NCBI RefSeq assembly: GCF_005280295.1
Contig: NZ_CP040020.1
Location: 1 to 64,000, forward strand
Source: Brevibacterium sp. CS2
GTDB lineage: Bacteria > Actinomycetota > Actinomycetes > Actinomycetales > Brevibacteriaceae
Length of the DNA stretch: 64,000 nucleotides
Direction: 5' to 3'
Below are positions 1 to 64,000 of this stretch, piece by piece. Made by a program: the position numbers and the translations under genes. The notes under the pieces were generated by a model. That model worked only from the letters and a program-made list of their open reading frames with translations, was not told where the DNA came from and made no database searches. How positions within the stretch are numbered: the first letter of the stretch is position 1; each line of letters begins with the position of its first letter.

Positions 1-2834
1 ATGGCGCGGTCGAGAACCTCGCGTCGAACGAGTCGGGGCAGGTAGGTGTAGCGGGTGAAGTAGCCCCACAGCTCGCCGACCGTGATCTCGCCGGCATCAC
101 GCCAGAGCGCACCGAGCTCGTGATGCAGGGTCGCCCCGAGGATCGGGGCGCCGAAGTCGGTGACGAGCTGATCCTCACGGCCGAGCTTGGCGCTGACACG
201 CTCGGCCAGGGATCGTCCGCCGGAGTCGGGCACCCTGTCGGCGACGAGCTCGAACGGCTTGGTCGGGTCGAACTGCTCGGGGTAAACGGCCCAGACGAAG
301 GTGTCGCGGATGCGGTCGGAGACGGTCTGATCGAGCCGGGATACCCAGTCGTCGGTCTGCTTGCGCTGTTGCGCGGACAGGTTGAGGCTGTCGCTGGTGG
401 CCTGGACTCGCTTCCAGCCGAGGTAGCTGCGGGTCGCGGCTTCGAGGCTCTCCAGCTCGCTCTTGTCGGCGAGGAGGAAGATCAGCGTGTTGCGGTGGAT
501 GCGTTGGCTGGCGCCCTTGCTCTCGATAGCGTCACGGACCCACGCGTGCGCGGCCGAGTCGGCACCGTCCTGCTTGCGACGGGCGTACCGCGGGTGGGCG
601 ATTACCAGGCGTGTGTCTTCGAGGTCGGGGATGTCGGCGGACGACGACGGGGCGATGTGGACCCGGTCGAACACACCGCGCACGCGTTCTTCTCCTTGGA
701 GGCGGCGGGTGACCTCGTTCCAGACCGTTTCGACATCCTCGCGGAGCCGCTCGGCGTAGTCGTTCGCGGTCTTCGTGACGGACGGCTGGGTGTCGAACCA
801 GTAGTGGCCCTGCTCTTCGTAGAAGTAGGTCGAACGCTGCGCAAGCAACTCGACGGCACTGCCGAAGTTCCCAAGCGTGTCACCAGGGACGGCGGTGCCG
901 AGCCAGAGGTACTGCTTGTCGAGCCCTTTGCGGGTGCTCTTGATCCTGGGGGCCGCGCCCATGAAGATCGTGCGTGCGATGCGCTGGGTGACGAAGCGCT
1001 GGCCGAGGTTGGGGCGGTCGAGGTCGATCTGCTGAGCGGTCGATCCGGGGCCGTCGATGTCGGAGTCGATGATCGGCTTCCACTGGTCTTCGAGGTACTG
1101 CGTCAGGTCCGTGTTCACGGTCGTCGCATCCAGCGGCACGTTGCCGGGCAGGATCAGCGGCGAAGCATCGTTCGATGCCCACAGCTCGTGCACGATCGAC
1201 GAGACGAGCTTCAGCACACCACGGGTGCGCTGGAACCGCTCCAACGTCGACCAGTCCTCATACAAGCGATCCAGCAGCTCGGGGTGCAGCGGGTAGGACG
1301 CGCGGATGCGCTTCTCATAGTCGTCATTCGGCGACGCCGCATCACGCGGGAACAACGCGGTGTTGTTCTGGTACAGGTTCGCGAAACTGCGCGCCACAGC
1401 CGAGATCGTCGTGAGCCCTTCAGCGTTCGGTGCCTGGAACAGCCGTCGGCGCACGATCTCGAACGACTCGTCCTTGCTCGACGGCCGCCACTGGTCCGCG
1501 ACGCGACGGATCACGTTCTGGAGACGTTCGAGCGCGAGCTGGCCGTTCGCACCACCGATCTCGATATCACTGCCGCGCCCGTCGGTGCCGGTGTCGGAGG
1601 CCGGGATCGAGACCACGAGCATCACGCCCGGGACGGAGCGCACGATCTCGGTCAGGGACTGGGCGAAGGTGAACTGCGTTTCGAACGAACCGGACGGGAG
1701 TTCCTTGTCCGTGACGAGCTGGCGCGCGTAGGCCACCCACTCGTCGATCAGGATCAGGGACGGCGAGTAGCGCACGATCAGAGTGCGCAGCGCTTCACCG
1801 GGGTTGGTGCCCGCGCGGTCGTCCTCGGCGATCAGGTCGTAGGCTTCACGCCCGCCGAGCTGCCAGGCGAGTTCACCCCAGAGCGTGCGAACCTCGGTGC
1901 CGTCGTCCTTGATGATCGGCGACCCGGCCTTCAGGTAGGTGCCAACGAGGGCGACCCGTCGCACGTCGAGTGCGCCGAGGTCGGGGTTGCCGTTCGCGGC
2001 GATGAGTTCCTGCAGTTCCTGCGGGAAGTCCTTGGCCGGGGTGCCGCTGAACAGGTGATACAGCGCCAGCATCGAGTGGGTCTTTCCGCCGCCGAAGTTG
2101 GTCTGAAGGTTCACGACCGGGCTTGCGCCGGCTTCGCCGTTCAGTCGGCGCAGCGCGCGTGACAGTAGGTCGCGCAATCCCTCGGTGAGGTAGGTACGGG
2201 TGAAGAACTCGACCGGATCGCCGTACTCCGGGCTCGTCGCTTGACCCGTGTGGACAAGGTGAAGGTCGGCCGCGAACTCCGATGCGGTGAACGCGCCGCG
2301 CGCCACGTCATCGTGGGGCCGGATCACCTCACGCCACGGGCGCAGTCCGGAGCCAGGTTCGAGCGATACCTTCGTACGCTTCACCTGTTTGCGGGTCTGA
2401 TCCTCGAACACCGTGCGCTGTAGATCGACGCGCAGCTTCCGTACGTCCTCGGCGGAATCGACCGCGCCGACCGCGTGCAGCAGCCGCTCAATCGTGTCGA
2501 GCGCGCGCGATGCGTCATCGGAGCTGAAGGGCTCGCTGTGCGCCCACAGGTTCCGAGTCTCGCGAAGCTCGGACGCGAAGCCCTGCTGGGCGCGGGAGAG
2601 CACGTCCTTGAAGTGATAGCCCTGCTCGGTAATGGCACGAAGCTGTACCTGTACGTCGTGCTTGGTCAGCGTGCGTAGTGGCCCGCCCCGGCGCTGGGCA
2701 TCCTCTTTCGCCCACGCGGCGGGCCAGTCGGCGGTCTTGTAGGCCCGCGTCATGACCTCATCGACCTCGTCCAGGAGCCCCTCGGAGAGCAGGTCGAACG
2801 CCTTGCCTACTCGATCTCGGTTGTTCATCGCCAT
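1..2834 (-). CDS. Swt1/HEPN-DUF499 ATPase, anti-phage-associated (C-terminus beyond window)
   Basis: About 944 codons are visible and the frame runs off the left edge. The N-terminal ~130 residues look like a Swt1-type HEPN domain with an RNLWAH (R-x4-H) motif near residue 94. A P-loop with core GGGKTH sits near residue 248 and a Walker B-like LILIDEW follows about 130 residues later, the arrangement of DUF499 ATPases found next to DUF1156 methyltransferases. The ATG at 2834 is chosen because AGGAGA lies seven bases upstream; a second ATG two codons later is possible. It is the last visible gene of the operon begun at 10743. The likely role is an ATPase, perhaps with HEPN RNase activity, in a phage-defence complex. 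The family call is firm; the function is inferred. Confidence 0.85.
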   Translation of the reverse strand, partial: MAMNNRDRVGKAFDLLSEGLLDEVDEVMTRAYKTADWPAAWAKEDAQRRGGPLRTLTKHDVQVQLRAITEQGYHFKDVLSRAQQGFASELRETRNLWAHSEPFSSDDASRALDTIERLLHAVGAVDSAEDVRKLRVDLQRTVFEDQTRKQVKRTKVSLEPGSGLRPWREVIRPHDDVARGAFTASEFAADLHLVHTGQATSPEYGDPVEFFTRTYLTEGLRDLLSRALRRLNGEAGASPVVNLQTNFGGGKTHSMLALYHLFSGTPAKDFPQELQELIAANGNPDLGALDVRRVALVGTYLKAGSPIIKDDGTEVRTLWGELAWQLGGREAYDLIAEDDRAGTNPGEALRTLIVRYSPSLILIDEWVAYARQLVTDKELPSGSFETQFTFAQSLTEIVRSVPGVMLVVSIPASDTGTDGRGSDIEIGGANGQLALERLQNVIRRVADQWRPSSKDESFEIVRRRLFQAPNAEGLTTISAVARSFANLYQNNTALFPRDAASPNDDYEKRIRASYPLHPELLDRLYEDWSTLERFQRTRGVLKLVSSIVHELWASNDASPLILPGNVPLDATTVNTDLTQYLEDQWKPIIDSDIDGPGSTAQQIDLDRPNLGQRFVTQRIARTIFMGAAPRIKSTRKGLDKQYLWLGTAVPGDTLGNFGSAVELLAQRSTYFYEEQGHYWFDTQPSVTKTANDYAERLREDVETVWNEVTRRLQGEERVRGVFDRVHIAPSSSADIPDLEDTRLVIAHPRYARRKQDGADSAAHAWVRDAIESKGASQRIHRNTLIFLLADKSELESLEAATRSYLGWKRVQATSDSLNLSAQQRKQTDDWVSRLDQTVSDRIRDTFVWAVYPEQFDPTKPFELVADRVPDSGGRSLAERVSAKLGREDQLVTDFGAPILGATLHHELGALWRDAGEITVGELWGYFTRYTYLPRLVRREVLDRA

Positions 2835-2895
2835 CGTTGTCTCCTAGAACCCAATACTTGGTGCCGACGTGGCTGCATACCGCGCCGGCCAATCC

Positions 2896-4013
2896 CTACT
2901 CATCGAAGTCTTCTTCCGCCGCTGCGGTGAGCTGCCTCCGAGCGATCCGCTCCTGTGCCTCCCGGTAGACCGCCTGGATACCAGCTTGGAGCTCTGCCTT
3001 GGGCGGCAGGGTCGTCCAATACTCCGCGACGACGATTCCGTCCTTGTGGAGTTCGAGCAGCTCGATCTGATCGCGGCTCGCCTCGGTACACAGGATGAGG
3101 CCGATGGCGGGTTCTCGTCCGCCTGGCGCTCGTGCCGGTCCAGCCACTTCAGGTAGAAGTTCATCTGCCCCTGGTAGCTCGGCTTGAACTTGCCGACCTT
3201 CAACTCCACCGCGATCAGCCGACGCAGTGGACGGGAGTAGAACAGCAGGTCGAGGTAGTAGTCGTCTCCGTCGAAGGTCATGCGCTTCTGACGTTCGACG
3301 AACGCCCACCCGCGCCCGACCTCCAGCAGGAACGCCTCCATGTCGTGGACCAGAGCTGATTCGAGGTCGTGCTCCAAGTAGGTGTCGGCCAGGCCTAGCA
3401 TGTCCAGCAGCATCGGGTCACGGAAGGCATCGAGCGGGACAGCTGAGCCCTCGGGAATCTGGGAGTCGGCAATCTCGCGACGCTCGAACGCCTTGCGTTC
3501 GATGGCGTGCCGGAGCTCACGAACGTTGAGTCGGCGGCCGATGGTCTCCTTCACGTAGAACGCTCGCGCCTCCGCGCTGGCCAACGGCAGTAGCGCCTTG
3601 AAGTGGGTCCAGCTAACTTGTTGCCCCAGTGAGGCAACAAGTTCGGGCTCGGCGAACTGCTGGGAGAAGCGCACCATCCGGTAGAGGTTGGTCCGGTCGA
3701 AGCCGCGTCCATACCTGGAGGTCAATTGTTGCCCCAGCGAGGCAACAAGTTCCTGATCGTGCCCCGCCCGGCCCTCACGCAGCACGGCCACGTCGATCAT
3801 CCGCCCGATGTACCAGTTCCGGAGAGTGAGCGTCGCGTCCACCTGAGTGGCCGCGAACGTCTGCGCCTGCTCAATCAGAGCCGACACCTGATCGACGAGC
3901 TCACCACCCGAGGCACTGACTGACTCCGCGATGGCCCGGAACGGAGTCAGGTCAGCGCCAGAGCGGCGCGCGCCTGCGCCGCGGCTTTGGGCTTGATCTC
4001 GCTGTCCGGGCAT
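2896..4013 (-). pseudogene. DUF1016/YhcG-type PD-(D/E)XK nuclease, frameshifted
   Basis: The first ~300 residues form a DUF1016 N-terminal domain followed by a nuclease core (DLLFYSRPLRRLIAVELKVG, with the Asp and the ExK of the PD-(D/E)XK site). After HERQADENPP the family continues IGLILCTEASRDQIELLEL, but here that segment lies in another frame. One base appears to be missing at about 3105-3111. Downstream the second frame is intact to its stop at 2896 and ends in an acidic tail. Read across the shift, the protein would be about 370 residues, the usual family length. It starts three bases after the methyltransferase stop. Either the gene is broken, the ORF uses frameshifting, or the assembly has an indel. 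Two copies of an ELVASLGQQ peptide are coded by hairpin-forming DNA (see repeat). Confidence 0.8.
3615..3750. repeat. Pair of near-identical hairpin repeats inside the DUF1016 gene
   Basis: At 3615-3643 an 11-base arm AACTTGTTGCC is followed by a 7-base loop and its perfect complement. At 3724-3750 the same element recurs with one mismatch in the arm and one change in the loop (CCAGTGA versus CCAGCGA). The copies lie about 109 bases apart in the same orientation and both keep the reading frame, coding ELVASLGQQ twice. DUF1016 proteins often carry similar peptides at these two places, so some similarity is protein-driven. The DNA-level palindromes are stronger than needed for that. Confidence 0.7.
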
Positions 4014-4016
4014 GAC

Positions 4017-6863
4017 CTAATCCTCGTCCTCGTCGAAGTCGAACTCCTGCTGGGACGAGCGCGGCGTCGAGGCGTACTTGCGCGCCTGCTCGTTCACGTC
4101 ACCCCAGGCACTCACCAGACCATTGAAGAGGATCGCGTCCTTCGTGTCCTTCTTCTTCTCGGCCTCGTGGAACAACAGGAAGCCCAACTCCTTCACCGCA
4201 TCCAAGTTCACGCGCGTTTGAACTGACGGCAGCAGCTCCGCCACCTTGTCGGCACCGTCCTTCGCCATCACCGCGGCGAGACGAACCGTCGCCTCCCAGA
4301 CGCTCACCCGCTCGTCGGCTGCTGCATCCCAAGCTCCTTCGAGCTGGACGGGCGGGAGCAGGCGTGCCTTGCCACCCTTCGCCTCGAAGATGCCGCCGCG
4401 CTCAAGTGCCCCAATCGACGTATCCGAAGACCGTGCGAGTTGATCCGCGATTCCTGAGTTCTCTTGGCCCCAGCCGTACTGCCGATACCACTTCACCGCG
4501 AACCGTGTATCGGGGTCGAAGTCGGACTCCTGCTCACCGAGAACTTCATCCAGCGTGGAGTTGATTAGCAGGAGGGCATCCTTCACGCTCATATCTGATC
4601 CATCGGCTTCCCGGACACGCGAAAATCGGGAAAAAACCGCGATCCCGGGGCCAATCGCTGCTTGGGCCAAGTCCACTGGCGCGATTGAACCCTGAATAAG
4701 CGTTCGGAGCGCCTCGGGCAACTCCGACTTCAGCGCAGCGACGAATGCGCGACGTGTTGTGGCGCTCGCGGTCGCCTCTCGGGGGCGACAGGCCAAGAGA
4801 ATCGATGATGCAAGGGCATTTGTTCCCACGCTCACCATTCGGCCGCTGCGCTCGCTACGCATCGGCCAGGTTGCGTTGACCTCCCACCCTGACTCGATTA
4901 GCCCGCTCAAGAGCGTATGCCAGCCAGTCGAGGAAGTTCCTGTGTCGCGGGTGTCCTGCTGCTTGTAGGCGTAGTAGACGGTCATGGGGATGCCTGGCTC
5001 CGCTCCCTCGCGGATTCGTCGGAAGACCTGATTGAACCCTTGGACGAAGAACTTCTCGGCCCCATCGCGACCGCCGTGGCGATTCGGGTTCGCCACAAGT
5101 TCTCCGTCCTTCGGGGTGAGGAGGGTCCCCAAGACATCTGGGTGGACACCGCCGAGTGAGCGACGAAGCCACACGTAGAAGAAGTCTGAGAGGTCGGAGT
5201 AGCCGATGTTGTCGTAGTACGGCGGGTCAGTGCTCACAACGTAACCGGCGTAGTCACGAGTGGCCGCATCTGCTTGCTGAACGCGACCTGCCGCAGAGCT
5301 GGTTCCCATCGGCATGGCTGCGACGCCAGCCGCCACCCAGTCCACGTGTGTATAGAAGTGGCCGACTGAGTTCGAGAACGGGTTGATCTCGACATAGTCC
5401 CAGACCATGGGAAGAGCTTGGCGGGCGAAGGTGTCTCGCACCCCTTCGATTCCCGAAATCCAGCTGCAAATCGAAGATGACCAGTCCGACAGTTTGCTAA
5501 GGGCAAAGGCAAGGTATGTAGCGACGGCGTCCCCGTAGGCAACCGCTCCGCGCCCACCGGACTCAAAGCTCTCGCCTTCATGCATGCCTTGAGCGATCGC
5601 GTCCGCGATGACCTTGTCCCTAGCCTTTGTGATGAGGTCACTGATAGTCGTAAGAACCAGAAGCTGACGGTTCGTGAAGGCGTCCGCCCAGGTCGGCATG
5701 CCGTACATCGGGAGACGATCCACGTCATGGTTGCGGGTGGGAATCAACTGGTCGGGGACGTCCGTGGGTCGGTCCACGAGTGCAGCTTGGATGTGCTCTT
5801 CGCTTGGTTCGATATAGAGTCGGCGCCGCTCGCCCTCCGCGACAATCGCGATCAGGTGCACCCCTAGACGTCCGGCCCTTGCCTCTGCGCGAATGTAGTC
5901 GTTGTCGATCACCGTGCCGTCGCCCAGCGCGATGGCATTACCACGTCGCATTGTGCCGTCGTCGTCTTTGCTCGGACCGAACTTGTCATGGCGGATCGTG
6001 TACTTGACGGCTCCATCCACGACCTTTGCTTCGATCCAGGCTTCCCTGCCCTTCTTCTTGCTGAGCCACCAGGAACGCACCAGAGGCGTCTCGATCGGAT
6101 TGAACGGGTTGGGGCTCCGTACGGTGCGAGCCCAGAGCCAGGCGATGACCGTATGCTCCGTCCCACCCGGCGCTACAACTTTCGGGTAGCTGTCTCCGAC
6201 CTGAGCAAAGGCTTCGTCTCTGAGCCAGGCGCCATACTTCCTGACATCCTCGGCGAGACCTGATGCGTCAGCCCAGTCGACGGAGAGCGCCTGGGCACCG
6301 GGATGGACAGGTGGTTGATCTGCGAACCTTGTTGGAATCTCCAGCAGCCCTCGGGTCTTGAGAACCGCTACGGGATTCAAGTCGGACGCGAAGGTCTCCA
6401 GACCGAGTCGTTGGGCTTCCAGAGGTATCGCGCCTCCGCCAGCGAAAGGGTCGAGGAATCGAAGCTGACGGTCCGGTGTGGACCGTCGAATCTCGTGCCG
6501 TGCTTGTTCCAGTAGTGGCTTGTTATTTGAGTTCTCCCACTTCGCCAGCTCGGCTAGGAGCGCATGCAGGCGTGCCCTCTCAGCATCCTGCTGCTCGGGT
6601 GTAGCGAACTCCTCTGGACGCGAAGAAGGGTCATCAACCAGCTGCGCGAACAACACTGCCCTGGCTGCCGCAAGAGGTCTCGGCGCCCAGTACAGATGCA
6701 TCGTTGCCGGGTGCCCTTTGCGAGGCACGGACTTCTCGTGTTGGGCAGCCTCGTTGATGGCATTCAGCGGTAGCGAGACTTCGATGAGCTTCTTCTTGGG
6801 TGCGTTGGTCACGGGGCTTCTCTCGCTGGCGTCGGGCTGGTTGTTGTCGGTGGGGTGGGTCAT
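4017..6863 (-). CDS. DUF1156 DNA methyltransferase, anti-phage-associated
   Basis: The 948-residue protein begins with a DUF1156 domain (KKKLIEVSLPLNAINEAA near residue 23, then a HPATMHLYWAPRPLAAARAV stretch). An AdoMet-binding motif FLDPFAGGGA lies at residues 137-146 and a catalytic DPPY at 546-549, continuing YDNIGYSDLSDFFYVW. The wide spacing of the two motifs is typical of this family. DPPY points to amino-methylation, probably N6-adenine or N4-cytosine; the target sequence cannot be read from the gene. Its ATG overlaps the helicase stop (ATGA), so translation is probably coupled. It would act as the self-marking methylase of the helicase-methylase-ATPase module. Codon use looks less GC-biased than in the chromosome to the right, in line with transfer. 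Confidence 0.9.
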   Translation of the reverse strand: MTHPTDNNQPDASERSPVTNAPKKKLIEVSLPLNAINEAAQHEKSVPRKGHPATMHLYWAPRPLAAARAVLFAQLVDDPSSRPEEFATPEQQDAERARLHALLAELAKWENSNNKPLLEQARHEIRRSTPDRQLRFLDPFAGGGAIPLEAQRLGLETFASDLNPVAVLKTRGLLEIPTRFADQPPVHPGAQALSVDWADASGLAEDVRKYGAWLRDEAFAQVGDSYPKVVAPGGTEHTVIAWLWARTVRSPNPFNPIETPLVRSWWLSKKKGREAWIEAKVVDGAVKYTIRHDKFGPSKDDDGTMRRGNAIALGDGTVIDNDYIRAEARAGRLGVHLIAIVAEGERRRLYIEPSEEHIQAALVDRPTDVPDQLIPTRNHDVDRLPMYGMPTWADAFTNRQLLVLTTISDLITKARDKVIADAIAQGMHEGESFESGGRGAVAYGDAVATYLAFALSKLSDWSSSICSWISGIEGVRDTFARQALPMVWDYVEINPFSNSVGHFYTHVDWVAAGVAAMPMGTSSAAGRVQQADAATRDYAGYVVSTDPPYYDNIGYSDLSDFFYVWLRRSLGGVHPDVLGTLLTPKDGELVANPNRHGGRDGAEKFFVQGFNQVFRRIREGAEPGIPMTVYYAYKQQDTRDTGTSSTGWHTLLSGLIESGWEVNATWPMRSERSGRMVSVGTNALASSILLACRPREATASATTRRAFVAALKSELPEALRTLIQGSIAPVDLAQAAIGPGIAVFSRFSRVREADGSDMSVKDALLLINSTLDEVLGEQESDFDPDTRFAVKWYRQYGWGQENSGIADQLARSSDTSIGALERGGIFEAKGGKARLLPPVQLEGAWDAAADERVSVWEATVRLAAVMAKDGADKVAELLPSVQTRVNLDAVKELGFLLFHEAEKKKDTKDAILFNGLVSAWGDVNEQARKYASTPRSSQQEFDFDEDED

Positions 6864-9800
6864 CGCGGTGGTGCTCCGCGTTCCCAGTAGTCGCGCCAGA
6901 CCTCGTTGTAGGAACGGGTGGTCGCGGATGGCTCAAGGTGGGTGAAGGCGTCGCTCACGTAGCGCAACTGGTCGTTGGGAGCACCGCTGGTCGAGACCTC
7001 GACGAGGGCGAGCCGGTGCCGGTCGCCTTGGGTCTGGGCGAAGGTGATCTCGTTCGTGGTGATGGTGAACGTGTCGGAGCCTTCGATGCGGCCCTTGACC
7101 TCGATGTAGTGGACGAAGCCGCCTTTGTCGGTGGACTGGATGTCGTAGCCGGGGTTGTTGCGCGGCATCTCGACAGGTTCGCGCCCAAGTGCTCGCTCGG
7201 CGGCGAGCACGGCTTCGACCGCTCGACGCTCGACTTCCTCGGTCTGACGGGCGAAGGTCTGTGCTTCAGGCTCGTTGTCGGTCGCGAGGAGCGCACTGGG
7301 GATGACGAGAGCGGCCCCGCGGATGACGGCGGGTACGGCGACAAGGTTGGTGGCCTCATCGAGCTGTTCGAGCCGGTGGCTCAGCCGCTCATCGAGTTGT
7401 CGGGCACGAACGAGCGCGGTCTCGGCGCGGAGCCTGCCGACGGTGCCTCCTCGTTCGAGGGCTTCGAGGCGGTTGTGTTCTCGATCCCAGTGGTTGATCT
7501 CGGCCAGCAAGCGATCCTTGACCTGCGCCCGGGTGCGCGCGGTCTCGATGTCGAGGCGGGTCTTGATCTCGTCCATTCGGGGCTGGAGCCCTTCACGGTA
7601 GGCCCACGCGCGCACGAGCTTCTCGTGGTTCTGCCGCGCCCAATCGCTGCCCGCGATCTCCGCGATGGCTTCGGTCTCAGTCGAGTCCGGTCGGTCATAG
7701 TCGAGGTAGGGCGGTGCTGCGGACACGGTGACGGTGCCGTCTTGTTCGAGGAGTGGGTAGTCGAAGTGGTGAGAAACCGTGTCGGCATCGGCGGCGGTGT
7801 TCTCGATGCGCTGCTCGACGCTGAACATCAGCATCGGTGCGTCGGTCTGCTTGGTGCGCCGGTCGACCAGCACCGTGCCTTGCTTGAGAGTGGGGCCGAG
7901 GTCGTCGATGGTTGCCTCGATCACGGCGTGCAGCAGCGGGTGGCCTGGTGCGATGAGGGAGGCGTCGGCGAGCCCGTCGGGGTGCATGCGTGAGAGTTCG
8001 AAGGTGATGCGCTCGTACTGCTCAGCGACGGGTGCCCATCGGTTGAGGCGACGCGCCGTGTCGATGACGCGGGCCGGGACGCGGGTGATCTCGTAGCGGC
8101 CGTTCTCGCGCTTGCGGATGCGTCCGCCGAGCCGGGTGAGCGCGGGGAGGAAGAAGGCGGCGATGTAACCGGGCTGGAGTCGGCGTTCGCGGGCCTTCTC
8201 CATGCGTGCGCGAACTTCGTCGAGGTTGAGTGCGGAGAACATCTCGGGGTGGAGTGCGCGCTCGGCGAGCATCTCGTCGAGGCCGTGGGAGACGCCGGCG
8301 TCGATGATGCGGTCGAGCTTGGCCTTGACCTGGGGCTGGTCGCCGTAGCGGATTGCCTCGATCAGCAGGTCACGCAGCGACCGCTCTTGGAAGGCGTCGG
8401 CGTCGCCGAGCACGTTGAACAGGTTGCCGTTGTAGGCGATTGACATCTGGTCAATCTTCGCCAGCAGCCGGGTGAACACGTCGCCCTCGCGGGTGTCGCG
8501 GGCGAACATGTTCCACAGGTGGCAGACCTCGCGCTGGCCGATGCGGTGGATGCGGCCGAAGCGCTGCTCGATGCGGTTCGGGTTCCACGGCAGGTCGTAG
8601 TTCACCATCAGGTGCGCACGTTGAAGGTTCAGGCCTTCCCCGGCGGCGTCCGTGGCCAGTAGGACCACGGTGTCGGGGTTGTGGGTGAAGCGTTCGCGGG
8701 CGAGCTTGCGGTCTTCGCGGCGGGTGCCGCCGTGGATCGTGATGACCGAATCGGCACGCCCGAACTGGGCGGTGATCTTGGCTTGCAGGTAGTCGAGGGT
8801 GTCGCGGTGCTCGGTGAAGATGATGATCTTGCGAGCATCGCCGGAGCCGTCGTGGGTCAGGAGCTGCTCGTCGAGGATGGTGCGCAGCTGCACCCACTTC
8901 TTGTCATCGTCTTGCAGCCGGACGCGCCGGGCGACCTTGATGAGGTCTTCGAGGATCGCGATCTCAGCCCGCAGCTCGGGGATGGTCTGCGCGGCTGTGG
9001 CGAGATCGACAACCTGGTCTGCCTGTTCCTCGAACTGGGCGCGTTCCTCGTCGGTCGTCTCTTCGTGGAAGTCCTCGAAGTCGTCGACCGAGAATGCGGG
9101 CAGCGCGTCGCTTCCGAAGTCGAGCGTGGTCTTGCCTGTTGTCCATTCGTCGATGTGGGAGGAGATGGAGGTGCTGAAGCGTGCGTCGTCGGTGATGCGC
9201 TGCATGTCGCGCAGTTTCGTGTCGAGGCGTTGCTGGCGTCGTTCCAGGGAGCGCAGGATCGCTTCGGGGCTGGAGGCGAGGCGGCGTTGCAGCACGGTGA
9301 GGGCGAACCCGACGTTGTTGCCGCGCTTCTTGTCCCCGGCCTGTGCGATCCGCTCGGCCCGTCCCATCTCGGTGCGGACGTAGTCGGTGACCTGTTCGTA
9401 GAGGTCTCGCTCGGCCGGGCTCAGCTCGTACTCGACGGTGTAGGCCTTGCGTTCGGGGAACAGCGGCTTGCCCTCGAAGGTGAGCAGGTCTTCTTTCACC
9501 ATGCGGCGCATCAGGCCGTCGGTGTCGGTGCGATGCACGCCTTGCCGGTACTGGCCCTCGAAGCGGTCGCGATCCAGCAGCGACATGAAGAGCTGGAAGT
9601 CCTCTTCCTTGCCCGCGTGCGGGGTCGCGGTCATCAGCAGGAAGTTGTGCGCGGTCTCCGAAAGCAGGCGTCCGAGTTTGAAGCGCTTGGTCTCATCGAC
9701 TTCGCCCGCCCAGGAGGAGTAGTGGGCCGACATGCGGTGGGCCTCGTCAACGACGGCGACATCCCAGGTGACCTCGCCGAGCTGCTCGGTCAGGTCTTCG

Positions 9801-10462
9801 CTGCGGGAGAGCTGATCCATGCGGGCGATCAAGAACGGGTGCTCGGCGAAGACGTTACGGCCCTGGGCGCCATCGACCATCTGGCGGCTGAAGATCTCGA
9901 AGCGCAGGTCGAACTTCCGACTGAGTTCCTCCCGCCACTGCTCCACGAGCCCACCGGGAGCGACGATGATGGCGCGCTCGCAGTCCGAGCGCAGGATCAG
10001 CTCCTTCAGGTACAGCCCGGCCATGATCGTCTTGCCCGCGCCGGGGTCGTCGGCCAGCAGGAACCGCAGCGGAATGCGCGGCAGCAGTTCGTCGTAGACC
10101 GCGCGAATCTGGTGCGGCAGCGGGTCAACGTCCGAGCTGTTGACCGCGACCATCGGGTCATACAGCGCCGCGTACTTGATCCTCAGTGCCTCGGCTGCGA
10201 GCCGGAACTCGTCCGGGTCGGCATCGTAGGCCGGAGCGGAGTCGAAGTCACCCGCGACCTCGAAGCGTGCGGCGTCGGCGTCGGTGATCGCACGTGCGCC
10301 GCTGCGACCGGCGTCATCGCGGTAGAAGACCTCGAAGAGCTCGGCGTCGATAGGGTCGATGGCGATCAGGGTGACCGCCTGCCCCGGCACCAGGCCACGG
10401 AGGCGCTGGCCCGCGCGCAGCGTCGCGAGCGTCAATGTCGCGTCGGTCGTCGCGTCTGTCAC
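6860..10462 (-). CDS. SNF2/superfamily 2 helicase with C-terminal DUF3883 domain
   Basis: The 1200-residue protein has Walker A DDPGAGKT (GAGKT at 141-145), DEAH at 239-242 and a helicase C-terminal half with IIFTEHRDTLDYL, ATDAAGEGLNLQ and an arginine-finger region RFGRIHRIGQ near residue 650. The C-terminal ~110 residues carry a DUF3883 signature (PGYDIQSTDKGGFVHYIEVK), a nuclease-like fold found at the end of several defence helicases. A middle region is rich in charged helices. The start is the GTG at 10462, preceded by GGAAGGAGG. It heads the methylase-nuclease-ATPase series with a 4-base overlap to the methylase. DISARM helicases share the SNF2 core, but no DrmB or DrmC is visible. Confidence 0.9.
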   Translation of the reverse strand: MTDATTDATLTLATLRAGQRLRGLVPGQAVTLIAIDPIDAELFEVFYRDDAGRSGARAITDADAARFEVAGDFDSAPAYDADPDEFRLAAEALRIKYAALYDPMVAVNSSDVDPLPHQIRAVYDELLPRIPLRFLLADDPGAGKTIMAGLYLKELILRSDCERAIIVAPGGLVEQWREELSRKFDLRFEIFSRQMVDGAQGRNVFAEHPFLIARMDQLSRSEDLTEQLGEVTWDVAVVDEAHRMSAHYSSWAGEVDETKRFKLGRLLSETAHNFLLMTATPHAGKEEDFQLFMSLLDRDRFEGQYRQGVHRTDTDGLMRRMVKEDLLTFEGKPLFPERKAYTVEYELSPAERDLYEQVTDYVRTEMGRAERIAQAGDKKRGNNVGFALTVLQRRLASSPEAILRSLERRQQRLDTKLRDMQRITDDARFSTSISSHIDEWTTGKTTLDFGSDALPAFSVDDFEDFHEETTDEERAQFEEQADQVVDLATAAQTIPELRAEIAILEDLIKVARRVRLQDDDKKWVQLRTILDEQLLTHDGSGDARKIIIFTEHRDTLDYLQAKITAQFGRADSVITIHGGTRREDRKLARERFTHNPDTVVLLATDAAGEGLNLQRAHLMVNYDLPWNPNRIEQRFGRIHRIGQREVCHLWNMFARDTREGDVFTRLLAKIDQMSIAYNGNLFNVLGDADAFQERSLRDLLIEAIRYGDQPQVKAKLDRIIDAGVSHGLDEMLAERALHPEMFSALNLDEVRARMEKARERRLQPGYIAAFFLPALTRLGGRIRKRENGRYEITRVPARVIDTARRLNRWAPVAEQYERITFELSRMHPDGLADASLIAPGHPLLHAVIEATIDDLGPTLKQGTVLVDRRTKQTDAPMLMFSVEQRIENTAADADTVSHHFDYPLLEQDGTVTVSAAPPYLDYDRPDSTETEAIAEIAGSDWARQNHEKLVRAWAYREGLQPRMDEIKTRLDIETARTRAQVKDRLLAEINHWDREHNRLEALERGGTVGRLRAETALVRARQLDERLSHRLEQLDEATNLVAVPAVIRGAALVIPSALLATDNEPEAQTFARQTEEVERRAVEAVLAAERALGREPVEMPRNNPGYDIQSTDKGGFVHYIEVKGRIEGSDTFTITTNEITFAQTQGDRHRLALVEVSTSGAPNDQLRYVSDAFTHLEPSATTRSYNEVWRDYWERGAPPR

Positions 10463-10551
10463 GAGGTGCCTCCTTCCGGTTTTGGGCAGTGGATCAGGAT
10501 ATGGGGTGCCACCGACAAAGTGTCAGCGGCGGCTCGAAGTGAGCGACGCGC

Positions 10552-10743
10552 TCAGCCTGACGGGGAGGGTTCGGAGTCGGCGGCTGCGCCACCTCGTCGG
10601 ACCCAGTCGTCGATCTCGCTGGCTTGGAACTTCCAGAGGCGTCCGACCTTGTGGGCGGGCATGGCCTTCTCGGCGATCCAGGTGTAGACGGTGTCTTTGG
10701 TGATCCCGAGGTGGGCGGCGATGTCGTCTGCGGACAGCCACGT
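10552..10743 (-). CDS. Excisionase/AlpA-type helix-turn-helix protein with no normal start codon
   Basis: The frame codes WLSADDIAAHLGITKDTVYT, then WIAEKAMPAHKVGRLWKFQA and a short tail, a typical 60-residue MerR-like/excisionase HTH protein of mobile islands. Upstream in the same frame there is only ACG (10743-10741) before TGG, and a TAG stops the frame 15 bases earlier. A good GGGAGG lies just before the ACG, where an ATG is expected. So the start was probably ATG and is changed to ACG, or translation uses ACG or the later CTG, or a GTG one frame over plus a shift. It lies 89 bases upstream of the helicase and probably regulates the operon or excision. Confidence 0.65.
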   Translation of the reverse strand, partial: TWLSADDIAAHLGITKDTVYTWIAEKAMPAHKVGRLWKFQASEIDDWVRRGGAAADSEPSPSG

Positions 10744-10786
10744 TGGTCCTCCCTCGCTCTATGGCCCTGGCAGGCCAACACTCACG

Positions 10787-10792
10787 ATGATA
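10787..10792 (-). promoter_or_regulatory. Candidate -10 box for the defence operon
   Basis: TATCAT on the minus strand lies about 44 bases before the HTH start region. No convincing -35 is visible 16-19 bases upstream, so the assignment is tentative. Confidence 0.3.
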
Positions 10793-10876
10793 CCGGTGGA
10801 GCTGCGGCTTGAGTTGGGTTTCTCCGGGCGTGGCCGAACGAGATGGGTGCCGAGGGTGGTCGCTCCGTTCTGCCGA

Positions 10877-12013
10877 TCAGTGCAGGACGCGGGCCTTGAG
10901 CCAGGTGGTCACTGTCTCGTGCCACAGGTCGGGGTCGGCGTTCCAGCAGAGGGTGTGGCCAGCGTCGAAGGTCGCCAGATCAACAAGGTCCGGTCGCGCG
11001 TCGCGGAGTGCTTGTGAGAGCCGGATGGGTACGGAGTCGTCTCGGGCGCCGTGGAGGATCAGGGTCGGCGTAGGGAGGTCTTCGGCTCGGGCGGTCCAGT
11101 CGAAGGTGCGAAGTGGGATGAGGCCCGGCAAGCCGACCGTGCGAGCCGGTGGGCCGATGGTGAGCCACGGGATCGCGAGGTGTCCGGCTGCTGCGGGCAG
11201 TCCGCTGCGGACGCAGTTGGCCTTGATGACTTCGGTCCAGTTGAGGACTGGTGAGTCGAGGACGAGCGCGGCGATCAGTCCCTCGCGTCGGGGGTGGTCG
11301 GCGAGTTGGAGGGTGATGGCGGCGCCCATTGACCAGCCGAAGAGAACGATCTGTTGGGCTCCGCGTCGGACGGCGTATCCGATGGCTTCGTCAACGTCTG
11401 CTGCCTCGGTGTGGCCGAGGGTTGTTCGGCCGGTGCCGACGGTTGGCCCTTCTGCGGTGTTGCGGTAGCTGACGACGAGGGAGGTGTAGCCGAGTTCGGT
11501 TGCGGCGAGGACGCCGCGGAGGGTGCCGGCTCGGGTGCTGCCGAGGCCGTGGATGTGGATCGCCCAGGTTGAGGGGTCGCCGTCGATGCGCCAGGTCGGG
11601 CATGGCCCTGCCGGGGTGGTGATGGTGATGTCACGTACGTGGAGTCCGGCGTCGGCTGGGGTGGCGTAGTAGATGCCGCTCCAGGAGGCACGGTCGCCGG
11701 CCTGCGGGGTGAGGCCGGGTGAGGTGGCCCTGATCCTTCGCGCGACGCGGGTGTGCCCGTGATCGGTGATCTCGGTGGAGAGCTGGACCCAGCCGCCGTG
11801 CTCGAACCAGAGGTTGTAGATGCCGGGTGCGGTGGTCTGGTCTGTGCGGTCGAGCACGATCAGGTCGCCGTTGCCGTCACGCTCGACGCCTCGGACGGTC
11901 AGGTCGAACGTGCGCGGGCCAGCGGGTGCGGTGAGCCGTCGCGCGATGACGTACCCGACCCCTGCCGTCGCTGCTGCCGCGATCCCGCCGCCGAGGGCGA
12001 TGCGGCCGATCAC
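10877..12013 (-). CDS. Alpha/beta hydrolase with N-terminal membrane anchor
   Basis: The 378-residue protein starts with a hydrophobic segment (residues 4-24) and then a serine hydrolase domain. The nucleophile elbow is GWSMG (Ser228), with acidic HGARDD near 321-326 and DAGH (His353). An IHIHGLGST oxyanion stretch is at about 152-160. The substrate is unknown; the fold is shared by esterases, peptidases and lysophospholipases. The GTG at 12013 overlaps the upstream stop (GTGA), so it is coupled to the membrane-protein gene. It is the third gene of the ImmA-like/membrane protein/hydrolase run. Confidence 0.8.
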   Translation of the reverse strand: MIGRIALGGGIAAAATAGVGYVIARRLTAPAGPRTFDLTVRGVERDGNGDLIVLDRTDQTTAPGIYNLWFEHGGWVQLSTEITDHGHTRVARRIRATSPGLTPQAGDRASWSGIYYATPADAGLHVRDITITTPAGPCPTWRIDGDPSTWAIHIHGLGSTRAGTLRGVLAATELGYTSLVVSYRNTAEGPTVGTGRTTLGHTEAADVDEAIGYAVRRGAQQIVLFGWSMGAAITLQLADHPRREGLIAALVLDSPVLNWTEVIKANCVRSGLPAAAGHLAIPWLTIGPPARTVGLPGLIPLRTFDWTARAEDLPTPTLILHGARDDSVPIRLSQALRDARPDLVDLATFDAGHTLCWNADPDLWHETVTTWLKARVLH

Positions 12014-13020
12014 GATTCCCGCTCCTCGACGTAGGGAACGGGCGAGGTCGTCGGGACGGTGGTGTCGCTTCCGACGAGGTGGCTCTCGGCGCGTTCGAGC
12101 AGGTCACGGTCGTCGGCGCTGGTGGCGAAGGTGATACGGGGGTCGATCATTGCGTCGCGGATTTCGACGATCACGCGGTGGAGGTGTCCTTCGGGGTCTT
12201 CGCTGTTGGCGGCGAGGGGGTCGGCCTGGCTCAGCCCGGGCCGCGCGAGCGTCGCTCGATGCCAGAGCGGCTCCAGCTGCGCTGTGTACGCGATGGTGTG
12301 CCTCTGCCGGGCGTGGTGCTGCGCCCGGCGGACGGCGGGCTGGACCGTGAACCCGGCGCAGAGGAACAGGAAGGTGAAGATGGACAGCGGGTCGTAGGCA
12401 GGCTGGATAGCGTGCATGAGGTCGAGGTGGCCGGTGGCGTGGGCAATATCCATGACGATCACGGCGAGGCAGAGCGCGACACCGAACGTCGATCCCAGGC
12501 TCAGCAGTGCGGCGGGCAGGCGCTGGATGCCGCTGCTGTGCCGGTACTGCCGTGCAGCGAGGACGAGCATCGTCGCGATGACGAGTGTTCCGTAGCTGAA
12601 GTTGATGATCGAGTAGACCGCGGCTGCTGGCTGCGCGCCGAGGTCGCTCATGAATCGTGTCGTGGTGGTGCCGCGGTCGATGGACAGGAACGATGAGGTG
12701 ATCGCGAGCAGTGCGATGAGCAGGACGGGTGCGCTGACGGCGGCGCGGACGAGTCTGGGCCGGTACTCGCCGGACTTCATGACGCCGCGCCCGAGGAAGA
12801 AGAGCCCGGTCATCAGCAGGGCGTCCGCGATCAGCGTCGCGATGTTCGTGCCGCCGAAGAGCGGATCGACGACCGCGTAGATGGCATCGACGTTGAGCGT
12901 CATCGCGATGGCGATGGTGAGGGCGGCGTAGGTGACGCTGCGGTCGGTGCGTTTGCGGCGGAAGATGAGCAGGCTCGCCACGAGCGCCCACATGAGCGTC
13001 GCGACGAGCGTCTGGATCAT
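12010..13020 (-). CDS. Multi-pass membrane protein, MAB_1171c-like
   Basis: The start is the ATG at 13020, overlapping the stop of the ImmA-like remnant (ATGA). The 336-residue product has about seven or eight hydrophobic segments in its first ~240 residues and a hydrophilic C-terminal cytoplasmic region. Actinobacterial loci pairing an ImmA/IrrE-like protein with such a membrane protein (MAB_1171c family putative transporter) are common. The transported substrate is not known, and 'transporter' is a database label rather than a shown activity. A much longer frame extending upstream is only GC-driven read-through. Loss of the 5' part of the upstream gene may have removed this gene's promoter. 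Confidence 0.75.
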   Translation of the reverse strand: MIQTLVATLMWALVASLLIFRRKRTDRSVTYAALTIAIAMTLNVDAIYAVVDPLFGGTNIATLIADALLMTGLFFLGRGVMKSGEYRPRLVRAAVSAPVLLIALLAITSSFLSIDRGTTTTRFMSDLGAQPAAAVYSIINFSYGTLVIATMLVLAARQYRHSSGIQRLPAALLSLGSTFGVALCLAVIVMDIAHATGHLDLMHAIQPAYDPLSIFTFLFLCAGFTVQPAVRRAQHHARQRHTIAYTAQLEPLWHRATLARPGLSQADPLAANSEDPEGHLHRVIVEIRDAMIDPRITFATSADDRDLLERAESHLVGSDTTVPTTSPVPYVEERES

Positions 13021-13265
13021 CCGAAGACCTCCGAGTAGGCCGATTCGGCGAACACCGCCCCTCGGATGCCTGCGGCGAGCCGGTCCGCGAGGGACTCGGC
13101 GGCGATCTCGGTTTCGCTGTCGAGGTCTTGCCGACTGAGCAGGCGTGCGCGGGTGTACGGCGGGATGTTGGGCAGCAAGACTTCCTCGACGGCGCAGTCG
13201 TCGCCGTCGCAGTGGCCAAGGATCATGTGGGCGAGTTCGTGGAGCACGAACTGCTGACGGTGCAG
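13017..13265 (-). pseudogene. ImmA/IrrE-type zinc metallopeptidase, C-terminal remnant
   Basis: About 83 codons with metallopeptidase similarity remain: LHRQQFVLHELAHMILGH contains the HExxH zinc motif (HELAH), followed by LLPNIPP and an EIAAESLADRL helix that supplies the third-ligand region. Upstream of PPPLHRQQ the family similarity stops at about 13265. Beyond that point the same strand is only the antisense of a recombinase gene. The N-terminal third to half is therefore missing, and no start codon or ribosome site of its own can be assigned. Family members cleave repressors or act as toxins beside membrane partners such as the downstream gene. Confidence 0.8.
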
Positions 13266-14423
13266 CGGGGGCGGGAGGTACGCACTGTCGAGATCGACGA
13301 AGAACGAGCCCCGCTGGTCCGGTGGGCGTTCCAGGTGTTCGCATCCGGCGACTGGACGACGAGCCAGCTTCACCAGGAACTCGTAGCGCGTGGGCTCACG
13401 ACAGCAGCGTCGCCGCGACGACCATCCCGACCCATCGGCAAGTCGTCGGTGCATCGGATGCTGACGAACCCGTACTACAAGGGCAGCGTCCGCTACCAGG
13501 GCGTCACCTACGCCGGAGCGCACGAGGCGATCGTCCCCAACGAGGTGTGGGATCAGGTGCAGACCGTGCTCGGCACGCACCGCTCGGCCGCGGATGCGAC
13601 GCAAGTCCATGAGCACTACTTGAAGGGCACCGTGTTCTGCGGGCAGTGCGGGTCGCGGCTGCTGGTGTGCAACGCGAAGAGCAGCCAGGGCACGATCTAC
13701 CCGTACTTCGTCTGCGCCAGCCGTCACGGCGGCAGAGGCAACTGCACCCGGCAGGCGATGCTCATTGAGCAGGTCGAACGACTCATCGAGCGCTTCTATA
13801 CCAAGGTGCAGATCGACCCGGAAACGATCGAGGTGGTCTCGGCGATGCTCCATGCCCGGTTCGACGAGATGATGGCGGAAGGCGCCGCCGAGCTCGCCGA
13901 CCTCGCGTCCCGGAGAGCCCAGCTCGAAGGCGAGCAGCAGAAGCTGCTCCAAGCCCACTACGCCGGAGCGATCCCGCTCGACCTCCTCAAGCGCGAGCAG
14001 GACCGGATCACCGCGTCGTTGGAGACGATCGAGCACCGGATCACCGCGCACCACGGCCACTACGCCGCTGCGCGAGAGAACCTCGACGACTCCCTGAAAC
14101 TGCTGTCGAACGCCGCCGACATCTACGAGCACGCCGACGACGCGAACCGTCGGCTCCTCAACCAGGCGCTGGTCAAGACGATCTACATCGACGAGGACAA
14201 CGACGTGCGCGTCGGCTACCGCAACCCATACGACGGGCTGAGTATCCCCGGCCTCCACGCCGACGCCCTGAGCTGGGCCGCCGAGGCAAAGAGAATGGGC
14301 CAGGCTGAACCCTCGACCAAGGGCGGACCCTTGGCCGCGAGTTCAAACCTGACCCGTTTGGGGTGGCTAACGGGACTTGAACCCGCGACCCCCGCGACCA
14401 CAACGCGGTGCTCTACCAGCTGA
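13266..14423 (+). pseudogene. Large serine recombinase, N-terminal catalytic domain lost
   Basis: Similarity begins at RGREVRTVEIDEERAPLVRW, the recombinase domain, and continues through a zinc-ribbon with CGQCGSRLLVC and a later FVCASRHGGRGNC, then a long coiled-coil with ARFDEMMAEGAAELADLASR. The catalytic serine domain that should precede it is absent. Instead the sequence switches at about 13265 to the opposite-strand ImmA-like gene. The open frame continues 3' through the antisense of the tRNA-His gene (GWLTGLEPATPATTTRCSTS) and stops at 14423. The protein cannot catalyse strand exchange, so the island is probably locked in place unless helped in trans. Confidence 0.85.
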
Positions 14424-14435
14424 GCTATAGCCACC
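14362..14435 (-). tRNA. tRNA-His (GTG anticodon)
   Basis: The minus strand folds as a full cloverleaf, with the extra 5' G (position -1) paired to C73 as is specific for tRNA-His. The anticodon is GTG in the loop TTGTGGT, and CCA is not encoded. The 3' end faces the island and is overlapped by the end of the recombinase frame, so this gene is the probable attachment site. Confidence 0.95.
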
Positions 14436-14461
14436 ATCGCTGCCAGCAGGCAGCATCGACC

Positions 14462-14491
14462 ATTCTAGGGCGGTCCCAGGCCGGTGGGCAA
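14462..14491 (-). promoter_or_regulatory. Promoter of tRNA-His
   Basis: A TTGCCC -35 (14491-14486) is separated by 18 bases from a TAGAAT -10 (14467-14462). Transcription would start about 20 bases before the tRNA. The rest of 14492-14709 shows nothing clear. Confidence 0.65.
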
Positions 14492-14709
14492 ACCGGGTGG
14501 GTGTGATGAATCCCGCACTCCACCGGCGCCGTGCAGCCTGTGCCTCGCACCTCGGCCGCTGTTGCCCTGCACTCGCCGCCGACAGCAGGAACAATGCCTG
14601 CCCGCCCCCGCCCCGACGGTTCCTCCACGAACGCTGAGGAACGCAACGATTGGGTCGCCGAAGGGTAACTATTCGGACTCGGACGCAGTCATGCCCGGAG
14701 CACGTTCGT

Positions 14710-16464
14710 ATGCTTGTCTCCGTCGTCGTCGCCGCACGCCTCCCCGTCTCCGAATCCCGAACCGAGGTCACCCGCTCCATGCCCATCGCCCAGGTGCACG
14801 TCTCCGCCGATCGCTCGGCGGAAGCGACCGTGGATGGTGCCACCTCCCACCATCCCGACCTGGGTGCTGCCATGACCCGGCTGACCGCGCTCGCCCGCGA
14901 GGGCGGTCAGCCCGTCACCCTCGAGATCCACGACGCCGGCACCGTGCGCACGCTCCACATCGATCCGAGCGGCCGCGTCTCCATGCAGGCCGCACCGCTC
15001 GCACCCTCGCAGCAATCCGCACCCTCGCAGCCGGCCGTACCCTCGCAGCAGTCCGAGATCCCGACCGCCGCGCCGGAGGAGCCACCCGCGCCTGAGGAGC
15101 CCGCCTCGTCGGATGCCACGCCGCCGCGCGCCAGCACGCCCGACGGCTATCCGATCGGCACCCCGTACTCCGGTCCGGCCGCTCCCGGCGCGAATGCGCG
15201 CACCCGCCGCCGGGCCCAGCGCCAGGCCGACCGCCGGACCGCGGCGCAGTCCGCGCGCAGTGCGCCCACCCGCTCGAAGGCCCCCGACAGCGGGGCCGCT
15301 CGGCATCACCCCCGTCGGTCGCGGGTGCGCGGTCTCACCGCACCGACGATCGTTCTCGCGGTCATGCTCGTCGTCGCGCTCGGCGCCTATTTCCTGCCCC
15401 GGATCATCGGCTCCCCCGACGGGCTGACCCCGCAGAGCATCCCGGCCGGCAGCACGAACACCTCTGAGGACTCGCTCGCCCTCGAGGACGGCCGGACCCC
15501 GGTCCCCGGTTTCGCCGCCCAGCCGACGTGGGAGTCCGAGGTGCCGGCGACCGCCTCGGTCACGGCGACGGGCCGCGGCGTGCTCGTCGTCGACGGCAAC
15601 GCCCTCGCCGTCCTCGACCCGGAAACCGGCGAGTCCCGGTACACGGAGGACATCGACGCGCCGATCAGCTTCGCGGTCGACACCGTCATCGATGGCGAGC
15701 GCGCGCTCGTGTGGCGCACCGGAGACCGCGCCCAGGCCCTGTTCGACGGCGAGACCGCCCCGATCGAGTACACGATCCCGGACGACGCCCGCATCTCCTC
15801 GGCCGGCACGAGCGTGCTCATCAAGGAGGGCAACTCCCTGTCGACCTTCACCCGCGACGGCCTCACCGCGATCCCCACCCCGGACCCGGGGTACACACCG
15901 ATGGCGCTCGACGGCACCGCGCTCATCAGCGCGGAGTTCTCCGGCACGGTGACCACGACGGACGTCGACACCGCCGAGAGCTCCGAGATCCTCCTCGAGA
16001 GCCCGTCCGACGACCTGCAGATCTTCCGCTGGGTGACCGCCGGGCACGGCAAGATCGTGTCGCTGTGGGGCGAACCGGGCGCGAGCGCGACGAGCGGCCA
16101 CCGGATCCAGCTCGTCGTCCACTCCGCCGCGGACGGTCGCATCTTCTCCACCGTGTCGACCACGACCGACGCGGTGGGCGAGGCGAACTGGGTGCGCGGG
16201 CAGGGATACCGCCTGGCCGTCATCGGCCCCTACCTCTTCACCGTCGACGGCGGGCTGCTCGTGCGCAACGCCACCGCGCACCACCTGCGCATGGCCGAGC
16301 CGCGCGGGGAGATCGTGCCCTCGTCGATCGACGACACGCGGTACCTGCTCCACGGCAACACCGCGTGGCGCTCGGACGCGAATCTGCTCGCCGTCACCGA
16401 CTCCGGTTCCCACGCGATCGTGCGCACCGGCCAGGACCGGGTCGTCGGCTACCCCGCCCAGTGA
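14710..16464 (+). CDS. Membrane-anchored protein with extracellular beta-propeller-like domain
   Basis: Not a family I can name. The 584-residue product has a cytoplasmic N-terminal part of about 200 residues with a Ser/Gln/Pro-rich linker and an Arg-rich stretch. One membrane segment (TIVLAVMLVVALGAYFLP) follows, then about 370 outside residues. That domain repeats short blades such as GVLVVDGNALAVLDPETGES, which look like PQQ/WD-type propeller units. The ATG at 14710 has GGAG nine bases upstream; the ATG at 14779 is an alternative. It stands alone downstream of the tRNA-His promoter region. A role at the cell surface is likely, but the ligand is unknown. Confidence 0.7.
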   Translation: MLVSVVVAARLPVSESRTEVTRSMPIAQVHVSADRSAEATVDGATSHHPDLGAAMTRLTALAREGGQPVTLEIHDAGTVRTLHIDPSGRVSMQAAPLAPSQQSAPSQPAVPSQQSEIPTAAPEEPPAPEEPASSDATPPRASTPDGYPIGTPYSGPAAPGANARTRRRAQRQADRRTAAQSARSAPTRSKAPDSGAARHHPRRSRVRGLTAPTIVLAVMLVVALGAYFLPRIIGSPDGLTPQSIPAGSTNTSEDSLALEDGRTPVPGFAAQPTWESEVPATASVTATGRGVLVVDGNALAVLDPETGESRYTEDIDAPISFAVDTVIDGERALVWRTGDRAQALFDGETAPIEYTIPDDARISSAGTSVLIKEGNSLSTFTRDGLTAIPTPDPGYTPMALDGTALISAEFSGTVTTTDVDTAESSEILLESPSDDLQIFRWVTAGHGKIVSLWGEPGASATSGHRIQLVVHSAADGRIFSTVSTTTDAVGEANWVRGQGYRLAVIGPYLFTVDGGLLVRNATAHHLRMAEPRGEIVPSSIDDTRYLLHGNTAWRSDANLLAVTDSGSHAIVRTGQDRVVGYPAQ

Positions 16465-16679
16465 ACCCGGCGCCGCATGGGCGCGAACCGCGCCGCGCAC
16501 GAATTGCGGTCGTTGTGTAAGCGTCGCTTTCGTCTTCTACGCACCGTAGTCGTTACGATGAACACAGGAGCGTCACAGCCGTCCCCCGCTCGGCCACCAC
16601 CCTGATCGAACGCCGGCGACGACGACCCCGGGCCACACCCCGGAACTCCTCCATTCGATGTCGACCCCGAGGACCGCAC

Positions 16680-17897
16680 GTGCGCCCCAGCCCGATGATC
16701 GGCCGCACCGCCGCCGCCGTGGGCGTCGCTGCGCTCCTCGCCGGCGGTTCCGCGATCGGGGCGGCAGCCGTTCCGACGGCCGGGCCCGCACCCGCTCCCC
16801 CGGCATCCGAGTCCGACACCGCACCCGAGGCGCCCGCCCCCTCACCGCAGCCCACGAACGTTCCGGGCCCCGCCGCGATCCCGACGGAACCGGCGCCGGA
16901 GGCTCCGCAGCAGGAATCCCCGCAGGACGTTCCGCAGGACAGCGGCACCGATGCCGAGGCGCCCGCGGAGGACCCGGAGATCGGCCCGAGCGAACCGGGC
17001 TCGGACCCGAGCGATGACCCCGGCCTGGGGCCGGTCGATCCGACCGCAGATCCGACACCGGAACCGACCGCAGATCCGACGCCGGGCCCGACCGCGGCAC
17101 CGGAGCCGACGGATACGCCGACGTCCGAGCCGACGCCCGACCCCAGTCCGACGGAGACCGCCTCCCCGACACCGGGCCCCACTCCCACGGACACCTCTTC
17201 TCCGTCGGCGACAGCCGCGCCCACGCCGACCCCGACTCCCACGGGCGACCCGGAGAACCCCGGCGATGGTGGAACCGATCCGGATGAGGGGACTCCGAGC
17301 GGCACCCCCACCCCGGAACCCACCCCGGCTCCGAGCTCCCCTGAGCCCGAACCGACCCCGGAACCCACCCCGACTCCGAGCTCCCCTGAGCCCGAACCGA
17401 CCCCGGATGACCCGGGGCGCGACGATTCCGGACCGCGCGACGACTCCGATGACCCCGACGACAGCGGTGACGAGCCGGCCGACCCCGAGTCCGACGACTC
17501 CGGTCCGGGAGCGGACGACCGCGGTTCCGGATCCGGCGAGCGGCGACCGCGGACGAACGATCCGGTGACCGGCAGCGGCGGCTCCTCGGGCACCGAGGTC
17601 CCCAACAGGGCCGGCACCGACTGGGCTCCGCAGGCGGGGAACTCGGGCCAGGCGCTGAACGAGGACTACTCCGATCCGGTGCCGCAGGCTCCGGGCTCCC
17701 AGGACGACCAGGACGTCATCAGCGACGGGACCGACGACGCGACCCCTGATCCCGACACCGACTCCGATATCGATGCCGCCGGTGACGCCACCGGGTTCGG
17801 CTTCAGCTGGCCGCTCGCAGCGCTCATCGCCATCGGCCTGCTGTGCCTGGCCTTCATCGCCTTCGTCATCGGCCGTCGCGGCTCCGACGAGCACTGA
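16680..17897 (+). CDS. Pro/Thr/Asp-rich surface protein with signal peptide and C-terminal anchor
   Basis: The 405-residue product starts with a signal peptide ([20 protein letters not shown]) and then about 330 residues of low-complexity PTP, PEPT and acidic SDD repeats. It ends with a membrane helix ([20 protein letters not shown]) and a short basic tail. No enzymatic domain is visible. It resembles wall-spanning stalk or adhesin-like proteins. The GTG at 16680 has GAGGA six bases upstream. Two perfect-frame 45-base repeats lie inside, so repeat number may vary between strains. Function unknown. Confidence 0.7.
17310..17399 (+). repeat. Two tandem 45-bp repeats in the Pro-rich gene
   Basis: Units 17310-17354 and 17355-17399 differ at one base, and a partial third unit follows. 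Each codes a 15-residue [13 protein letters not shown] block in frame. Confidence 0.85.
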
Positions 17898-18017
17898 AGC
17901 CCCCGCGGCCCCGACCGAACCACCCCGAACCGGACTGCCGTCGAGGCTTCACCGGGCTGTCGCGCCCCCAGCTCCCGGACCCCGCACATGGGCACCGCCC
18001 AGGTGCCCGGCACATGA

Positions 18018-18059
18018 GAAAGCGCCCGCCCTGGTCATCAGACCTGGACGGACGCTTTC
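18018..18059. terminator. Bidirectional terminator between Pro-rich gene and tRNA-Lys
   Basis: A 19-base stem with three mismatches (outer arms GAAAGCG / CGCTTTC) closes a 4-base loop. It lies after the plus-strand gene and just past the 3' end of the minus-strand tRNA-Lys. There is no long T-run. Confidence 0.7.
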
Positions 18060-18061
18060 GG

Positions 18062-18137
18062 TGGTACACCCCCCGGGACTCGAACCCGGAACCCACTGAT
18101 TAAGAGTCAGTTGCTCTACCAATTGAGCTAGAGGTGC
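18062..18137 (-). tRNA. tRNA-Lys (CTT anticodon)
   Basis: A full cloverleaf on the minus strand, with anticodon loop CTCTTAA (anticodon CTT), T-loop GTTCGAG and an encoded CCA (18064-18062). Confidence 0.95.
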
Positions 18138-18150
18138 GCAACGAGTCACC

Positions 18151-18180
18151 ACTATACACTCACTCCGAGGCCGACGAGAA
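18151..18180 (-). promoter_or_regulatory. Promoter of tRNA-Lys
   Basis: TATAGT (18156-18151) lies about 13 bases before the tRNA. A weak TTCTCG (18180-18175) sits 18 bases further upstream. Confidence 0.55.
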
Positions 18181-18223
18181 CTCGAATCCGGAGAATGTGG
18201 CACGTTTCACTCCGGGCACCGGA

Positions 18224-18547
18224 TCAGAGGTAGAGCCCGGTCGATTCGTCGCCGGCCTGCTGTCCGATCGCGTGGACGTCGCGCTCCCGCAGGAGCGTGT
18301 ACGCACTGCCCTCGAACTCGACCTCGGCGCGGTCCTCGGGATCGAAGAGGATCATGTCGCCCAGGCTCACCTGGCGGACGTGCGGACCCGCGGCGACGAC
18401 CTCTCCCCAGCCGAGCCGGCGGCCCACCGCCGCGGTGGCGGGGATGACGATCCCGGCGCGGGACTTCCGCTCGCCCGATTCCCGATCCGGCTGGACGAGG
18501 ATCCGGTCGTGGAGCATCCGGATCGGGAGGCCTGCGGAATCAGGCAC
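18224..18547 (-). CDS. GroES/Cpn10-like protein
   Basis: The 107-residue product contains LHDRILVQPDRESGERKSRA followed by GIVIPATAAVGRRLGWGEVV and a DMILFDPEDRAEVEF segment, the layout of the Cpn10 beta-barrel including a mobile-loop region. It is probably an extra GroES-like protein rather than the main groES, because no groEL is adjacent. The GTG at 18547 has CGGAAG upstream and overlaps the DUF3618 stop by eight bases; translation could also begin at the internal ATG of MLHDRIL. Its partner is unknown. Confidence 0.75.
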   Translation of the reverse strand: MPDSAGLPIRMLHDRILVQPDRESGERKSRAGIVIPATAAVGRRLGWGEVVAAGPHVRQVSLGDMILFDPEDRAEVEFEGSAYTLLRERDVHAIGQQAGDESTGLYL

Positions 18548-18827
18548 GCGACTTCCGGATGGCGAGGAAAGTGACGAGTGCGGCGACGCTGAGGATCACA
18601 CCGCCGATGAGCGCCGCGCGATCCGACTTGACCGAGCCGTCGTCGGCCACGAGCACGGACTTGGCGCTCTCCGCCGCGCGGTTCGCCAGCGCCGAGGGGT
18701 GCACCCGCCCCATGAGCTCGTCGACATTCGCGGCGAGGCGCTGTTCGCGCAGGCGGATCGATTCGACGAGCTGGGCCTTGTCGGCGGAGTCGACGGTGAC
18801 GTCGGAGGTGTAGACGTTGCTGCTCAT
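18540..18827 (-). CDS. DUF3618 domain protein
   Basis: A 95-residue protein with an N-terminal amphipathic DUF3618 helix region (LVESIRLREQRLAANVDELM) and a C-terminal membrane helix (AALIGGVILSVAALVTFLAI) ending in basic residues. Such proteins are common in Actinobacteria and of unknown role. It overlaps the GroES-like gene, so the two are probably cotranscribed. It is divergent from bcp. Confidence 0.8.
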   Translation of the reverse strand: MSSNVYTSDVTVDSADKAQLVESIRLREQRLAANVDELMGRVHPSALANRAAESAKSVLVADDGSVKSDRAALIGGVILSVAALVTFLAIRKSRA

Positions 18828-18995
18828 GGTGATGTGTCCTCGGGTCGGCGGGTGTGGCGGTGCCGCGCCCCGCGCCCAGAGCCTGCAGTCGCCGCTGCTG
18901 CGCCCGGGTGCCGCACCGTATCCTTCGCCCCTGAGCTTACCGAATCCCGGCGGCTATGGTTGAACCGGACAGACCGCCAGAGAAAGGACTCCATC

Positions 18996-19463
18996 GTGCC
19001 CCGCCTCGAGATCGGCGACACCGCCCCGGACTTCACCCTGCCCGATTCCACCGGCGCCCCCGTTACGCTGTCGGACTACCGCGGCCGCCGTGTGGTCGTG
19101 TACTTCTATCCCGCGGCCATGACCCCGGGCTGCACCACCCAGGCATGCGACTTCCGCGACTCCCTCGCCGCGCTCGAGGCCGCCGGCGTCGCAGTGCTCG
19201 GGGTCTCACCTGACTCCCCGGAGAAGCTCGCGAAGTTCGTCGAGAAGGAGGGGCTGAACTTCCCGCTCCTGTCCGATCCGGACAAGGAGATGATGAAGGA
19301 GTGGGGCGCGTTCGGCGAGAAGAAGAACTACGGCAAGGTCGTGCAGGGCGTCATCCGCTCCACTGTCGTGATCGACGCCGAGGGCACGGTCGAGCACGCT
19401 CAGTACAACGTCAAGGCCACCGGGCACGTCGCCCGGCTCCGCAAGCAGCTCGGCCTCGACTGA
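18996..19463 (+). CDS. bcp: Thioredoxin-dependent peroxiredoxin (Bcp/PrxQ type)
   Basis: A 155-residue AhpC/TSA-family protein that reduces hydroperoxides in the cytoplasm. The peroxidatic Cys46 lies in PGCTTQACDF and the likely resolving Cys51 is five residues later, as in atypical 2-Cys Bcp enzymes. The N-terminus (LEIGDTAPDFTLPDSTG) and length match the family. The GTG at 18996 is chosen because AAAGGA lies eight bases upstream. Longer upstream reading is the antisense of the GroES/DUF3618 genes. Confidence 0.95.
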   Translation: MPRLEIGDTAPDFTLPDSTGAPVTLSDYRGRRVVVYFYPAAMTPGCTTQACDFRDSLAALEAAGVAVLGVSPDSPEKLAKFVEKEGLNFPLLSDPDKEMMKEWGAFGEKKNYGKVVQGVIRSTVVIDAEGTVEHAQYNVKATGHVARLRKQLGLD

Positions 19464-19534
19464 GCGCTGCCGTCGCACCGGGGCACCTCGAGCACGGCTC
19501 CACCTGCTCGTGGGATAGGATCTCGGTGCGACTC

Positions 19535-19616
19535 GCGCGAGTGGCGGAATCGGTAGACGCGCTGGATTTAGGTTCCAGTGTCTTCGGACGTAGGGGTTCA
19601 AGTCCCCTCTCGCGCA
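19535..19616 (+). tRNA. tRNA-Leu (TAG anticodon)
   Basis: A class II tRNA with a long variable arm (GTCTTCGGAC). The acceptor GCGCGAG pairs with CTCGCGC, the anticodon loop TTTAGGT gives TAG, and CCA is not encoded. Confidence 0.95.
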
Positions 19617-19632
19617 CACCTCGGCCCCGGCC

Positions 19633-19664
19633 CGCTCCCCCCGGCACCGCAGCGCCGGGGAGCG
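19633..19664. terminator. Terminator between tRNA-Leu and the NAGGN operon
   Basis: CGCTCCCC pairs with GGGGAGCG around an inner GC-rich stem. It lies just after tRNA-Leu and just beyond the stop of the convergent M42 peptidase gene, so it may serve both. Confidence 0.6.
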
Positions 19665-19671
19665 ACCGATC

Positions 19672-21069
19672 TCAACCCTGGTCGGGCTGCAGGTCCGTGC
19701 CCGGGTCCTCGTCGGGCCGGTAGCGCGGGACGTTGGAGATCTTGCCCTCGTGCTGCATGTCGCCGGGCCGCTCCCCGATCGCCGGCTGCCGCTGGGACGG
19801 GAAGTCCTTGAGGTCTCCGGTCTTGTTCGCGTCCCACTCCTCGAGGGTGAGCGGCGTCTGCAGCCACAGCGTGACGAGCTCCGCGCAGGCCCTGAGGGAG
19901 TCGACGTGCGTGCGCTCCCAGCCGTGCGAGGCATCGAGTCCGAACGCCAGGAGCGCCGCGCGCGCCCCGGCACCGGCCTCGAGCGCGGCGGCGACATCGG
20001 AGCGGTAGAAGTGGAAGATGTCGCGGGCCACCGGCAGCTCGTGGCGCTGGGCCAGCGTGATGAGCTTGCGGGTGAGGTGGTAGTCGAAGGGCCCGTGCAT
20101 GTCCTTGAGCGGGATCGTGATGCCGTACTCGATCGCATTCTGACCCGGCGCGCACACCGCGTTGTCGATCGACACGAGCTCTGCGACGTCGTCGGACACC
20201 CCGGACGAGGCACCGTGGCCGACCTCTTCGAAGATCGTCACCATGATGCTCGTCCGGTGCGGCAGGCGCAGACGGCCCTCCTTGACGCTCTTCGCCGCGG
20301 CGAGCGCGATCGCGACCCCGGCCTTGCCGTCGAGGTGGCGGGAGTTGATGTACCCGGAGCGGGACCGCTGCGGCCCGGCCATGAGCGCCACGGTGTTCCC
20401 GATCTCGATGCCGAGCTCCTCGAGCCCCTCCCTCGACTCGACGCGCTCGTCGACGCGGACTTCGACGTGCTCCCAGCCGACGCCCTGCGTGTCGATCTCG
20501 TCGCCGAACGCGTGCCCGCTCGACTTGAGCGGCAGGATGGTGCCGGTGTAGACGACGTCGGGGAACTCGGTGACGATCTGCACCCGGGCGCCCTCGGCGA
20601 AGCGTGCGGAGAAGGTGCCGACCGGCACCACTGAGAGGCGCCCGTTGGGCTTGAGACCCGACACCATGCAGCCGATCGTGTCGGCGTGCACGACGAGCGA
20701 GCGGTCGAAGGTCTCCGTCTCCCCCGGCAGGTCGACGATGAGGGTGCCCTGCCGGGTCACCGTCGAGTCGAGTCCGAGGTCGTTGACGATGTCGCCGATG
20801 TACTGCATGACGGCGTCCGTGCGGCCGGACGGGCTGGGGGTGCGCAGCAGCCGGAACAGGATGTCGACCATCCACTCGGTGTCGATCTCACCGGTCGACA
20901 GGTCCTGGAACCCGGTGAGGTTCGCCTTGCCGAGCTCCTGCACGTCGATCGTCCGGTCGTCGCTCGGTGCGGTGCCGGCCCGGGCGGTGCCGGTGGTGGT
21001 CGTGTCCGTTCCTGCGGTGTCGGTGCCGACCGCATCGATCCCGGCGAGGTCGTCCGTATGGTCCTTCAT
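19672..21069 (-). CDS. Osmoprotectant NAGGN system M42-family peptidase
   Basis: The 465-residue protein is an M42 aminopeptidase relative with metal-binding stretches LVVHADTIGCMVSG, NSRHLDGKAGVAIALA, MVTIFEEVGHGAS and FHFYRSDVAAALEAG. In NAGGN clusters this gene accompanies the dipeptide synthetase and amidotransferase, perhaps degrading or trimming the osmolyte. The ATG at 21069 follows AGGAGG directly; an in-frame start ten codons earlier lacks a site. The first ~45 residues are a Thr/Asp/Gly-rich extension. It is the third gene of the operon, 93 bases after ngg. Confidence 0.9.
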   Translation of the reverse strand: MKDHTDDLAGIDAVGTDTAGTDTTTTGTARAGTAPSDDRTIDVQELGKANLTGFQDLSTGEIDTEWMVDILFRLLRTPSPSGRTDAVMQYIGDIVNDLGLDSTVTRQGTLIVDLPGETETFDRSLVVHADTIGCMVSGLKPNGRLSVVPVGTFSARFAEGARVQIVTEFPDVVYTGTILPLKSSGHAFGDEIDTQGVGWEHVEVRVDERVESREGLEELGIEIGNTVALMAGPQRSRSGYINSRHLDGKAGVAIALAAAKSVKEGRLRLPHRTSIMVTIFEEVGHGASSGVSDDVAELVSIDNAVCAPGQNAIEYGITIPLKDMHGPFDYHLTRKLITLAQRHELPVARDIFHFYRSDVAAALEAGAGARAALLAFGLDASHGWERTHVDSLRACAELVTLWLQTPLTLEEWDANKTGDLKDFPSQRQPAIGERPGDMQHEGKISNVPRYRPDEDPGTDLQPDQG

Positions 21070-21162
21070 GGTGCCTCCTGCTGCGTTCTCACTGCTCACG
21101 GCAAGAGTAGCGGCTCGACGAACCGCCGGTGAAACGGTCTCGGGCGGCGGCGCGCGGGGACC

Positions 21163-22857
21163 TCAGTTGACGGGGTCCTGCGGCTTCTCCGGCTGCCAGG
21201 TCCACGGGGTGCGGGCGGAGTTCGGGAACAGGTAGTCGATGAACTCCGCCGGCACGGGCTGCGGTTCGTGGTTCGCCAGCCCGGGACGCTCATTGGCCTC
21301 GATGAACACGTACTCCTCGCCCTCGACGTCGGGCACGAGCAGGTCGATGCCGCTCACCGGGATGTCGATCGCCTTGGTGGCGGTGAGCGCCGCCTGGGCG
21401 AGGGCTGGGCTGAGCCGGTCGGTGACGTCGTGGATGGTGCCGCCGGTGTGGAGGTTCGCGGTCCGGCGGACCTGCAGCCGCTCCCCCGCCTCGAGCACGT
21501 CGTCGAAGGTGTAGCCGCCCTCGCGCACGGTCGCCTCGGTCGCGTCGTCGAGCGGGATCTTCGACTCCCCGCCGGTCGCGGCGGCGCGCCGCTTCGAATG
21601 GCGGCGGATGAGTTCGTGGATCGGCGTCTCGCCGTCGCCGACGATCGTCGCCGGCCGGCGGATCGCCGCCGCCGACACGCGGCCGTTGATGACGAGGATC
21701 CGCAGGTCGTCGCCCTCGGCGAACTCCTCGAGGAGCACCTCGGAGCCCTCGCCCCCGGCGCGCCGGAGCGCGTCCTTGAGCTGCTTCTCCGTCTGCACCC
21801 CGATGGTGATCCCGGCGCCCTGCTCACCGCGCACCGGCTTGACGACGAGAGCGCCGACCTCGTCGAGGAACTCGACATCCTCCTGATCGAAGGTGGCGCT
21901 GCGGCCCCGGGGCACGCGCACCCCGGCCTTCTCCACGATCTTGCGGGTGACCCGCTTGTCCTCGCACCGGCTCATCGCCACCGCGGTGGTGTACTGCGAC
22001 AGGGATTCCCGGGTGATGACGGTGCGGCCGCCGTGCTCGAGCTGGATGTAGCCGGTGTCGGCGTCGAGCACGGTGACGCGGATGCCGCGGCGGATCGCCT
22101 CGTCGGCGATGATCCGCGAGTACGGGTTGAGCTCCTCGAGTCCCTCGATCTGCCGCTTCGCGTACAGCTTCTCGTTGATCGCGTTCTTGCGCTTGATGCC
22201 GTAGACCGGGGTGCGGTCGAAGCCGAGCCGCTCGTAGAGCTTGATCGCGCCCTCGTTGTCCCACATCACCGACAGGTCCATGAACGCCGCGCCGGCATCG
22301 CGCATCCGATGGGCGAGGGTGATCGCGAGCTGCTTGCCGAGCCCGGCGTGGACGGTCGCCGGATCGACGGCGAGGCACCACAGCGAGGAACCGCGGTCCG
22401 GGTCGTCGAACAGCGCCCGGTGGTCCACGCCGGTGACGGTCCCGATGATCTCCCCGTCGGCGGTGTCGACCGCGACGAGGTACTGCACCGCGGGGTTGTG
22501 GTTGTGGTTGTCCCACATCACCTCGACATCGGCGGGCACCATCTGCCGGAGCACGTAGATCCGGTTCATCCGCTCGGCCTCGTCCTTCGTGCGGACGGGG
22601 CGGATCTCGATCCCCGGGATCGGGGTCGACTCCGGGATCTCCCCGGTGAGGTCGAGCCGGTACGTGTGGCTCGGGTCGATGAAGTACTCCTCCGGGTGGA
22701 GTGCCACGAGCACGTGCGGATCCTTGAGGTACATGCAGATGTCGCGCGTGCCGCCGGCCTCGTCGCGCAGCACGCGGCCGATCTCCTCGATCTCCGAGAA
22801 GGTCTGGCCGAAGACCAGTCGGCCCCAGCCCAGCTCCTGGATCACGTCGGTCTTCAT
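21163..22857 (-). CDS. ngg: N-acetylglutaminylglutamine synthetase (GNAT plus ATP-grasp)
   Basis: The 564-residue fusion has an N-terminal GNAT acetyltransferase half (LWCLAVDPATVHAGLGKQLA is the acetyl-CoA loop region) and a C-terminal ATP-grasp ligase (ALVVKPVRGEQGAGITIGV, later EYVFIEANERPGLANHEP). It would acetylate glutamine and join it to a second glutamine, giving the precursor of the compatible solute N-acetylglutaminylglutamine amide in the cytoplasm. CAGGAGA lies just upstream of the ATG. It follows asnO by 67 bases. Assignment is firm from domain order and neighbours. Confidence 0.93.
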   Translation of the reverse strand: MKTDVIQELGWGRLVFGQTFSEIEEIGRVLRDEAGGTRDICMYLKDPHVLVALHPEEYFIDPSHTYRLDLTGEIPESTPIPGIEIRPVRTKDEAERMNRIYVLRQMVPADVEVMWDNHNHNPAVQYLVAVDTADGEIIGTVTGVDHRALFDDPDRGSSLWCLAVDPATVHAGLGKQLAITLAHRMRDAGAAFMDLSVMWDNEGAIKLYERLGFDRTPVYGIKRKNAINEKLYAKRQIEGLEELNPYSRIIADEAIRRGIRVTVLDADTGYIQLEHGGRTVITRESLSQYTTAVAMSRCEDKRVTRKIVEKAGVRVPRGRSATFDQEDVEFLDEVGALVVKPVRGEQGAGITIGVQTEKQLKDALRRAGGEGSEVLLEEFAEGDDLRILVINGRVSAAAIRRPATIVGDGETPIHELIRRHSKRRAAATGGESKIPLDDATEATVREGGYTFDDVLEAGERLQVRRTANLHTGGTIHDVTDRLSPALAQAALTATKAIDIPVSGIDLLVPDVEGEEYVFIEANERPGLANHEPQPVPAEFIDYLFPNSARTPWTWQPEKPQDPVN

Positions 22858-22924
22858 CGATGTCTCCTGTTCGCCGGCACCGGTCGGGACCGGGCCGGGG
22901 TGGGCGGTGGGCTCGGTCGCCGGC

Positions 22925-24724
22925 TCAGGCGGCCGGCCCCGTGATGCCGTGGCTCTGGAACCACAGCTCGAGCAGCGCGATCTGCCACAGGCGGTTGCCG
23001 CGCAGCGGGGTGAGGTTGCCGTTCGGGTCCTGGAGCAGCTGTGCGACGGCGTCCTGCTGGAACAGCCCGCGGTCCCGGGCGGTCTGCCCGGTCACGGCGT
23101 CGGTCACCATGTCGAGGTAGGGGCCGGCGAGGTGCTTGAGCGCCGGCACCGGGAAGTAGCCCTTGGGCCGGTCGATGACGGCGGCCGGGATGACCTTCCG
23201 GCCGGCCTCCTTGAGCACGCCCTTGCCGTCCTGCGCGGTCTTGAGCCGGGCCGGGCACTGCGCGGCGAGCTCGACGAGGTCGTGGTCGAGGAACGGCACT
23301 CGCGCCTCGAGGCCCCACGCCATCGTCATGTTGTCCACGCGCTTGACCGGGTCGTCGGTGAGCATGATCTGGGTGTCGATCCGCAGCGCCTTGTCGATCG
23401 CGCTCGACGCGCCCGGGTGCCGGAAGTGGGCGTCGACGAATTCGCCGGACACGTCCGAGCCGGCGAGGAACCGGGGGCTGACGAGCTGCGCCATCTCCTC
23501 GTGGCTGCGGTCGAAGAACGCGCCCCGGTAGCTCGCGAGCGCGGCCTCCGGGTCGGTGCCGGCGGCGTACATCGGCGGGTACCAGTGGTAGCCGGCGAAC
23601 ACCTCGTCGGCGCCCTGCCCGGACTGGACGACCTTGACGTGCTTGGCGACCTCCTCGCTGAGGAGGTAGAAGGCCACCGCGTCGTGGGAGACCATCGGCT
23701 CCGACATCGCGTGGATCGCGTTGCCGAGCGCCGGCAACATCCGCGCGGTGTCGATCCGGATCTGGTGGTGGCGGGTGCCGAAGTGCTCGGCGATGACGTC
23801 GGAGTACTTGAACTCGTCGCCCTCCTCGCCGCCGGCGGCCTCGAAGCCGATCGAGAAGGTGTTGAGGCCGTGCTGGCCCTCCTCGGCGAGCAGGCCGACG
23901 ATGAGGCTCGAGTCGAGCCCGCCGGAGAGCAGCACGCCCACCGGCACGTCGGCGACGAGGCGGCGGCGCACCGCGTTGCGCAGGCTGTCGAGGATCGCGT
24001 CCTCCCAGTCGTTGTCCGACCACTCGGCCTTCGCTGGGTCGTCCTCGTAGATCGGCTCCCAGTAGGTCCGCTCGGTGCGGGTGCCGTCGGGCTCGATCCA
24101 CATGAGGGTGGCCGGTGGGAGCTTCCGCACCCCCTGGAGCATGGTGTACGGCGCGGGCACCACGGCGTGGAAGGTCATGTAGTGGTGGAGGGCGACGGGG
24201 TCGATCCGGGTGTCGACGCCCCCGCCGGCGAGGATCGCCGGGAGGGAGGAGGCGAAGCGGAAGGCGCCGTCGACCTCGGCGTAGTAGAAGGGCTTGATGC
24301 CCAGGCGGTCGCGGCCCACGAGCACGCGGCCGGAGCGCTCGTCGAACAGCGCGAAGGCGAACATGCCCTTGAGGCGGTGGACGAAGTCCTCGCCCCACTG
24401 CGCGTAGGCCTTGAGGATGACCTCGGTGTCGGAGTGGCCGCGGAAGGAGTGGCCGAGCCCGCGGAGCTCCTCGAGGAGCTCGGGGTAGTTGTAGATGCAG
24501 CCGTTGAAGACGATGCTCAGGCGCGTGTCCGGGTCGTGCATGGGCTGGGCGCCGGCCTCGGAGAGGTCGATGATCGCGAGCCGGCGGTGGCCGAAGACGA
24601 CGTGGTCCTTCTCGTAGAGGCCGTGGCCGTCGGGGCCGCGGGGGATCATGACCTCGCTCATCGCCTGGACCGCGGCGCTGTCCGGCGCGTGGACGGTCCC
24701 GATCTCACCACAGATTCCGCACAT
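22925..24724 (-). CDS. asnO: N-acetylglutaminylglutamine amidotransferase (asparagine synthase-like)
   Basis: The 599-residue class II glutamine amidotransferase has the nucleophile Cys2 after Met1 (MCGICGEIG), a glutaminase domain with RGPDGHG and FNGCIYNYPEL, and a synthetase domain with the PP-loop LLSGGLDSS near residue 265. In this cluster it amidates N-acetylglutaminylglutamine. AsnB is the alternative, but the adjacent ngg and M42 peptidase decide for the osmolyte role. It is the first gene of the operon. GAGAGG lies before the ATG, and a TAGGAT box lies 50 bases upstream. Confidence 0.93.
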   Translation of the reverse strand: MCGICGEIGTVHAPDSAAVQAMSEVMIPRGPDGHGLYEKDHVVFGHRRLAIIDLSEAGAQPMHDPDTRLSIVFNGCIYNYPELLEELRGLGHSFRGHSDTEVILKAYAQWGEDFVHRLKGMFAFALFDERSGRVLVGRDRLGIKPFYYAEVDGAFRFASSLPAILAGGGVDTRIDPVALHHYMTFHAVVPAPYTMLQGVRKLPPATLMWIEPDGTRTERTYWEPIYEDDPAKAEWSDNDWEDAILDSLRNAVRRRLVADVPVGVLLSGGLDSSLIVGLLAEEGQHGLNTFSIGFEAAGGEEGDEFKYSDVIAEHFGTRHHQIRIDTARMLPALGNAIHAMSEPMVSHDAVAFYLLSEEVAKHVKVVQSGQGADEVFAGYHWYPPMYAAGTDPEAALASYRGAFFDRSHEEMAQLVSPRFLAGSDVSGEFVDAHFRHPGASSAIDKALRIDTQIMLTDDPVKRVDNMTMAWGLEARVPFLDHDLVELAAQCPARLKTAQDGKGVLKEAGRKVIPAAVIDRPKGYFPVPALKHLAGPYLDMVTDAVTGQTARDRGLFQQDAVAQLLQDPNGNLTPLRGNRLWQIALLELWFQSHGITGPAA

Positions 24725-24773
24725 GGCCTCTCACATCCTTCTCGTCGGCGTCCCGGAGCTCGTCCGGATTCTC

Positions 24774-24779
24774 ATCCTA
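24774..24779 (-). promoter_or_regulatory. -10 box of the NAGGN operon
   Basis: A consensus-like TAGGAT gives a leader of about 43 bases before asnO. No good housekeeping -35 is seen at 17 bases, so a stress sigma factor or activator is possible. Confidence 0.55.
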
Positions 24780-24890
24780 TCGGTTCGGGCACGGTGCCGG
24801 TTCGGGCGGACGGGGAAGGTGGGCGAGGTCACGGCGGCTCCGCCGAGGAGAGCCGAGCTGGTCCCGGTCGCAGCAAGGCGGCCTGTGCCG

Positions 24891-26417
24891 TCACGCCGGG
24901 ACTGCGGCGCTCACCACGGTGAATCGGCGGTCGCGCGCCCACTGCACGGAGGTCCCGAAGACGCGGTCGACGATCGGGCGGTACCGCAGGTGCGAGTTGA
25001 AGACGCAGACGAGGCGCCCACCGGGGGCGAGCAGCTCGTGCGCCCGGTGGATGAGGGTCCGCGCGGTGCCCGTCTCGATGGTCGTCCCGTCATGGAACGG
25101 CGGGTTGAGGACGACGAGGTCGAACATGCCGGCCGCGACTGCCTCGGCTCCCGCGCCCCAGGGCAGCGGAGCTGTCGCGTCCTGGAGGAGGAGCCGCGGA
25201 CAGGTCGGCTGCGAGTGGTGCGGGTCGGCGGCACGAGCCCGTGAGCCGTTCCCGTCAGGCGTCCCGGCGGCGCAGGTCACCGTGGCCGAGGCGATCGCCG
25301 CCCGGGACACGTCCACACCGGTGAGTGCCGCTCCGGGGTGGAGCGCGCCGAGCGCGGCGAGCAGCCAGCCGTTGCCGCAGCCGAGGTCGAGGATACGGCG
25401 GGGCGCCACCGGCTGGTCGGCGTCCGTGGGAACGGGTTCCGCTGCCGCGGGCGGGGAGCCGTCGGCTTCGGGCAGGTCCGTCGCCGGTGCCGCCGGGCCG
25501 AGGTGGCTGCGGACGGCGTCGAGGAGGAGCTCGGATCCGGGGTCGGATGTCGGGCCGCCGAAGCAGGCGCCGAACGCGCTCACCCGGATGTCCGGGATGC
25601 CGGGGACCCGCGTGCTCACGGCAGCGGTCCGCGGGGCGGGGATCCGATCGGAGGCACCCGGGACCGGAGCGTGCGATGCGGTTCCCTGCGAAGCCGCGCT
25701 CCGCGGTCGCGAGGCGATGAGGAGTCGGGACTTCGCGCGGCCGGGCGACACATCGACGCGGTCGTAGAACTTCGCGAGCTCGGCGTTGAGCCCCCGGCTC
25801 ATGTGCTTGTCGCGTCCGACGACGACGAACTCCGCGGCCACCGGGGCGAGCACCTCGAGGTACTCGTCGAGCACCCGCACCGCCTTCGGTGCGGAGAGGA
25901 TCACCCGGCAGGGCCCGGGGAGGGAGCGCGATGCCTCGGCGAGCGCCCGCAACCCGGGGGTGGGCTGCACGGATGCCATCCGCTGGATGCGTGATCCGAC
26001 CGCCTCGACCGCGTCGACGGCCCGGCGCGCGGACTCCTCGGCTGCGATCGAGTCCGCGTAGGCGACGACCGGGCCGGCCCCGGTGAGTGCGACCACGAGA
26101 GCGAGGGCGCCGCTCGCGTCGTCGAGGACGATCGAGCCGGGTGCCGGAGTGTCAACCCCGTCAGTTCGGTCGGTGCCCGCTCCGTCCGTGCCGTTTCCGT
26201 CCGTCCCCATCGTGGCGGCCTCCGCACCGCTTCCCGCCGCCGGTCGGCCGGAGACGTCGAGCACCCCGGCAGCGCGGCCCGTCAGGTACTCCTGGACCAG
26301 GCGCGCATCGGGGTGACCGAGCGGCCAGCCGGCGAACACTGCGGCGAGCTCCCGGTCGGTGGCCGCGATCGGTCCGTCGGGGCGGAGCAGGGCTTCGGGC
26401 AGGAGGGAGGCGGGCAT
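24891..26417 (-). CDS. Class I methyltransferase, RlmG/RsmC type (rRNA guanine-N2)
   Basis: The 508-residue protein has a degenerate N-terminal methyltransferase-like half and a C-terminal MTS domain. AdoMet motif I is ILDLGCGNGWLLAALG and the catalytic NPPF is in VVLNPPFHDG. RlmG and RsmC, which methylate 23S G1835 or 16S G1207, share this two-domain build; which site is used here cannot be told. Two low-complexity inserts (around residues 60-95 and 240-275) make it longer than usual. The ATG at 26417 follows TAGACT by six bases, so the mRNA is probably leaderless. Confidence 0.8.
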   Translation of the reverse strand: MPASLLPEALLRPDGPIAATDRELAAVFAGWPLGHPDARLVQEYLTGRAAGVLDVSGRPAAGSGAEAATMGTDGNGTDGAGTDRTDGVDTPAPGSIVLDDASGALALVVALTGAGPVVAYADSIAAEESARRAVDAVEAVGSRIQRMASVQPTPGLRALAEASRSLPGPCRVILSAPKAVRVLDEYLEVLAPVAAEFVVVGRDKHMSRGLNAELAKFYDRVDVSPGRAKSRLLIASRPRSAASQGTASHAPVPGASDRIPAPRTAAVSTRVPGIPDIRVSAFGACFGGPTSDPGSELLLDAVRSHLGPAAPATDLPEADGSPPAAAEPVPTDADQPVAPRRILDLGCGNGWLLAALGALHPGAALTGVDVSRAAIASATVTCAAGTPDGNGSRARAADPHHSQPTCPRLLLQDATAPLPWGAGAEAVAAGMFDLVVLNPPFHDGTTIETGTARTLIHRAHELLAPGGRLVCVFNSHLRYRPIVDRVFGTSVQWARDRRFTVVSAAVPA

Positions 26418-26423
26418 GGCGAC

Positions 26424-26429
26424 AGTCTA
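26424..26429 (-). promoter_or_regulatory. -10 box for leaderless start of the rRNA methyltransferase gene
   Basis: TAGACT followed by exactly six bases and ATG, with no ribosome-binding site. Confidence 0.55.
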
Positions 26430-26624
26430 CGGAGACGGTGCGGCAGGGAGGCTGCGCGCCGCGGGGAGGAGCACCCCGGCAGGTCGGGACGACGCCTCCG
26501 ATGTGCGCACCCCACCGCAGAGGCGCAGGTGGGGCGGGCCGACCGGGGCGGACGCCTCGTGCACGGTCCGGCCGGCGCCGACTATGGTGGAGAGGGACGA
26601 CCGGCCCCGTTGAGGAGATCCCCC

Positions 26625-27017
26625 ATGACCATTCTCGTCGGCTACACGCCGAACCCCGAAGGCACCGCAGCAGTGGAATTCGGCATCCGCCAGGCCCGCG
26701 CATTCGACGACACCCTGCTCGTGCTCAACGCCGGGATCGGCGAATCGAAGGACGAGCGCGGCGTCGCCTCGGAGGAGCAGCTCGCCGAGATCGTGAAGAA
26801 GCTCCAGTCCGCGAGCATCAAGTACGAGCTCAAGCAGTTCCTGCGCGGCAACGACGCCGTCGAGGAGATCCTCGCGCTCGCGGAGGCGTCCCCCGAGGTC
26901 TCGATGATCATCATCGGTTCCCGCAAGCGCTCGGCCGTCGGCAAGCTCATCATGGGCTCGTCCGCGCAGCGGATCATCCTCGGCTCGCCCGTCCCCGTGG
27001 TCTCCGTCAAGGCCTGA
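26625..27017 (+). CDS. Universal stress protein (UspA family)
   Basis: A single-domain 130-residue Usp. It starts ILVGYTPNPEGTAAVEFGIR and ends with the nucleotide-binding-type loop IIGSRKRSAVGKLIMGSSAQ and a SPVPVVSVK strand. The loop resembles the ATP-binding G-x2-G-x9-G-S pattern but has Arg in place of the second Gly, so ATP binding is uncertain. GAGGAG lies upstream of the ATG. A TATGGT -10 at 26583-26588 gives a short leader. Confidence 0.88.
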   Translation: MTILVGYTPNPEGTAAVEFGIRQARAFDDTLLVLNAGIGESKDERGVASEEQLAEIVKKLQSASIKYELKQFLRGNDAVEEILALAEASPEVSMIIIGSRKRSAVGKLIMGSSAQRIILGSPVPVVSVKA

Positions 27018-27045
27018 CCCTGGCGCGGCCGCCCCGGCCTTCCCC

Positions 27046-27123
27046 GAAAGTCCCGCGATTCCTGCAATCCCCCTCACAACCTGTTCAGGTCGAAGGGGTG
27101 AGTGCAGGAATTGCGGGACTTTC
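27046..27123. repeat. Palindromic intergenic repeat, copy 1 (upstream of nuclease-like gene)
   Basis: A 21-base arm (27046-27066) pairs with 27103-27123 with one mismatch. Inside lies CACAACCTGTTCAGGT (27075-27090), itself partly palindromic. The element shares the outer TCCCGC, the CTGCA and the CACAACCTG core with the copy at 28250-28315. It may also terminate the usp transcript. Confidence 0.8.
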
Positions 27124-27217
27124 CCCTCATGGAGCCCTGTGACCTGAGGACGGGCAGTCGTCCACAGGCAGTGGAGGGGGTCTTGTCCGGGGCTGCCGGG
27201 CGATGGAGCCTGGTGCC

Positions 27218-28225
27218 ATGAGCCTCATCGTCACTCAGCAGGATCTGTTCGATCATGGGGCGCACTGGCGCACGATATCCGCCATGACGGCGTGCTGCCT
27301 CAAGCGACTGATGCCCGGCGTGTACCTGCTGCACCGCCGATGCACCGAACCGCTCCACCGCCCCGGCACCCGGATGATCGAACCGATCGATGACGACCGC
27401 TTGGCATCACTCGGGTCGAACACCGCGCACATCCGCTACGCCGCCGGTCGTGCCCTCCTCATCGAGGCGTTCACCGCAACCGGGCATGGGGGCCGGCTCG
27501 TCTCGAGCGGAGCTGCGGTGTTCTCGCACGGCAGTGCCGCCCATCTCCATGCCCTCCCCTTCGCGATCGACGAGAGACCGCTGGTCGAGGTGCAGCGACC
27601 GGGCAAGAGCAGGCAGAAGGGGTACACCCGGCTCCGATCGATGCAGGTCGGTGCCGATCAGATCGTGGAGGTCTCGGGACTGCGCACCACCTCGCCCGCA
27701 CGGACCGTCCTGGACATCGCACGCACCCGGGGCCTCGACCAAGGGCTGCCGATGGCCGAGGCCGCCCTTCGCAGCGGAGCGCTCACCGCCGAGGACCTCA
27801 TCGTCTCTCGGGACTCGCATCCCGGCAGGCGACTGCACGTCGATGACGCGCTGCTCCGCCTCCTCAGCGGGCGCAGCGAGAGCGCGGGCGAAGCACTCCT
27901 CAAGATCCGTCTCGATCGTGCCGGGCTGCTCGGCGACCTGGTCGAGCAGTATTCGGTGTACGACGAGCACGGGTTCGTCGCACGTGTGGACTTCGCCCAC
28001 TCCGGGACGAAGCTCGCGATCGAGTTCGACGGCTACGGGAAGTACTTCCTCGATGATGCGGACGGCCGGGCGGCGCTGAAGCAGGAGCGTCGGCGGGAAG
28101 CCGACCTGCGCGCCGCCGGCTGGGAGGTCATCCGCGTCGAATGGCGCGATCTCTTCGACCCGGCGGCGATGCGACGCCTGTGCGCACGCATCGCTCGGCA
28201 CCTCGCAACCCGCAGTGCCGCTTGA
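27218..28225 (+). CDS. AbiEi-like N-terminal domain plus Vsr/DUF559-like nuclease domain protein
   Basis: The 335-residue protein begins with an AbiEi-type winged-helix-like region (LKRLMPGVYLL). Its middle region has a SPARTVLDIA signature and its end is a Vsr/DUF559-like PD-(D/E)XK domain. A core RVDFAHSGTKLAIEFDGYGK is followed by ERRREADLRAAGWEVIRVEW, with the Asp, Glu and Gln/Glu-Arg residues typical of that nuclease fold. Such genes are frequent, often in several copies, in Actinobacteria and have no firm function. The ATG at 27218 has GGAG upstream; an earlier ATG at 27203 is possible. It is a lone gene bracketed by two related palindromes. Confidence 0.75.
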   Translation: MSLIVTQQDLFDHGAHWRTISAMTACCLKRLMPGVYLLHRRCTEPLHRPGTRMIEPIDDDRLASLGSNTAHIRYAAGRALLIEAFTATGHGGRLVSSGAAVFSHGSAAHLHALPFAIDERPLVEVQRPGKSRQKGYTRLRSMQVGADQIVEVSGLRTTSPARTVLDIARTRGLDQGLPMAEAALRSGALTAEDLIVSRDSHPGRRLHVDDALLRLLSGRSESAGEALLKIRLDRAGLLGDLVEQYSVYDEHGFVARVDFAHSGTKLAIEFDGYGKYFLDDADGRAALKQERRREADLRAAGWEVIRVEWRDLFDPAAMRRLCARIARHLATRSAA

Positions 28226-28249
28226 CCACCCGGTCCGAATCACGAAACT

Positions 28250-28315
28250 CCCGCAGAAACTGCAGTGGCCCGCACAACCTGAACAGGTTGTGCGGGCCAC
28301 TGCAGTTTTCGCGGG
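28250..28315. repeat. Palindromic intergenic repeat, copy 2 (downstream of nuclease-like gene)
   Basis: A perfect 25-base arm (28257-28281) and its complement (28284-28308) flank a 2-base AA centre, with outer CCCGC / GCGGG at 28250-28254 and 28311-28315. The centre reads CACAACCTGAACAGGTTGTG. It lies between the convergent nuclease gene and sucD and would act as a strong bidirectional terminator. Confidence 0.9.
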
Positions 28316-28355
28316 CATCTGCCGCAAGGCAGCCCCGCGGCCTGTCGCCTGGAGA

Positions 28356-29252
28356 TCAGGCGAGGAGATCGCGCATGAGCTGCGCGGTCTCCGAAGGCGT
28401 CTTGCCGACCTTGACGCCGGCGGCCTCGAGGGCCTCCTTCTTCGCCTGCGCGGTGCCGGACGAACCGGACACAATCGCACCGGCGTGGCCCATGGTCTTG
28501 CCCTCCGGGGCGGTGAAGCCCGCGACGTAGCCGACGACCGGCTTGGTGACGTTGGCCTTGATGAACTCGGCCGCGCGCTCCTCGGCGTCGCCGCCGATCT
28601 CGCCGATCATCACGATCGCCTCGGTCTCCGGGTCCGCCTCGAACGCGGCGAGCGCGTCGATGTGCGTGGTGCCTATGACCGGGTCGCCGCCGATGCCGAT
28701 CGCGGTGGTGAAGCCGAGGTCCCGCAGCTCGTACATCATCTGGTAGGTCAGGGTGCCCGACTTCGACACGAGGCCGAGCCTGCCCTTCTGCGTGATGTTC
28801 GCCGGGATGATGCCCGCGAGCGACTCCCCGGGGGAGATGATGCCCGGGCAGTTCGGGCCGATGATCCGGGTCGCATTGCCCTTCTCGGTGGCGTGGGCCC
28901 AGATCGCGGCGGAGTCCTGGACCGGGATGCCCTCGGTGATGATGACGAGGAGCTCGATGCCGGCATCGATGGCCTCGAAACCCGCGTCCTTGGAGAACGC
29001 CGGGGGCACGAAGGCGACGGACACGTTCGCGCCGGTGGCCTCCATCGCCTCGCCGACGGAGGCGAACACCGGCAGCTCGACGTCCGCGCCGGAGGCGTCC
29101 TTGTGGCTCACGGTGGTGCCGGCCTTGCGCGCGTTGACGCCGCCGACCACATTGGCGCCCGCGGCGAGCATCCGCGCGGTGTGCTTGGTTCCCTCACCGC
29201 CGGTGATGCCCTGGACGATGATCTTCGAATCCTGGTTGAGGAAAATCGACAT
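28356..29252 (-). CDS. sucD: Succinyl-CoA synthetase, ADP-forming, subunit alpha
   Basis: A 298-residue alpha subunit that forms the enzyme with SucC and converts succinyl-CoA to succinate with ATP synthesis in the TCA cycle. The CoA-binding start ([19 protein letters not shown]) and the phospho-histidine segment [17 protein letters not shown] are present. The length is normal. It follows sucC by 25 bases in the same operon. Confidence 0.97.
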
Positions 29253-29277
29253 GGTGTGTATACGACCTTTCGGGCTA

Positions 29278-30447
29278 TCAGTTCGCGGCGGCGAGTTCGG
29301 CGGCCTTGTCGGCTCCGCCGTCCATCGTGTCGGTGAGGGTCACCAGCGGGTGTCCGGCCTGCTCGAGGATCGCACGGCCCTCCTCCACATTGTTGCCGTC
29401 GAGGCGGACGACGAGCGGCTTGGAGGCCTGGTCGCCGAGGATCTCGAGGGCGTTGACGATGCCGTTGGCCACGGCGTCGCAGGCGGTGATGCCGCCGAAC
29501 ACGTTGACGAACACGCTCTTGACCTGCTCGTCACCGAGGATCACGTCGAGGCCGTTGGCCATGACCTCGGCCGAGGCGCCGCCGCCGATGTCGAGGAAGT
29601 TCGCCGGCTTCACGCCGCCGTGGTCCTCCCCGGCGTACGCGACGACGTCGAGCGTCGACATGACGAGGCCCGCGCCGTTGCCGATCACGCCGACCTCGCC
29701 GTCGAGCTTGACGTAGTTGAGGCCGAGCTTCTTGGCCTTGAGCTCGAGCGGGTCCTCGGCGTCGATGTCCTGGAGGTCCGCGTGGTCCTCGTGGCGGAAC
29801 TCGGCGTTCTCGTCGAGCGAGACCTTGCCGTCGAGCGCGATGATGTCACCGGACGCGGTCGACACGAGCGGGTTGACCTCGACGAGGGTGGCGTCCTCGG
29901 CGTCGAACACGGTCCACAGCTTCTGCAGCACCACGGCGATCTTGGATGCGACGTCGCCCTCGAACCCGGCGGCGGCGACGATCTCCTGGGCCTTCGCGGC
30001 GTCGATCCCGGTGAGCGGGGACACGGCGACCCGGGCGAGCTCCTCGGGACGCTCCTCGGCCAGGGTCTCGATGTCCACGCCGCCCTCCTTGGAGCACATG
30101 GCGAGGTAGGTGCGGTTGGCGCGGTCGAGGAGGATCGAGAAGTAGTACTCCTCGGCGATGTCCGCGCCCTCGGCGATCATGACCTTCTTGGTGATGTGGC
30201 CCTTGATGTCGAGGCCGAGGATCTCCTCGGCCTTCTCCTTGGCCTCGGCCGGGTCGTGGGCGAGCTTGACGCCGCCGGCCTTGCCGCGGCCGCCGATCTT
30301 GACCTGCGACTTGACGACGACGGTGCCGCCGCCGAGCGCCTCGGCCGCGGCCTGCGCCCGTTCGGGGGTGTCGGCGACCTGTGCGCGGAGCACGGGCACC
30401 CCGTGCTTCTCGAAGAGGTCACGCGCCTGATACTCGAAAAGATCCAC
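29278..30447 (-). CDS. sucC: Succinyl-CoA synthetase, ADP-forming, subunit beta
   Basis: A 389-residue beta subunit with an ATP-grasp N-terminal half ([20 protein letters not shown], then [20 protein letters not shown]) and a C-terminal ligase-CoA domain with a FLDIGGGAS glycine-rich loop. It starts at a GTG with AAGGAA seven bases upstream. It is the first gene of sucCD. Confidence 0.97.
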
Positions 30448-30810
30448 GTGTGTTCCTTACGTCCGTGCGCGCCCGGTCCGGGTCCGGATCGACCGTGGCC
30501 CTGCGGGCGCGCCGCTTGCGGGTGGGTATGAAGCGAATCAACCGCTTCCCACACTAGTCGCTCATCCGAGTGCGGACACAAGCGACCCGGCCGAACGTGG
30601 ACGCCGGCCCCGGCCCGAGGCGCCCGCCGCACCCGAACCGCGCTCCCGTCGCCCGCACGCAGCCCGCCTGCCGCTCCCCGTCGCCCGGCCCCGCGCAGCC
30701 CTCACGGCGGCGTCGCCCCGGCCCCGCGCCGGTCCCGCCCGAAACCACGCCGGCCTCGCCGTCAAGAATCTTGAAGCACCGGTATCTTGACGGCGACGTA
30801 TCATGGGGGC
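30448..30810. promoter_or_regulatory. Divergent sucC / marR promoter region with MarR-type operators
   Basis: This 363-base gap has no gene. On the minus strand TAGTGT (30556-30551) is a candidate sucC -10, with a leader of about 97 bases. Toward marR, the palindrome TCAAGAATCTTGA (30762-30774) is a likely operator. GTCAAGA (30761-30767) and TCTTGAC (30785-30791) form a second, wider inverted repeat. A TATCAT -10 (30799-30804) lies six bases before the marR ATG. The operators overlap the promoter, which suggests autorepression. Confidence 0.6.
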
Positions 30811-31305
30811 ATGGATGAGGTCGACCGGATCGTCGCGGCGTGGCGCCATGAGCGCCCCGACCTCGACGTGTCCCCGATGGAGGTCCTGTCGCGCGTGTCT
30901 CGCCTGTCGAAGCAGCTCGACAAGGCCCGCAAGGTCACCTTCCACAACCACGGACTCGAGGTGTGGGCCTTCGACGTGCTGTCCGCGCTCCGGCGCTCCG
31001 GCGCGCCGTATCAGCTCTCCCCCTCCCGCCTCATCGGCGAAATGATGGTGACCTCGGGGACGATGACCAATCGGATCGACCGCCTCGTCACCGCCGGCTG
31101 GGTCTCCCGGCACCCCGACCCCGCGGACCGCCGCGGCGTGCTCGTGCGACTCACCGCGGCCGGGCAGGCCAAGGTCGACGGAGCGCTCGCGGAGCTCCTC
31201 GTCCTCGAGGCCGAGCTCCTCGCGCAGCTCTCCGCCCCGCAGCGCCGCAAGCTCAGCGAGCTCCTGCGCCAGCTCTCCACCGGGTTCGACGGCGAGGACG
31301 AATGA
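30811..31305 (+). CDS. MarR-family transcriptional regulator
   Basis: A 164-residue winged-helix regulator. The HTH region is SPSRLIGEMMVTSGTMTNRI and the wing is VSRHPDPADRRGVLVRLT, as in MarR proteins. The N- and C-terminal helices would form the dimer interface. The ATG at 30811 is chosen because a TATCAT -10 ends six bases upstream (leaderless). The phosphatase gene overlaps its stop (ATGA). The inverted repeats just upstream fit autoregulation. The ligand is unknown. Confidence 0.9.
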   Translation: MDEVDRIVAAWRHERPDLDVSPMEVLSRVSRLSKQLDKARKVTFHNHGLEVWAFDVLSALRRSGAPYQLSPSRLIGEMMVTSGTMTNRIDRLVTAGWVSRHPDPADRRGVLVRLTAAGQAKVDGALAELLVLEAELLAQLSAPQRRKLSELLRQLSTGFDGEDE

Positions 31306-32121
31306 GCGACCGGCACCGCACCGAGTCCGATCGCCGCGAGCTCGCGTTCGACGGCGCGCTCAACCTCCGCGACCTCGGCGGGCTCCCGACCGCTCACGGC
31401 CCCACCCGGTTCGGCCGGGTGGTCCGCGGGGGCCGGCGCGAACGCCTCACCGCGGAGGGCTGGCGGCAGCTCGCGGCGTACGGGATCAGGCACGTCATCG
31501 ACCTCCGCACCCCCGCCGAGGTGCACCGCCGCCCCAGCGACCCGCCCGTTCCCGCGACCGCCTGGGGAGTCCTTCGACATCCTCCAGCTGCCGGTCGAGG
31601 ACTTCGCGGTCGCGGACTACGTCGACGCGCTCGACCACCCCTATCTCAACCACCCCAAGCACTACCCCCTGCTCCTCGACCACTTCCCCGCCGAGCTCGC
31701 CGCGGTCATGCGCGCGCTCGCCCGGATCGCCCGGCTCCCGGCCGCTCAGACCTCTCCCGACTCGCCCCGCCCCGGCGTCTGCATCCACTGCTCGGCCGGC
31801 CGCGACCGGACCGGGCTGGTCTCCGCGTGGCTGCTGCAGCTCGCCGGCGTCGCCGACCGCGACATCATCGCCGACTACCGGCGCTCCCTCGACCGGGTCA
31901 ACGAGTACCACCGCACCTCCGGCCACCCGGTGGAGAAGTACGAGCCGCCCGCGGTGTTCGAGCCCTGGGCCGGCTCCCGCACCGAGGCACTCGCCGAGTT
32001 CCTCGCGGCGCACCCCGCCGCCGAGGTGCTCCCCCGGCTCGGGCTGACCGCGCACGAGGTGGCCGCTCTCGCCTCCCTCCTCGCCCCGCGGGGCTCCCGG
32101 CCGGCGCCGCCCGCCGGATGA
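31302..32121 (+). pseudogene. Tyrosine/dual-specificity-type protein phosphatase, frameshifted
   Basis: The N-terminal part (FDGALNLRDLGGLPTAHG, then HVIDLRTPAEVH) is in one frame up to about 31560. The rest, GESFDILQLPVEDFAVADYV through the catalytic HCSAGRDRTG loop to the stop at 32121, is one base over. One extra base (or two missing) near 31560 explains it. Read across, this is a complete DUF/Y_phosphatase3-type enzyme of about 270 residues with the Cx5R motif intact. It overlaps marR by four bases, so the two form a coupled pair. It may be real decay or an assembly indel. Confidence 0.8.
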
Positions 32122-32274
32122 GCACCATCCGCCGGGTGCGCGCCGTCCGCCGGATGAGCCCCGCGGGTCGATCGGGCACTACCGTGCGGACCTGCCCTGC
32201 GGCGTTGCTCCCTGACCGCGCCGCCGCTCACCCCTAGACTGCACGTGACCGTCGACGTTCCCCAGCTGAAGGTG

Positions 32275-32991
32275 ATGAGTGTGCGCCAGCGCTTCCTGAC
32301 CGTTCCCGCAGCCGCTGCGTGCGCGCTGCTCGCCCTCACCGGCTGCGAGGCGACCGGCACCGAGCGCCCGGACCCGCGGCCCTCGGTGAGCCCCGAGGTG
32401 GCGACCCCCGTCGAGACCCCGGACTCCGCTCCCGCGATCACGCTCGTCGACGTGTCTCCCGGCGGGCCCGTCGAGGGCGATCCCGTGTGGTCCGGGCTGC
32501 AAACCGCCGCGGCGGACGGCGAGGACGCCTACCTCGACGTCTACGTCCACAGCTACCAGGAGCCCGGCGCGGAGGGCGAGGTCACGCTCACGCCGTCGAC
32601 CCCGGACAGTGTGAGCATCACCCTCCCCGCCGAGGCGGTCGATGCCGAGCGGGCGCCGTTCTACCGGATCCTCGGCACCTTCGCAGTCACCGAGGTCGGG
32701 TCCTCGGCGTACACCCTCGAATCCGTGAGCACGGACGAGATCGCCGAGGTCAGGCCCACCGGTCCGAGCACCGAGGAGCGGTGCACGGCCGAGGACGCGA
32801 ACGAGCGGATCGAGCAGGCCGCCCAGCAGCTCGCCGAGGACCCGGGATCCCGGGAGGAGCTGCGGCTGCTGTGGGCGAGCGCGCCCGAGGTGTGGTGGGG
32901 CATCCAGCGCACCGCGGCGACGCTCGGGGACTCCGAGGGCGAGGCGGCCGGCGACTTCCTCACCGAGGCCTGCGGACAGCACCTGGGCTGA
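32275..32991 (+). CDS. Lipoprotein of unknown function
   Basis: The 238-residue product has a lipoprotein signal (FLTVPAAAACALLALTGC, lipobox LTGC) and then a Pro-rich linker and a mostly acidic outside domain. A Cys in EERCTAED and another near the end (TEACGQH) could form a disulphide. No family is recognised. The start is set at the ATG at 32275 to give a normal signal peptide. A TAGACT -10 lies at 32235-32240, and a GTG at 32245 five bases after it could alternatively start translation. It is convergent with the next gene, three bases apart. Confidence 0.7.
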   Translation: MSVRQRFLTVPAAAACALLALTGCEATGTERPDPRPSVSPEVATPVETPDSAPAITLVDVSPGGPVEGDPVWSGLQTAAADGEDAYLDVYVHSYQEPGAEGEVTLTPSTPDSVSITLPAEAVDAERAPFYRILGTFAVTEVGSSAYTLESVSTDEIAEVRPTGPSTEERCTAEDANERIEQAAQQLAEDPGSREELRLLWASAPEVWWGIQRTAATLGDSEGEAAGDFLTEACGQHLG

Positions 32992-32994
32992 GCC

Positions 32995-33594
32995 CTACTT
33001 CTTCTTCGAACCGCCCACGCTCTTCGTCGGACCGCTCCTGCGCGTGGAACGGCTGGAGCGCCCCGCGCCCTCCGCGCGCTCAGCACCCCCCGCACCATCC
33101 GCACCATCCGCACCCTCCACGCCCACGCCGATCGCGGCGGCGACATCGGCGGACAGCGCGTCCTGGGCGGCCCGGGCCTGCGCCTCGTGCTCGGTGATCG
33201 CGGCACCGTAGGCGCGCAGCGAGGGCGGGGCGAACAGCGCGACGATGCACAGCACTGCCGGCACGATCGAACCGACGGGCAGCAGCCAGCCGGAGCCGAG
33301 CACCGACAGGCCGAACAGGATGAGCAGCACCTGCCAGGCGACCGTCGCCGGCCGCGCCCAGCGGTGCATCCGGTAGAGCCCCATGATCACGGCGACGAGG
33401 CCGAGCGCGAGCACGCCGAACATCACCGCGAGCGACAGCAGCGAGGTTGCGACATCGGTGCTCCCGGAGCGCGAGAGCACGACGAAGAATCCGGCGGACA
33501 CGAGGAGGGCGGCGACCTCGACGGCCACCATCGCGAGTGCGGCCCACAGCGTCCACGGCCGGCGGACCGCGGTGGGCTCGGGCCGCTCGGTCAC
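32995..33594 (-). CDS. Four-helix membrane protein with Lys/Arg-rich tail
   Basis: The 199-residue product has about four membrane helices between residues 14 and 130 and a hydrophilic tail with AEGADGADGAGG-type repeats ending SVGGSKKK. No family is recognised. It overlaps the adenosine deaminase stop by four bases (ATGA), so it is cotranscribed with add. Confidence 0.7.
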   Translation of the reverse strand: MTERPEPTAVRRPWTLWAALAMVAVEVAALLVSAGFFVVLSRSGSTDVATSLLSLAVMFGVLALGLVAVIMGLYRMHRWARPATVAWQVLLILFGLSVLGSGWLLPVGSIVPAVLCIVALFAPPSLRAYGAAITEHEAQARAAQDALSADVAAAIGVGVEGADGADGAGGAERAEGAGRSSRSTRRSGPTKSVGGSKKK

Positions 33595-34697
33595 AGAGTG
33601 ATCCGCTCGAATCCGGGGATCAGGATCTCATCGATGAAGCGCTCGCGGGCGTCGAGCGGGATGAACGCACAGCCGAGCGCGTTGACCGTCGCCCACTCGA
33701 GGTCGCTCTGGTCCCAGCCGGCCTCGTCGACGAGGAGGCGCATCTCGCGGGTCACCGAGGTCGCCGACATCAGCCGGTTGTCGGGGTTGACGGTGACGGC
33801 GAACCCGAGGTCCTTGAGCCCGGTGATCGGGTGGTCGGCGATCGAGCCGGCGGCCCCGGTCTGGAGGTTCGACGAGGGGCACAGCTCGAGCGGCACCTGG
33901 TGGTCGAGGATCCAGGCGGCGAGCCGGCCGAGCGTGCCGTTGCCGTCGACGACGTCCATGTCCTCGACGATCCGCACGCCGTGGCCGATCCGCTGCGCGC
34001 CGCACACCTGCACGGCCTCGAGGATCGACTCCACACCCGCGGCCTCGCCGGCGTGGATGGTGACCGGGAAGCACTCGCGGTGGAGAAAGTCGAAGGCCTG
34101 GAGGTGGGCGGCCGGCGGGTTGCCCGCCTCGCCGCCGGCGATGTCGAAGCCGACCACGCCGGTGTCGCGGTGGCGGATCGCGAGCTCGGCGACGGCGAGC
34201 GAGTTGTTCGCGTGCCGCATGCCGGTGAGGATCTGCCCGGTGCGGATGACCCGTCCGGCCTCGGCGGCGATCGCCTCGCCCTCGTCGAGGCCGGCCTGGA
34301 CCGCGATCACGGCGGCATCCATGTCGAGGTCGGCGCGCAGGTGCTGCTCGGGCGCCCAGCGCGCCTCGGCGTAGAACACGCCGTCGGCCACCTGGTCGAG
34401 CACCCATTCGCGGGCCACCCGGGTGAGGGCGGGCGCGGTCTGCATGACCGCGATGGTGTTCTCGAAGGTCTCGAGGTAGCGGGTGAGGTCACCGGAGTTC
34501 GCAGACGCGGAGAACCACGCGGCGAGATCGGCCGGGTCGTCGGCCGGCAGCGTGTGGCCGGCCTCGCGGGCGAGCTCGACGATCGTCGCGGGCCGCAGCC
34601 CGCCGTCGAGGTGATCGTGCAGCGACACCTTGGGGAGTCGGAGAATCGGGTCATCGGCGTCGACTCCGTGGGGAGTCGGGAAGAGTGTCTGGTCCAC
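33591..34697 (-). CDS. add: Adenosine deaminase
   Basis: A 368-residue zinc hydrolase that deaminates adenosine or deoxyadenosine to inosine in the cytoplasm. Metal and catalytic motifs are present: SLHDHLDGGLRP (HxH), TIHAGEAAG, RIGHGVRI and a later VTVNPDNR with the zinc Asp. The GTG at 34697 lies six bases after TAGGCT, so a leaderless start is likely. The neighbouring BMP lipoprotein gene upstream suggests nucleoside uptake and salvage. Confidence 0.93.
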   Translation of the reverse strand: MDQTLFPTPHGVDADDPILRLPKVSLHDHLDGGLRPATIVELAREAGHTLPADDPADLAAWFSASANSGDLTRYLETFENTIAVMQTAPALTRVAREWVLDQVADGVFYAEARWAPEQHLRADLDMDAAVIAVQAGLDEGEAIAAEAGRVIRTGQILTGMRHANNSLAVAELAIRHRDTGVVGFDIAGGEAGNPPAAHLQAFDFLHRECFPVTIHAGEAAGVESILEAVQVCGAQRIGHGVRIVEDMDVVDGNGTLGRLAAWILDHQVPLELCPSSNLQTGAAGSIADHPITGLKDLGFAVTVNPDNRLMSATSVTREMRLLVDEAGWDQSDLEWATVNALGCAFIPLDARERFIDEILIPGFERITL

Positions 34698-34703
34698 GCG
34701 ACC

Positions 34704-34709
34704 AGCCTA
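34704..34709 (-). promoter_or_regulatory. -10 box for leaderless add start
   Basis: TAGGCT, six bases, then GTG, with no ribosome-binding site. Confidence 0.55.
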
Positions 34710-34763
34710 CGCCACTGCCCCGGGTCCCCCGATCAGGTGCGGAGCCTCATGGGCCGGGTCTGC

Positions 34764-36002
34764 TCAGTCGGCGCCGGGGACGTCGATCTCGCCGGCTCTG
34801 ATCCGGTCGCGGACCTCGGCGATGTCGCGCGACAGCCCGGCCACGGTGCTCAGCAGGCCGTCGGAGGCGACGACCTCGACCCCGCCGTTGTCCATCGTGC
34901 CGGTGTACTCCGGGGTGCGCACGCCGATCTCGCCGATCGTGCGCTCCTCCCCCGCAGGCTCCTCGATCTCGCCGGCGAACCCGGTCTCCGGCCAGCCGGC
35001 GACCGTCGACTGGAAGCCCGCCGCGACGTTCGGCACGGTCGAGGCGATGACGTGCTCGCCCAGACCGTCGTCGAGCGTGCGCGCGCCGTCGGTGCCGTAC
35101 CAGATCAGGGTCGGGTCGATCGTCTCCTCCGGGTCCTCGTCGGACCCGCCGTCGCCCTCGCCGATCTCCGGCCCGCCGACTCCCGCCGCCGCCGTGCTGG
35201 GCCCGGCTGTGCCGTCGGTGCCCTCGGCGCCGTCCGCGGCCGCCTCGTCGCTCGGCGCGTAGTGCTCGGCGAACACGTCGAGCACCCCGCTCGCCGCACC
35301 CGAGGCGAAGGGCACGATGACGTCGGCCCCGGCCTCGAGCGCGGCCTCGGTATACTCGCGCCCGGCCGCCGGGGTGTCGTCGACGGTGCGACGGGACACC
35401 GAGCCCTCCCGCAGCCCGGCGACCTCGGACCCGGTGTCGATGCCGCGCTGCTCGACCCCGGCATCGAAGGCGGCGAGGAGCTCCTCGCCGCCGGCGAACC
35501 CGCGGGAGACGAACATCGCCACGGTGCCGGTCTCCGAGCTCGCCGCCGCGGCGTAGCCGGCGATGAACGCGGGCTCGCGCAGGTCGAAGTCGATGGTGAC
35601 GACGTTGTCCGGGTAGTCGGTGCCGCCGGTGGCGACGGCGAGCCACGCGGTGTCGGGGGCCCGGGCGGCGACGGCAGCGAGCGCCTCGGCCCCGCCGGGG
35701 CCCACGAGCGCGCCGAGCGAGCAGTCCCCGCCGGCGTAGCGGCCGAGCGCCTCCTCGGTGCCGGCGAGCGTGCTCACGCGCTGGGAGGACGTCGAGGCGA
35801 GGAACCCTGCGGACTGCGCATGGGACAGCTCACCGAAGCTCAGCTGGCCGATCGACCGGTCGGCGAAGCCCGCCGGGGCGGAGACCATGCAGCCGGTCGT
35901 CGTCGCCGGAGCGGCCTCCTGCGGCTGCGCCCCGCACGCGGTGAGCAGCGCGGCCGCGGCGAGACCCGCCGCCGCGCCCGGAGCCCGGCGTGCGGTCGTC
36001 AT
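34764..36002 (-). CDS. BMP/PnrA-family substrate-binding lipoprotein
   Basis: The 412-residue lipoprotein has signal and lipobox AAALLTACGAQ, then a BMP-family periplasmic-binding fold. The TAWLAVATGG, EPAFIAGYAAA and ADVIVPFASGAASGVLDVFA segments correspond to family strands. An acidic Gly/Asp-rich insert of about 45 residues interrupts the second lobe. Family members bind nucleosides for ABC import, which fits the neighbouring add gene, but no ABC transporter is present here. Its ATG overlaps the M20 hydrolase stop (ATGA). Confidence 0.8.
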   Translation of the reverse strand: MTTARRAPGAAAGLAAAALLTACGAQPQEAAPATTTGCMVSAPAGFADRSIGQLSFGELSHAQSAGFLASTSSQRVSTLAGTEEALGRYAGGDCSLGALVGPGGAEALAAVAARAPDTAWLAVATGGTDYPDNVVTIDFDLREPAFIAGYAAAASSETGTVAMFVSRGFAGGEELLAAFDAGVEQRGIDTGSEVAGLREGSVSRRTVDDTPAAGREYTEAALEAGADVIVPFASGAASGVLDVFAEHYAPSDEAAADGAEGTDGTAGPSTAAAGVGGPEIGEGDGGSDEDPEETIDPTLIWYGTDGARTLDDGLGEHVIASTVPNVAAGFQSTVAGWPETGFAGEIEEPAGEERTIGEIGVRTPEYTGTMDNGGVEVVASDGLLSTVAGLSRDIAEVRDRIRAGEIDVPGAD

Positions 36003-37174
36003 CGCAGTCCCAGCGCCTTGAGGGCGGTGGAGGCGAACACGCGCACCCCCATCTCGAGAGCGCCCTCGTCGACGAGGAAGTCCCCCTGGTGGATGTCGTA
36101 GGTGACGCCGCCGGGCGTCCGGGTGCCGAGTCGCACGAGGGCTCCTGGGCAGTGGGTGAGGTACCAGGCGAAGTCCTCCCCGCCCATCGACTGCGGGGTG
36201 AGCTGCACGCTGTCCTCGCCGAGCTCCTCCTTGACGGCGGCCTCGATGAGCGCGACCTCCGGCTCGGTGTTGACCACCGGGGGCACGCCGCGCCGGTGGG
36301 TGAGCTCGACCTCGACCCCGAACGGCCCGGTGATCCGGTCGACGAGCCCGGGGAGCACCTCGGCGACCTGATTCCAGCCGTCGACGTCGAGGCACCGCAG
36401 GGTGCCCATGATCGAGCCCTCGTTGGGCACGACGTTGGCCGCGTGCCCGGCCTCGATCGCGCCCCACACGAGCGAGATCGCGTGGCGCGGATCGATGAGC
36501 CGGTGGAGGGTGGCGGGCAGGTCGGTGGCGACCTTGCCGAGCGCGTAGACGAGGTCCTCGGTGAGGTGCGGGCGCGAGGTGTGGCCGCCGTGGCCGCGCA
36601 GCCGCACGATGACGGTGTCGCCGGCCGCGGTGATCGCCCCGATGCGCGATCCCACGTGCCCGACGTCGACGTTCGGATCGCAGTGGATCGCGAACACCTG
36701 CGGGACGTCGGCGAGCGCACCCTGCTGGATCACGGTGAGCGCTCCGCCGGGCGTGACCTCCTCCGCGGGCTGGAAGATCAGGCGCACGGTGCCGCCGAGC
36801 CCGCCGGGCCGGCTGCGGTGCATGTCGGCCAGCACGATCCCGGCGCCGACGAGGGCGCTGAGGTGGATGTCGTGCCCGCACGCGTGGGCGACGCCGGGCA
36901 CGGTGGAGACGAAGTCGGTGCCGGTGAGATCGTCGAGCGGGAGGGCGTCGATGTCGGCGCGCAGCGCGAGCGCGAGCGGCCCGGAGCCCACCTCGCACAC
37001 GACCCCGGAGCCCTCGAGCCGCCGCGGCCGGAGCCCGGCGGCGGTGAGCGCTGCGACGATCCGGTCGGTGGTGCGGAACTCCTGGAAGGACAGCTCGGGG
37101 TGCGCATGGATGTCGCGTCGGAACCCGACGAGGGAGTCGAGGTGGGGAGCCAGGGCGGATCGGATCACGCGCAC
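35999..37174 (-). CDS. M20-family amidohydrolase/peptidase
   Basis: The protein carries the M20D metal motifs RRDIHAHPELSFQEF, ALRADIDALP, HACGHDIHLSALVG, IFQPAEEVTPGG and a final GGEDFAWYL. Substrates in the family are N-acyl amino acids, indole-acetyl or aminobenzoyl conjugates; which one is used here is not visible. The start at GTG 37174 gives 391 residues, normal for the family; GTG 37168 is also possible and longer reads lack a site. A TAGAAT -10 lies at 37253-37248. It is coupled by overlap to the BMP lipoprotein gene. Confidence 0.85.
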   Translation of the reverse strand: MRVIRSALAPHLDSLVGFRRDIHAHPELSFQEFRTTDRIVAALTAAGLRPRRLEGSGVVCEVGSGPLALALRADIDALPLDDLTGTDFVSTVPGVAHACGHDIHLSALVGAGIVLADMHRSRPGGLGGTVRLIFQPAEEVTPGGALTVIQQGALADVPQVFAIHCDPNVDVGHVGSRIGAITAAGDTVIVRLRGHGGHTSRPHLTEDLVYALGKVATDLPATLHRLIDPRHAISLVWGAIEAGHAANVVPNEGSIMGTLRCLDVDGWNQVAEVLPGLVDRITGPFGVEVELTHRRGVPPVVNTEPEVALIEAAVKEELGEDSVQLTPQSMGGEDFAWYLTHCPGALVRLGTRTPGGVTYDIHQGDFLVDEGALEMGVRVFASTALKALGLR

Positions 37175-37328
37175 TCGGTCTTTCGGATGGACGACGAACG
37201 GACGGACGGCACCGGAGACATCGCGGTGGACGACGGGGTGATCCCCGATTCTAGTCCCGATGACGAGCGCACATGACACCGGATGACGTTCCGTGACAGC
37301 CGAGCGCCGGACGCCGCGCGGAGGTGCG

Positions 37329-38517
37329 TCACAGCACGTCCTCCCGCCCGATCTCCGCGGCGCGGGCGACGGCGCGCTTGACGTCCTGCGCGTGCGAGCG
37401 CGCGGCGACGAGCAGGGCGTCGGCGGTGTCGACGACGACGACGTCGTGGAGGCCGACGATCGCGATCAGCCGGTCCTGATCGGACATGACCACGCCGGAG
37501 GCATCGATGTCGACGACGTCGACCTCGCGGCCGACCGAGAACACCCCGTGCTCCTCGCCGCGCACCGGCTGGCGCAGCTTCGCCACCGAGTCGAAGTCCC
37601 CGACGTCGTCCCAGCCGAAGTCCCCGGGGATGACGACGACCCGGCCGGCCGCCGCGGCGGGCTCGGCGACGACGTAGTCGATCGCCTTCTTCTCCAGCCC
37701 CGGCCACACCTCTGCGAGCACCCGCTCGCGCTCCGCGCCGGGGGCGGCGTCGGCGATCTCCCGCAGTCCGGCGTGGAGCTCCGGGGCCTGCTCCGCCATG
37801 ACCGCGAGCAGCGCATCCGCACGGGCGATGAACATCCCCGCGTTCCAGCGGTAGGAGCCGGAGTACGTGTACTCGCGGGCCCGGCCGGCCGCGGGCTTCT
37901 CGACGAATGCGAGGGCGCGGCGGGCGGCGGGCGCGGCGGGCAGCAGCGAGCAGCGGCCCGGTCCGGATGTAGCCGTAGGCGGTGGCGGGGTAGGTGGGGG
38001 TGATGCCGATGGTGACGATGTCCCCGCCGGTCGCCGCGGCGCACGCCTGGGCGATGACCGCGGTGAATTCGTCGACGTTGGTGATCGAGTGGTCGGCGGA
38101 GAAGGAGCCGATGATCGCATCAGGGTCCTCGTCGGCGATGAGCATGGCGGCCAGCCCGATCGCCGCGGCCGAGTCCTTGGGGCTGGGTTCGGCGAGGATC
38201 CGGTCCGCCCCGAGGCGCGGCAGCTGCTCCCGCACCGCCTGGACATGGGGTGCGCCGGTCACCACGGTGATTCGGTCCGGGGAGACGAGCGCCTCGACCC
38301 GGTCCCAGGTCGACTGCAGCAGCGAGCGGCCCACGCCCAGGACGTCGTGGAGGAACTTCGGGGCGTGCGCCCGCGACACCGGCCACAGCCGGGTGCCGGA
38401 TCCCCCGGCGGGGATCACCGCGTGGAAGTGCGGGTCCGCGAGCGGCACAGCAGGAGCGGCGGGCGCGCCGGCGACAGGTTCAGGGGCAGGTTCAGGGGCA
38501 GGGGCATCGGCGATCAT
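37329..38517 (-). pseudogene. manC: Mannose-1-phosphate guanylyltransferase, frameshifted
   Basis: The N-terminal nucleotidyltransferase signature GGSGTRLWPVSRAHAPKFL and FSADHSITNVDEF are in one frame up to about 37965. LAFVEKPAAGRAREY, WNAGMFIARADALLAV, VIPGDFGWDDVGDFDSV and the C-terminal LIAIVGLHDVVVVDT follow one base over. One extra base in a GC-rich GCTGCTGCCCGCC stretch explains the shift. Read across, it is about 395 residues, a normal GDP-mannose pyrophosphorylase supplying GDP-mannose for cell-envelope mannosylation. The ATG at 38517 lies seven bases after CACAAT (leaderless type). The enzyme is usually important in Actinobacteria, so an assembly indel is likely. Confidence 0.82.
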
Positions 38518-38853
38518 CCCACCCATTGTGGTCGACTCCCCGCACGGGTCCGCTGAGCGACCCGCCGCGCACCGGATCCCGCGCCCGGGGCGCAGCGCGG
38601 CTCCCCGGCCCGCGGCCGCCCCGCACAGCGCCGATGCGCGGCGGAGAGTCGCAGCGGATAGTCCGTGATGAATACCGCACACTTCTGTCCGGTATATATC
38701 TTTCGGACGCGAGGAGTCCGAATGCTGGTCAGCGCGGTGCGCGGTTCTCTCATGAAATGCGCAGGAAGCGTGCGTTTCGATTGGCACCGCTGGGAAAACC
38801 GGCGTAACTTCATGAGGTAACCCAAATGCTCGTATCCACTTGGAGGATGCCCC
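38518..38853. promoter_or_regulatory. Divergent manC / sdhC regulatory region with long sdh leader
   Basis: About 335 bases without a gene. On the plus strand TATATC (38695-38700) in an AT-rich patch is a candidate sdh -10, giving a leader of roughly 145 bases. The leader begins with a short hairpin (CGGAC 38704-38708 with GTCCG 38716-38720). It carries two inverted 8-mers, CTCATGAA (38749-38756) and TTCATGAG (38809-38816), that could bind a dimeric regulator. GGAGGA lies before the sdhC GTG. Confidence 0.45.
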
Positions 38854-39231
38854 GTGGCCAAAGCGTCTACGGGCACTCTGTACCGAGGGAACGAAGGGAT
38901 GTGGTCCTGGGTCGCGCACCGCGTGACCGGCGTCGGCATCTTCTTCTTCCTGCTGGTGCACGTGCTCGACACAGCACTCGTTCGCGTCTCGCCGGAGGCG
39001 TACAACGCCGTCATCGCGACCTACAAGACCCCGCTCATGGGACTCGCCGAGATCGGCCTCGTCGCCGCCATCGTGTACCACGCCTTCAACGGCCTGCGGG
39101 TCATCCTGGTCGACTTCTGGAAGGGCGGCCCGAAGAACCAGCGGAAGCTGTTCTGGGGAGCCATGATCCTGTGGCTCGTCGTGATGATCGGCTTCCTCCC
39201 CCGCCACCTCATGCACGTCTTCGGAGGCTGA
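38854..39231 (+). CDS. sdhC: Succinate dehydrogenase cytochrome b556 subunit
   Basis: A 125-residue membrane subunit with three helices. It contains GTLYRGNEGMWSWVAHRVTG at the N-terminus and candidate haem-ligand histidines in FLLVHVLDT and VYHAFNGLR. It anchors the SdhAB dimer and passes electrons to menaquinone. It starts at a GTG with TTGGAGGA upstream and is the first gene of sdhCDAB. Confidence 0.95.
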   Translation: MAKASTGTLYRGNEGMWSWVAHRVTGVGIFFFLLVHVLDTALVRVSPEAYNAVIATYKTPLMGLAEIGLVAAIVYHAFNGLRVILVDFWKGGPKNQRKLFWGAMILWLVVMIGFLPRHLMHVFGG

Positions 39232-39689
39232 TGAGAATGACTGCTTCGACCATTCCCGCACCCCGCACAGGCTACACGCGCCACGCCTCGACGCGCTCGA
39301 AGACCGAGCTCTTCGCCTGGCTCTTCATGCGCCTGTCCGGCATCGTGCTCGTCGTCCTGATCTTCGGCCACCTGTTCGTCAACCTGTGGCTCGGCGACGG
39401 CGTCAACGCCATCGACTTCGGCTTCGTCGCCGGCAAGTGGGCCAATCCGTTCTGGCAGATCTGGGACCTCGTCTTGCTGTGGCTGGCGATGGTTCACGGC
39501 ACCAACGGCATGCGCACGATCATCGCCGACTACGCCGAGCGCCCGGGCACCCGGATCGCGCTGCAGGTGGTGCTCTACGTCGCCTCCGCGATCATCATCA
39601 CGCTCGGCACCCTCGTGATCTTCACCTTCGAGCCCTGCCCCGTCGGCGCCGACCCGGCTCTGCTCGCTTCCTTCTGCACCGCCGGCTGA
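39231..39689 (+). CDS. sdhD: Succinate dehydrogenase hydrophobic membrane anchor subunit
   Basis: A 152-residue three-helix subunit (LFAWLFMRLSGIVLVVLIFG, then LVLLWLAMVHGTNGMRTII) with His residues in GHLFVNLW and MVHGTNG. It overlaps the sdhC stop (TGATG); a second ATG two codons later is possible. It shares haem and quinone sites with SdhC. Confidence 0.94.
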   Translation: MRMTASTIPAPRTGYTRHASTRSKTELFAWLFMRLSGIVLVVLIFGHLFVNLWLGDGVNAIDFGFVAGKWANPFWQIWDLVLLWLAMVHGTNGMRTIIADYAERPGTRIALQVVLYVASAIIITLGTLVIFTFEPCPVGADPALLASFCTAG

Positions 39690-39718
39690 CGCAGGCACTA
39701 CAAGGAGAACTGAATTCT

Positions 39719-41479
39719 ATGCAGGTACATGAGTACGACGTCGTCATCGTCGGCGCCGGCGGCGCGGGCATGCGAGCGGCCATCGAGTCCGGGCAGCGGG
39801 CCCGAACCGCGGTGCTGACCAAGCTCTACCCCACGCGTTCGCACACCGGCGCGGCCCAGGGCGGCATGTGCGCGGCCCTCGCCAACGTCGAGGAGGACAA
39901 CTGGGAGTGGCACACCTTCGACACCATCAAGGGCGGCGACTACCTCGTCGACCAGGATGCCGCGGAGGTCATGGCCAAGGAGGCGATCGACGCCGTCCTC
40001 GATCTCGAGAAGATGGGTCTGCCCTTCAACCGCACGCCCGAGGGCCGGATCGACCAGCGCCGCTTCGGCGGGCACACCCGCGACCACGGCAAGTCCCCGG
40101 TGCGCCGCGCCTGCTACGCCGCGGACCGCACCGGCCACATGATCCTCCAGACGCTCTACCAGAACTGCGTCAAGCACGGCGTCGAGTTCTACAACGAGTT
40201 CTACGTGCTCGATCTCGTCATGACCGAGGTCGACGGCGTGCGCCGCCCCGCCGGCGTCGTCGCCTACGAGCTCGCCACCGGAGAGATCCACGTCTTCCGG
40301 TCGAAGGCCGTGGTGTTCGCCACCGGCGGCTTCGGCAAGGTCTTCAAGACCACCTCGAACGCCCACACCCTGACCGGCGACGGCGTCGCGGTGACCTACC
40401 GCCAGGGCCTCCCCCTCGAGGACATGGAGTTCTTCCAGTTCCACCCGACCGGCCTCGCCGGCCTCGGCATCCTCCTGTCCGAGGCCGCCCGCGGCGAGGG
40501 CGCGGTGCTGCGCAACTCCGACGGCGAGCGCTTCATGGAGCGCTACGCCCCCACCATCAAGGACCTCGCCCCGCGCGACATCGTCGCCCGGTCGATGGCC
40601 AACGAGGTGCGCGAGGGACGCGGCTGCGGTCCGAACAAGGACTACGTGCTCCTCGACCTCACCCACCTCGAGCCGGCGCACATCGACGCCAAACTGCCCG
40701 ATATCACCGAGTTCGCGCGCACCTACCTCGGCGTGGAGCCCTACACCGAGCCGGTGCCGGTGTTCCCGACCGCCCACTACGCGATGGGCGGCATCCCGAC
40801 GAACATCAAGGCCGAGGTGCTGTCGAACAACACCGACGTCGTCCCCGGCCTCTACGCCGCTGGCGAGTGCGCCTGCGTGTCCGTGCACGGCTCCAACCGT
40901 CTCGGCACGAACTCGCTGCTCGACATCAACGTGTTCGGCAAGCGCGCCGGCATCGCCGCCGCGGAGTACGCCGCGACCGCCGTCATGCCGGAGCTCCCGG
41001 AGGGCCCGGAGGCCCGCGTCGTCGACATGATCGAGTCGATGCGCACCGCCGACGGCACCGAGTCGGTGGCCGCGATCCGCAAGGACCTGCAGGACGTGAT
41101 GGACGCCGACGTGCAGGTATTCCGCACCGACGAGACCCTCCGCAACGCCCTCGACGTCATCGCGACGCTGCGGGAGCGCTACGCGAACGTCGGGATCCAG
41201 GACCGCGGCAAGCGCTACAACCTCGACCTGCTCGAGGCGATCGAGCTTGCCTTCCTGCTCGAGATCGCCGAGGTCGTGGCGGTCGCCGCGATCCACCGCA
41301 AGGAGTCGCGCGGCGGTCACTTCCGCGAGGACTTCCCCGATCGCGACGACGAGAATTTCATGCACCACACGATGACCTACCTCGACCCCGACAGCGAGTC
41401 CGAGGGCATCAAGGGCATGCGTCTGGAGACCAAGCCCGTCGTCATGACCCGTTACCAGCCGATGGAGCGTAAGTACTGA
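39719..41479 (+). CDS. sdhA: Succinate dehydrogenase flavoprotein subunit
   Basis: The 586-residue catalytic subunit has the FAD dinucleotide fold VVIVGAGGAGMRAAIE, the covalent-FAD histidine in RSHTGAAQGG, the substrate-site EFFQFHPTGLAG and a C-terminal RDDENFMHHTM segment. It oxidises succinate to fumarate on the cytoplasmic side of the membrane. AAGGAG lies ten bases before the ATG. Confidence 0.97.
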   Translation: MQVHEYDVVIVGAGGAGMRAAIESGQRARTAVLTKLYPTRSHTGAAQGGMCAALANVEEDNWEWHTFDTIKGGDYLVDQDAAEVMAKEAIDAVLDLEKMGLPFNRTPEGRIDQRRFGGHTRDHGKSPVRRACYAADRTGHMILQTLYQNCVKHGVEFYNEFYVLDLVMTEVDGVRRPAGVVAYELATGEIHVFRSKAVVFATGGFGKVFKTTSNAHTLTGDGVAVTYRQGLPLEDMEFFQFHPTGLAGLGILLSEAARGEGAVLRNSDGERFMERYAPTIKDLAPRDIVARSMANEVREGRGCGPNKDYVLLDLTHLEPAHIDAKLPDITEFARTYLGVEPYTEPVPVFPTAHYAMGGIPTNIKAEVLSNNTDVVPGLYAAGECACVSVHGSNRLGTNSLLDINVFGKRAGIAAAEYAATAVMPELPEGPEARVVDMIESMRTADGTESVAAIRKDLQDVMDADVQVFRTDETLRNALDVIATLRERYANVGIQDRGKRYNLDLLEAIELAFLLEIAEVVAVAAIHRKESRGGHFREDFPDRDDENFMHHTMTYLDPDSESEGIKGMRLETKPVVMTRYQPMERKY

Positions 41480-42276
41480 TGAGTGCGAATCCCGAGACCA
41501 CCACCGCAGAACCGGCATCCAAGGTCGACATCCCCGATCACCTGGGCGGGGGCGGCGGCGAGATCCCGTCGTTCGACTGCACCATCCGGATCGCCCGCTT
41601 CGACCCCGAGAAGGACTCCGAGCCGCACTGGGAGGACTACACGGTCACGATGCACGGGACCGACCGCGTGCTCGACGCCCTCCACAAGATCAAGTGGGAG
41701 ATCGACGGCTCGCTGTCGTTCCGCCGCTCGTGCGCGCACGGCGTGTGCGGTTCCGACGCGGTGCGGATCAACGGCCGCAACCGGCTCGCCTGCAAGACCC
41801 TGCTCAAGGACCTCGACACCGACAAGACCATCACGGTCGAGGCGATCAAGGGTCTGCCGCTGGAGAAGGACCTCATCGTGGACATGGAGCCGTTCTTCCA
41901 GTCCTACCGCGAGGTCATGCCGTTCCTCATCACCGACGGCATCGAGCCCACCCGTGAGCGCCTGCAGTCCGCGGAGGACCGTGAGCGCTTCGACGACACC
42001 ACGAAGTGCATCCTGTGCGCCGCGTGCACGAGCTCGTGCCCGGTGTTCTGGACCGACGGCCAGTACTTCGGCCCGGCCGCGATCGTCAACGCCCACCGGT
42101 TCATCTTCGACAGCCGCGACGAGGGCACGGACTTGCGCCTCGAGGTCCTCAACGACCAGGAGGGCGTGTGGCGCTGCCGCACGACCTTCAACTGCACCGA
42201 GGCGTGCCCGCGCGGCATCCAGGTGACCAAAGCGATCGCCGAGGTCAAGCGGGCGCTCCTCACCCGCGCCTTCTGA
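41479..42276 (+). CDS. sdhB: Succinate dehydrogenase iron-sulfur subunit
   Basis: The 265-residue subunit carries a [2Fe-2S] ferredoxin domain (SCAHGVCGSDAVRINGRNRL, then AC) and C-terminal cluster motifs CILCAACTSSCP and CTEACPRGI for the [4Fe-4S] and [3Fe-4S] centres. Its start overlaps the sdhA stop by one base. It transfers electrons from SdhA to the membrane subunits. Confidence 0.97.
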   Translation: MSANPETTTAEPASKVDIPDHLGGGGGEIPSFDCTIRIARFDPEKDSEPHWEDYTVTMHGTDRVLDALHKIKWEIDGSLSFRRSCAHGVCGSDAVRINGRNRLACKTLLKDLDTDKTITVEAIKGLPLEKDLIVDMEPFFQSYREVMPFLITDGIEPTRERLQSAEDRERFDDTTKCILCAACTSSCPVFWTDGQYFGPAAIVNAHRFIFDSRDEGTDLRLEVLNDQEGVWRCRTTFNCTEACPRGIQVTKAIAEVKRALLTRAF

Positions 42277-42326
42277 CCCCGGCGGGCCCGCCGGACCGGC
42301 ACCGCCCGCACCCGCACAGCGCAGCC

Positions 42327-42356
42327 GAAGCGCCCGGACCCCGCTCCGGGCGCTTC
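42327..42356 (+). terminator. Terminator of sdhCDAB
   Basis: A perfect 12-base stem (GAAGCGCCCGGA with its complement) around a 6-base loop, 50 bases after sdhB, without a T-run. Confidence 0.8.
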
Positions 42357-42388
42357 GTGCATCCACCCCGGTCCGCGGACGCAGCGCA

Positions 42389-42394
42389 TAGACT
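42389..42394 (+). promoter_or_regulatory. -10 box for leaderless carboxypeptidase start
   Basis: TAGACT, six bases, then GTG at 42401. No ribosome-binding site is present. Confidence 0.55.
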
Positions 42395-42400
42395 TCTCGT

Positions 42401-43581
42401 GTGTTCGATGCTCTCCGCGGCCCCGCCGCCCTCCTGCTCCCCGCCGTCCTGCTCCTCGCGCCCGCGGCCGGACCGCTGTCCACCGCCGGGCCGGCAGGGC
42501 TCCTCGGCGCCGGGCCGGTGCCTGCGCTCGCCGCCCCCGAGCCCGCGCCGGAGGAGTCCGAGCCGATCTACGCCTCCCCGACCTCGGCCCCGGCACCCCG
42601 GCTCCCGAACCCGTCGCCGAGGCGTGGATCGTCGCCGACCTCGACTCCGGGGAGGCGTTCGCCGCCCACGAGATCGACGCCGGCCGGGCGCCGGCCTCGG
42701 TGATCAAGCTCCTCACCGCGCTCGCCCTCGTCGAGGTGCTCGACGACCCCGAGCAGGTCTACGAGCCGGTGTTCGCGGACATGGCCGTCGACGGCACGAA
42801 GGCGGGGATCGTCCAGCAGAACGAGTACACGGTCGACGACCTGTTCCACGCGATGCTCATGTCGAGTGCGAACGACGCCGCGCACGCGCTCGGCAACGCC
42901 GTCGGCGGGCAGGACGAGGCGGTGCGGCTGATGAACGCGAAGGCCGCGGAGCTCGGTCTCACCGGCACGGTGGCGCGCAACACCTCGGGCCTCGATGCGG
43001 AGGGGCAGGTGACGACGGTCGCCGACCAGATGATCGTGGCCCGCGCGGTCCTCCGCGACGACTACCTCATGGGGATCCTGCGCACGGAGACCTACGACTT
43101 CCCCGGAGCCACGGACCCCGACACCGGTGAGAAGGTCGCCGGCTACGAGATCGGCAACCACACGCGGGTCGTCGGTGAAGTCGACGGCGGGCTGGGACTG
43201 AAGAACGGCTACACGGAGGCCGCGAAGGGCTCCTTCGTCGCCGTCGTCGAGCGCGACGGGAAGACCTATGCCTCGGCGGTGCTGACGAGCGACAACGGCA
43301 CCCGCCGGGCCGCGCTCGACCTCATCGAGTGGGCCTTCAACCAGGATGACCCCGAACCCGTCGCCGAGGTCCGCCTCACTCCGGAGCCGACCGCCGGGCC
43401 GACGCCGACGGAGTCCACCGCCGCCCCGGCCGCAGACGTCACCGGCGGGGCCGAGGCGTCGGACTCCGGTGCCTTCGATGCGCGCATCCTGTTCGCGGCC
43501 GCCGGCGCGGTGCTGCTCCTCGGCACGTTCGGCTTCGTGCTGCTGCGCCGCCGCAGCACCGCCCGCGCGCCACACTCCTGA
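42401..43581 (+). pseudogene. D-alanyl-D-alanine carboxypeptidase (S11 family), frameshifted after signal peptide
   Basis: A signal peptide and Pro/Ala linker (GPAALLLPAVLLLAPAAGPL) are read from the GTG at 42401. The catalytic domain (AEAWIVADLDSGEAFAAHEI onward) is in another frame. One base appears missing near 42590-42602 in a CCCCGGCACCCCGG run. The S11 motifs are SVIK (SxxK serine), SSAND (SxN) and KNGYTEAAKG where KTG is usual. A C-terminal helix (ILFAAAGAVLLLGTFGFVLL) anchors it to the membrane. Read across, the enzyme of about 390 residues would trim peptidoglycan stem peptides. The KNG in place of KTG is noteworthy but occurs in the family. The shift may be an assembly indel. Confidence 0.8.
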
Positions 43582-43660
43582 CCCCGGTTCGGAGTGTGGG
43601 GCTCTCGGCAGCATGTGGTGGCGCTGTTCGCCCGGCTCTCCTCCACAAGCCCCACACTCC
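43570..43660. terminator. Overlapping alternative hairpins between carboxypeptidase and App1-type gene
   Basis: Segment A (43570-43578, CCACACTCC) can pair with B (43591-43599). B (43591-43603, GGAGTGTGGGGCT) can instead pair over 13 bases with C (43648-43660). The region lies at the end of one gene and before the stop of a convergent one, so it probably terminates both. Confidence 0.55.
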
Positions 43661-43712
43661 ACTTCGAGGCGGGCCGTCTCAGGGCCGGACCGAGTGCTGA
43701 GCGCGGCCCGGC

Positions 43713-44756
43713 TCAGATCGCGGAGATGATCCCGCGTTCGGTGAGCTTCGAGGCCAGCCCCGCGCCGTCGCTGGCGTAGACCCAGGGCACCCCGGTGCCG
43801 CGGCCGCCCTGCTGCGAGCGACCGCCGGCCCACACCGCCTCGCCGACGGTGAGCTGCCGGATCGCGACGGCGGCGACGTTGTCCGGGTGGTTCTCGACGA
43901 ACTCGCCGTAGATCGCCTCGTCGTGCTGGCCGTCGTCGCCGACGAGCAGCCACTTCATGGTGGGGAACTCGCGGGCGAGCCGTTCGAGCGTGGAGCGCTT
44001 GTGCTCCTGCCCGGAACGGAACGCCCGGGTGGCTGTCGGGCCCCAGTCGGTGAGCAGCAGCGGGCCGTCCGGGTAGAGGTTGCGCCCGAGGAACCGCTTG
44101 AGGGTGGGTGCGACGTTCCAGGCGCCGGTCGACAGGTAGATGATCGGCGAGTTCGGCCGCATGTAGGTGAGCCGGTCGTAGAGGACCGACATGCCCGCCA
44201 CGGGATTGCGGGCGTGCTCGTCGAGCACGAAGGTGTTCCATGCCGCGAGCATGGGACGCGGCAGGGCGGTCACCATGACCGTGTCGTCGATGTCGGAGAT
44301 GATCCCGAAGGTCTGCTCCTGCCCGATGATGCGCACCGTCGCACGGTCGACGAGGGAGTCGGTCGTCCACATCTCGATCTCCACCGGACCCGGGGCGAAG
44401 TCCCCGGGGATGACCGCATCGACGATCCCGCCGCGGTCGGCGGTCACCATGTGCTCGGTGTCGCCGACCCGCACCCACGCGGTCTCGTCCGACAGCGGCA
44501 CGTTGCCGAAGGAGCGCCAGCCGCGGATGCTCGCCTTCGTGTCCGCGGCCGGCTGCCCGGTCTTGGTGAGCACGACCCGGGCGAGCACGCGGATGCTCGT
44601 CTGCGTGCCGTAGGAGTCGTAGGCGATGACGGTGGGGCGCCAGTCGCGCTTGCGGACCACACCGCGCGCCCACTCGTGATAGCGGTCCTCCCACCGGGCT
44701 GCGGTGTGGAAGACCTCGGGGGACAGATTGAGCGGAGTCTGATTCTTCATGGCCAC
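43713..44756 (-). CDS. App1-family phosphatase-domain protein
   Basis: The 347-residue protein has an App1-type HAD-like catalytic domain with DxDxT in IISDIDDTVMVT, then PIIYLSTGAWNVAPTLKRFL and LLVGDDGQHDEAIY. The N-terminal half is a beta-rich domain. Yeast App1 is a phosphatidate phosphatase; the bacterial substrates are not known. The GTG at 44756 lies six bases after GACAAT, so a leaderless start is preferred over the ATG two codons on. It is convergent with the carboxypeptidase gene. Confidence 0.85.
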   Translation of the reverse strand: MAMKNQTPLNLSPEVFHTAARWEDRYHEWARGVVRKRDWRPTVIAYDSYGTQTSIRVLARVVLTKTGQPAADTKASIRGWRSFGNVPLSDETAWVRVGDTEHMVTADRGGIVDAVIPGDFAPGPVEIEMWTTDSLVDRATVRIIGQEQTFGIISDIDDTVMVTALPRPMLAAWNTFVLDEHARNPVAGMSVLYDRLTYMRPNSPIIYLSTGAWNVAPTLKRFLGRNLYPDGPLLLTDWGPTATRAFRSGQEHKRSTLERLAREFPTMKWLLVGDDGQHDEAIYGEFVENHPDNVAAVAIRQLTVGEAVWAGGRSQQGGRGTGVPWVYASDGAGLASKLTERGIISAI

Positions 44757-44818
44757 GAGTGCATTGTCCCACGGATCACGGCGTGCGCCGCGCCCGCCGG
44801 GGAACTCGGGGACCGCGC

Positions 44819-45421
44819 TCACGGACCGAAAGGCACCTTGTCGAACAGCCGCCACTGCCCGGACGCATCGTGGAAGTACACCCCGAAGCCGTGCGCCATG
44901 AATCGGGCCTCGAATCCGGCGTACTCGCGGTAGGCGCGCTCGAGCTCCTCCTCGCACACGTCCTGGGCGATCGTGACGTGCGGGTGGTAGGGGAAGGCGA
45001 GGTGCTGGTTGAGCACGCCGTGGCGCAGCCGGCTCGACAGGGTCTGGCACTCGGAGATGCCGCGGGCCACGGAGATGAACACCACCGGCGAGGTCGGCAT
45101 GAATGTGCCGGAGCCGCGCAGCTCGATGACGAACGGCGAGGTGTCGTTGGCGACGGCGCGGATGTGGGCGCGCACCACCGGCCAGGAATCACCGGGGATC
45201 TCCATCGGCGGGATCACGGTGATGTGGGTGGGCACGGTCGCCGCCCGCTCGTCCCCGTACCCCAGCCGCGCTGTGCGCAGCTCGGTGGCATAGGGGTCCG
45301 GGACGTCGAGGGTGATGCCGAGGGCGACCATTCCGTCCGCATCGGGAGCCGGCATCGCCGGGGCGTCCGGGGGCGCGCCCCAGCGGGGGCCGACGGTCTC
45401 AGCGGGAGAGGAATCCGACAC
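44819..45421 (-). CDS. 2'-5' RNA ligase / 2H phosphoesterase family protein
   Basis: A 200-residue protein with the two HxT motifs of the 2H superfamily, THITVIPP and PHVTIAQD, about 85 residues apart. Members hydrolyse or form 2'-5' or cyclic phosphodiester bonds; the role here is unknown. Its start overlaps the trpS 3' end by 23 bases, so the two are probably cotranscribed. Confidence 0.85.
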
Positions 45422-46415
45422 GGGCGTACACGTCCTCGATGGTTCGACGGGCGATCGCCTCGGCGCGGTCCGCGCCGGCGTGGAGGATCCGCTCGAGCTC
45501 GGCCGGGTCGTCGAGCAGCTCGTGCGTGCGCTCGCGCACCGGGGTCAGCGATTCGACGGCGAGCTCGGCGAGTGCGACCTTGAGGTGGCCGTACATCTTC
45601 CCCTCGAACTGCGCGACGATCGACTCGATCGGCTCCCCGGAGAAGGAGGAGTAGATGGTGAGGAGGTTGGAGACGCCGGGCTTGGTCTCCGGGTCGTAGG
45701 CGATGACGGTGTCGTTGTCGGTCACGGCGGACTTGAACTTCTTCGTCAGCGCCTTCGGCTCGTCGAGGACGTCGATCCGCCCGGCCGGGTTCGCCGCGGA
45801 CTTCGACATCTTGGCCCCCGGGTCCTGGAGGTCGTAGATCTTCGCCGTCTGCTTGAGGATCCCGGGCTCCGGCACGGTGAAGGTCTGCCCGTAGCGCTGG
45901 TTGAAGCGCCCGGCGAGGTTGCGGGTGAGCTCGAGGTGCTGCCGCTGGTCCTCCCCCACCGGCACGACGTTGGCCTGGTAGAGCAGGATGTCGGCGGCCA
46001 TCAGCGCGGGGTAGGTGAGGAGTCCGAGGGAGATGTGCTCGTTCTTCGCGGCCTTGTCCTTGAACTGGGTCATCCGCTGCGCCTCGCCGAGCGAGGCGGT
46101 GCACTCGAGCACCCAGCCCAGTTGAGTGGTCTGCGGGACGTGGGACTGGATGAAGATCGTCGACTTCTCCGGGTCGAGCCCGGAGGCGATGAACTGCGCG
46201 GCGGTGCGCAGGGTGCGCTCCCGCAGCTCGACGGGGTCCTGCTCGACGGTGATCGCATGCATGTTGGCGATGAAGAAGAACGCGTCGTGCGTCTCCTGCT
46301 GCTCGACGAACTGCTGCAGCGCCCCGATGTAGTTGCCCAGGTGGAGGGAGTCCGAGGTGGCCTGGATCCCGGAGAGGGAACGGGGACGGTGCTGCGATTC
46401 GGAGGTCTGCGTCAT
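45399..46415 (-). CDS. trpS: Tryptophanyl-tRNA synthetase
   Basis: A class I synthetase of 338 residues that charges tRNA-Trp. The HIGH-like motif is HLGNYIG and the KMSKS motif is intact (PGAKMSKSA). The ATG at 46415 follows CACAAT by seven bases, the same layout as manC, so the mRNA may be leaderless. An upstream in-frame ATG lies within the -10 region. Confidence 0.97.
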
Positions 46416-46736
46416 GGTGCCCATTGTGCCACTGCGCTCGCCCGGGCGCGGACTCGGCCCGACCCCCTACGCCGCCTCCCTGGGCGCTGTTCGATAACGA
46501 TTCGGACGTCATTCTCGGTTTCCCGGCCGGCTCGGTTGGACAAACGGTACGGGGCGGGTGCACCCTGGACTGTCTGTCAGCGACCGCACAGACACAGTGG
46601 TGCGAACTGCCAGGCTCCCCAAGAGCGTGCAGGCCGCACCACGCCCGCACCGCAGAACCGCAGCACCCGCAGGTCAGTGCAGACCGCGGTCGCCACGCAT
46701 CGTTCCGCACACATCATTTCCCGTTAAGGAGCACGC
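46416..46736 (+). promoter_or_regulatory. cstA upstream region
   Basis: 320 bases without a gene. CACAAT (46428-46423, minus) serves trpS. On the plus side an inverted repeat TGTCTGT (46571-46577) / ACAGACA (46588-46594) could be an operator or hairpin. AAGGAG (46725-46730) is the cstA ribosome site. No clear Crp/GlxR box is seen. Confidence 0.4.
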
Positions 46737-48974
46737 ATGTCGGTTGAGTACGTCAAGACCGATGAGACCCTGCCGCCCGTGGCGGTCGTTGAGAGGCCGC
46801 GCTGGACCCCGACGAAGATCGTCATCTGGGTCGCCATCGCCCTCATCGCCGCGATCGGCTGGGTCATGGTCGCCTTCGTCCGGGGCGAGAACCTCAGCGC
46901 GAGCTGGTTCGTGGCCGCCGCCGTCGGCAGCTACCTCATCGCCTTCCGGTTCTACGCCAAGTTCATCGAGTGGAAGATCTGCCGCCCCGACCCGAGCCGC
47001 GCCACCCCGGCCGAGCTCAAGGACAATGGCCGCGACTTCACCCCGACCGACCGCCGCGTGCTCTTCGGCCACCACTTCGCCGCGATCTCCGGCGCCGGTC
47101 CGCTCGTCGGCCCGATCCTCGCCGCCCAGATGGGCTACCTGCCCGGCACGCTATGGATCATCTTCGGCGTCATCATCGCCGGCGGCGTGCAGGACTACAT
47201 GGTCCTCTACTTCTCGATGCGCCGGAACGGCCGCTCGCTCGGCCAGATGGCCCGCGACGAGCTCGGCCGGGTCGGCGGCTTCATCGCCTCGGTCGGCATC
47301 CTGCTCATCATGACGATCCTCATCGCGGTGCTCGGCGTCGTCATCATCAACGCCCTCGCCGAGTCCCCCTGGGGCGTGTTCTCGATCGCGATGACCATCC
47401 CGATCGCCGTGTTCATGGGCGTCTACATGCGCTACCTGCGCCCCGGCCGGGTCATCGAGACCTCGGTCATCGGCGTCGCCCTGCTCGTGCTCGCGATCAT
47501 CGCCGGCGGCTGGGTGCACAACAACCCGGTCTGGGCCGAGGTGTTCCACCTCGACAAGACCACGCTCGCCTGGTGCCTGATGATCTACGGCTTCTTTGCC
47601 GCGGTCCTGCCCGTGTGGGTGCTGCTCGCCCCGCGCGACTACCTCTCGACCTTCATGAAGATCGGCACCATCGTGCTGCTCGCCGTCGGCATCCTCGTGG
47701 TCAACCCGACCGTGCAGATGCCCGCCGTCACCGAATTCGCCTCGAACACCTCGGGACCGGCCTTCGCCGGCGCCCTGTTCCCGTTCCTCTTCATCACCAT
47801 CGCCTGCGGCGCCCTCTCCGGCTTCCACGCGCTGATCTCCTCGGGCACCACCCCGAAGCTCATCGAGAAGGAGAGCCAGGCCCGCCTCATCGGCTACGGC
47901 GGCATGCTCATGGAGTCCTTCGTCGCGATCATGGCGCTCGTCGCCGCGGTCTGCCTCGACAAGGGAATCTACTTCGCGATGAACGCCGCGGAGCCGCTCA
48001 CCGGCGGCACCCCGCAGGGCGCCGCCGACTTCATCAACAACTCGCTCGGCATGTCCGGCGTCCAGACCTCGGCGGAGTACCTCGACCAGGCCGCGAAGGA
48101 CGTCGGCGAGGAGTCGATCATCTCGCGCACCGGCGGTGCCCCGACGCTCGCGATGGGCATGGCGCACATCCTCCACAACGTGTTCGGCGGTCCGGCCTGG
48201 ATGTCGTTCTGGTACCACTTCGCGGTGATGTTCGAGGCGCTCTTCATCCTCACCACGATCGACGCCGGCACCCGCGTGGCCCGCTTCATGCTCGGCGATG
48301 CGCTCGGCAACTTCATCCCGAAGTTCCGCGATCCCTCGTGGAACATCGGCGCCTGGATCACCACCATCGTCATGGTCGGCGCCTGGGGGTCGATCCTCCT
48401 CATGGGCGTGACGGATCCGCTCGGCGGCATCAACACGCTGTTCCCGCTGTTCGGCATCTCCAACCAGCTGCTGGCGGCGATCGCACTGGCGGTGGTGTTC
48501 GCCCTGGTCTGCAAGTCGGGGTACGCGAAGTACGCGTGGATCCCCGGCATCCCGCTCGTCTGGGACCTCGCGGTGACGATGACCGCGTCGTGGCAGAAGA
48601 TCTTCTCCTCGGATCCCAAGCTCGGCTACTGGGCGCAGCACTTCGCCTACCGCGATGCCGTGGCCGCCGGCGAGACCTCGCTCGGCACCACCGAGGGTGT
48701 GGAGGCGATGAACGCCGTCGTCCGCAACACCTTCATCCAGGGCACCCTGTCGATCATCTTCGCCGTGGTCGTGCTCATGGTCGTGGTCATGGCGCTGTGG
48801 GCGGCCTTCAAGTCGATCACCGCGCGCGAGCCGCTGCCGACGACGGAGGAGCCCTACCGGCCGACCCGCCGGTTCGCGCCGGCCGGGCTCATCGCGACCA
48901 AGGCGGAGAAGGAGGTCCAGGCCCAGTGGGATAAGCTGGAGCCCTCCGCCGTCCGCCAACGGGAGCACTCATGA
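46737..48974 (+). CDS. cstA: Carbon starvation protein CstA (peptide/pyruvate transporter)
   Basis: The 745-residue polytopic membrane protein has the CstA signature regions GRDFTPTDRRVLFGHHFAAI and SGAGPLVGPILAAQMGYLPG, then ACGALSGFHALISSGTTPKL and TTIDAGTRVARFM. About sixteen hydrophobic segments are visible. CstA/BtsT proteins import peptides or pyruvate when carbon is scarce. The small YbdD gene overlaps its stop by four bases, the standard pairing. Confidence 0.96.
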   Translation: MSVEYVKTDETLPPVAVVERPRWTPTKIVIWVAIALIAAIGWVMVAFVRGENLSASWFVAAAVGSYLIAFRFYAKFIEWKICRPDPSRATPAELKDNGRDFTPTDRRVLFGHHFAAISGAGPLVGPILAAQMGYLPGTLWIIFGVIIAGGVQDYMVLYFSMRRNGRSLGQMARDELGRVGGFIASVGILLIMTILIAVLGVVIINALAESPWGVFSIAMTIPIAVFMGVYMRYLRPGRVIETSVIGVALLVLAIIAGGWVHNNPVWAEVFHLDKTTLAWCLMIYGFFAAVLPVWVLLAPRDYLSTFMKIGTIVLLAVGILVVNPTVQMPAVTEFASNTSGPAFAGALFPFLFITIACGALSGFHALISSGTTPKLIEKESQARLIGYGGMLMESFVAIMALVAAVCLDKGIYFAMNAAEPLTGGTPQGAADFINNSLGMSGVQTSAEYLDQAAKDVGEESIISRTGGAPTLAMGMAHILHNVFGGPAWMSFWYHFAVMFEALFILTTIDAGTRVARFMLGDALGNFIPKFRDPSWNIGAWITTIVMVGAWGSILLMGVTDPLGGINTLFPLFGISNQLLAAIALAVVFALVCKSGYAKYAWIPGIPLVWDLAVTMTASWQKIFSSDPKLGYWAQHFAYRDAVAAGETSLGTTEGVEAMNAVVRNTFIQGTLSIIFAVVVLMVVVMALWAAFKSITAREPLPTTEEPYRPTRRFAPAGLIATKAEKEVQAQWDKLEPSAVRQREHS

Positions 48975-49210
48975 GCACGAGCACCTCGGGCACCGCGACC
49001 CCTGCGAGCACCGTCGTCCACCGGATCGCCGCACCGTTCCGGGCCGTCCACTGGTACCTCAAGGAGGTCATGGGGGAGAACGCCTACCTCCATTACCTCG
49101 AGTCGTTCGAGCGCCGTCACGGCACGCGCGACGGGGCCATGGGCGAGCGCGAGTTCTGGCGCGATCTGACCGACGAGCAGGACCGCAACCCCAAGGTCCG
49201 GTGCTGCTGA
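48971..49210 (+). CDS. YbdD/YjiX family small protein
   Basis: A 79-residue DUF466 protein (VMGENAYLHYLESFERRHGT, FWRDLTDEQDRNPKVRCC) with the usual double-Cys end. In enterobacteria it is needed for activity of the CstA/BtsT partner. It is coupled to cstA by an ATGA overlap. A strong hairpin follows. Confidence 0.93.
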   Translation: MSTSTSGTATPASTVVHRIAAPFRAVHWYLKEVMGENAYLHYLESFERRHGTRDGAMGEREFWRDLTDEQDRNPKVRCC

Positions 49211-49235
49211 GCCATCGGCTCTGACCGGGCCGCCC

Positions 49236-49276
49236 ACGAGGGCCGTCGAGGTGATCATCACCTCGGCGGCCCTCGT
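49236..49276 (+). terminator. Terminator after cstA-ybdD (hairpin copy 1)
   Basis: 20-base arms with one G/T wobble around a single C (centre GAGGTGATCATCACCTC). It is almost identical to the hairpin at 50531-50563, including the flanking CTCGTCGCGTCC. Confidence 0.8.
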
Positions 49277-49383
49277 CGCGTCCCGGCCCCAGAACTCGAT
49301 TTCCGAAGGTTCCTGAGAGCGGATCCGCGATCCTCTGCGATCTCGATCTCCCGCACCCCGGGTTGCCTCCACTACCGTAAGAA

Positions 49384-49406
49384 GTGCGGCGCGGACCGCG
49401 CCGCAC
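49384..49406 (+). promoter_or_regulatory. Palindrome in the leader of the butanediol-dehydrogenase-like gene
   Basis: Perfect 11-base arms GTGCGGCGCGG / CCGCGCCGCAC around one A, 22 bases before the ATG. A TACCGT -10 is possible at 49372-49377. It could be an operator or an RNA hairpin limiting translation. Confidence 0.45.
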
Positions 49407-49428
49407 ACTTTCCGATGGGAGAATCACT

Positions 49429-50490
49429 ATGAGAGCTGCCCGCTACTACGACCGTAAGGACATCCGGATCGAGGAGATCCCCGAGCCGGAGCTGAAACCC
49501 GGAGCAGTCGCCATCGATGTCGCCTGGTGCGGCATCTGCGGCACCGATCTGCACGAGTACCTCGAGGGTCCGATCTTCATCCCGCCGAAGGGTTCACCGC
49601 ACCCGATCTCCGGCGAGGAGGCCCCGGTGACCATGGGCCACGAGTTCTCCGGCACCGTCACCGCGCTCGGCGAGGGCGTCACCGACCTCGAGGTCGGGCA
49701 GAACGTCGTCGTCGAGCCCTACATCATCCGCGACGACGTCGAGGTCGGCCCCGGCCGCTCCTACCACCTCTCCCCCGACATGAACTTCATCGGCCTCGGC
49801 GGCCGCGGAGGCGGGCTGTCGGAGAAGATCGTCGTCGAGCGCCGCTGGGTCCACCCGATCGGCGACATCCCGCTCGATCAGGCCGCTCTCATCGAACCGC
49901 TGTCCGTGGGCCACCACGCCTTCGTGCGCAGCGGAGCGGGATCCGGTGATGTCGCGCTCGTCGGCGGGGCGGGCCCGATCGGCCTGCTCACCGCGGCCGT
50001 GCTCAAGGCCGAGGGGCTCACCGTCTACATCTCGGAGCTCAGCGAGGCCCGCAAGGCGAAGGCCCGGGAGACCGGGGTGGCCGACGAGGTGTTCGACCCG
50101 CGCGAGGTCGACGTCGCCGAGCGCGTCCGTGAGCTCACCGACGGCCAGGGCGCCGACGTGGGCTTCGAGTGCAGCTCGGTGCCGGTGGTCCTCGACACCC
50201 TCATGGACGCAGTGCGCCCGAACGGCGTCATCGTCAACGTCTCGATCTGGGGCAGAAAGCCCGAGGTCGACATGCCGACGCTCGTGCTCAAGGAGATCGA
50301 CCTGCGCGGCACGATCGGCTACGCGAACGATCACCCTGCGACCATCCGTCTCGTGCAGGAGGGGCGGATCGATCTCGCCCCGTTCATCACCGGACGGATC
50401 GGGCTCGACGGACTCGTGGACGAGGGGTTCGACCAGCTCATCAACAACAACGAGGAGCACGTCAAGATCCTCGTCGATCCGAACGCCTGA
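49429..50490 (+). CDS. Zinc-dependent (R,R)-butanediol dehydrogenase-type alcohol dehydrogenase
   Basis: The 353-residue MDR enzyme has zinc-site motifs WCGICGTDLHEYLEGP and TMGHEFSGTV. The NAD fold GGAGPIGLLTAAVLKAEG follows and PVVLDTLMDAVRPNGVIVNV lies in the second half. It probably interconverts 2,3-butanediol and acetoin; other sugar-alcohol or threonine-type substrates are possible. The usual structural-zinc four-Cys lobe is absent, as in this subfamily. GGGAG lies seven bases before the ATG. It is monocistronic, bounded by two similar hairpins. Confidence 0.87.
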   Translation: MRAARYYDRKDIRIEEIPEPELKPGAVAIDVAWCGICGTDLHEYLEGPIFIPPKGSPHPISGEEAPVTMGHEFSGTVTALGEGVTDLEVGQNVVVEPYIIRDDVEVGPGRSYHLSPDMNFIGLGGRGGGLSEKIVVERRWVHPIGDIPLDQAALIEPLSVGHHAFVRSGAGSGDVALVGGAGPIGLLTAAVLKAEGLTVYISELSEARKAKARETGVADEVFDPREVDVAERVRELTDGQGADVGFECSSVPVVLDTLMDAVRPNGVIVNVSIWGRKPEVDMPTLVLKEIDLRGTIGYANDHPATIRLVQEGRIDLAPFITGRIGLDGLVDEGFDQLINNNEEHVKILVDPNA

Positions 50491-50530
50491 TCCCGCCGGC
50501 GACGGTCACCCGGCCGGTGCACCGCGCACG

Positions 50531-50563
50531 GGGCCGCCGAGGTGATCATCACCTCGGCGGCCC
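50531..50563 (+). terminator. Terminator after the butanediol-dehydrogenase-like gene (hairpin copy 2)
   Basis: Perfect 16-base arms (GGGCCGCCGAGGTGAT) around one C, 40 bases after the stop. It also lies 25 bases past the end of the convergent exonuclease gene. Confidence 0.85.
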
Positions 50564-50587
50564 TCGTCGCGTCCGGCCGTGCCCGGG

Positions 50588-51406
50588 TCATTCCCCGGCG
50601 GCGAGGCCCGGCAGGTCGTAGTCGATGACGAGCGGGGCATGGTCGCTCCACCGCTCGCCCCAGGTCGCGGCCCGGTCGACCCGGGCGGCCCGCGCGGCGG
50701 CGGCGAGCTCAGGCGTCGCCATCTGGTAGTCGATCCGCCAGCCGGCGTCCGTGTCGAAGGCCTTGCCGCGCATCGACCACCAGGTGTAGGGCCCGGGCAC
50801 CTCGCCGGACAGCCGCCGGTGGACGTCGACGTAGCCGAGCTCCCCGAAGAACCGATCGAAGTAGGCCCGCTCCTCCGGCAAGAATCCGGCTTTCTTGCGG
50901 TTCGCCTTCCAGTTCTTGATGTCGAGCTCGGTGTGGCCGACGTTGAGGTCGCCGGTGACGAGCACGTGGTCGGCGGCGGCCCGGAGCTCGGGCAGCCGGA
51001 CGAGCATCCGGTCAAGGAACCGGTACTTGTCGTCCTGCTTGGGGGTGCCCGCCTCCCCGGAGTGGACGTAGGCGGACACGACGGTCAGCGTGCTGCCGTC
51101 GGCCAGTCGGTGGTCGGTCTCGATCCACCGCCCGGACCGCGCGAAGTACTCCTCTCCGATCCCCACGCGCACTGCGTCCGCCGGGCTCCGCGACAGGACG
51201 GCGACGCCGGCCCGGCCCTTCGCCTCGGCGTCGGCGCTGTACACCGCGTACCCGCACCCGTCGAGCACGCCCTCGGCGATCTCGTTCGGGGCGCGGACCT
51301 CCTGGAGCGTGACGATCTCCGCACCCGCGCTCTCGAGCCACGGGCTCATCCCCTTGCGCCAGGCGGCGCGCACACCATTGACGTTGACTGCAGCGATTCG
51401 GATCAT
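50588..51406 (-). CDS. xthA: Exodeoxyribonuclease III family protein
   Basis: A 272-residue EEP-fold nuclease. The start RIAAVNVNGVRAA, the metal Glu in LQEVRA, the catalytic GDLNVGHTELDI and the final WSDHAPLVIDY are all present. It would cleave abasic sites and degrade 3' ends in base excision repair. The ATG at 51406 follows GAGGAT by six bases, again a leaderless layout. It is divergent from the GNAT gene. Confidence 0.93.
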   Translation of the reverse strand: MIRIAAVNVNGVRAAWRKGMSPWLESAGAEIVTLQEVRAPNEIAEGVLDGCGYAVYSADAEAKGRAGVAVLSRSPADAVRVGIGEEYFARSGRWIETDHRLADGSTLTVVSAYVHSGEAGTPKQDDKYRFLDRMLVRLPELRAAADHVLVTGDLNVGHTELDIKNWKANRKKAGFLPEERAYFDRFFGELGYVDVHRRLSGEVPGPYTWWSMRGKAFDTDAGWRIDYQMATPELAAAARAARVDRAATWGERWSDHAPLVIDYDLPGLAAGE

Positions 51407-51460
51407 GGGGCAATCCTCGCACGCTCCGTGAGACGACTGCTCTCCGTCGGCCGCAGCACG

Positions 51461-51466
51461 TAGACT
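51461..51466 (+). promoter_or_regulatory. -10 box of the GNAT gene
   Basis: TAGACT, about 34 bases before the ATG. This transcript has a normal leader with AAGGAGG. Confidence 0.5.
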
Positions 51467-51499
51467 GTGTCCACAGCACTGCTTCCGAAGGAGGACGCC

Positions 51500-51982
51500 A
51501 TGACCGACACGCCGTCGACATTCGACCTGGACCAGCTCACCATCCATCCGCTCGACGAGGTCGATGCCATGGAGCTCCGCGATTTCCTCGCCGAGCAGTC
51601 CTCGCACTTCTGGGGCGACAAGGATCTCAGCGAGGAGCACGACCCGTACTGGTTCCGCCAGATGGCATCCGGGGGTCTCGTCGCCCGCTTCCGCAACGAG
51701 ATCGTGGGGTACCTGCTGGGCTGCTTCCCCAAGGACGGCCCGTCCTACATCCACCTCGTCGCCGCGCACGACGACTTCCGCCACCGCGGGATCGGCCGGC
51801 GTCTCTACACCGCCTTCATCGACCGCGCCCGCCGGCTCGGCGAGGACGAGGTCGAAGCGACGACGGTGCCGGAGAACAGCGACGCGATCTCCTTCCACTC
51901 CTCGCTCGGCTTCGAGGCCGAGCTCGTGAGCGACTACGCCGGCCCCGGTGTGGCGCGCGTGCTCTTCCACATGAAGCTCTGA
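51500..51982 (+). CDS. GNAT-family N-acetyltransferase
   Basis: The 160-residue single-domain protein has the acetyl-CoA loop DFRHRGIGRRLYTAFIDRAR and a downstream TVPENSDAISFHSSLGFEAE motif. The substrate is unknown. AAGGAGG lies seven bases before the ATG. It is a lone gene with its own promoter and a shared terminator downstream. Confidence 0.88.
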   Translation: MTDTPSTFDLDQLTIHPLDEVDAMELRDFLAEQSSHFWGDKDLSEEHDPYWFRQMASGGLVARFRNEIVGYLLGCFPKDGPSYIHLVAAHDDFRHRGIGRRLYTAFIDRARRLGEDEVEATTVPENSDAISFHSSLGFEAELVSDYAGPGVARVLFHMKL

Positions 51983-52032
51983 CGCGGGAGCGTGCGCGGC
52001 CGACCGTGCACGCCGGCATCGCTTCGGATCGC

Positions 52033-52069
52033 AGCGGGCCCGGAACTCCAGGGGAGTTCCGGGCCCGCT
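52033..52069. terminator. Bidirectional terminator between GNAT gene and folD
   Basis: Perfect 17-base arms (AGCGGGCCCGGAACTCC) around a 3-base AGG loop, between two convergent genes. Confidence 0.88.
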
Positions 52070-52086
52070 GTCGTCGTCCGCGTCTC

Positions 52087-52974
52087 TCAGGCCGGCCCGG
52101 CCTGCCGTTCGGCGATCTCGACGACGTTGCGCAGGAGCAGCGCCCGGGTCATCGGGCCCACTCCCCCGGGGTTCGGGGAGAGCCAGGCGGCGACCTCGGC
52201 CACCCCGGGATCGACGTCGCCGACGATCCGGCTCCTGCCGGTCTCCGGATCCTCCACCCGCGACACCCCGACGTCGAGCACGATCGCACCGGGGGCGACC
52301 GCCTCGGGCGTGACGAGCCCGGCGGACCCCGCGGCGGCGACGATGACGTCGGCGGTGCGCAGCACCTCGTCGAGGTTCCGGGTGCCGGTGTGGGTCAGGG
52401 TCACCGTCGCGTTGTGCTCCCGCCGGGTGAGCAGCGATCCGATGGACCGGCCCACCGTGACGCCGCGGCCGACGACCACGACGTGCTTCCCGGCGAGCTC
52501 GATCCCGTTGCGCTCCATGAGCTCGATGACCCCGCGCGGGGTGCACGGCAGCGGCGAGGCGATCGGCCGGTTGGCGTTGAGCACGAGCCGCCCGAGGTTC
52601 ATCGGATGGAGGCCGTCGGCGTCCTTGTCCGGGTCGACCCGCTCGAGCACGGCATCGGTGTCGATGTGGTCCGGCAGCGGCAGCTGCACGATGTAGGCGG
52701 TGCACTCCGGGTCGGCGTTGAGCTCGTCGATGACCGCGTCGAGCTCCTCGGCGCTGATCGATTCCGGCAGGTCCTTCCGGATCGAGCGGATGCCGATCTG
52801 CTCGCAGTCGCGGTGCTTGCCGGCCACGTAGGACTGCGAGCCGGGGTCCTCGCCCACGAGCACGGTCCCGAGGCCGGGCACGACACCGGACTCCCGGAGC
52901 TTCGCGACGCGCTCCCGCAGCTCGTCCTTGATCGCCGCCGCGGCGGCCTTCCCGTCGAGGATCTGCGCGCTCAT
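52087..52974 (-). CDS. folD: Methylenetetrahydrofolate dehydrogenase / methenyl-THF cyclohydrolase
   Basis: A 295-residue bifunctional folate enzyme. [15 protein letters not shown] holds the catalytic Lys, [12 protein letters not shown] is the folate site and [18 protein letters not shown] binds NADP. It interconverts methylene- and formyl-tetrahydrofolate. Its ATG overlaps the glyA stop (TGATG), so one-carbon flow from serine is coded in one transcript. Confidence 0.97.
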
Positions 52975-54257
52975 CAGTACTGCTCCAGACCCTCGTAGAG
53001 CGGGAAGTCGGCGGCGAGCTTCGCGACCCGTCCCCGCAGCGCCTCGACATCGGGGCCGGGCTTGAGCGCCTCGGCGATGATGTCGGCGACCTCGGTGAAC
53101 TCCGCGGCCCCGAAACCGCGGGTGGCGAGCGCCGGGGTGCCGATCCGCAGGCCCGAGGTGACCATCGGGGGCCGCGGGTCGAAGGGCACGGAGTTGCGGT
53201 TCACCGTGATGCCGACCTCGTGGAGGAGGTCCTCGGCCTGCTTCCCGTCGAGCTGCGAGTTCCGCAGGTCGACGAGCACGAGGTGGACGTCGGTGCCGCC
53301 CGACAGCACCGTCGCACCGGATTCGGCGACGTCGGAGGCGAGCAGCCGCTCGGCGAGGATGCGTGCTCCCTCGAGGGTGCGCTCCTGACGCTGGACGAAC
53401 TCCTCGGTCCCGGCGAGCTTGAAGGCCACGGCCTTGGCCGCGATCGCGTGCATGAGCGGGCCGCCCTGCTGGCCGGGGAACACCGCGGAGTTGAGCTTCT
53501 TCGCGTGCTCCGGGTCGCGGCTGAGGATGAAGCCCGAGCGCGGGCCGCCGATCGTCTTGTGGACGGTGGAGGACACGACGTCGGCGAGCGGCACCGGGTT
53601 CGGGTGGAGTCCGGCGGCGACGAGACCGGCGAAGTGCGCCATGTCGACCCACAGGGCCGCCCCGACCTCGTCGGCGATCGAGCGGAAGGCCTCGAAGTCG
53701 AGCTGCCGCGGGTAGGCCGACCAGCCGGCGACGATGACCTTGGGCCGGTGCTCGAGCGCCCGCTGCCGCACGACGTCCATGTCGATGCGGTAGGTGTCGG
53801 GGTCGACCTCGTAGGAGGCGATGTCGTAGAGGCGGCCGGAGAAGTTGATCTTCATCCCGTGGGTGAGGTGGCCGCCGTGGGCGAGGTCGAGGCCGAGGAG
53901 CTTGTCGCCGGCCCGGGCGAAGGCGTGCATGACGGCGGCGTTGGCGGAGGCGCCCGAATGGGGCTGGACGTTGGCGTACTCGGCGCCGAACAGCGCCTTC
54001 GCCCGCTCGATCGCGAGGTTCTCCGCGATGTCCACGGCCTCGCAGCCGCCGTAGTAGCGGCGACCCGGGTAGCCCTCGGCGTACTTGTTCGTCAGCACCG
54101 AGCCCGAGGCCTGCAGCACGGCGCGCGGGACGAAGTTCTCCGAGGCGATCATCTCCAGGGAGTCGCGCTGGCGGGCGAGCTCCTGGTCGAGGACCGCGGC
54201 GATCTCCGGGTCGACTGCGCCGAGCGAGGCGGTCATCGAATCGGGTGCTTCATTCAT
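52974..54257 (-). CDS. glyA: Serine hydroxymethyltransferase
   Basis: A 427-residue PLP enzyme converting serine plus THF to glycine plus methylene-THF. [32 protein letters not shown] and [18 protein letters not shown] with the PLP lysine are present. The ATG at 54257 follows AAGGAG nine bases upstream. An inner ATG (MTASLG) is possible. It is divergent from purU, whose product also acts on formyl-THF. Confidence 0.97.
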
Positions 54258-54407
54258 TCCTGTGACTCCTTGCGACGGTGCAGCTGCGGCCGGCCGACCG
54301 CACGGGCCCAATCCTAGTCCACACCCCGGTCGCCGCCACGAGCCCGCAGTCGGCCCCGCACCCGGTCCGCCTGCCGGACCGGCTCCCGGAGCCGAGGCGC
54401 CCGCCCC

Positions 54408-54413
54408 TACCAT
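54408..54413 (+). promoter_or_regulatory. -10 box for leaderless purU start
   Basis: TACCAT followed by seven bases and ATG. GGGAGG lies only one base before this ATG, too close to act as a ribosome site. Confidence 0.5.
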
Positions 54414-54420
54414 GGGAGGC

Positions 54421-55272
54421 ATGCTCACCGACCAGGAATGGGTGCTGTCGATCTCGTGCCCCGATCGCGGCGGCATCGTGCACGCGGTGACCGGCGTGCT
54501 CGTCGACGTCGACGCCACGATCACCGAGTCCCAGCAGTTCGGCTCCCAGGACACCGAGGTGTTCTTCCTCCGCCTCCAGTTCCGCACGGGTGCTCCCGAG
54601 GAGGTCATCCGCGAGGCCCTCGCCCCGGTCGTGCGGCGCCTCGGCATGTCGATCGAGCTCCACCCGGCCTCGCGTCGGCAGCGCACCCTCGTCATGGTCT
54701 CGAAGGCCGGCCACTGCCTCAACACCCTCCTCTTCCAACAGGGCACCGGGGCGCTGCCGACGGACATCGTCGGCGTCGTCGGCAACCATCCCGACCTCGT
54801 AGCGCTGGCGGAGTTCCACGGAGTGCCCTTCCACCACATCCCGGTCACCCCGGAGACCAAGGACGACGCCGAGGCGCAGCTGCTGCGGCTCGTCGAGGAG
54901 CTCGACGTCGAGCTCGTCGTGCTCGCCCGCTACATGCAGATCCTGTCCCCGGCGGTGTGCGAGCGGATGCGCGGCCGGGTGATCAACATCCACCACTCCT
55001 TCCTCCCGAGCTTCAAGGGCGCCCGCCCCTACCACCAGGCCCACGCCCGCGGCGTGAAGATCATCGGCGCGACCGCGCACTACGTCACGAGCGACCTCGA
55101 CGAGGGCCCGATCATCGAGCAGGACGTCGCCCGGGTGACCCACGCCCAGCCGGTGGCGGACTTCGTCGAGCAGGGGCAGGAGGTCGAGGCGTCCGTGCTC
55201 GCCCGCGCGGTGCGCTGGCACGCGCAGGGCCGGGTCATCCTCGACGGCAACCGGACCGTCGTCTTCCGCTGA
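54421..55272 (+). CDS. purU: Formyltetrahydrofolate deformylase
   Basis: A 283-residue protein with an N-terminal ACT domain ([20 protein letters not shown]) and a formyl-transferase-like hydrolase domain. The catalytic stretch [20 protein letters not shown] and [18 protein letters not shown] are intact. It releases formate and THF from 10-formyl-THF, balancing the one-carbon pool with glyA-folD opposite. The start at 54421 is preferred; an ATG three codons earlier lies within the -10 box. Confidence 0.95.
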
Positions 55273-55295
55273 CCGGCGGGTCCGTCACCCGCCGG
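55273..55295 (+). terminator. Terminator of purU
   Basis: CCGGCGGGT and its complement around CCGTC, beginning right after the stop codon. Confidence 0.7.
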
Positions 55296-55426
55296 CCACC
55301 CCGGCGCCGGCCGCACCTCGGGCCCGGCACTCGCCCGGCGGCCCCGCTCCTGCCCGGATCCGCCACCGCTGTACCGGATCCGGAACATCGGCCTTCGCAC
55401 GCTTCCGCCGGGCGCGACCGGCGGTC

Positions 55427-55432
55427 TAGCGT
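55427..55432 (+). promoter_or_regulatory. -10 box for leaderless start of the ligase operon
   Basis: TAGCGT, six bases, then ATG at 55439. A weak TTCCGC -35 is 18 bases upstream. Confidence 0.5.
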
Positions 55433-55438
55433 GGGTGC

Positions 55439-57028
55439 ATGGCACAGACACCTCTCCGGACGCTCCCGATCCCGCGCCGCCCCGTCAACCTCGCCCGGCA
55501 GGCGCTGCTGCGGCTCGCCAACGCCGGCCTCACCACGGTCTACGGGGCCTACCGCGTGCACCCGGCGGTGTGGCGCCTCACCGCCCGCCACTACCACCCG
55601 GCGCTCGAGCGGTTCGCGAAGCTCAACGCCTGGATGATCTGCCAGCACGCGAGCCTCGACGTGCCGGCCTACCAGGACCACCTCGCCCGCTCCGGGTACT
55701 CCTTCGCCTGGTGGGACCTCGAGCGCTACACCCCGACCTCGAAGGACGACTACGTCCGCACCTACCCGGAGGCCGCGCGCTGCTGGAACGGGGAGATCGA
55801 GATCGCCGGCACCGTCGTCGACGAGTCCTCCGGATCCTCGGGCACGCCGTTCAACTGGATGCGCTCGAAGAAGGAGCTCGACACCGTCCACAAGAATGTG
55901 GCCGGCTACGTCACCATGCTGTTCGGCAGCGAGAACCTGTTCTGCATCAACGCCTTCTCGATGGGCGCCTGGGCGACCGGCACGAACACCGGGCAGGCGA
56001 TGGCGAAGGTGGCGATGGTGAAGAACACCGGGCCGGACCTCGACAAGATCCTCGACACCCTGCGGCACTTCGGCCCCGGCTTCACCTACCTCATCAGCGC
56101 CTACCCGCCCTTCCTCAAGCACGTCGTCGACCGGATGGCCGCCGAGCCCGAGGTGTGGGACGCCTACACCCTCAACGGCTTCGTCGGCGGGGAGGCGATG
56201 ACGGAGGGCCTGCGCGACCACCTCGAGCAGCGCTTCGCCCGGGTGTACTCCGGCTACGGCGCCTCCGACCTCACGATCGGGATGGCCGGGGAGTCCGACC
56301 TGTCCGTCGTCATCCGCCGGGCGCTGGCCGAGGACCCGGGGTTCCGGGCCGAGGTGCTCGGGGAGGACGAGGCGCGCACCCCGATGGTGTTCCAGTACAA
56401 CCCGCTCGAGACCTACCTCGAGACCACCGATGACGGCGATCTCGTCGTCACCATCAACTCCGCGGCGGTGATGAGTCCGCGCCTGCGCTACAACATCGGC
56501 GACGAGGCCCGGCTCATCGACTTCCCCACCATGGTCGAGCTCACCCGCACCCGCCCGGAGCTCGCCGCGGCGTGCTCGGAGGCGTTCGCCCGGCAGCGGA
56601 TGAAGCTGCCGTTCGTCCTCCTGTTCGGCCGCTCGGACTCGACGATCTCCTACATGGGAGCCAACATCTACCCGCTCGATGTGGAGAACGGGATCTACGC
56701 CGACAACCCGCGCGCCCATCTCATCGAGGGCTTCCGGATCAGCCTCGACGACGTCGGGGAGCTCGAGCAGCGCCCCACCCTCCACCTGCAGCTGCGCGAC
56801 CCCGCCACGGAGCCCGCGGCCGACCTCGACGACGCCGCCCGCGGCGAGCTCGCCGACACGGTGCGGGCCGGGGTCGTCGCCCACCTCACCGCGGTGTCCC
56901 GGGACTTCGCCGAATCCCTCGAGGAGGACCCGAGCGCCGCCGACCTGCGGGTGCGCGTCCACGACCACGGCGCCGGCCCGTTCTCCCGCCCGACGACGAC
57001 GATCAAGAACGTCTACCTGGAGGCCTGA
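55439..57028 (+). CDS. CapK/phenylacetate-CoA-ligase-like adenylate-forming enzyme
   Basis: The 529-residue protein has an ANL-type signature VDESSGSSGTPFNWMRSKKE, the phosphate-binding loop of PaaK/CapK-like enzymes. YSGYGASDLTIGMAGESD (a later core motif) and RLRYNIGDEARLIDF follow. The C-terminal part contains FGRSDSTISYMGANIYPLDV, typical of PaaK-type ligases. It would adenylate a carboxylic acid, perhaps for transfer to a thiol or amine; the substrate is unknown. It is the first gene of a tightly packed four-gene operon (gaps of 1, -4 and -4 bases), with a leaderless-type promoter. Confidence 0.8.
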   Translation: MAQTPLRTLPIPRRPVNLARQALLRLANAGLTTVYGAYRVHPAVWRLTARHYHPALERFAKLNAWMICQHASLDVPAYQDHLARSGYSFAWWDLERYTPTSKDDYVRTYPEAARCWNGEIEIAGTVVDESSGSSGTPFNWMRSKKELDTVHKNVAGYVTMLFGSENLFCINAFSMGAWATGTNTGQAMAKVAMVKNTGPDLDKILDTLRHFGPGFTYLISAYPPFLKHVVDRMAAEPEVWDAYTLNGFVGGEAMTEGLRDHLEQRFARVYSGYGASDLTIGMAGESDLSVVIRRALAEDPGFRAEVLGEDEARTPMVFQYNPLETYLETTDDGDLVVTINSAAVMSPRLRYNIGDEARLIDFPTMVELTRTRPELAAACSEAFARQRMKLPFVLLFGRSDSTISYMGANIYPLDVENGIYADNPRAHLIEGFRISLDDVGELEQRPTLHLQLRDPATEPAADLDDAARGELADTVRAGVVAHLTAVSRDFAESLEEDPSAADLRVRVHDHGAGPFSRPTTTIKNVYLEA

Positions 57029-57029
57029 C

Positions 57030-57575
57030 ATGCGCTCGAACGACTTCTCCGCAGCACCCCCGCAGGCGCGGGCCGGATCGTTCTTCCTCGGCTGCAACCG
57101 CTACCGCAGCCCGCTCGCGATGCTCGGCCAGATCCGCCGCTGGCCGAAGCTCGCCCGCGCGCTCAAGCACGCACCGGGGTACCTGTGGCACCGCAGCTAC
57201 TACGAGTTCCCCGACCGGATCGGCCTCCTCGTCGCCTTCGCCACCCGCGACGACCTCCTGCGCTTCGCCCGCACCCCGGAGCACCACACGATCATGCACT
57301 GGCTGGTCGGCGGGGACGGGTCCTCACCGGCACGCGGCGGCTTCATCCGGATCCTCGACGCCGAGGAGTGGGGCTACACGAACGGCGAGTTCCGCGCCGA
57401 GGACGGCCGCCTGGGCCTCATCGACCGGTTCTCCCCGGTCACCGGCGAGTCCGCGGACGCACCCACCACCGGTGGGCCCGGGACCTCCGCGGCCGGTCCG
57501 GGTACCGCCGTCACTGCACCCGCCGGCACCCCGCCGGCCGGCACCTCTGCAGCAGACCGCCCGGTCCGCTCGTGA
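57030..57575 (+). CDS. Small ABM/DUF4188-like protein
   Basis: The 181-residue protein has a compact N-terminal domain of about 130 residues. GSFFLGCNRYRSPLAMLGQI and YYEFPDRIGLLVAFATRDDL are followed by EHHTIMHWLVGG, a pattern that recalls ferredoxin-like ABM or DUF4188 monooxygenase-type folds. The final 45 residues are Ala/Gly/Pro/Thr-rich. I cannot assign it firmly. GGAGG lies six bases before the ATG. It sits between the ligase and GNAT-like genes, so it probably acts on the same compound. Confidence 0.55.
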   Translation: MRSNDFSAAPPQARAGSFFLGCNRYRSPLAMLGQIRRWPKLARALKHAPGYLWHRSYYEFPDRIGLLVAFATRDDLLRFARTPEHHTIMHWLVGGDGSSPARGGFIRILDAEEWGYTNGEFRAEDGRLGLIDRFSPVTGESADAPTTGGPGTSAAGPGTAVTAPAGTPPAGTSAADRPVRS

Positions 57576-58726
57576 CCGTCTCCCCCGTCCGCACCCGCGC
57601 GGACCTCGCGGCGTTCCTCGAGCTGCCGGCCCGCTTGGGCCGGGACGAGGGCACGTCCGGACTGCGGGTGCCGCTGCTGCGCTCGGAGATCCGGTCCTGG
57701 CACACCGGCCGCACGTGGTTCCCGGCGCCGATCGAGCTGCTGCTGGCCCGCACCGGCGGCACCGTCACCGGCCGCACCACCGCCCACCGCTGCGCCGCGC
57801 TCGACGCACGCCTGTCGACCGGGCCGCAGGCGCTCGCGCCCACGGTCCGCGCCCTGTGCTTCGGGGCCACCGAGTTCGCCGACGAGCACGCCGCCGCAGA
57901 GCTCTTCGAGGCGCTCGGCGCGCGGGCCCGTAACACCGGCTGCACCCACCTGTTCGGTCCGGTGTCGCCGCTGCCGAACACCACCGGCGGGGTCGTCACC
58001 GCGGGCTTCGCCGAGCGCGGGTTCTTCGACTCGCCGTGGAACCCGGCACACGTGCCCGCGGCCTACGAGGCGCACGGCTTCACCCGCTGGGCTCAGGCCG
58101 ATTCCTGGATCGTCGACCTCGGCGGCGTCCCGGCCGCCCGCGCCACCGCGCCCACCGCTGCCGAGGCGGCCGCCGCCGGGGTGCGTCTGCGCCACCCCTC
58201 CCGCGTGGGCACCCGCCGGTTCGTGCGCCGCCTGCGGCCCACCCTCAACCGGGCGTTCGCCGCCCTGCCGTACTACACGGAGATCGGGCCGGCGCAGATG
58301 GCCGGGCAGACCGCCGGCCTCGAAGCCCTCATGGACCCGGCACTCATCGTCACCGCCGACGGTCTCGACGACCCTCCCGCCGCTCCCCCGAGGTGCTTCG
58401 CACTCGTGGTCCCCGACCCCACCGCGATCCTCCAGCGGCACGACGGCAGGCTCGGCCCGCGGGCGGTCGCGGAGCTCCTCACGTCCCACCGCACCCGGGG
58501 CCGCGACGCGATCCTCCTCATCCAGGGCACCGACCCCGACCACTCCGGTTCCGGGCTGCTCACCCTCGTCCTCCGGCAGGTGTACGCGAACCTCATCGCC
58601 GGCGGGTACCGGCGCCTCCGGGTGACCTCGATCGGACGGGACAACCCGGGGTCGGCCGCGGTGTTCGACCGGGCCGGCGGCCGGCCGCTCCACGGGCTCA
58701 CCACCTACGTCCGGGACCTGCGATGA
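57572..58726 (+). CDS. GNAT-like protein of YghO type
   Basis: The 384-residue protein resembles large GNAT-fold proteins. LFGPVSPLPNTTGGVVTAGF and FFDSPWNPAHVPAAYEAHGF lie in the middle. The last third includes LLTLVLRQVYANLIAGGYRR and IGRDNPGSAAVFDRAGGRPL, which look like the acetyl-CoA or acyl-binding part. Its substrate is unknown. It starts at a GTG overlapping the previous stop (GTGA) and its own stop overlaps the next ATG, so translation of the operon is coupled. Confidence 0.65.
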   Translation: MTVSPVRTRADLAAFLELPARLGRDEGTSGLRVPLLRSEIRSWHTGRTWFPAPIELLLARTGGTVTGRTTAHRCAALDARLSTGPQALAPTVRALCFGATEFADEHAAAELFEALGARARNTGCTHLFGPVSPLPNTTGGVVTAGFAERGFFDSPWNPAHVPAAYEAHGFTRWAQADSWIVDLGGVPAARATAPTAAEAAAAGVRLRHPSRVGTRRFVRRLRPTLNRAFAALPYYTEIGPAQMAGQTAGLEALMDPALIVTADGLDDPPAAPPRCFALVVPDPTAILQRHDGRLGPRAVAELLTSHRTRGRDAILLIQGTDPDHSGSGLLTLVLRQVYANLIAGGYRRLRVTSIGRDNPGSAAVFDRAGGRPLHGLTTYVRDLR

Positions 58727-59805
58727 GTGCACCCCGCCCCCAGCCCGCACCCGCGCTGCGCGATCGCTGGATCGCCGTCGCCGGGTGCGCGCCCTCGGCC
58801 CACAACACCCAGCCGTGGCGGCCCGTTCCCACCGGATCCGGGGTGCGGCTCACCGTCGACCCCGCGCGCACCCTGCCCGAGGCCGATCCCCGGCACGAGG
58901 ACCTCCACCTCTCGCTCGGCTGCTGGGTCGAGGCGCTCGCGATCGCGGCTGCGGAGTCCGGGTGGTCCCTGCAGACCGGCCCGGTGTCCGGGGTCGGGCC
59001 GGACCTCGTCCTCGACTTCCGGTTCACCCGCACGTCCGCTCCTGCGCTCACCGGATTCACCGTGCGCGAACTCCGCGCCCGGCAGGTGGACCGCGGCCGG
59101 CTCCTCCCCGATGACCGCGCGCTCGATGCCGCGGTCGCGGAGTTCGCCGCGCTGCCGGGGTGCTCGGACCTCGCGCTCAGCCAGCTGCCCGAACCGCTGT
59201 TCTCCCACCTGCAGGCGCAGTCGGCCACCCATGTGCTCTCCACTCCGGCGATGGCGGCGGAGACGCTCGGCTGGCTGCGCCTCGACCCGCGCGACCCCGC
59301 CTACCAGCGCGACGGCCTCACCGCCGACTGCCTGCGGCTGCCCGCCGGCACCCGGATGCTCGCCCCGGTGCTCGGTGCTCGGGCGGCCCCGGTCGTCGCC
59401 CGAGCGCTCGCCCGGGTGCAGCCGCTCGCCCGCCGGGTGCTCTGCACGGCGGACACCGTGAAGACCCTGCCCGCCGCGACGGCGGCGAGCTCTGCCGTCC
59501 GGGCCGTGCTGCCCGGGATCGGCCGCCCGCCGGCGCGCCTGGTCGTGTGGGGCCGCGCCGAGGATTCCGGCACGGATCCGATAGCGGGGATCGCGCGCGG
59601 CCGGGACCTGCTGCGGCTGTGGCTCGTGCTGGGCCGGCACGGTCTGCGGGTGGCCGCGCACTCCGAGCTCAAGGACTGCCCGGACACCCGGGAGGGGCTC
59701 CGCGCCTTCCTGGGACGCCGCGGGCGGGAGGGTGAGCCGTGCGGGGTGTTCTCCGCCGGCCGCTCGACCTCGCCCGTCCCCCGGGCTCCACGCCTGCCGG
59801 TCTGA
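58723..59805 (+). CDS. Nitroreductase-fold protein (Acg-like)
   Basis: The 360-residue protein begins ALRDRWIAVAGCAPSAHNTQ followed by PWR, the FMN-site signature of nitroreductase-like and Acg-type proteins. Later segments (LSLGCWVEALAIAAAESGW, a duplicated half, and LRLWLVLGRHGLRVAAHSEL) fit that family. It may reduce or oxidise the product of the operon's ligase. Flavin reductases in the family that lack catalytic residues act as flavin stores, so enzyme activity is not certain. It is the last gene of the four-gene operon. Confidence 0.7.
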   Translation: MSAPRPQPAPALRDRWIAVAGCAPSAHNTQPWRPVPTGSGVRLTVDPARTLPEADPRHEDLHLSLGCWVEALAIAAAESGWSLQTGPVSGVGPDLVLDFRFTRTSAPALTGFTVRELRARQVDRGRLLPDDRALDAAVAEFAALPGCSDLALSQLPEPLFSHLQAQSATHVLSTPAMAAETLGWLRLDPRDPAYQRDGLTADCLRLPAGTRMLAPVLGARAAPVVARALARVQPLARRVLCTADTVKTLPAATAASSAVRAVLPGIGRPPARLVVWGRAEDSGTDPIAGIARGRDLLRLWLVLGRHGLRVAAHSELKDCPDTREGLRAFLGRRGREGEPCGVFSAGRSTSPVPRAPRLPV

Positions 59806-59856
59806 GCGGCCGGTCCGCGATGCCCGCACCCGGCCACCTGCCGTGCCTGCCCAACA

Positions 59857-62558
59857 TCAGCGCGGGCGCAGGGTGAGCGTGTCCTCGGTCGCGGTGTCGA
59901 CGGCGGCCGTGGACCAGGCCCAGCGGTCCTGGACACCTGCGGCCCAGGGCTCGGCCTGGTCGGTGTAGTGCGGGTGGAAGGCGTGGCCGCTCGCTCCGGT
60001 GAGGTTCTGCCAGGTCGAGTCGTCCCAGTCCGCGACGTCGATGACCATCCGCAGGGAGGGCACGGTGGTCGTCGCGAAGCCCGCGTCGAGGTCCGATCCG
60101 GTCGCGTTGACCACCCCGGACCCGCCGCCCACGGGATAGGGGCCGCGGTTGAACAGCGCCTCGATCGGGGCGATGCCGCTCTCCCCGAAGGAGCCGTGGG
60201 TGAGGGTGAGGGCGTGGAGCTCGCCCCAGCTCCAGCCGGCCGGGTCCTCCCCCTGGAGCTCGACGAGCTCCGTGTGCGCCTCGGCTGCCGCGGTGCGCAG
60301 CAGGGCGTCCCGGTCCCCGGCCCACCACGGGGATCCCGGGTCGTCGAGCTGCTGGTCGAGGACCAGTGCGATGCGCGATTGGTCGTCACGGGGGATGTCG
60401 GTGCTCTGCGTGGCGAGCAGCGCGGCGGTCACGCGGTCGAAGAGGACGTTCGCATAGGCCGCGGCTGCGGAGTCCGCGTCGTTGCGTCCGTCCCAGCCGG
60501 CGAGGAGCTCGAGGGCCTCGGTGACGTCCGGGTCGTCCACCGTGAGCTCGGCGTAGGCGCGCTGCAGGGGTGCGGCCACCGGGGTGGCGGTGTCGAGCTG
60601 GATCGCGGCGAGGTCCGCGCCGGTCACGGGACCGGCGGCGACGGCCTCGTCGAGGAGATCGACGATCCGGGCGGCACGGTCCCCGTAGTCCCAGTCGCGG
60701 CTGAGCGGGTGCCGGTAGGCGTCGTCGACGATCGCGTTGTTCGCCGTGACGATGATCCCGGAGTCCGGGTTGTACTCCACCGGCAGCTCGGAGAACGGGA
60801 TGAATCCCTGCCAGTCGTAGGCGCTGTCCCAGCCCGGTTGGGGCATCCAGCCGTCCCCGGCGCCGCGGATCGGCAGCCGGCCGGGTGCCTGGTAGCCGAT
60901 GTTGCCGTCGACGTCGGCGTAGACGAGGTTCTGCGCCGGGACGTCGAAGAGCGCGGCCGCGGCCCGGAAGTCGGAGAAGTCCCGGGCCCGGTTGAGGGCG
61001 AAGATCGCCTGCGCGGTGGTACCGGCTTCGAGCGCGGTCCAGCGCAGGCTGAGCGCGTGCTCGCCGGACCAGTCGTCCGCGGCGTCCGTGCTCTCCCCGG
61101 CAGAGGTTCCGGCCCCGCCCCCGGCACCAGGCCCGGCCCCGGCATCGGCCCCGGCATCGGCTCCGGTGGGTGGGGAGGCCGCGATCCCGGTGAACTCCGG
61201 GGTGAGCCCGGAGACGATCGGGCCGTGCCCGGTCGTCCGCACGGTGATCTCGACGTCCTCGCCGCCGGCCACCCGGAGGGTCTCCTCCCGGGTCTCGAAG
61301 GGGACCTTCTCGCCGTCGCGCCAGTAGCCGTCCGCGTCGACCCGTTCGACGTAGAGGTCCGCGACATCGGTGGTGAGGTTGGTGAACCCCCAGGCGACCT
61401 GCGCGTTGTGGCCGATGACGATCCCGGGCAGCCCCGAGAAGGAGAATCCCGCGACGTCGAACGGGCAGTCCGGCGTGACCTCGGAGCAGCGGAGCTGCAT
61501 CTGCGTCCACACCGAGGGCAGGGAGGCGCCGAGGTGGGGATCGTTGGCGAGCAGCGGGCTTTCGGTCGCGGTGTGCTCACCGGACACCACCCAGGAGTTC
61601 GAGCCGATGCCCTCGCCCTGTCCGCCGACGAGCGCGTCGACCTCGGCGAGGATCTCCGCCATGCCGCCCGCGGCGAACAGCGCGCCCGCCTCGGGGTGTG
61701 CCGCTGCGCTCCCCGGCTCCCGATGATCGGCGGTTCCACCGCCGCGCTGCGCAGGCTCCGCCGGAGCACCGGCGGGCTGCGGCACCTCGCCGTCGCCGAT
61801 CCCGGCGCCGCTGGGATCCTCGGCCAGTATCACCGGATGCTCGTCGAAGGGGTGCCGGGATAGAGATCGGCGATCCGCTCCGGATCGAGGTCACCGGCCA
61901 GCAGCGCGCGGGCGGTCTCGTCCTCGATGTTCGTCCGCAGGTCCCAGGCCATCGCCTTGAGCCAGGCGACGGAGTCCGCCGGCGTCCACGGTTCCGGGGA
62001 GGACCCGCGGTTCTGCAGCCCGAGCACCGAGTACTCGAGACCGAGTCCGCCGCCGGAGCGCTCCTCGAGATAGGCGTTGACCCCGGCGGCGTAGGCCTCG
62101 TAGTACCCGCGCTCCTCGGCGGGCAGTGCGGCGACCTCGGCCTGTGCGGTGCGGTGCCAGCCGAGTGTGCGGAGGAAGGTGTCGGTGGGGACCTGGGACT
62201 CGCCGAACAGCTCGGAGAGCCGGGCGCTCGTCATGTGCCGGCGGAAGTCCATCTCCCAGAAGCGGTCCTGGGCGTGGACGAAGCCCTGCGCGAACAGCAG
62301 GTCGTCGGCGCGGGCGGCGGTGATCGTGGGGACGCCGCGGGCATCGCGCTGCACGGTCACCGTCTCCTGGAGGCCCGGCACCTCGAGGGTGCCGTCGGTC
62401 TGCGGGAAGGCCCGCACCACCGACCAGGCGGCGACCCCGCTGAGCACGAGGACGAGGACGAGCAGCGCGGCGAGGACGAGCATGAGGATCCGCCGCAGGC
62501 GTCCACGGCGCCGGCGCGCAGCAGGGCGAACGTCGGTGCGCGAGGGGCTGCGGGGCAT
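59857..62558 (-). pseudogene. Penicillin acylase family protein, frameshifted
   Basis: The N-terminal part has a signal anchor (LMLVLAALLVLVLVLSGVAAW) and the alpha-chain region (VTVQRDARGVPTITAARADD, FAQGFVHAQDRFWEMDFRRH). It runs in one frame to about 61850. The remainder, DEHPVILAEDPSGAG through the autocleavage site IGSNSWVVSG (new N-terminal Ser) and the beta chain, lies in another. One base seems missing in the CCCGGCACCCCTTCG stretch. Read across, this is an Ntn-hydrolase precursor of about 900 residues, exported or membrane-bound, cleaving amide bonds of penicillins, acyl-homoserine lactones or similar compounds. AGGAGA precedes the ATG. The shift may be an assembly indel. Confidence 0.82.
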
Positions 62559-62688
62559 CGGGGATCTCCTGTCCTCGGTTGCCCCGAGCCTATCCCGGAT
62601 CCGCCATGCCGCCCCGGGTCAGCGGCGCGCCACAGCGTCGCGGACTGCCGCACCGCCGCACGGGAGCGCGGATCCCCGGGGAGGACGA

Positions 62689-62725
62689 CGACGGCGGTGC
62701 GTGCACTCGGCACGCACCGCCGTCG
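62689..62725 (-). terminator. Terminator after rplQ
   Basis: Perfect 16-base arms (GCACGCACCGCCGTCG and its complement) around a 5-base loop, between the penicillin acylase start and the rplQ stop. The remaining 62559-62760 shows nothing else. Confidence 0.85.
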
Positions 62726-62760
62726 GGGCGATCGTCGATCCGCGGGAGCGGATCAGCAGG

Positions 62761-63327
62761 TCACTTGTCCTCGGACTTCTCCTCGGCTGACTCCGCCTCG
62801 GCCATCTCGTCCTCGGAATCGGACTCGGTGGTGACGTCCGGCTCGGTCGCCGGAGTCTCCTCGGTCGACTCCGCGTCCTTCGAGCCGGTGTCCTGGGACT
62901 CCTCGGCCTTGGGCGCGGCCGCGGCGGTGGCCGCCTCGGCCTCCTTGACGGTCGCCTGCTTGGGCGAGTACGCCTCGAGGACGAGCTCGATCACGGCCAT
63001 CGGGGCGTTGTCGCCCTTGCGGGGGCCGATCTTGGTGATGCGGGTGTAGCCGCCCGGACGCTCGGCCACGGCCGGAGCGATCGAGGTGAACAGCTCGTGC
63101 ACGATCGACTTGTCGGCGATCTGGCCGAGCACGCGGCGGCGTGCGGCCAGGTCTCCGCGCTTGGCGAAGGTGATGAGGCGCTCCGCGACGGGACGGAGGC
63201 GCTTGGCCTTCGTCACGGTCGTGGTGATCGACTTGTGCTCGAACAGCTGGGACGCCATGTTGTTCAGCAGCATCCGCTCGTGCGCCGGGGAGCCGCCGAG
63301 GCGGGGACCCTTGGTGGGCGTAGGCAT
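62761..63327 (-). CDS. rplQ: 50S ribosomal protein L17
   Basis: The 188-residue protein has the L17 core in its first ~120 residues ([60 protein letters not shown]). An Ala-rich then strongly acidic tail of about 65 residues ([18 protein letters not shown]) follows. Such tails are seen in Actinobacteria but are absent from the ~125-residue E. coli protein. It follows rpoA by 20 bases in the usual order. Confidence 0.97.
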
Positions 63328-63347
63328 GATTTATCTCCTTGGAATTC

Positions 63348-64000
63348 TTAGAACTGCTCGTCCTCGACGAAGGACACGTCCTCGCCGTCGACCGGGCTCT
63401 CGTAGCCGGCGGGGCTGTCCTTGAGGCTCAGGCCGAGCTCGCTGAGCTTCTGCTTGACCTCGTCGATCGACTTCGAACCGAAGTTGCGGATGTCCATGAG
63501 GTCGGTCTCGCTGCGACCGACGAGCTCGCCCACGGTGTGGATCCCCTCGCGCTTGAGGCAGTTGTACGAGCGGACGGTGAGATCGAGATCCTCGATCGCC
63601 AGGGCGAGGTCGGCGGCGAGGGCGGCATCGACCGGCGACGGTCCGATGTCGATGCCCTCGGCCTCGACGTTGAGCTCACGGGCCAGCCCGAACAGCTCGA
63701 CGAGGGTCTTGCCGGCCGAGGCCACGGCATCACGCGGGGTGATGGAGGGCTTCGTCTCGACGTCGACGACGAGGCGGTCGAAGTCCGTGCGCTGCTCGAC
63801 ACGGGTGGCCTCGACCTTGTAGGTGACCTTGAGCACCGGCGAGTAGATCGAGTCGACCGGGATCCGGCCGATCTCGGCGTCGGCGTTCTTGTTCTGCGCC
63901 GAGGACACGTAGCCGCGACCGCGCTCGATCGTGAGCTCCATGTCGAGGCGGCCGTCCTCGTTGAGGGTGGCGATGAACAGTTCCGGGTTGTGGATCTCCA
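63348..64000 (-). CDS. rpoA: RNA polymerase alpha subunit (N-terminus beyond window)
   Basis: About 217 codons are visible, running off the right edge. The part seen covers the end of the N-terminal dimer domain ([40 protein letters not shown]). The complete alpha-CTD ([38 protein letters not shown]), which binds UP elements and activators, follows. The tail is short and acidic. It is cotranscribed with rplQ. Confidence 0.97.

Follow-up and report, generated by a model that had tools for sequence, protein, structure and literature searches.

A BREX-related Type-1 (Hma) operon in Brevibacterium with an embedded, damaged nuclease gene and a methylase that appears to be exchanged as a cassette

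An operon in Brevibacterium sp. CS2 has a DUF1016/YhcG nuclease gene lodged between genes for a methylase and an ATPase, which raises the question of whether the nuclease belongs to a five-gene defense machine or is a passenger, and which gene decides what DNA is attacked. We analyzed the first 64,000 nucleotides of contig NZ_CP040020.1 (the window). A preliminary description of this DNA had favored the five-gene system. We conclude that the locus is an ordinary Hma (BREX-related Type-1) operon with an extra nuclease gene inside it, which is damaged here.

We confirmed the operon on the minus strand in the order HTH, HmaA, HmaB, DUF1016/YhcG and HmaC (Table 1), and every domain named earlier is present: matches to HEPN_Swt1, DUF499, DUF1016_N, YhcG_C, DUF1156, SNF2 and NOV_C bear out the calls for the five genes. 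Homologs of HmaA, HmaB and HmaC lie in this one locus, as neighbors save for the DUF1016 gene, with high PADLOC scores of 1301, 1032 and 776 bits, respectively (the HmaC model was run on the window part only). The predicted Hma layout therefore stands, and the proposed comparison with defense HMMs assigned the proteins to HmaA, HmaB, HmaC and PDC-S02. A role in defense was also rightly proposed, judging by family. The locus differs from Hma as published (PMC8565338) in the extra gene between HmaB and HmaC. The genes were said to overlap by a few bases. This holds for HmaA and HmaB, whose 4 nt are the sole overlap in the operon, but HmaB and the DUF1016 gene are separated by 3 nt. Extending the contig to the left, as had been suggested, completes HmaC, which crosses the origin of the circular contig past base 1 and continues up to L003:19436 (G000:C1:3239176).

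Table 1 Features of the Hma operon in the window
Feature	Positions	Strand	Basis or remark
HmaC, HEPN_Swt1-DUF499 ATPase, first 944 of 1132 aa	1..2834	-	Domain matches, PADLOC, contig join
HEPN_Swt1 domain, HmaC residues 11-123	2466..2804	-	R-x4-H (RNLWAH)
DUF1016/YhcG PD-(D/E)XK nuclease gene (PADLOC PDC-S02)	2844..4013	-	Frame lost near codon 303 (~3105)
HmaB, DUF1156 amino-methyltransferase	4017..6863	-	DUF1156 1.1e-23, PADLOC
Exchanged cassette in HmaB, ~codons 71-834, edges approximate	4362..6653	-	Synonymous differences, DNA profile
HmaA, SNF2-family helicase, 1200 aa, GTG start	6860..10462	-	SNF2, Helicase_C and NOV_C matches; PADLOC
NOV_C/DUF3883 PD-(D/E)XK, HmaA C-terminus, residues 1077-1159	6986..7234	-	NOV_C 3.1e-19
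HTH_17 (excisionase-like) frame, probable regulator	10552..10740	-	Start region damaged, 11-nt loss vs relatives

The operon also has the DUF499 AAA+ ATPase, DUF1156 methylase and SNF2 helicase of DUF499-centered BR Type-1 systems, and it resembles these systems in its tripartite core, its HEPN-fused DUF499 and a helicase with a C-terminal PD-(D/E)XK domain (PMC12839542). That paper also describes auxiliary nucleases in the locus, although the words DUF1016 and YhcG are absent from its main text. BR Type-1 systems are further characterized by an RRM-like domain at the C-terminus of the DUF499 ATPase and a Tudor domain at the N-terminus of the helicase. Among the matches listed for the scanned proteins, which include part of the flanks, the PglZ family, which marks BREX Type 3, is absent. 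HmaB and HmaC co-occur in 63 loci, which remain from 73 once ten without HmaB or HmaC on the stretch are left out, and HmaA is also on most of those stretches. Catalytic residues are intact in each aligned row that covers them.

Two candidate effectors were proposed for this operon, a DNase and an RNase. There are actually three, because HmaA bears its own PD-(D/E)XK domain (NOV_C/DUF3883). Its D...E-x-K residues, a predicted active site of the kind found in BR Type-1 helicases, are kept in 19/19 aligned HmaA rows (D...E-V-K in the window copy), as are Walker A and DEAH. We rejected the idea that DUF1016 replaces an absent helicase nuclease; the D...E-x-K residues occur in HmaA of all aligned five-gene loci. 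The HEPN domain had been singled out as one of the two, but its fusion to DUF499 is the usual arrangement. In HmaC, HEPN_Swt1 (1.2e-30) precedes DUF499 (4.1e-30; ORF 3-2834, minus strand), the N-terminal HEPN that marks a subset of BR Type-1 ATPases. The R-x4-H motif is kept in 21/21 aligned rows, HEPN occurs in 61 of the 63 compared loci, and a survey reports HEPN-fused DUF499 in 1370/2446 taxa (PMC12839542). An identical architecture, an HEPN-DUF499 ATPase with an SNF2-DUF3883 helicase in a restriction-modification system that pairs DNase and RNase domains, was described in 2013 (PMC3710099); the words DUF1016 and YhcG are absent from the main text of that paper too.

The DUF1016 gene has both DUF1016_N (6.3e-33) and YhcG_C (8.1e-36), as PDC-S02 members do, and matches PDLC04822 at 8.5e-101. 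It is not peculiar to this strain, the case in which the five-gene idea was said to fail: the HmaB-DUF1016-HmaC order recurs in nine complete relatives, which form one mobile group across several actinobacterial families. (The tRNA-His gene at 14359-14434 was considered as an island attachment site, which was unsupported: no second copy of the 20 bases of its 3′ end, allowing up to 3 mismatches, was found in the whole genome.) However, of the 51 other loci that HmaB searches brought up, just two (L100 and L007) have the gene in the gap between HmaB and HmaC, when an obligate system should have it in most. Three near relatives on plasmids (L095-L097) have no DUF1016. Conversely, the Hma genes are absent from the fetched stretch in 3/14 close DUF1016 relatives (L014, L016 and L018, of which only L014 is full length). 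On these counts we rejected an obligate five-gene system as the main reading.

The 51 loci comprise 35 of 40 regions fetched from the first HmaB searches (one piece per gene, with scores from about 470 bits upward and weaker or fragmentary matches omitted), 15/15 regions from a further search, all with both HmaB and HmaC, and L007; the window is excluded. The further search gave 19 genomes, of which 15 were fetched. Of the rest, the window accounts for G000, and G225 and G725 had been included before; the coordinates of the piece in G911 (G911:C72:4775-5479) identify it as the HmaB piece of L007, which represents it here. In the spirochete phylum, HmaB matches occur in 21/179 genomes at E <= 0.001, but only G1112 (three loci) and G1174 exceed 400 bits.

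In other loci, the HmaB-HmaC slot holds GmrSD, NOV_C, PIN or Schlafen genes. The GmrSD genes in the HmaA-HmaB or HmaB-HmaC gaps have HEC-05 or HEC-06 among their matches, but their top match is another. HEC-05, HEC-06 and PDC-S02 are candidates from PADLOC-DB v2 (PMC12988326, PMC10855318), and they likewise involve an accessory gene within an Hma operon; Hma-embedded candidates are a published class (PMC12988326), and the PDC preprint (bioRxiv 2024.01.29.577857) is cited in PMC12988326 and PMC12755874. What differs here is that DUF1016 recurs as a guest gene that can be followed through one mobile group of actinobacteria. Given that DUF1016 is patchy, that other genes use the slot and that Hma-embedded candidates are published, an embedded accessory defense gene fits better than a five-part machine.

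Nonetheless, DUF1016 could be a dedicated DNase subunit, recruited by HmaC or HmaB, by which one lineage gained an effector. Its place between HmaB and HmaC is constant in the window and the nine complete relatives. It is under purifying selection in the relatives (dN/dS 0.07-0.16 in 12/12 chosen pairs), and its nuclease half is strongly constrained (0.02-0.07, five chosen pairs). Locus L010 has retained DUF1016 and HmaC together while losing HmaA and HmaB, and outside the group, the contig of L070 begins with a DUF1016-like fragment (46%), directly upstream of HmaA. DUF1016 distances also track those of HmaC with r 0.94 when L009 is omitted, but with all ten loci r is only 0.52 (Mantel p 0.09). 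The selection, the distances without L009 and the retention in L010 are compatible with a coupled part too. Several points speak against such a subunit. The slot is without DUF1016 in 49 of the 51 other loci and in the three plasmid relatives, and some genes closely related to DUF1016 occur by themselves. A nuclease domain is already part of HmaA, and the window copy of DUF1016 is frame-broken while the core is intact. We regard a five-part machine as unlikely, and an accessory nuclease as the better account of DUF1016. A structure model of DUF1016 (13 rows, pLDDT 48) was unusable.

The strongest new observation concerns HmaB: operons with 93-98% identical HmaA have traded it as a cassette. 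We compared ten loci, leaving out L007, L010 and L017, in which genes are missing or cut; pairs for dN/dS and synonymous differences were hand-chosen from 45 possible. Among nine operons, HmaC is 86-99% identical, but over HmaB residues 1-690 the identity drops to 53-77%, apart from one pair (the window and L100, 90%). The last quarter of HmaB is again 89-97% identical (76-79% to the tenth locus, L009), as would be expected of a docking part. HmaB has motif I (DPFAGGG, 138-144) and motif IV (DPPY, 546-549), and the part between them is the most variable. DPPY is an amino-methylase motif, and it is present in 19/19 rows covering that site. By contrast, the Hma paper writes m5C (PMC8565338).

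Fast evolution in place, without exchange, might also explain this divergence, and dN/dS in HmaB 1-690 (0.11-0.22 where the alleles differ) does exceed that of HmaA and of HmaC. However, synonymous differences rise as well as amino-acid changes, from 0.07-0.38 in the end of HmaA and in DUF1016 to 0.52-0.84 inside the cassette, and then drop back (six chosen pairs); synonymous sites are near saturation within the HmaB block and not outside it. Moreover, the window and L100 have one HmaB allele on unlike HmaA/HmaC backbones, while the window and L005 have a common backbone with unlike HmaB alleles. Evolution in place is thus very improbable, and we favor exchange. Exchange is not confined to HmaB: in L013, despite an HmaA that is 93-97% identical, DUF1016 shares only 71-75% with the remaining copies, and the identity of HmaC to those of the eight further near loci is 86-88%.

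Since the HmaB cassette has been swapped between otherwise like operons, HmaB is likely the specificity subunit, deciding which DNA is attacked. A precedent is BREX, in which the methylase PglX/BrxX is a specificity factor (PMC11842806), the sole one for methylation and defense (PMC11341690). The recognition domain of PglX is C-terminal to its methylase domain, whereas the variable part of HmaB lies between motifs I and IV; the Type-1 BR survey describes a recognition insert within the BR methylase core (PMC12839542). Our structure model of HmaB (10 rows) was poor, with a mean pLDDT of 53 and its longest better stretch at residues 181-460 (block means 51-91), and is no proof of a recognition domain. 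With this model, Foldseek found nothing at E <= 0.001, and VIA-align gave many kinds of SAM-dependent methyltransferases with a best Z of 7.5, too low to rely on. A PDB sequence search with DUF1016, HmaB and HmaC gave at best a 49-residue methyltransferase match for HmaB (0.0045), the rest being weaker. A link between DUF1016 allele and HmaB specificity was unsupported (r -0.13, p 0.76).

Two genes of the window are out of frame. An HTH_17-like frame does stand first in the operon, as proposed, but its start region is damaged in this strain: by eye, frame 10740-10552 has no ATG, GTG or TTG start. Six relatives start with GTG-GCT-GAG-CCG-TGG (one with GAA for GAG), and the 11 nt missing here amount to one of two 7-nt repeats plus the 4 nt between them. 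An intact relative (L005:3280-3477) matches HTH_17 (1.8e-14) and PADLOC mad1 (1.7e-12). Similarly, the DUF1016 nuclease was correctly recognized as to family and place, but it is frameshifted in this strain, covering YhcG_C 3-110 of 157 compared with 3-155 in L005. The 11 other Hma-adjacent copies that run past codon ~303 (L005-L013, L015 and L100) all stay open, with 362-372 codons from the match start. These two lesions could mean that the operon is losing function in this strain, and is perhaps unregulated or inactive. We consider such decay rather unlikely. The three core genes, HmaA to HmaC, are full length and retain their catalytic motifs, and HmaB 1-690 is as similar to that of L100 as stated above despite near-saturated synonymous sites. 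Because DUF1016 loses its frame without a stop before the usual end, its lesion is either recent or an assembly error, which may be of one base.

We think it quite probable that the locus encodes an Hma/BREX-related Type-1 restriction-like system that is directed by HmaB, with DUF1016 as a separate accessory nuclease in the HmaB-HmaC slot. HmaB would read a DNA motif and presumably N6-methylate adenine in the host DNA. On unmethylated phage DNA, motif-bound HmaB and the HmaC ATPase would then license HmaA, as helicase and nuclease, to translocate along the DNA and cleave it, an order of events that we infer. The HEPN domain of HmaC may be an RNase that is kept in check unless restriction fails, and DUF1016 would act independently, carried by some lineages and not others. 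It is quite unlikely, but conceivable, that HmaA, HmaC and usually DUF1016 form a mobile chassis with three poised nucleases that is retargeted by swapping the HmaB cassette. HmaB alone would then tell HmaA, HEPN and DUF1016, a true third effector, what is foreign.

In the literature examined, how Hma and BR systems discriminate self from phage is inferred rather than demonstrated. Operons with near-identical HmaA and HmaC and unlike HmaB are natural swap experiments, and if motif and restriction follow HmaB, one gene would settle the question of specificity. Moreover, lodged defense genes come and go, and therefore counting them as parts of the machine would mislead annotation.

Already under way on the minus strand at the window's first base, the operon contains each gene and domain named in the preliminary description, as confirmed by domain searches and PADLOC (1301, 1032 and 776 bits for HmaA, HmaB and HmaC). 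The contig is a single piece of 3,239,740 bases. Its leftward extension, a check proposed at that earlier stage, completes HmaC: the frame crosses base 1, takes up 565 further bases in the contig's far end (locus L003) and closes at 1132 residues. Because it reads across base 1 and ends at the length seen in relatives (1131-1134 residues), the record is circular and the HmaC gene is whole, as are HmaA and HmaB.

Features of the window's operon, its surroundings and genes lodged in related loci (L numbers denote fetched loci)
Feature	Location	Strand	Remarks
HmaA, SNF2 helicase	10462-6860	minus	C-terminal NOV_C/DUF3883 domain; domain and PADLOC searches
HmaB, DUF1156 methylase	6863-4017	minus	domain and PADLOC searches
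DUF1016/YhcG nuclease	4013-2844	minus	domain and PADLOC searches (PDC-S02)
HmaC, ATPase	from 2834	minus	HEPN_Swt1 then DUF499; domain and PADLOC searches
OLD/AAA_15-type ATPase gene	L003:17706-19424		next after HmaC
Second DUF1016/PDC-S02 gene	L003:5009-5950 (G000:C1:3224749-3225690)	plus	313 aa; YhcG_C 1-121 of 157
GmrSD_N	L053, L065, L087, L109, L111, L112		HmaB-HmaC gap
NOV_C	L075		HmaB-HmaC gap
PIN	L072		HmaB-HmaC gap
Schlafen AlbA_2	L083		HmaB-HmaC gap; adjoins PHP/AAA gene
NERD	L054		HmaB-HmaC gap; just below cut-off
GmrSD_N	L071		HmaA-HmaB gap; L073 gene has same length and first residues
NYN	L069		HmaA-HmaB gap
Schlafen AlbA_2	L070, L103		HmaA-HmaB gap
HEPN	L074		HmaA-HmaB gap
DUF3800	L102		HmaA-HmaB gap
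DUF1643	L056		HmaA-HmaB gap

The HTH frame of the window lacks a usual start codon; the six compared relatives have a GTG start and eleven bases absent from the window, made up of one of two 7-base repeats plus the spacer. The DUF1016 gene loses its frame near codon 303, after the catalytic D...E-L-K. All 11 other copies that adjoin Hma genes and run past this point (L005-L013, L015 and L100) stay open there, with 362-372 codons from the match start. Since the lost frame is stop-free up to the usual end, the lesion is either young or an assembly error.

The preliminary description regarded the HTH, helicase, methylase, DUF1016 nuclease and HEPN-ATPase genes as one five-gene defence module. The gene order does recur beyond this strain, with DUF1016 between HmaB and HmaC in nine complete relatives. 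Eight (L005, L006, L008, L009, L011, L012, L013 and L015, six with a detected HTH) are among the 14 nearest DUF1016 relatives in genome_contigs, and the ninth, L100, was reached by an HmaB search. Hosts of the DUF1016 relatives include Tessaracoccus, Propionibacterium, Nigerium, Actinomyces and Tersicoccus. Identical gene order in such unlike hosts, together with HmaA identities of 93-98% (leaving aside L009, at 78-79%), points to recent transfer. Among the other DUF1016 relatives, contig ends truncate L007 and L017, DUF1016 and HmaC survive in L010 beside mere remnants of HmaA and HmaB, and Hma genes were not found around DUF1016 in L014, L016 and L018, of which L014 alone is full length.

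In this stretch of L010 (9163-14642), where HmaC is retained without the methylase, an ORF with PADLOC PD-T4-5 and sub-cut-off Abi_2 matches lies ahead of the intact DUF1016 and HmaC. Genome G1113 has two five-gene operons (L005 and L011) with different HmaB alleles, and G1112 has three Hma contigs (C43, C51 and C136). As these two genomes are MAGs, their bins may be mixed. G1112 carries the label Spirochaetia, but its short contig L017 has a DUF1016 that shares 92% identity with the window copy.

An obligatory module is the less likely reading. DUF1016 lies between HmaB and HmaC in only two (L100 and L007) of the 51 non-window loci from HmaB searches that have both genes on the fetched stretch. 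Among 394 genomes of the class, 24 have HmaB at about 470 bits or more and nine have the DUF1016 nuclease domain above cut-off; both occur in two, namely the window's genome and, on separate contigs, G402. DUF1016 was also not found in three plasmid loci of near lineage (L095-L097; HmaA 74-82% and HmaC 81-86% identical to the window's), in one of which, L095, an IS3 element splits HmaB. Since some DUF1016 relatives lack Hma genes, most Hma loci and these sister plasmid loci lack DUF1016, and the gene is broken in the window, we favour a reading of these sequences in which DUF1016 is an independent embedded nuclease.

HmaB and HmaC are both present in 63 of 73 loci overall. They are less than 150 bases apart in 36, flank DUF1016 in ten and are separated by a longer DUF1016-free gap in 17; a lodged gene was identified in ten of these long gaps. 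In PADLOC, the lodged genes of L109, L053 and L071 match HEC-05, ranked after PDC-M55C, and that of L111 matches HEC-06 over its length, ranked after Orf5. The contig of L070, a locus outside the DUF1016 group, starts with a DUF1016-like fragment (46%; positions 110-298) that lies upstream of HmaA; this hints that DUF1016 beside Hma extends past this group. Insertions within HmaB occur in L065, L067 and L095; the last is annotated as an IS3 transposase, and the ORFs of the other two are transposase-like by eye only.

The HmaC tree places ten of the DUF1016 loci in one supported group and sets L009/L010 apart as a pair. DUF1016-free loci lie between them, although some of those forks are weak; DUF1016 has probably undergone more than one gain, loss or move. 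It has been kept working in the relatives, with dN/dS of 0.07-0.16 in all 12 chosen pairs. In five chosen pairs, the nuclease half has 0.02-0.07 and the faster-changing N-terminal half 0.12-0.26. Across ten loci, DUF1016 distances showed no correlation with those of HmaB (r -0.13, p 0.76). They follow those of HmaC (r 0.52, p 0.09; r 0.94 without L009, an exclusion decided after inspecting the data), a relation that linkage alone could explain.

The stretch beyond the OLD-type gene has a frame that partly matches a cytosine methylase, along with genes for a P-type ATPase and an IS110 transposase. An OLD/AAA_15-like gene with 87% identity also directly follows HmaC in L100 (1888-3600), and the window and L100 are the same two loci that share an HmaB allele. 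Its best plasmid relative has 37.5% identity (8 records), and 189 genomes of the order gave three other matches, at 36% or less. The second DUF1016 gene, about 12 kb past the OLD-like gene and about 3 kb from an IS110 transposase gene, is 32% identical to the operon's and ends early in YhcG_C. On the other side, alpha/beta hydrolase and MAB_1171c-like genes (window 10877-13344) lie between the operon and tRNA-His. Among the matches listed for 57 other genomes of the genus, this segment has only partial ones, the best at 84-86% (G772), and tRNA-His matches widely.

The core gene most changed between near-identical operons is HmaB. We compared ten complete loci (the window and its nine relatives). 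Leaving aside the distant L009, pairwise identity is 93-98% for HmaA, 86-99% for HmaC and 71-97% for DUF1016. HmaB residues 716-948 are 89-97% identical, and residues 1-690 are 53-77% identical, except for 90% between the window and L100. Selection on the protein is not expected to shape synonymous sites. In six pairs of like backbone, synonymous differences per bin are 0.07-0.38 at the HmaA end, 0.31-0.58 in HmaB codons 1-70, 0.52-0.84 in codons 71-834 and 0.22-0.56 past codon 835, then 0.07-0.38 in DUF1016 and 0.13-0.36 at the HmaC start. Judging from these differences, the HmaB block has a different history and was exchanged between operons. Further support comes from the window and L100, whose backbones differ but which have an HmaB allele in common, with 0.02-0.09 amino-acid-changing differences per site. 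In L013, DUF1016 and HmaC too differ from their counterparts in operons that share its HmaA, which indicates that HmaB is not the sole gene that moved.

HEPN-DUF499 ATPases in operons with SNF2-DUF3883 helicases were reported in 2013 (PMC3710099), and the name Hma was given in 2021 (PMC8565338). A 2026 survey describes such systems as Type-1 BREX-related, with the HEPN fusion in 1370 of 2446 taxa, auxiliary PD-(D/E)XK nucleases inside or close to the loci and a recognition insert within the core of the methylase (PMC12839542). The prediction that YhcG is a PD-(D/E)XK nuclease dates from 2005 (PMC1189080). The literature already recognizes a class of genes that sit inside Hma operons, the 'Hma-embedded candidates', of which several are antiviral (PMC12988326), and PDC names derive from a 'guilt-by-embedding' catalogue (PMC10855318). 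In the literature searched, bioRxiv preprints aside, no title or abstract opening deals with HmaB exchange or with DUF1016 in Hma, which is weak evidence of novelty.

Amino-acid divergence in HmaB peaks between motif I (138-144) and motif IV (546-549). In the simplest reading, HmaB would recognize a motif on behalf of the whole complex, and its conserved C-terminus would dock to the common chassis. In BREX, PglX is the specificity factor for both methylation and defence (PMC11341690), and HmaB may play a comparable role here.

Follow-up and report, generated by a model that had tools for sequence, protein, structure and literature searches.

Why does a gene for an AbiEi/DUF559-like protein in Brevibacterium sp. 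CS2 lie between two long palindromes that resemble each other? The answer that we consider probable is that gene and palindromes form a REP-like repeat system in which an AbiEi-Vsr-type nuclease takes the place of a RAYT transposase. The locus lies in a window (the whole stretch of DNA analyzed, 64 kb) from a genome of 3.24 Mb in a single contig, and consists of the following features, with bit scores referring to the covariance model R2 described below.

27051-27118, no strand assigned: left palindrome of the own family, two arms of 32-33 nt around a centre of 2-4 nt (75.7 bits); the wider pairing spans 27046-27123
27203-28225, plus strand: gene of 340 aa, an AbiEi-like DNA-binding region fused to a Vsr/EDxHD-type nuclease domain; alternative start at 27218
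27212-27868, plus strand: AbiEi-antitoxin-like region, residues 4-222 (match to 6y8q, Z 11.0, rmsd 7.0 over 169 residues)
27881-28210, plus strand: nuclease domain, residues 227-336 (structural matches 3r3p and 1cw0)
28249-28316, no strand assigned: right palindrome of the own family, 68 nt (86.5 bits)

The bracketing of the gene by two long, related palindromes, first claimed in a preliminary description of this DNA, proved real. The inverted repeats at 27046-27123 (38-nt arms, complementarity 82%) and 28250-28315 (32-nt arms, complementarity 94%) are the two longest in the whole window, and in register they become elements of 68 nt each that align without a gap. TCCCGC, CTGCA and the core CACAACCTG-NN-CAGGT are common to both, as had been stated, but the core of the left palindrome is imperfect, its 3' half reading CAGGTCGAAG instead of CAGGTTGTG. 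By itself the short core ACCTGNNCAGGT is uninformative, occurring at 6 places in the genome of which 3 are chance sites. A third own-family copy of the core, at 646505-646572, has no gene of this kind next to it.

Among 57 Brevibacterium genomes, only one other, G011, has an orthologous gene. Its product is the nearest homologue (59% identity), and the gene occupies the same place before sucD, also between two palindromes. The two window palindromes, the copy at 646505-646572 and the two palindromes flanking the G011 gene can be aligned without gaps, and from these five 68-nt sequences we built R2. Run over the 57 genomes, the model detected the family at 12 sites of the own genome (E ≤ 0.0013) and at 15 sites of G011 (E < 1e-4); five of these matches were model input, and the remainder are independent of it. 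The best match outside the two genomes had E = 0.004, and in none of the other Brevibacterium genomes of the set did the family rise above chance level. The scan therefore places the dispersed family in exactly the two genomes with the orthologous gene; over all families examined, the genus-wide search for palindromes near this gene family, proposed at the outset, found dispersed copies almost exclusively where the cognate gene is present. A chance origin of the window palindromes is ruled out by their rank among the window's inverted repeats and by the specificity of their family to two genomes.

The earlier label of an AbiEi/DUF559-like gene is borne out by PADLOC, which identified AbiEi clearly from sequence alone (5.8e-11), and by structure, which makes both parts clear (AlphaFold2 model, mean pLDDT 89); by sequence, the MTES_1575/DUF559 match is weak. 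In profile and fold, the N-terminal and middle region resembles the antitoxins of type IV AbiE systems, such as S. agalactiae AbiEi and M. tuberculosis Rv2827c, and AbiEi_4 was detected in 18 of 52 homologues. In the model, residues 227-336 match the catalytic domain of the EDxHD homing endonuclease I-Bth0305I (3r3p; Z 12.2, rmsd 2.4 over 97 residues) and Vsr (1cw0; Z 10.4). E230, D263, E274, G277, K280 and R298 are invariant across 52 actinomycete homologues, and D263, E274, K280 and E230 are kept in 91/91 Brevibacterium genes. Judged by its modeled fold and this conserved acidic active site, the protein belongs to the EDxHD/Vsr nuclease superfamily and is probably a DNA-cutting protein. It differs from I-Bth0305I and Vsr in the invariant K280 after the E-x-D-G motif, and in being encoded by a free-standing gene between palindromes, with no intron and with putative targets of up to tens of copies per genome. 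Compared with AbiE systems, it has a nuclease fusion and palindromes that are dispersed as well as present on both sides. Moreover, no adjacent DUF1814 (AbiEii) toxin gene was seen in the neighbor translations read in the window and at the G011 locus, where the neighbors are in both cases a universal-stress-like gene and sucD. Nearly all of the 91 Brevibacterium members retain a Cys-Cys...Cys...His set (C31, C32, C47 and H52) that is not conserved across the other actinomycete homologues; it is a possible metal site within the DNA-binding region.

AbiEi and Rv2827c bind pairs of 23-bp inverted repeats located in their own promoters (PMC7319586), and I-Bth0305I is said in a review to dimerize on a target almost 60 bp long (PMC3943268); the palindromes fit both precedents in size and symmetry. 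The first precedent also favors another explanation, in which a repressor would bind the palindrome upstream of its own gene and the dispersed copies would be a regulon or accidental sites, with no copying involved. The AbiEi-like N-terminal part and the usual location of a palindrome ~80-160 nt ahead of the gene are consistent with this. We nonetheless think it unlikely, as it leaves the invariant nuclease active site unexplained and is at odds with a second palindrome copy 3' of the gene, with up to 80 copies per genome, and with dispersed copies that lie past stop codons and not at promoters. In G003, 18 of the 21 placed copies are in tandem or convergent gaps, mostly near stop codons, while one is in a divergent gap and two fall within dubious ORF calls.

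The pairing of gene and palindromes extends across the genus. Homologues are present in 56 of the 57 Brevibacterium genomes, usually several in each, and many are bracketed by palindromes that are alike on the two sides of a locus and unrelated between gene clades; each gene clade has one palindrome type. The match between upstream and downstream flanks scored at least 24 at 51 of 91 Brevibacterium genes, against a shuffle maximum of 14.5. Outside the genus, palindromes bracket homologues in Dermacoccus, Rothia, Sinomonas, Sanguibacter, Arthrobacter, Pseudarthrobacter, Nocardioides, Pimelobacter, Rhodococcus and others, and the Dermacoccus abyssi half-site has 10 matches, 4 at the gene and 6 elsewhere.

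Several loci deserve separate mention. Three paralogues in the own genome (L101, L102 and L103, near 435 kb, 1249 kb and 1802 kb) have unrelated palindromes of their own on one or both sides. A control gene in the window, at 49384-50490, reached a flank score of 46 from its own palindrome pair: a 59-nt stretch that contains the palindrome GGGCCGCCGAGGTGATCATCACCTCGGCGGCCC stands, in nearly identical form, on either side of this zinc-dependent alcohol dehydrogenase gene (49236-49276 and about 50531-50572). An 18-gene clade (L033, L365, L368, L391, L377, L379, L374, L384, L369, L359, L023, L032, L037, L039, L353, L043, L363 and L042) keeps all active-site residues, yet has L in place of Y281 beside the invariant K280, and no common palindrome was found within 260 nt of these genes. 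Its members possibly have a different function or have lost their repeats.

The palindromes share an architecture beneath their differing sequences. Across 24 own-family and G011 copies, pairing in a 32-pair helix holds in 82.8% of cells (32-44% in slid controls), with both sides changed in 23 of the 32 pairs. The covariation score is 0.376, compared with 0.164 ± 0.014 for shuffled and 0.08-0.15 for slid alignments. Pairing has thus survived sequence change. The preliminary description took differing arms that still pair as a sign of selection; the covariation is there, but it is not proof of selection, for hairpin-templated repair could yield the same result. The conserved columns (C6, CTGC at 12-15, C25 and CT at 31-32) amount to a motif that recurs 19 columns on. 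Bracketing palindromes were then extracted automatically and clustered into 26 unrelated groups, and each arm was compared with itself at every offset. Self-matches stood out at 19 nt (z = 7.6; at least 6 of 7 matches in 8 of 26 groups, 0.28 expected) and at 20 nt (z = 3.3; 5 of 26 groups, 0.27 expected), and no other offset exceeded z 1.8 in the 26 groups. Each element therefore carries four family-specific motif copies, two per arm, with a spacing within the arm of just under two helical turns.

Dispersal together with a cognate gene is also seen for other families. The family B half-palindrome CGACGCGGTGAWCCGACAWATACGC flanks the gene in G006, G034 and G042, and its matches are dispersed through these same three genomes (29, 17 and 31, respectively); G021 has 2 weak matches, at 3 mismatches, and the other 53 genomes have 0. 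The CTACC half-palindrome CTACCTGACGGCGGCCCAGCAACCT reaches 57-80 copies per strand in 13 genomes, has fewer elsewhere and is absent from 32, and its reversed-sequence controls gave zero matches. A gene bracketed by the CTACC palindrome was recovered in 19 genomes, and these 19 genes form a single clade (support 100/99). No cognate gene was recovered from the 70-contig assembly of G014, which has 57 copies, or from G017 and G049, which have a few copies each. The association of CTACC copies with the gene (Fisher 2e-12) is descriptive only, as the species are related, shared ancestry inflates such co-occurrence counts, and the comparison covers part of the paralogues of the zero-copy genomes.

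These repeats leave other marks on the genomes. Contigs C2, C4, C5, C6, C7 and C18 of G009 end within ~50 nt at CTACC palindromes, which therefore break short-read assemblies. A sequence starting GATCCTTCTATG is inserted into CTACC palindromes, once at the centre (L341, downstream flank, in G038; L402, near 1554, in G003), and may be an insertion sequence with these repeats as its target; some IS are known to target REPs. Excision was ruled out for the loss of one palindrome in G038, where the inserted sequence was found. A second dispersed palindrome family, of 53 nt and starting TCCGGACGCAGAGTGTCGATTTCG, has more than 20 copies in G034 and G042 (e.g., L085:3260-3312 in G034), and none was seen in G006.

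Most dispersed copies lie just past stop codons and may also act as terminators; REPs are known for the same placement, in gaps 3' of genes. That the palindromes are transcription terminators and nothing else, their likeness being incidental or due to gene conversion, we regard as very unlikely. Such a reading would accommodate the position of the dispersed copies, the hairpins found at the same place in other sucD loci, and the fact that both window palindromes follow stop codons, the left one that of usp and the right one those of the gene itself and of sucD, lying 40 nt past the latter. However, plain terminators need no family-specific common sequence, and a motif repeated at 19/20 nt is not a terminator property. 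The palindrome families are, in addition, almost confined to genomes of the cognate gene clade, and an ABC-transporter locus that is empty of the gene has no palindrome.

At this ABC-transporter locus the gene is present in 15 of the 30 species examined, adjoined by palindromes that differ between species; where it is absent, no palindrome scoring at least 13 lies within 500 nt. The pattern indicates that the gene is a mostly inherited resident and that palindromes come and go with it. Joint gain and loss would also suit a single mobile unit, homing or IS-like, with the palindromes as its ends and solo palindromes as end fragments or MITE-like derivatives. So would the nuclease domain, which is closest to a homing endonuclease, and the direct orientation of the two flank copies wherever palindromes are asymmetric. 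We judge a unit of this kind to be quite unlikely, though, because the gene keeps its locus in 15 of 30 species at the ABC site and in both genomes at sucD, which speaks for mostly vertical inheritance, and because each palindrome family has a single gene copy against dozens of solo palindromes.

The proposed comparison of empty sites yielded no clean insertion junctions. The sequences of the own genome and G011 are too diverged, candidate empty sites in G034, G042 and G006 proved common to these genomes, and insertion polymorphisms with clean junctions were not found; the sites are old and common to several species. L263 (G000:1480200-1485300) and L282 (G011:1696900-1702100) share a 5-kb stretch that contains two palindromes and shows 98.5% identity, whereas other compared loci of these two species are mostly 75-95% identical; this may reflect recent exchange or strong conservation.

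For the REP-like nuclease system that we favor, the gene-palindrome pairing, the dispersal, the co-occurrence and the motif architecture are observed, and we infer that the protein binds and cleaves its palindromes, that repair copies them, and that they still move or spread. The missing clean insertion junctions, the 18-gene clade with its intact active site and no common palindrome, and the CTACC copies in genomes that yielded no cognate gene weigh against this reading. The protein would recognize its own palindrome family, and a dimer could occupy the ~60-bp palindrome, given the two short motif copies 19-20 nt apart in each arm. The nuclease would cut at or near a palindrome, and repair from another copy would transfer palindrome sequence between sites. 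Such cut-and-repair copying would homogenize the copies of a species and carry the family into intergenic gaps, while the gene would stay at one inherited position between two palindrome copies.

This arrangement closely parallels that of REPtrons, in which REP, BIME or REPIN elements are associated with a RAYT (TnpA_REP) gene: in both, the gene stands between palindromes of the family that belongs to it, each gene type has a single family, copies are dispersed, and the gene is largely vertical (PMC6006769; PMC8049555). Intergenic copies mostly 3' of genes and doublets at fixed spacing are further points of likeness. The enzyme here, by contrast, is AbiEi-like with a predicted Vsr/EDxHD nuclease and not HUH/Y1, and the palindromes measure 56-68 nt, each arm repeating its motif at a spacing of 19-20 nt. 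Y1_Tnp (PF01797) had no match in the five genomes tested, with control matches in E. coli and others, and a GT[AG]G tag forms no conserved column in the own family and is not visible in the other families. Since neither the gene nor the five genomes tested supply a Y1 transposase, and the GT[AG]G tag is missing, the system is not a REPtron; it works like REP/RAYT but is not one. The genus-wide gene-palindrome pairs, the cognate-restricted dispersal, the clade-specific palindromes and the lack of Y1 support the original suggestion of a REP-like system with a Vsr/DUF559-type nuclease replacing RAYT.

REP families are widespread, and RAYTs are, to our knowledge, the only enzymes known to be tied to them. 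For some families, CGTC REPs among them, no enzyme is known (PMC3733652). In the literature that we searched, which did not extend to most subscription papers and preprints, no description was found of a REP-type system with DUF559, AbiEi or MTES_1575; the novelty of an AbiEi-Vsr palindrome system is not proven by this. We tentatively advance, as a possibility, that AbiEi-Vsr double-strand nucleases represent a second, independent REP-type class across Actinomycetota, multiplying their own palindromes by cutting and repair, with specificity re-evolving in each clade and the 19-20 nt architecture remaining fixed. If a nuclease not homologous to RAYTs holds the same relation to its repeats, this arrangement would be shown to have arisen more than once. 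The system would offer dozens of ready nuclease-target pairs from nature, whose sites measure 60 nt and whose specificity changes, and makes the spread and persistence of dispersed palindromes testable. It further points to a role for many solitary AbiEi/DUF559 genes that current annotation lists as antitoxin-like or unknown.
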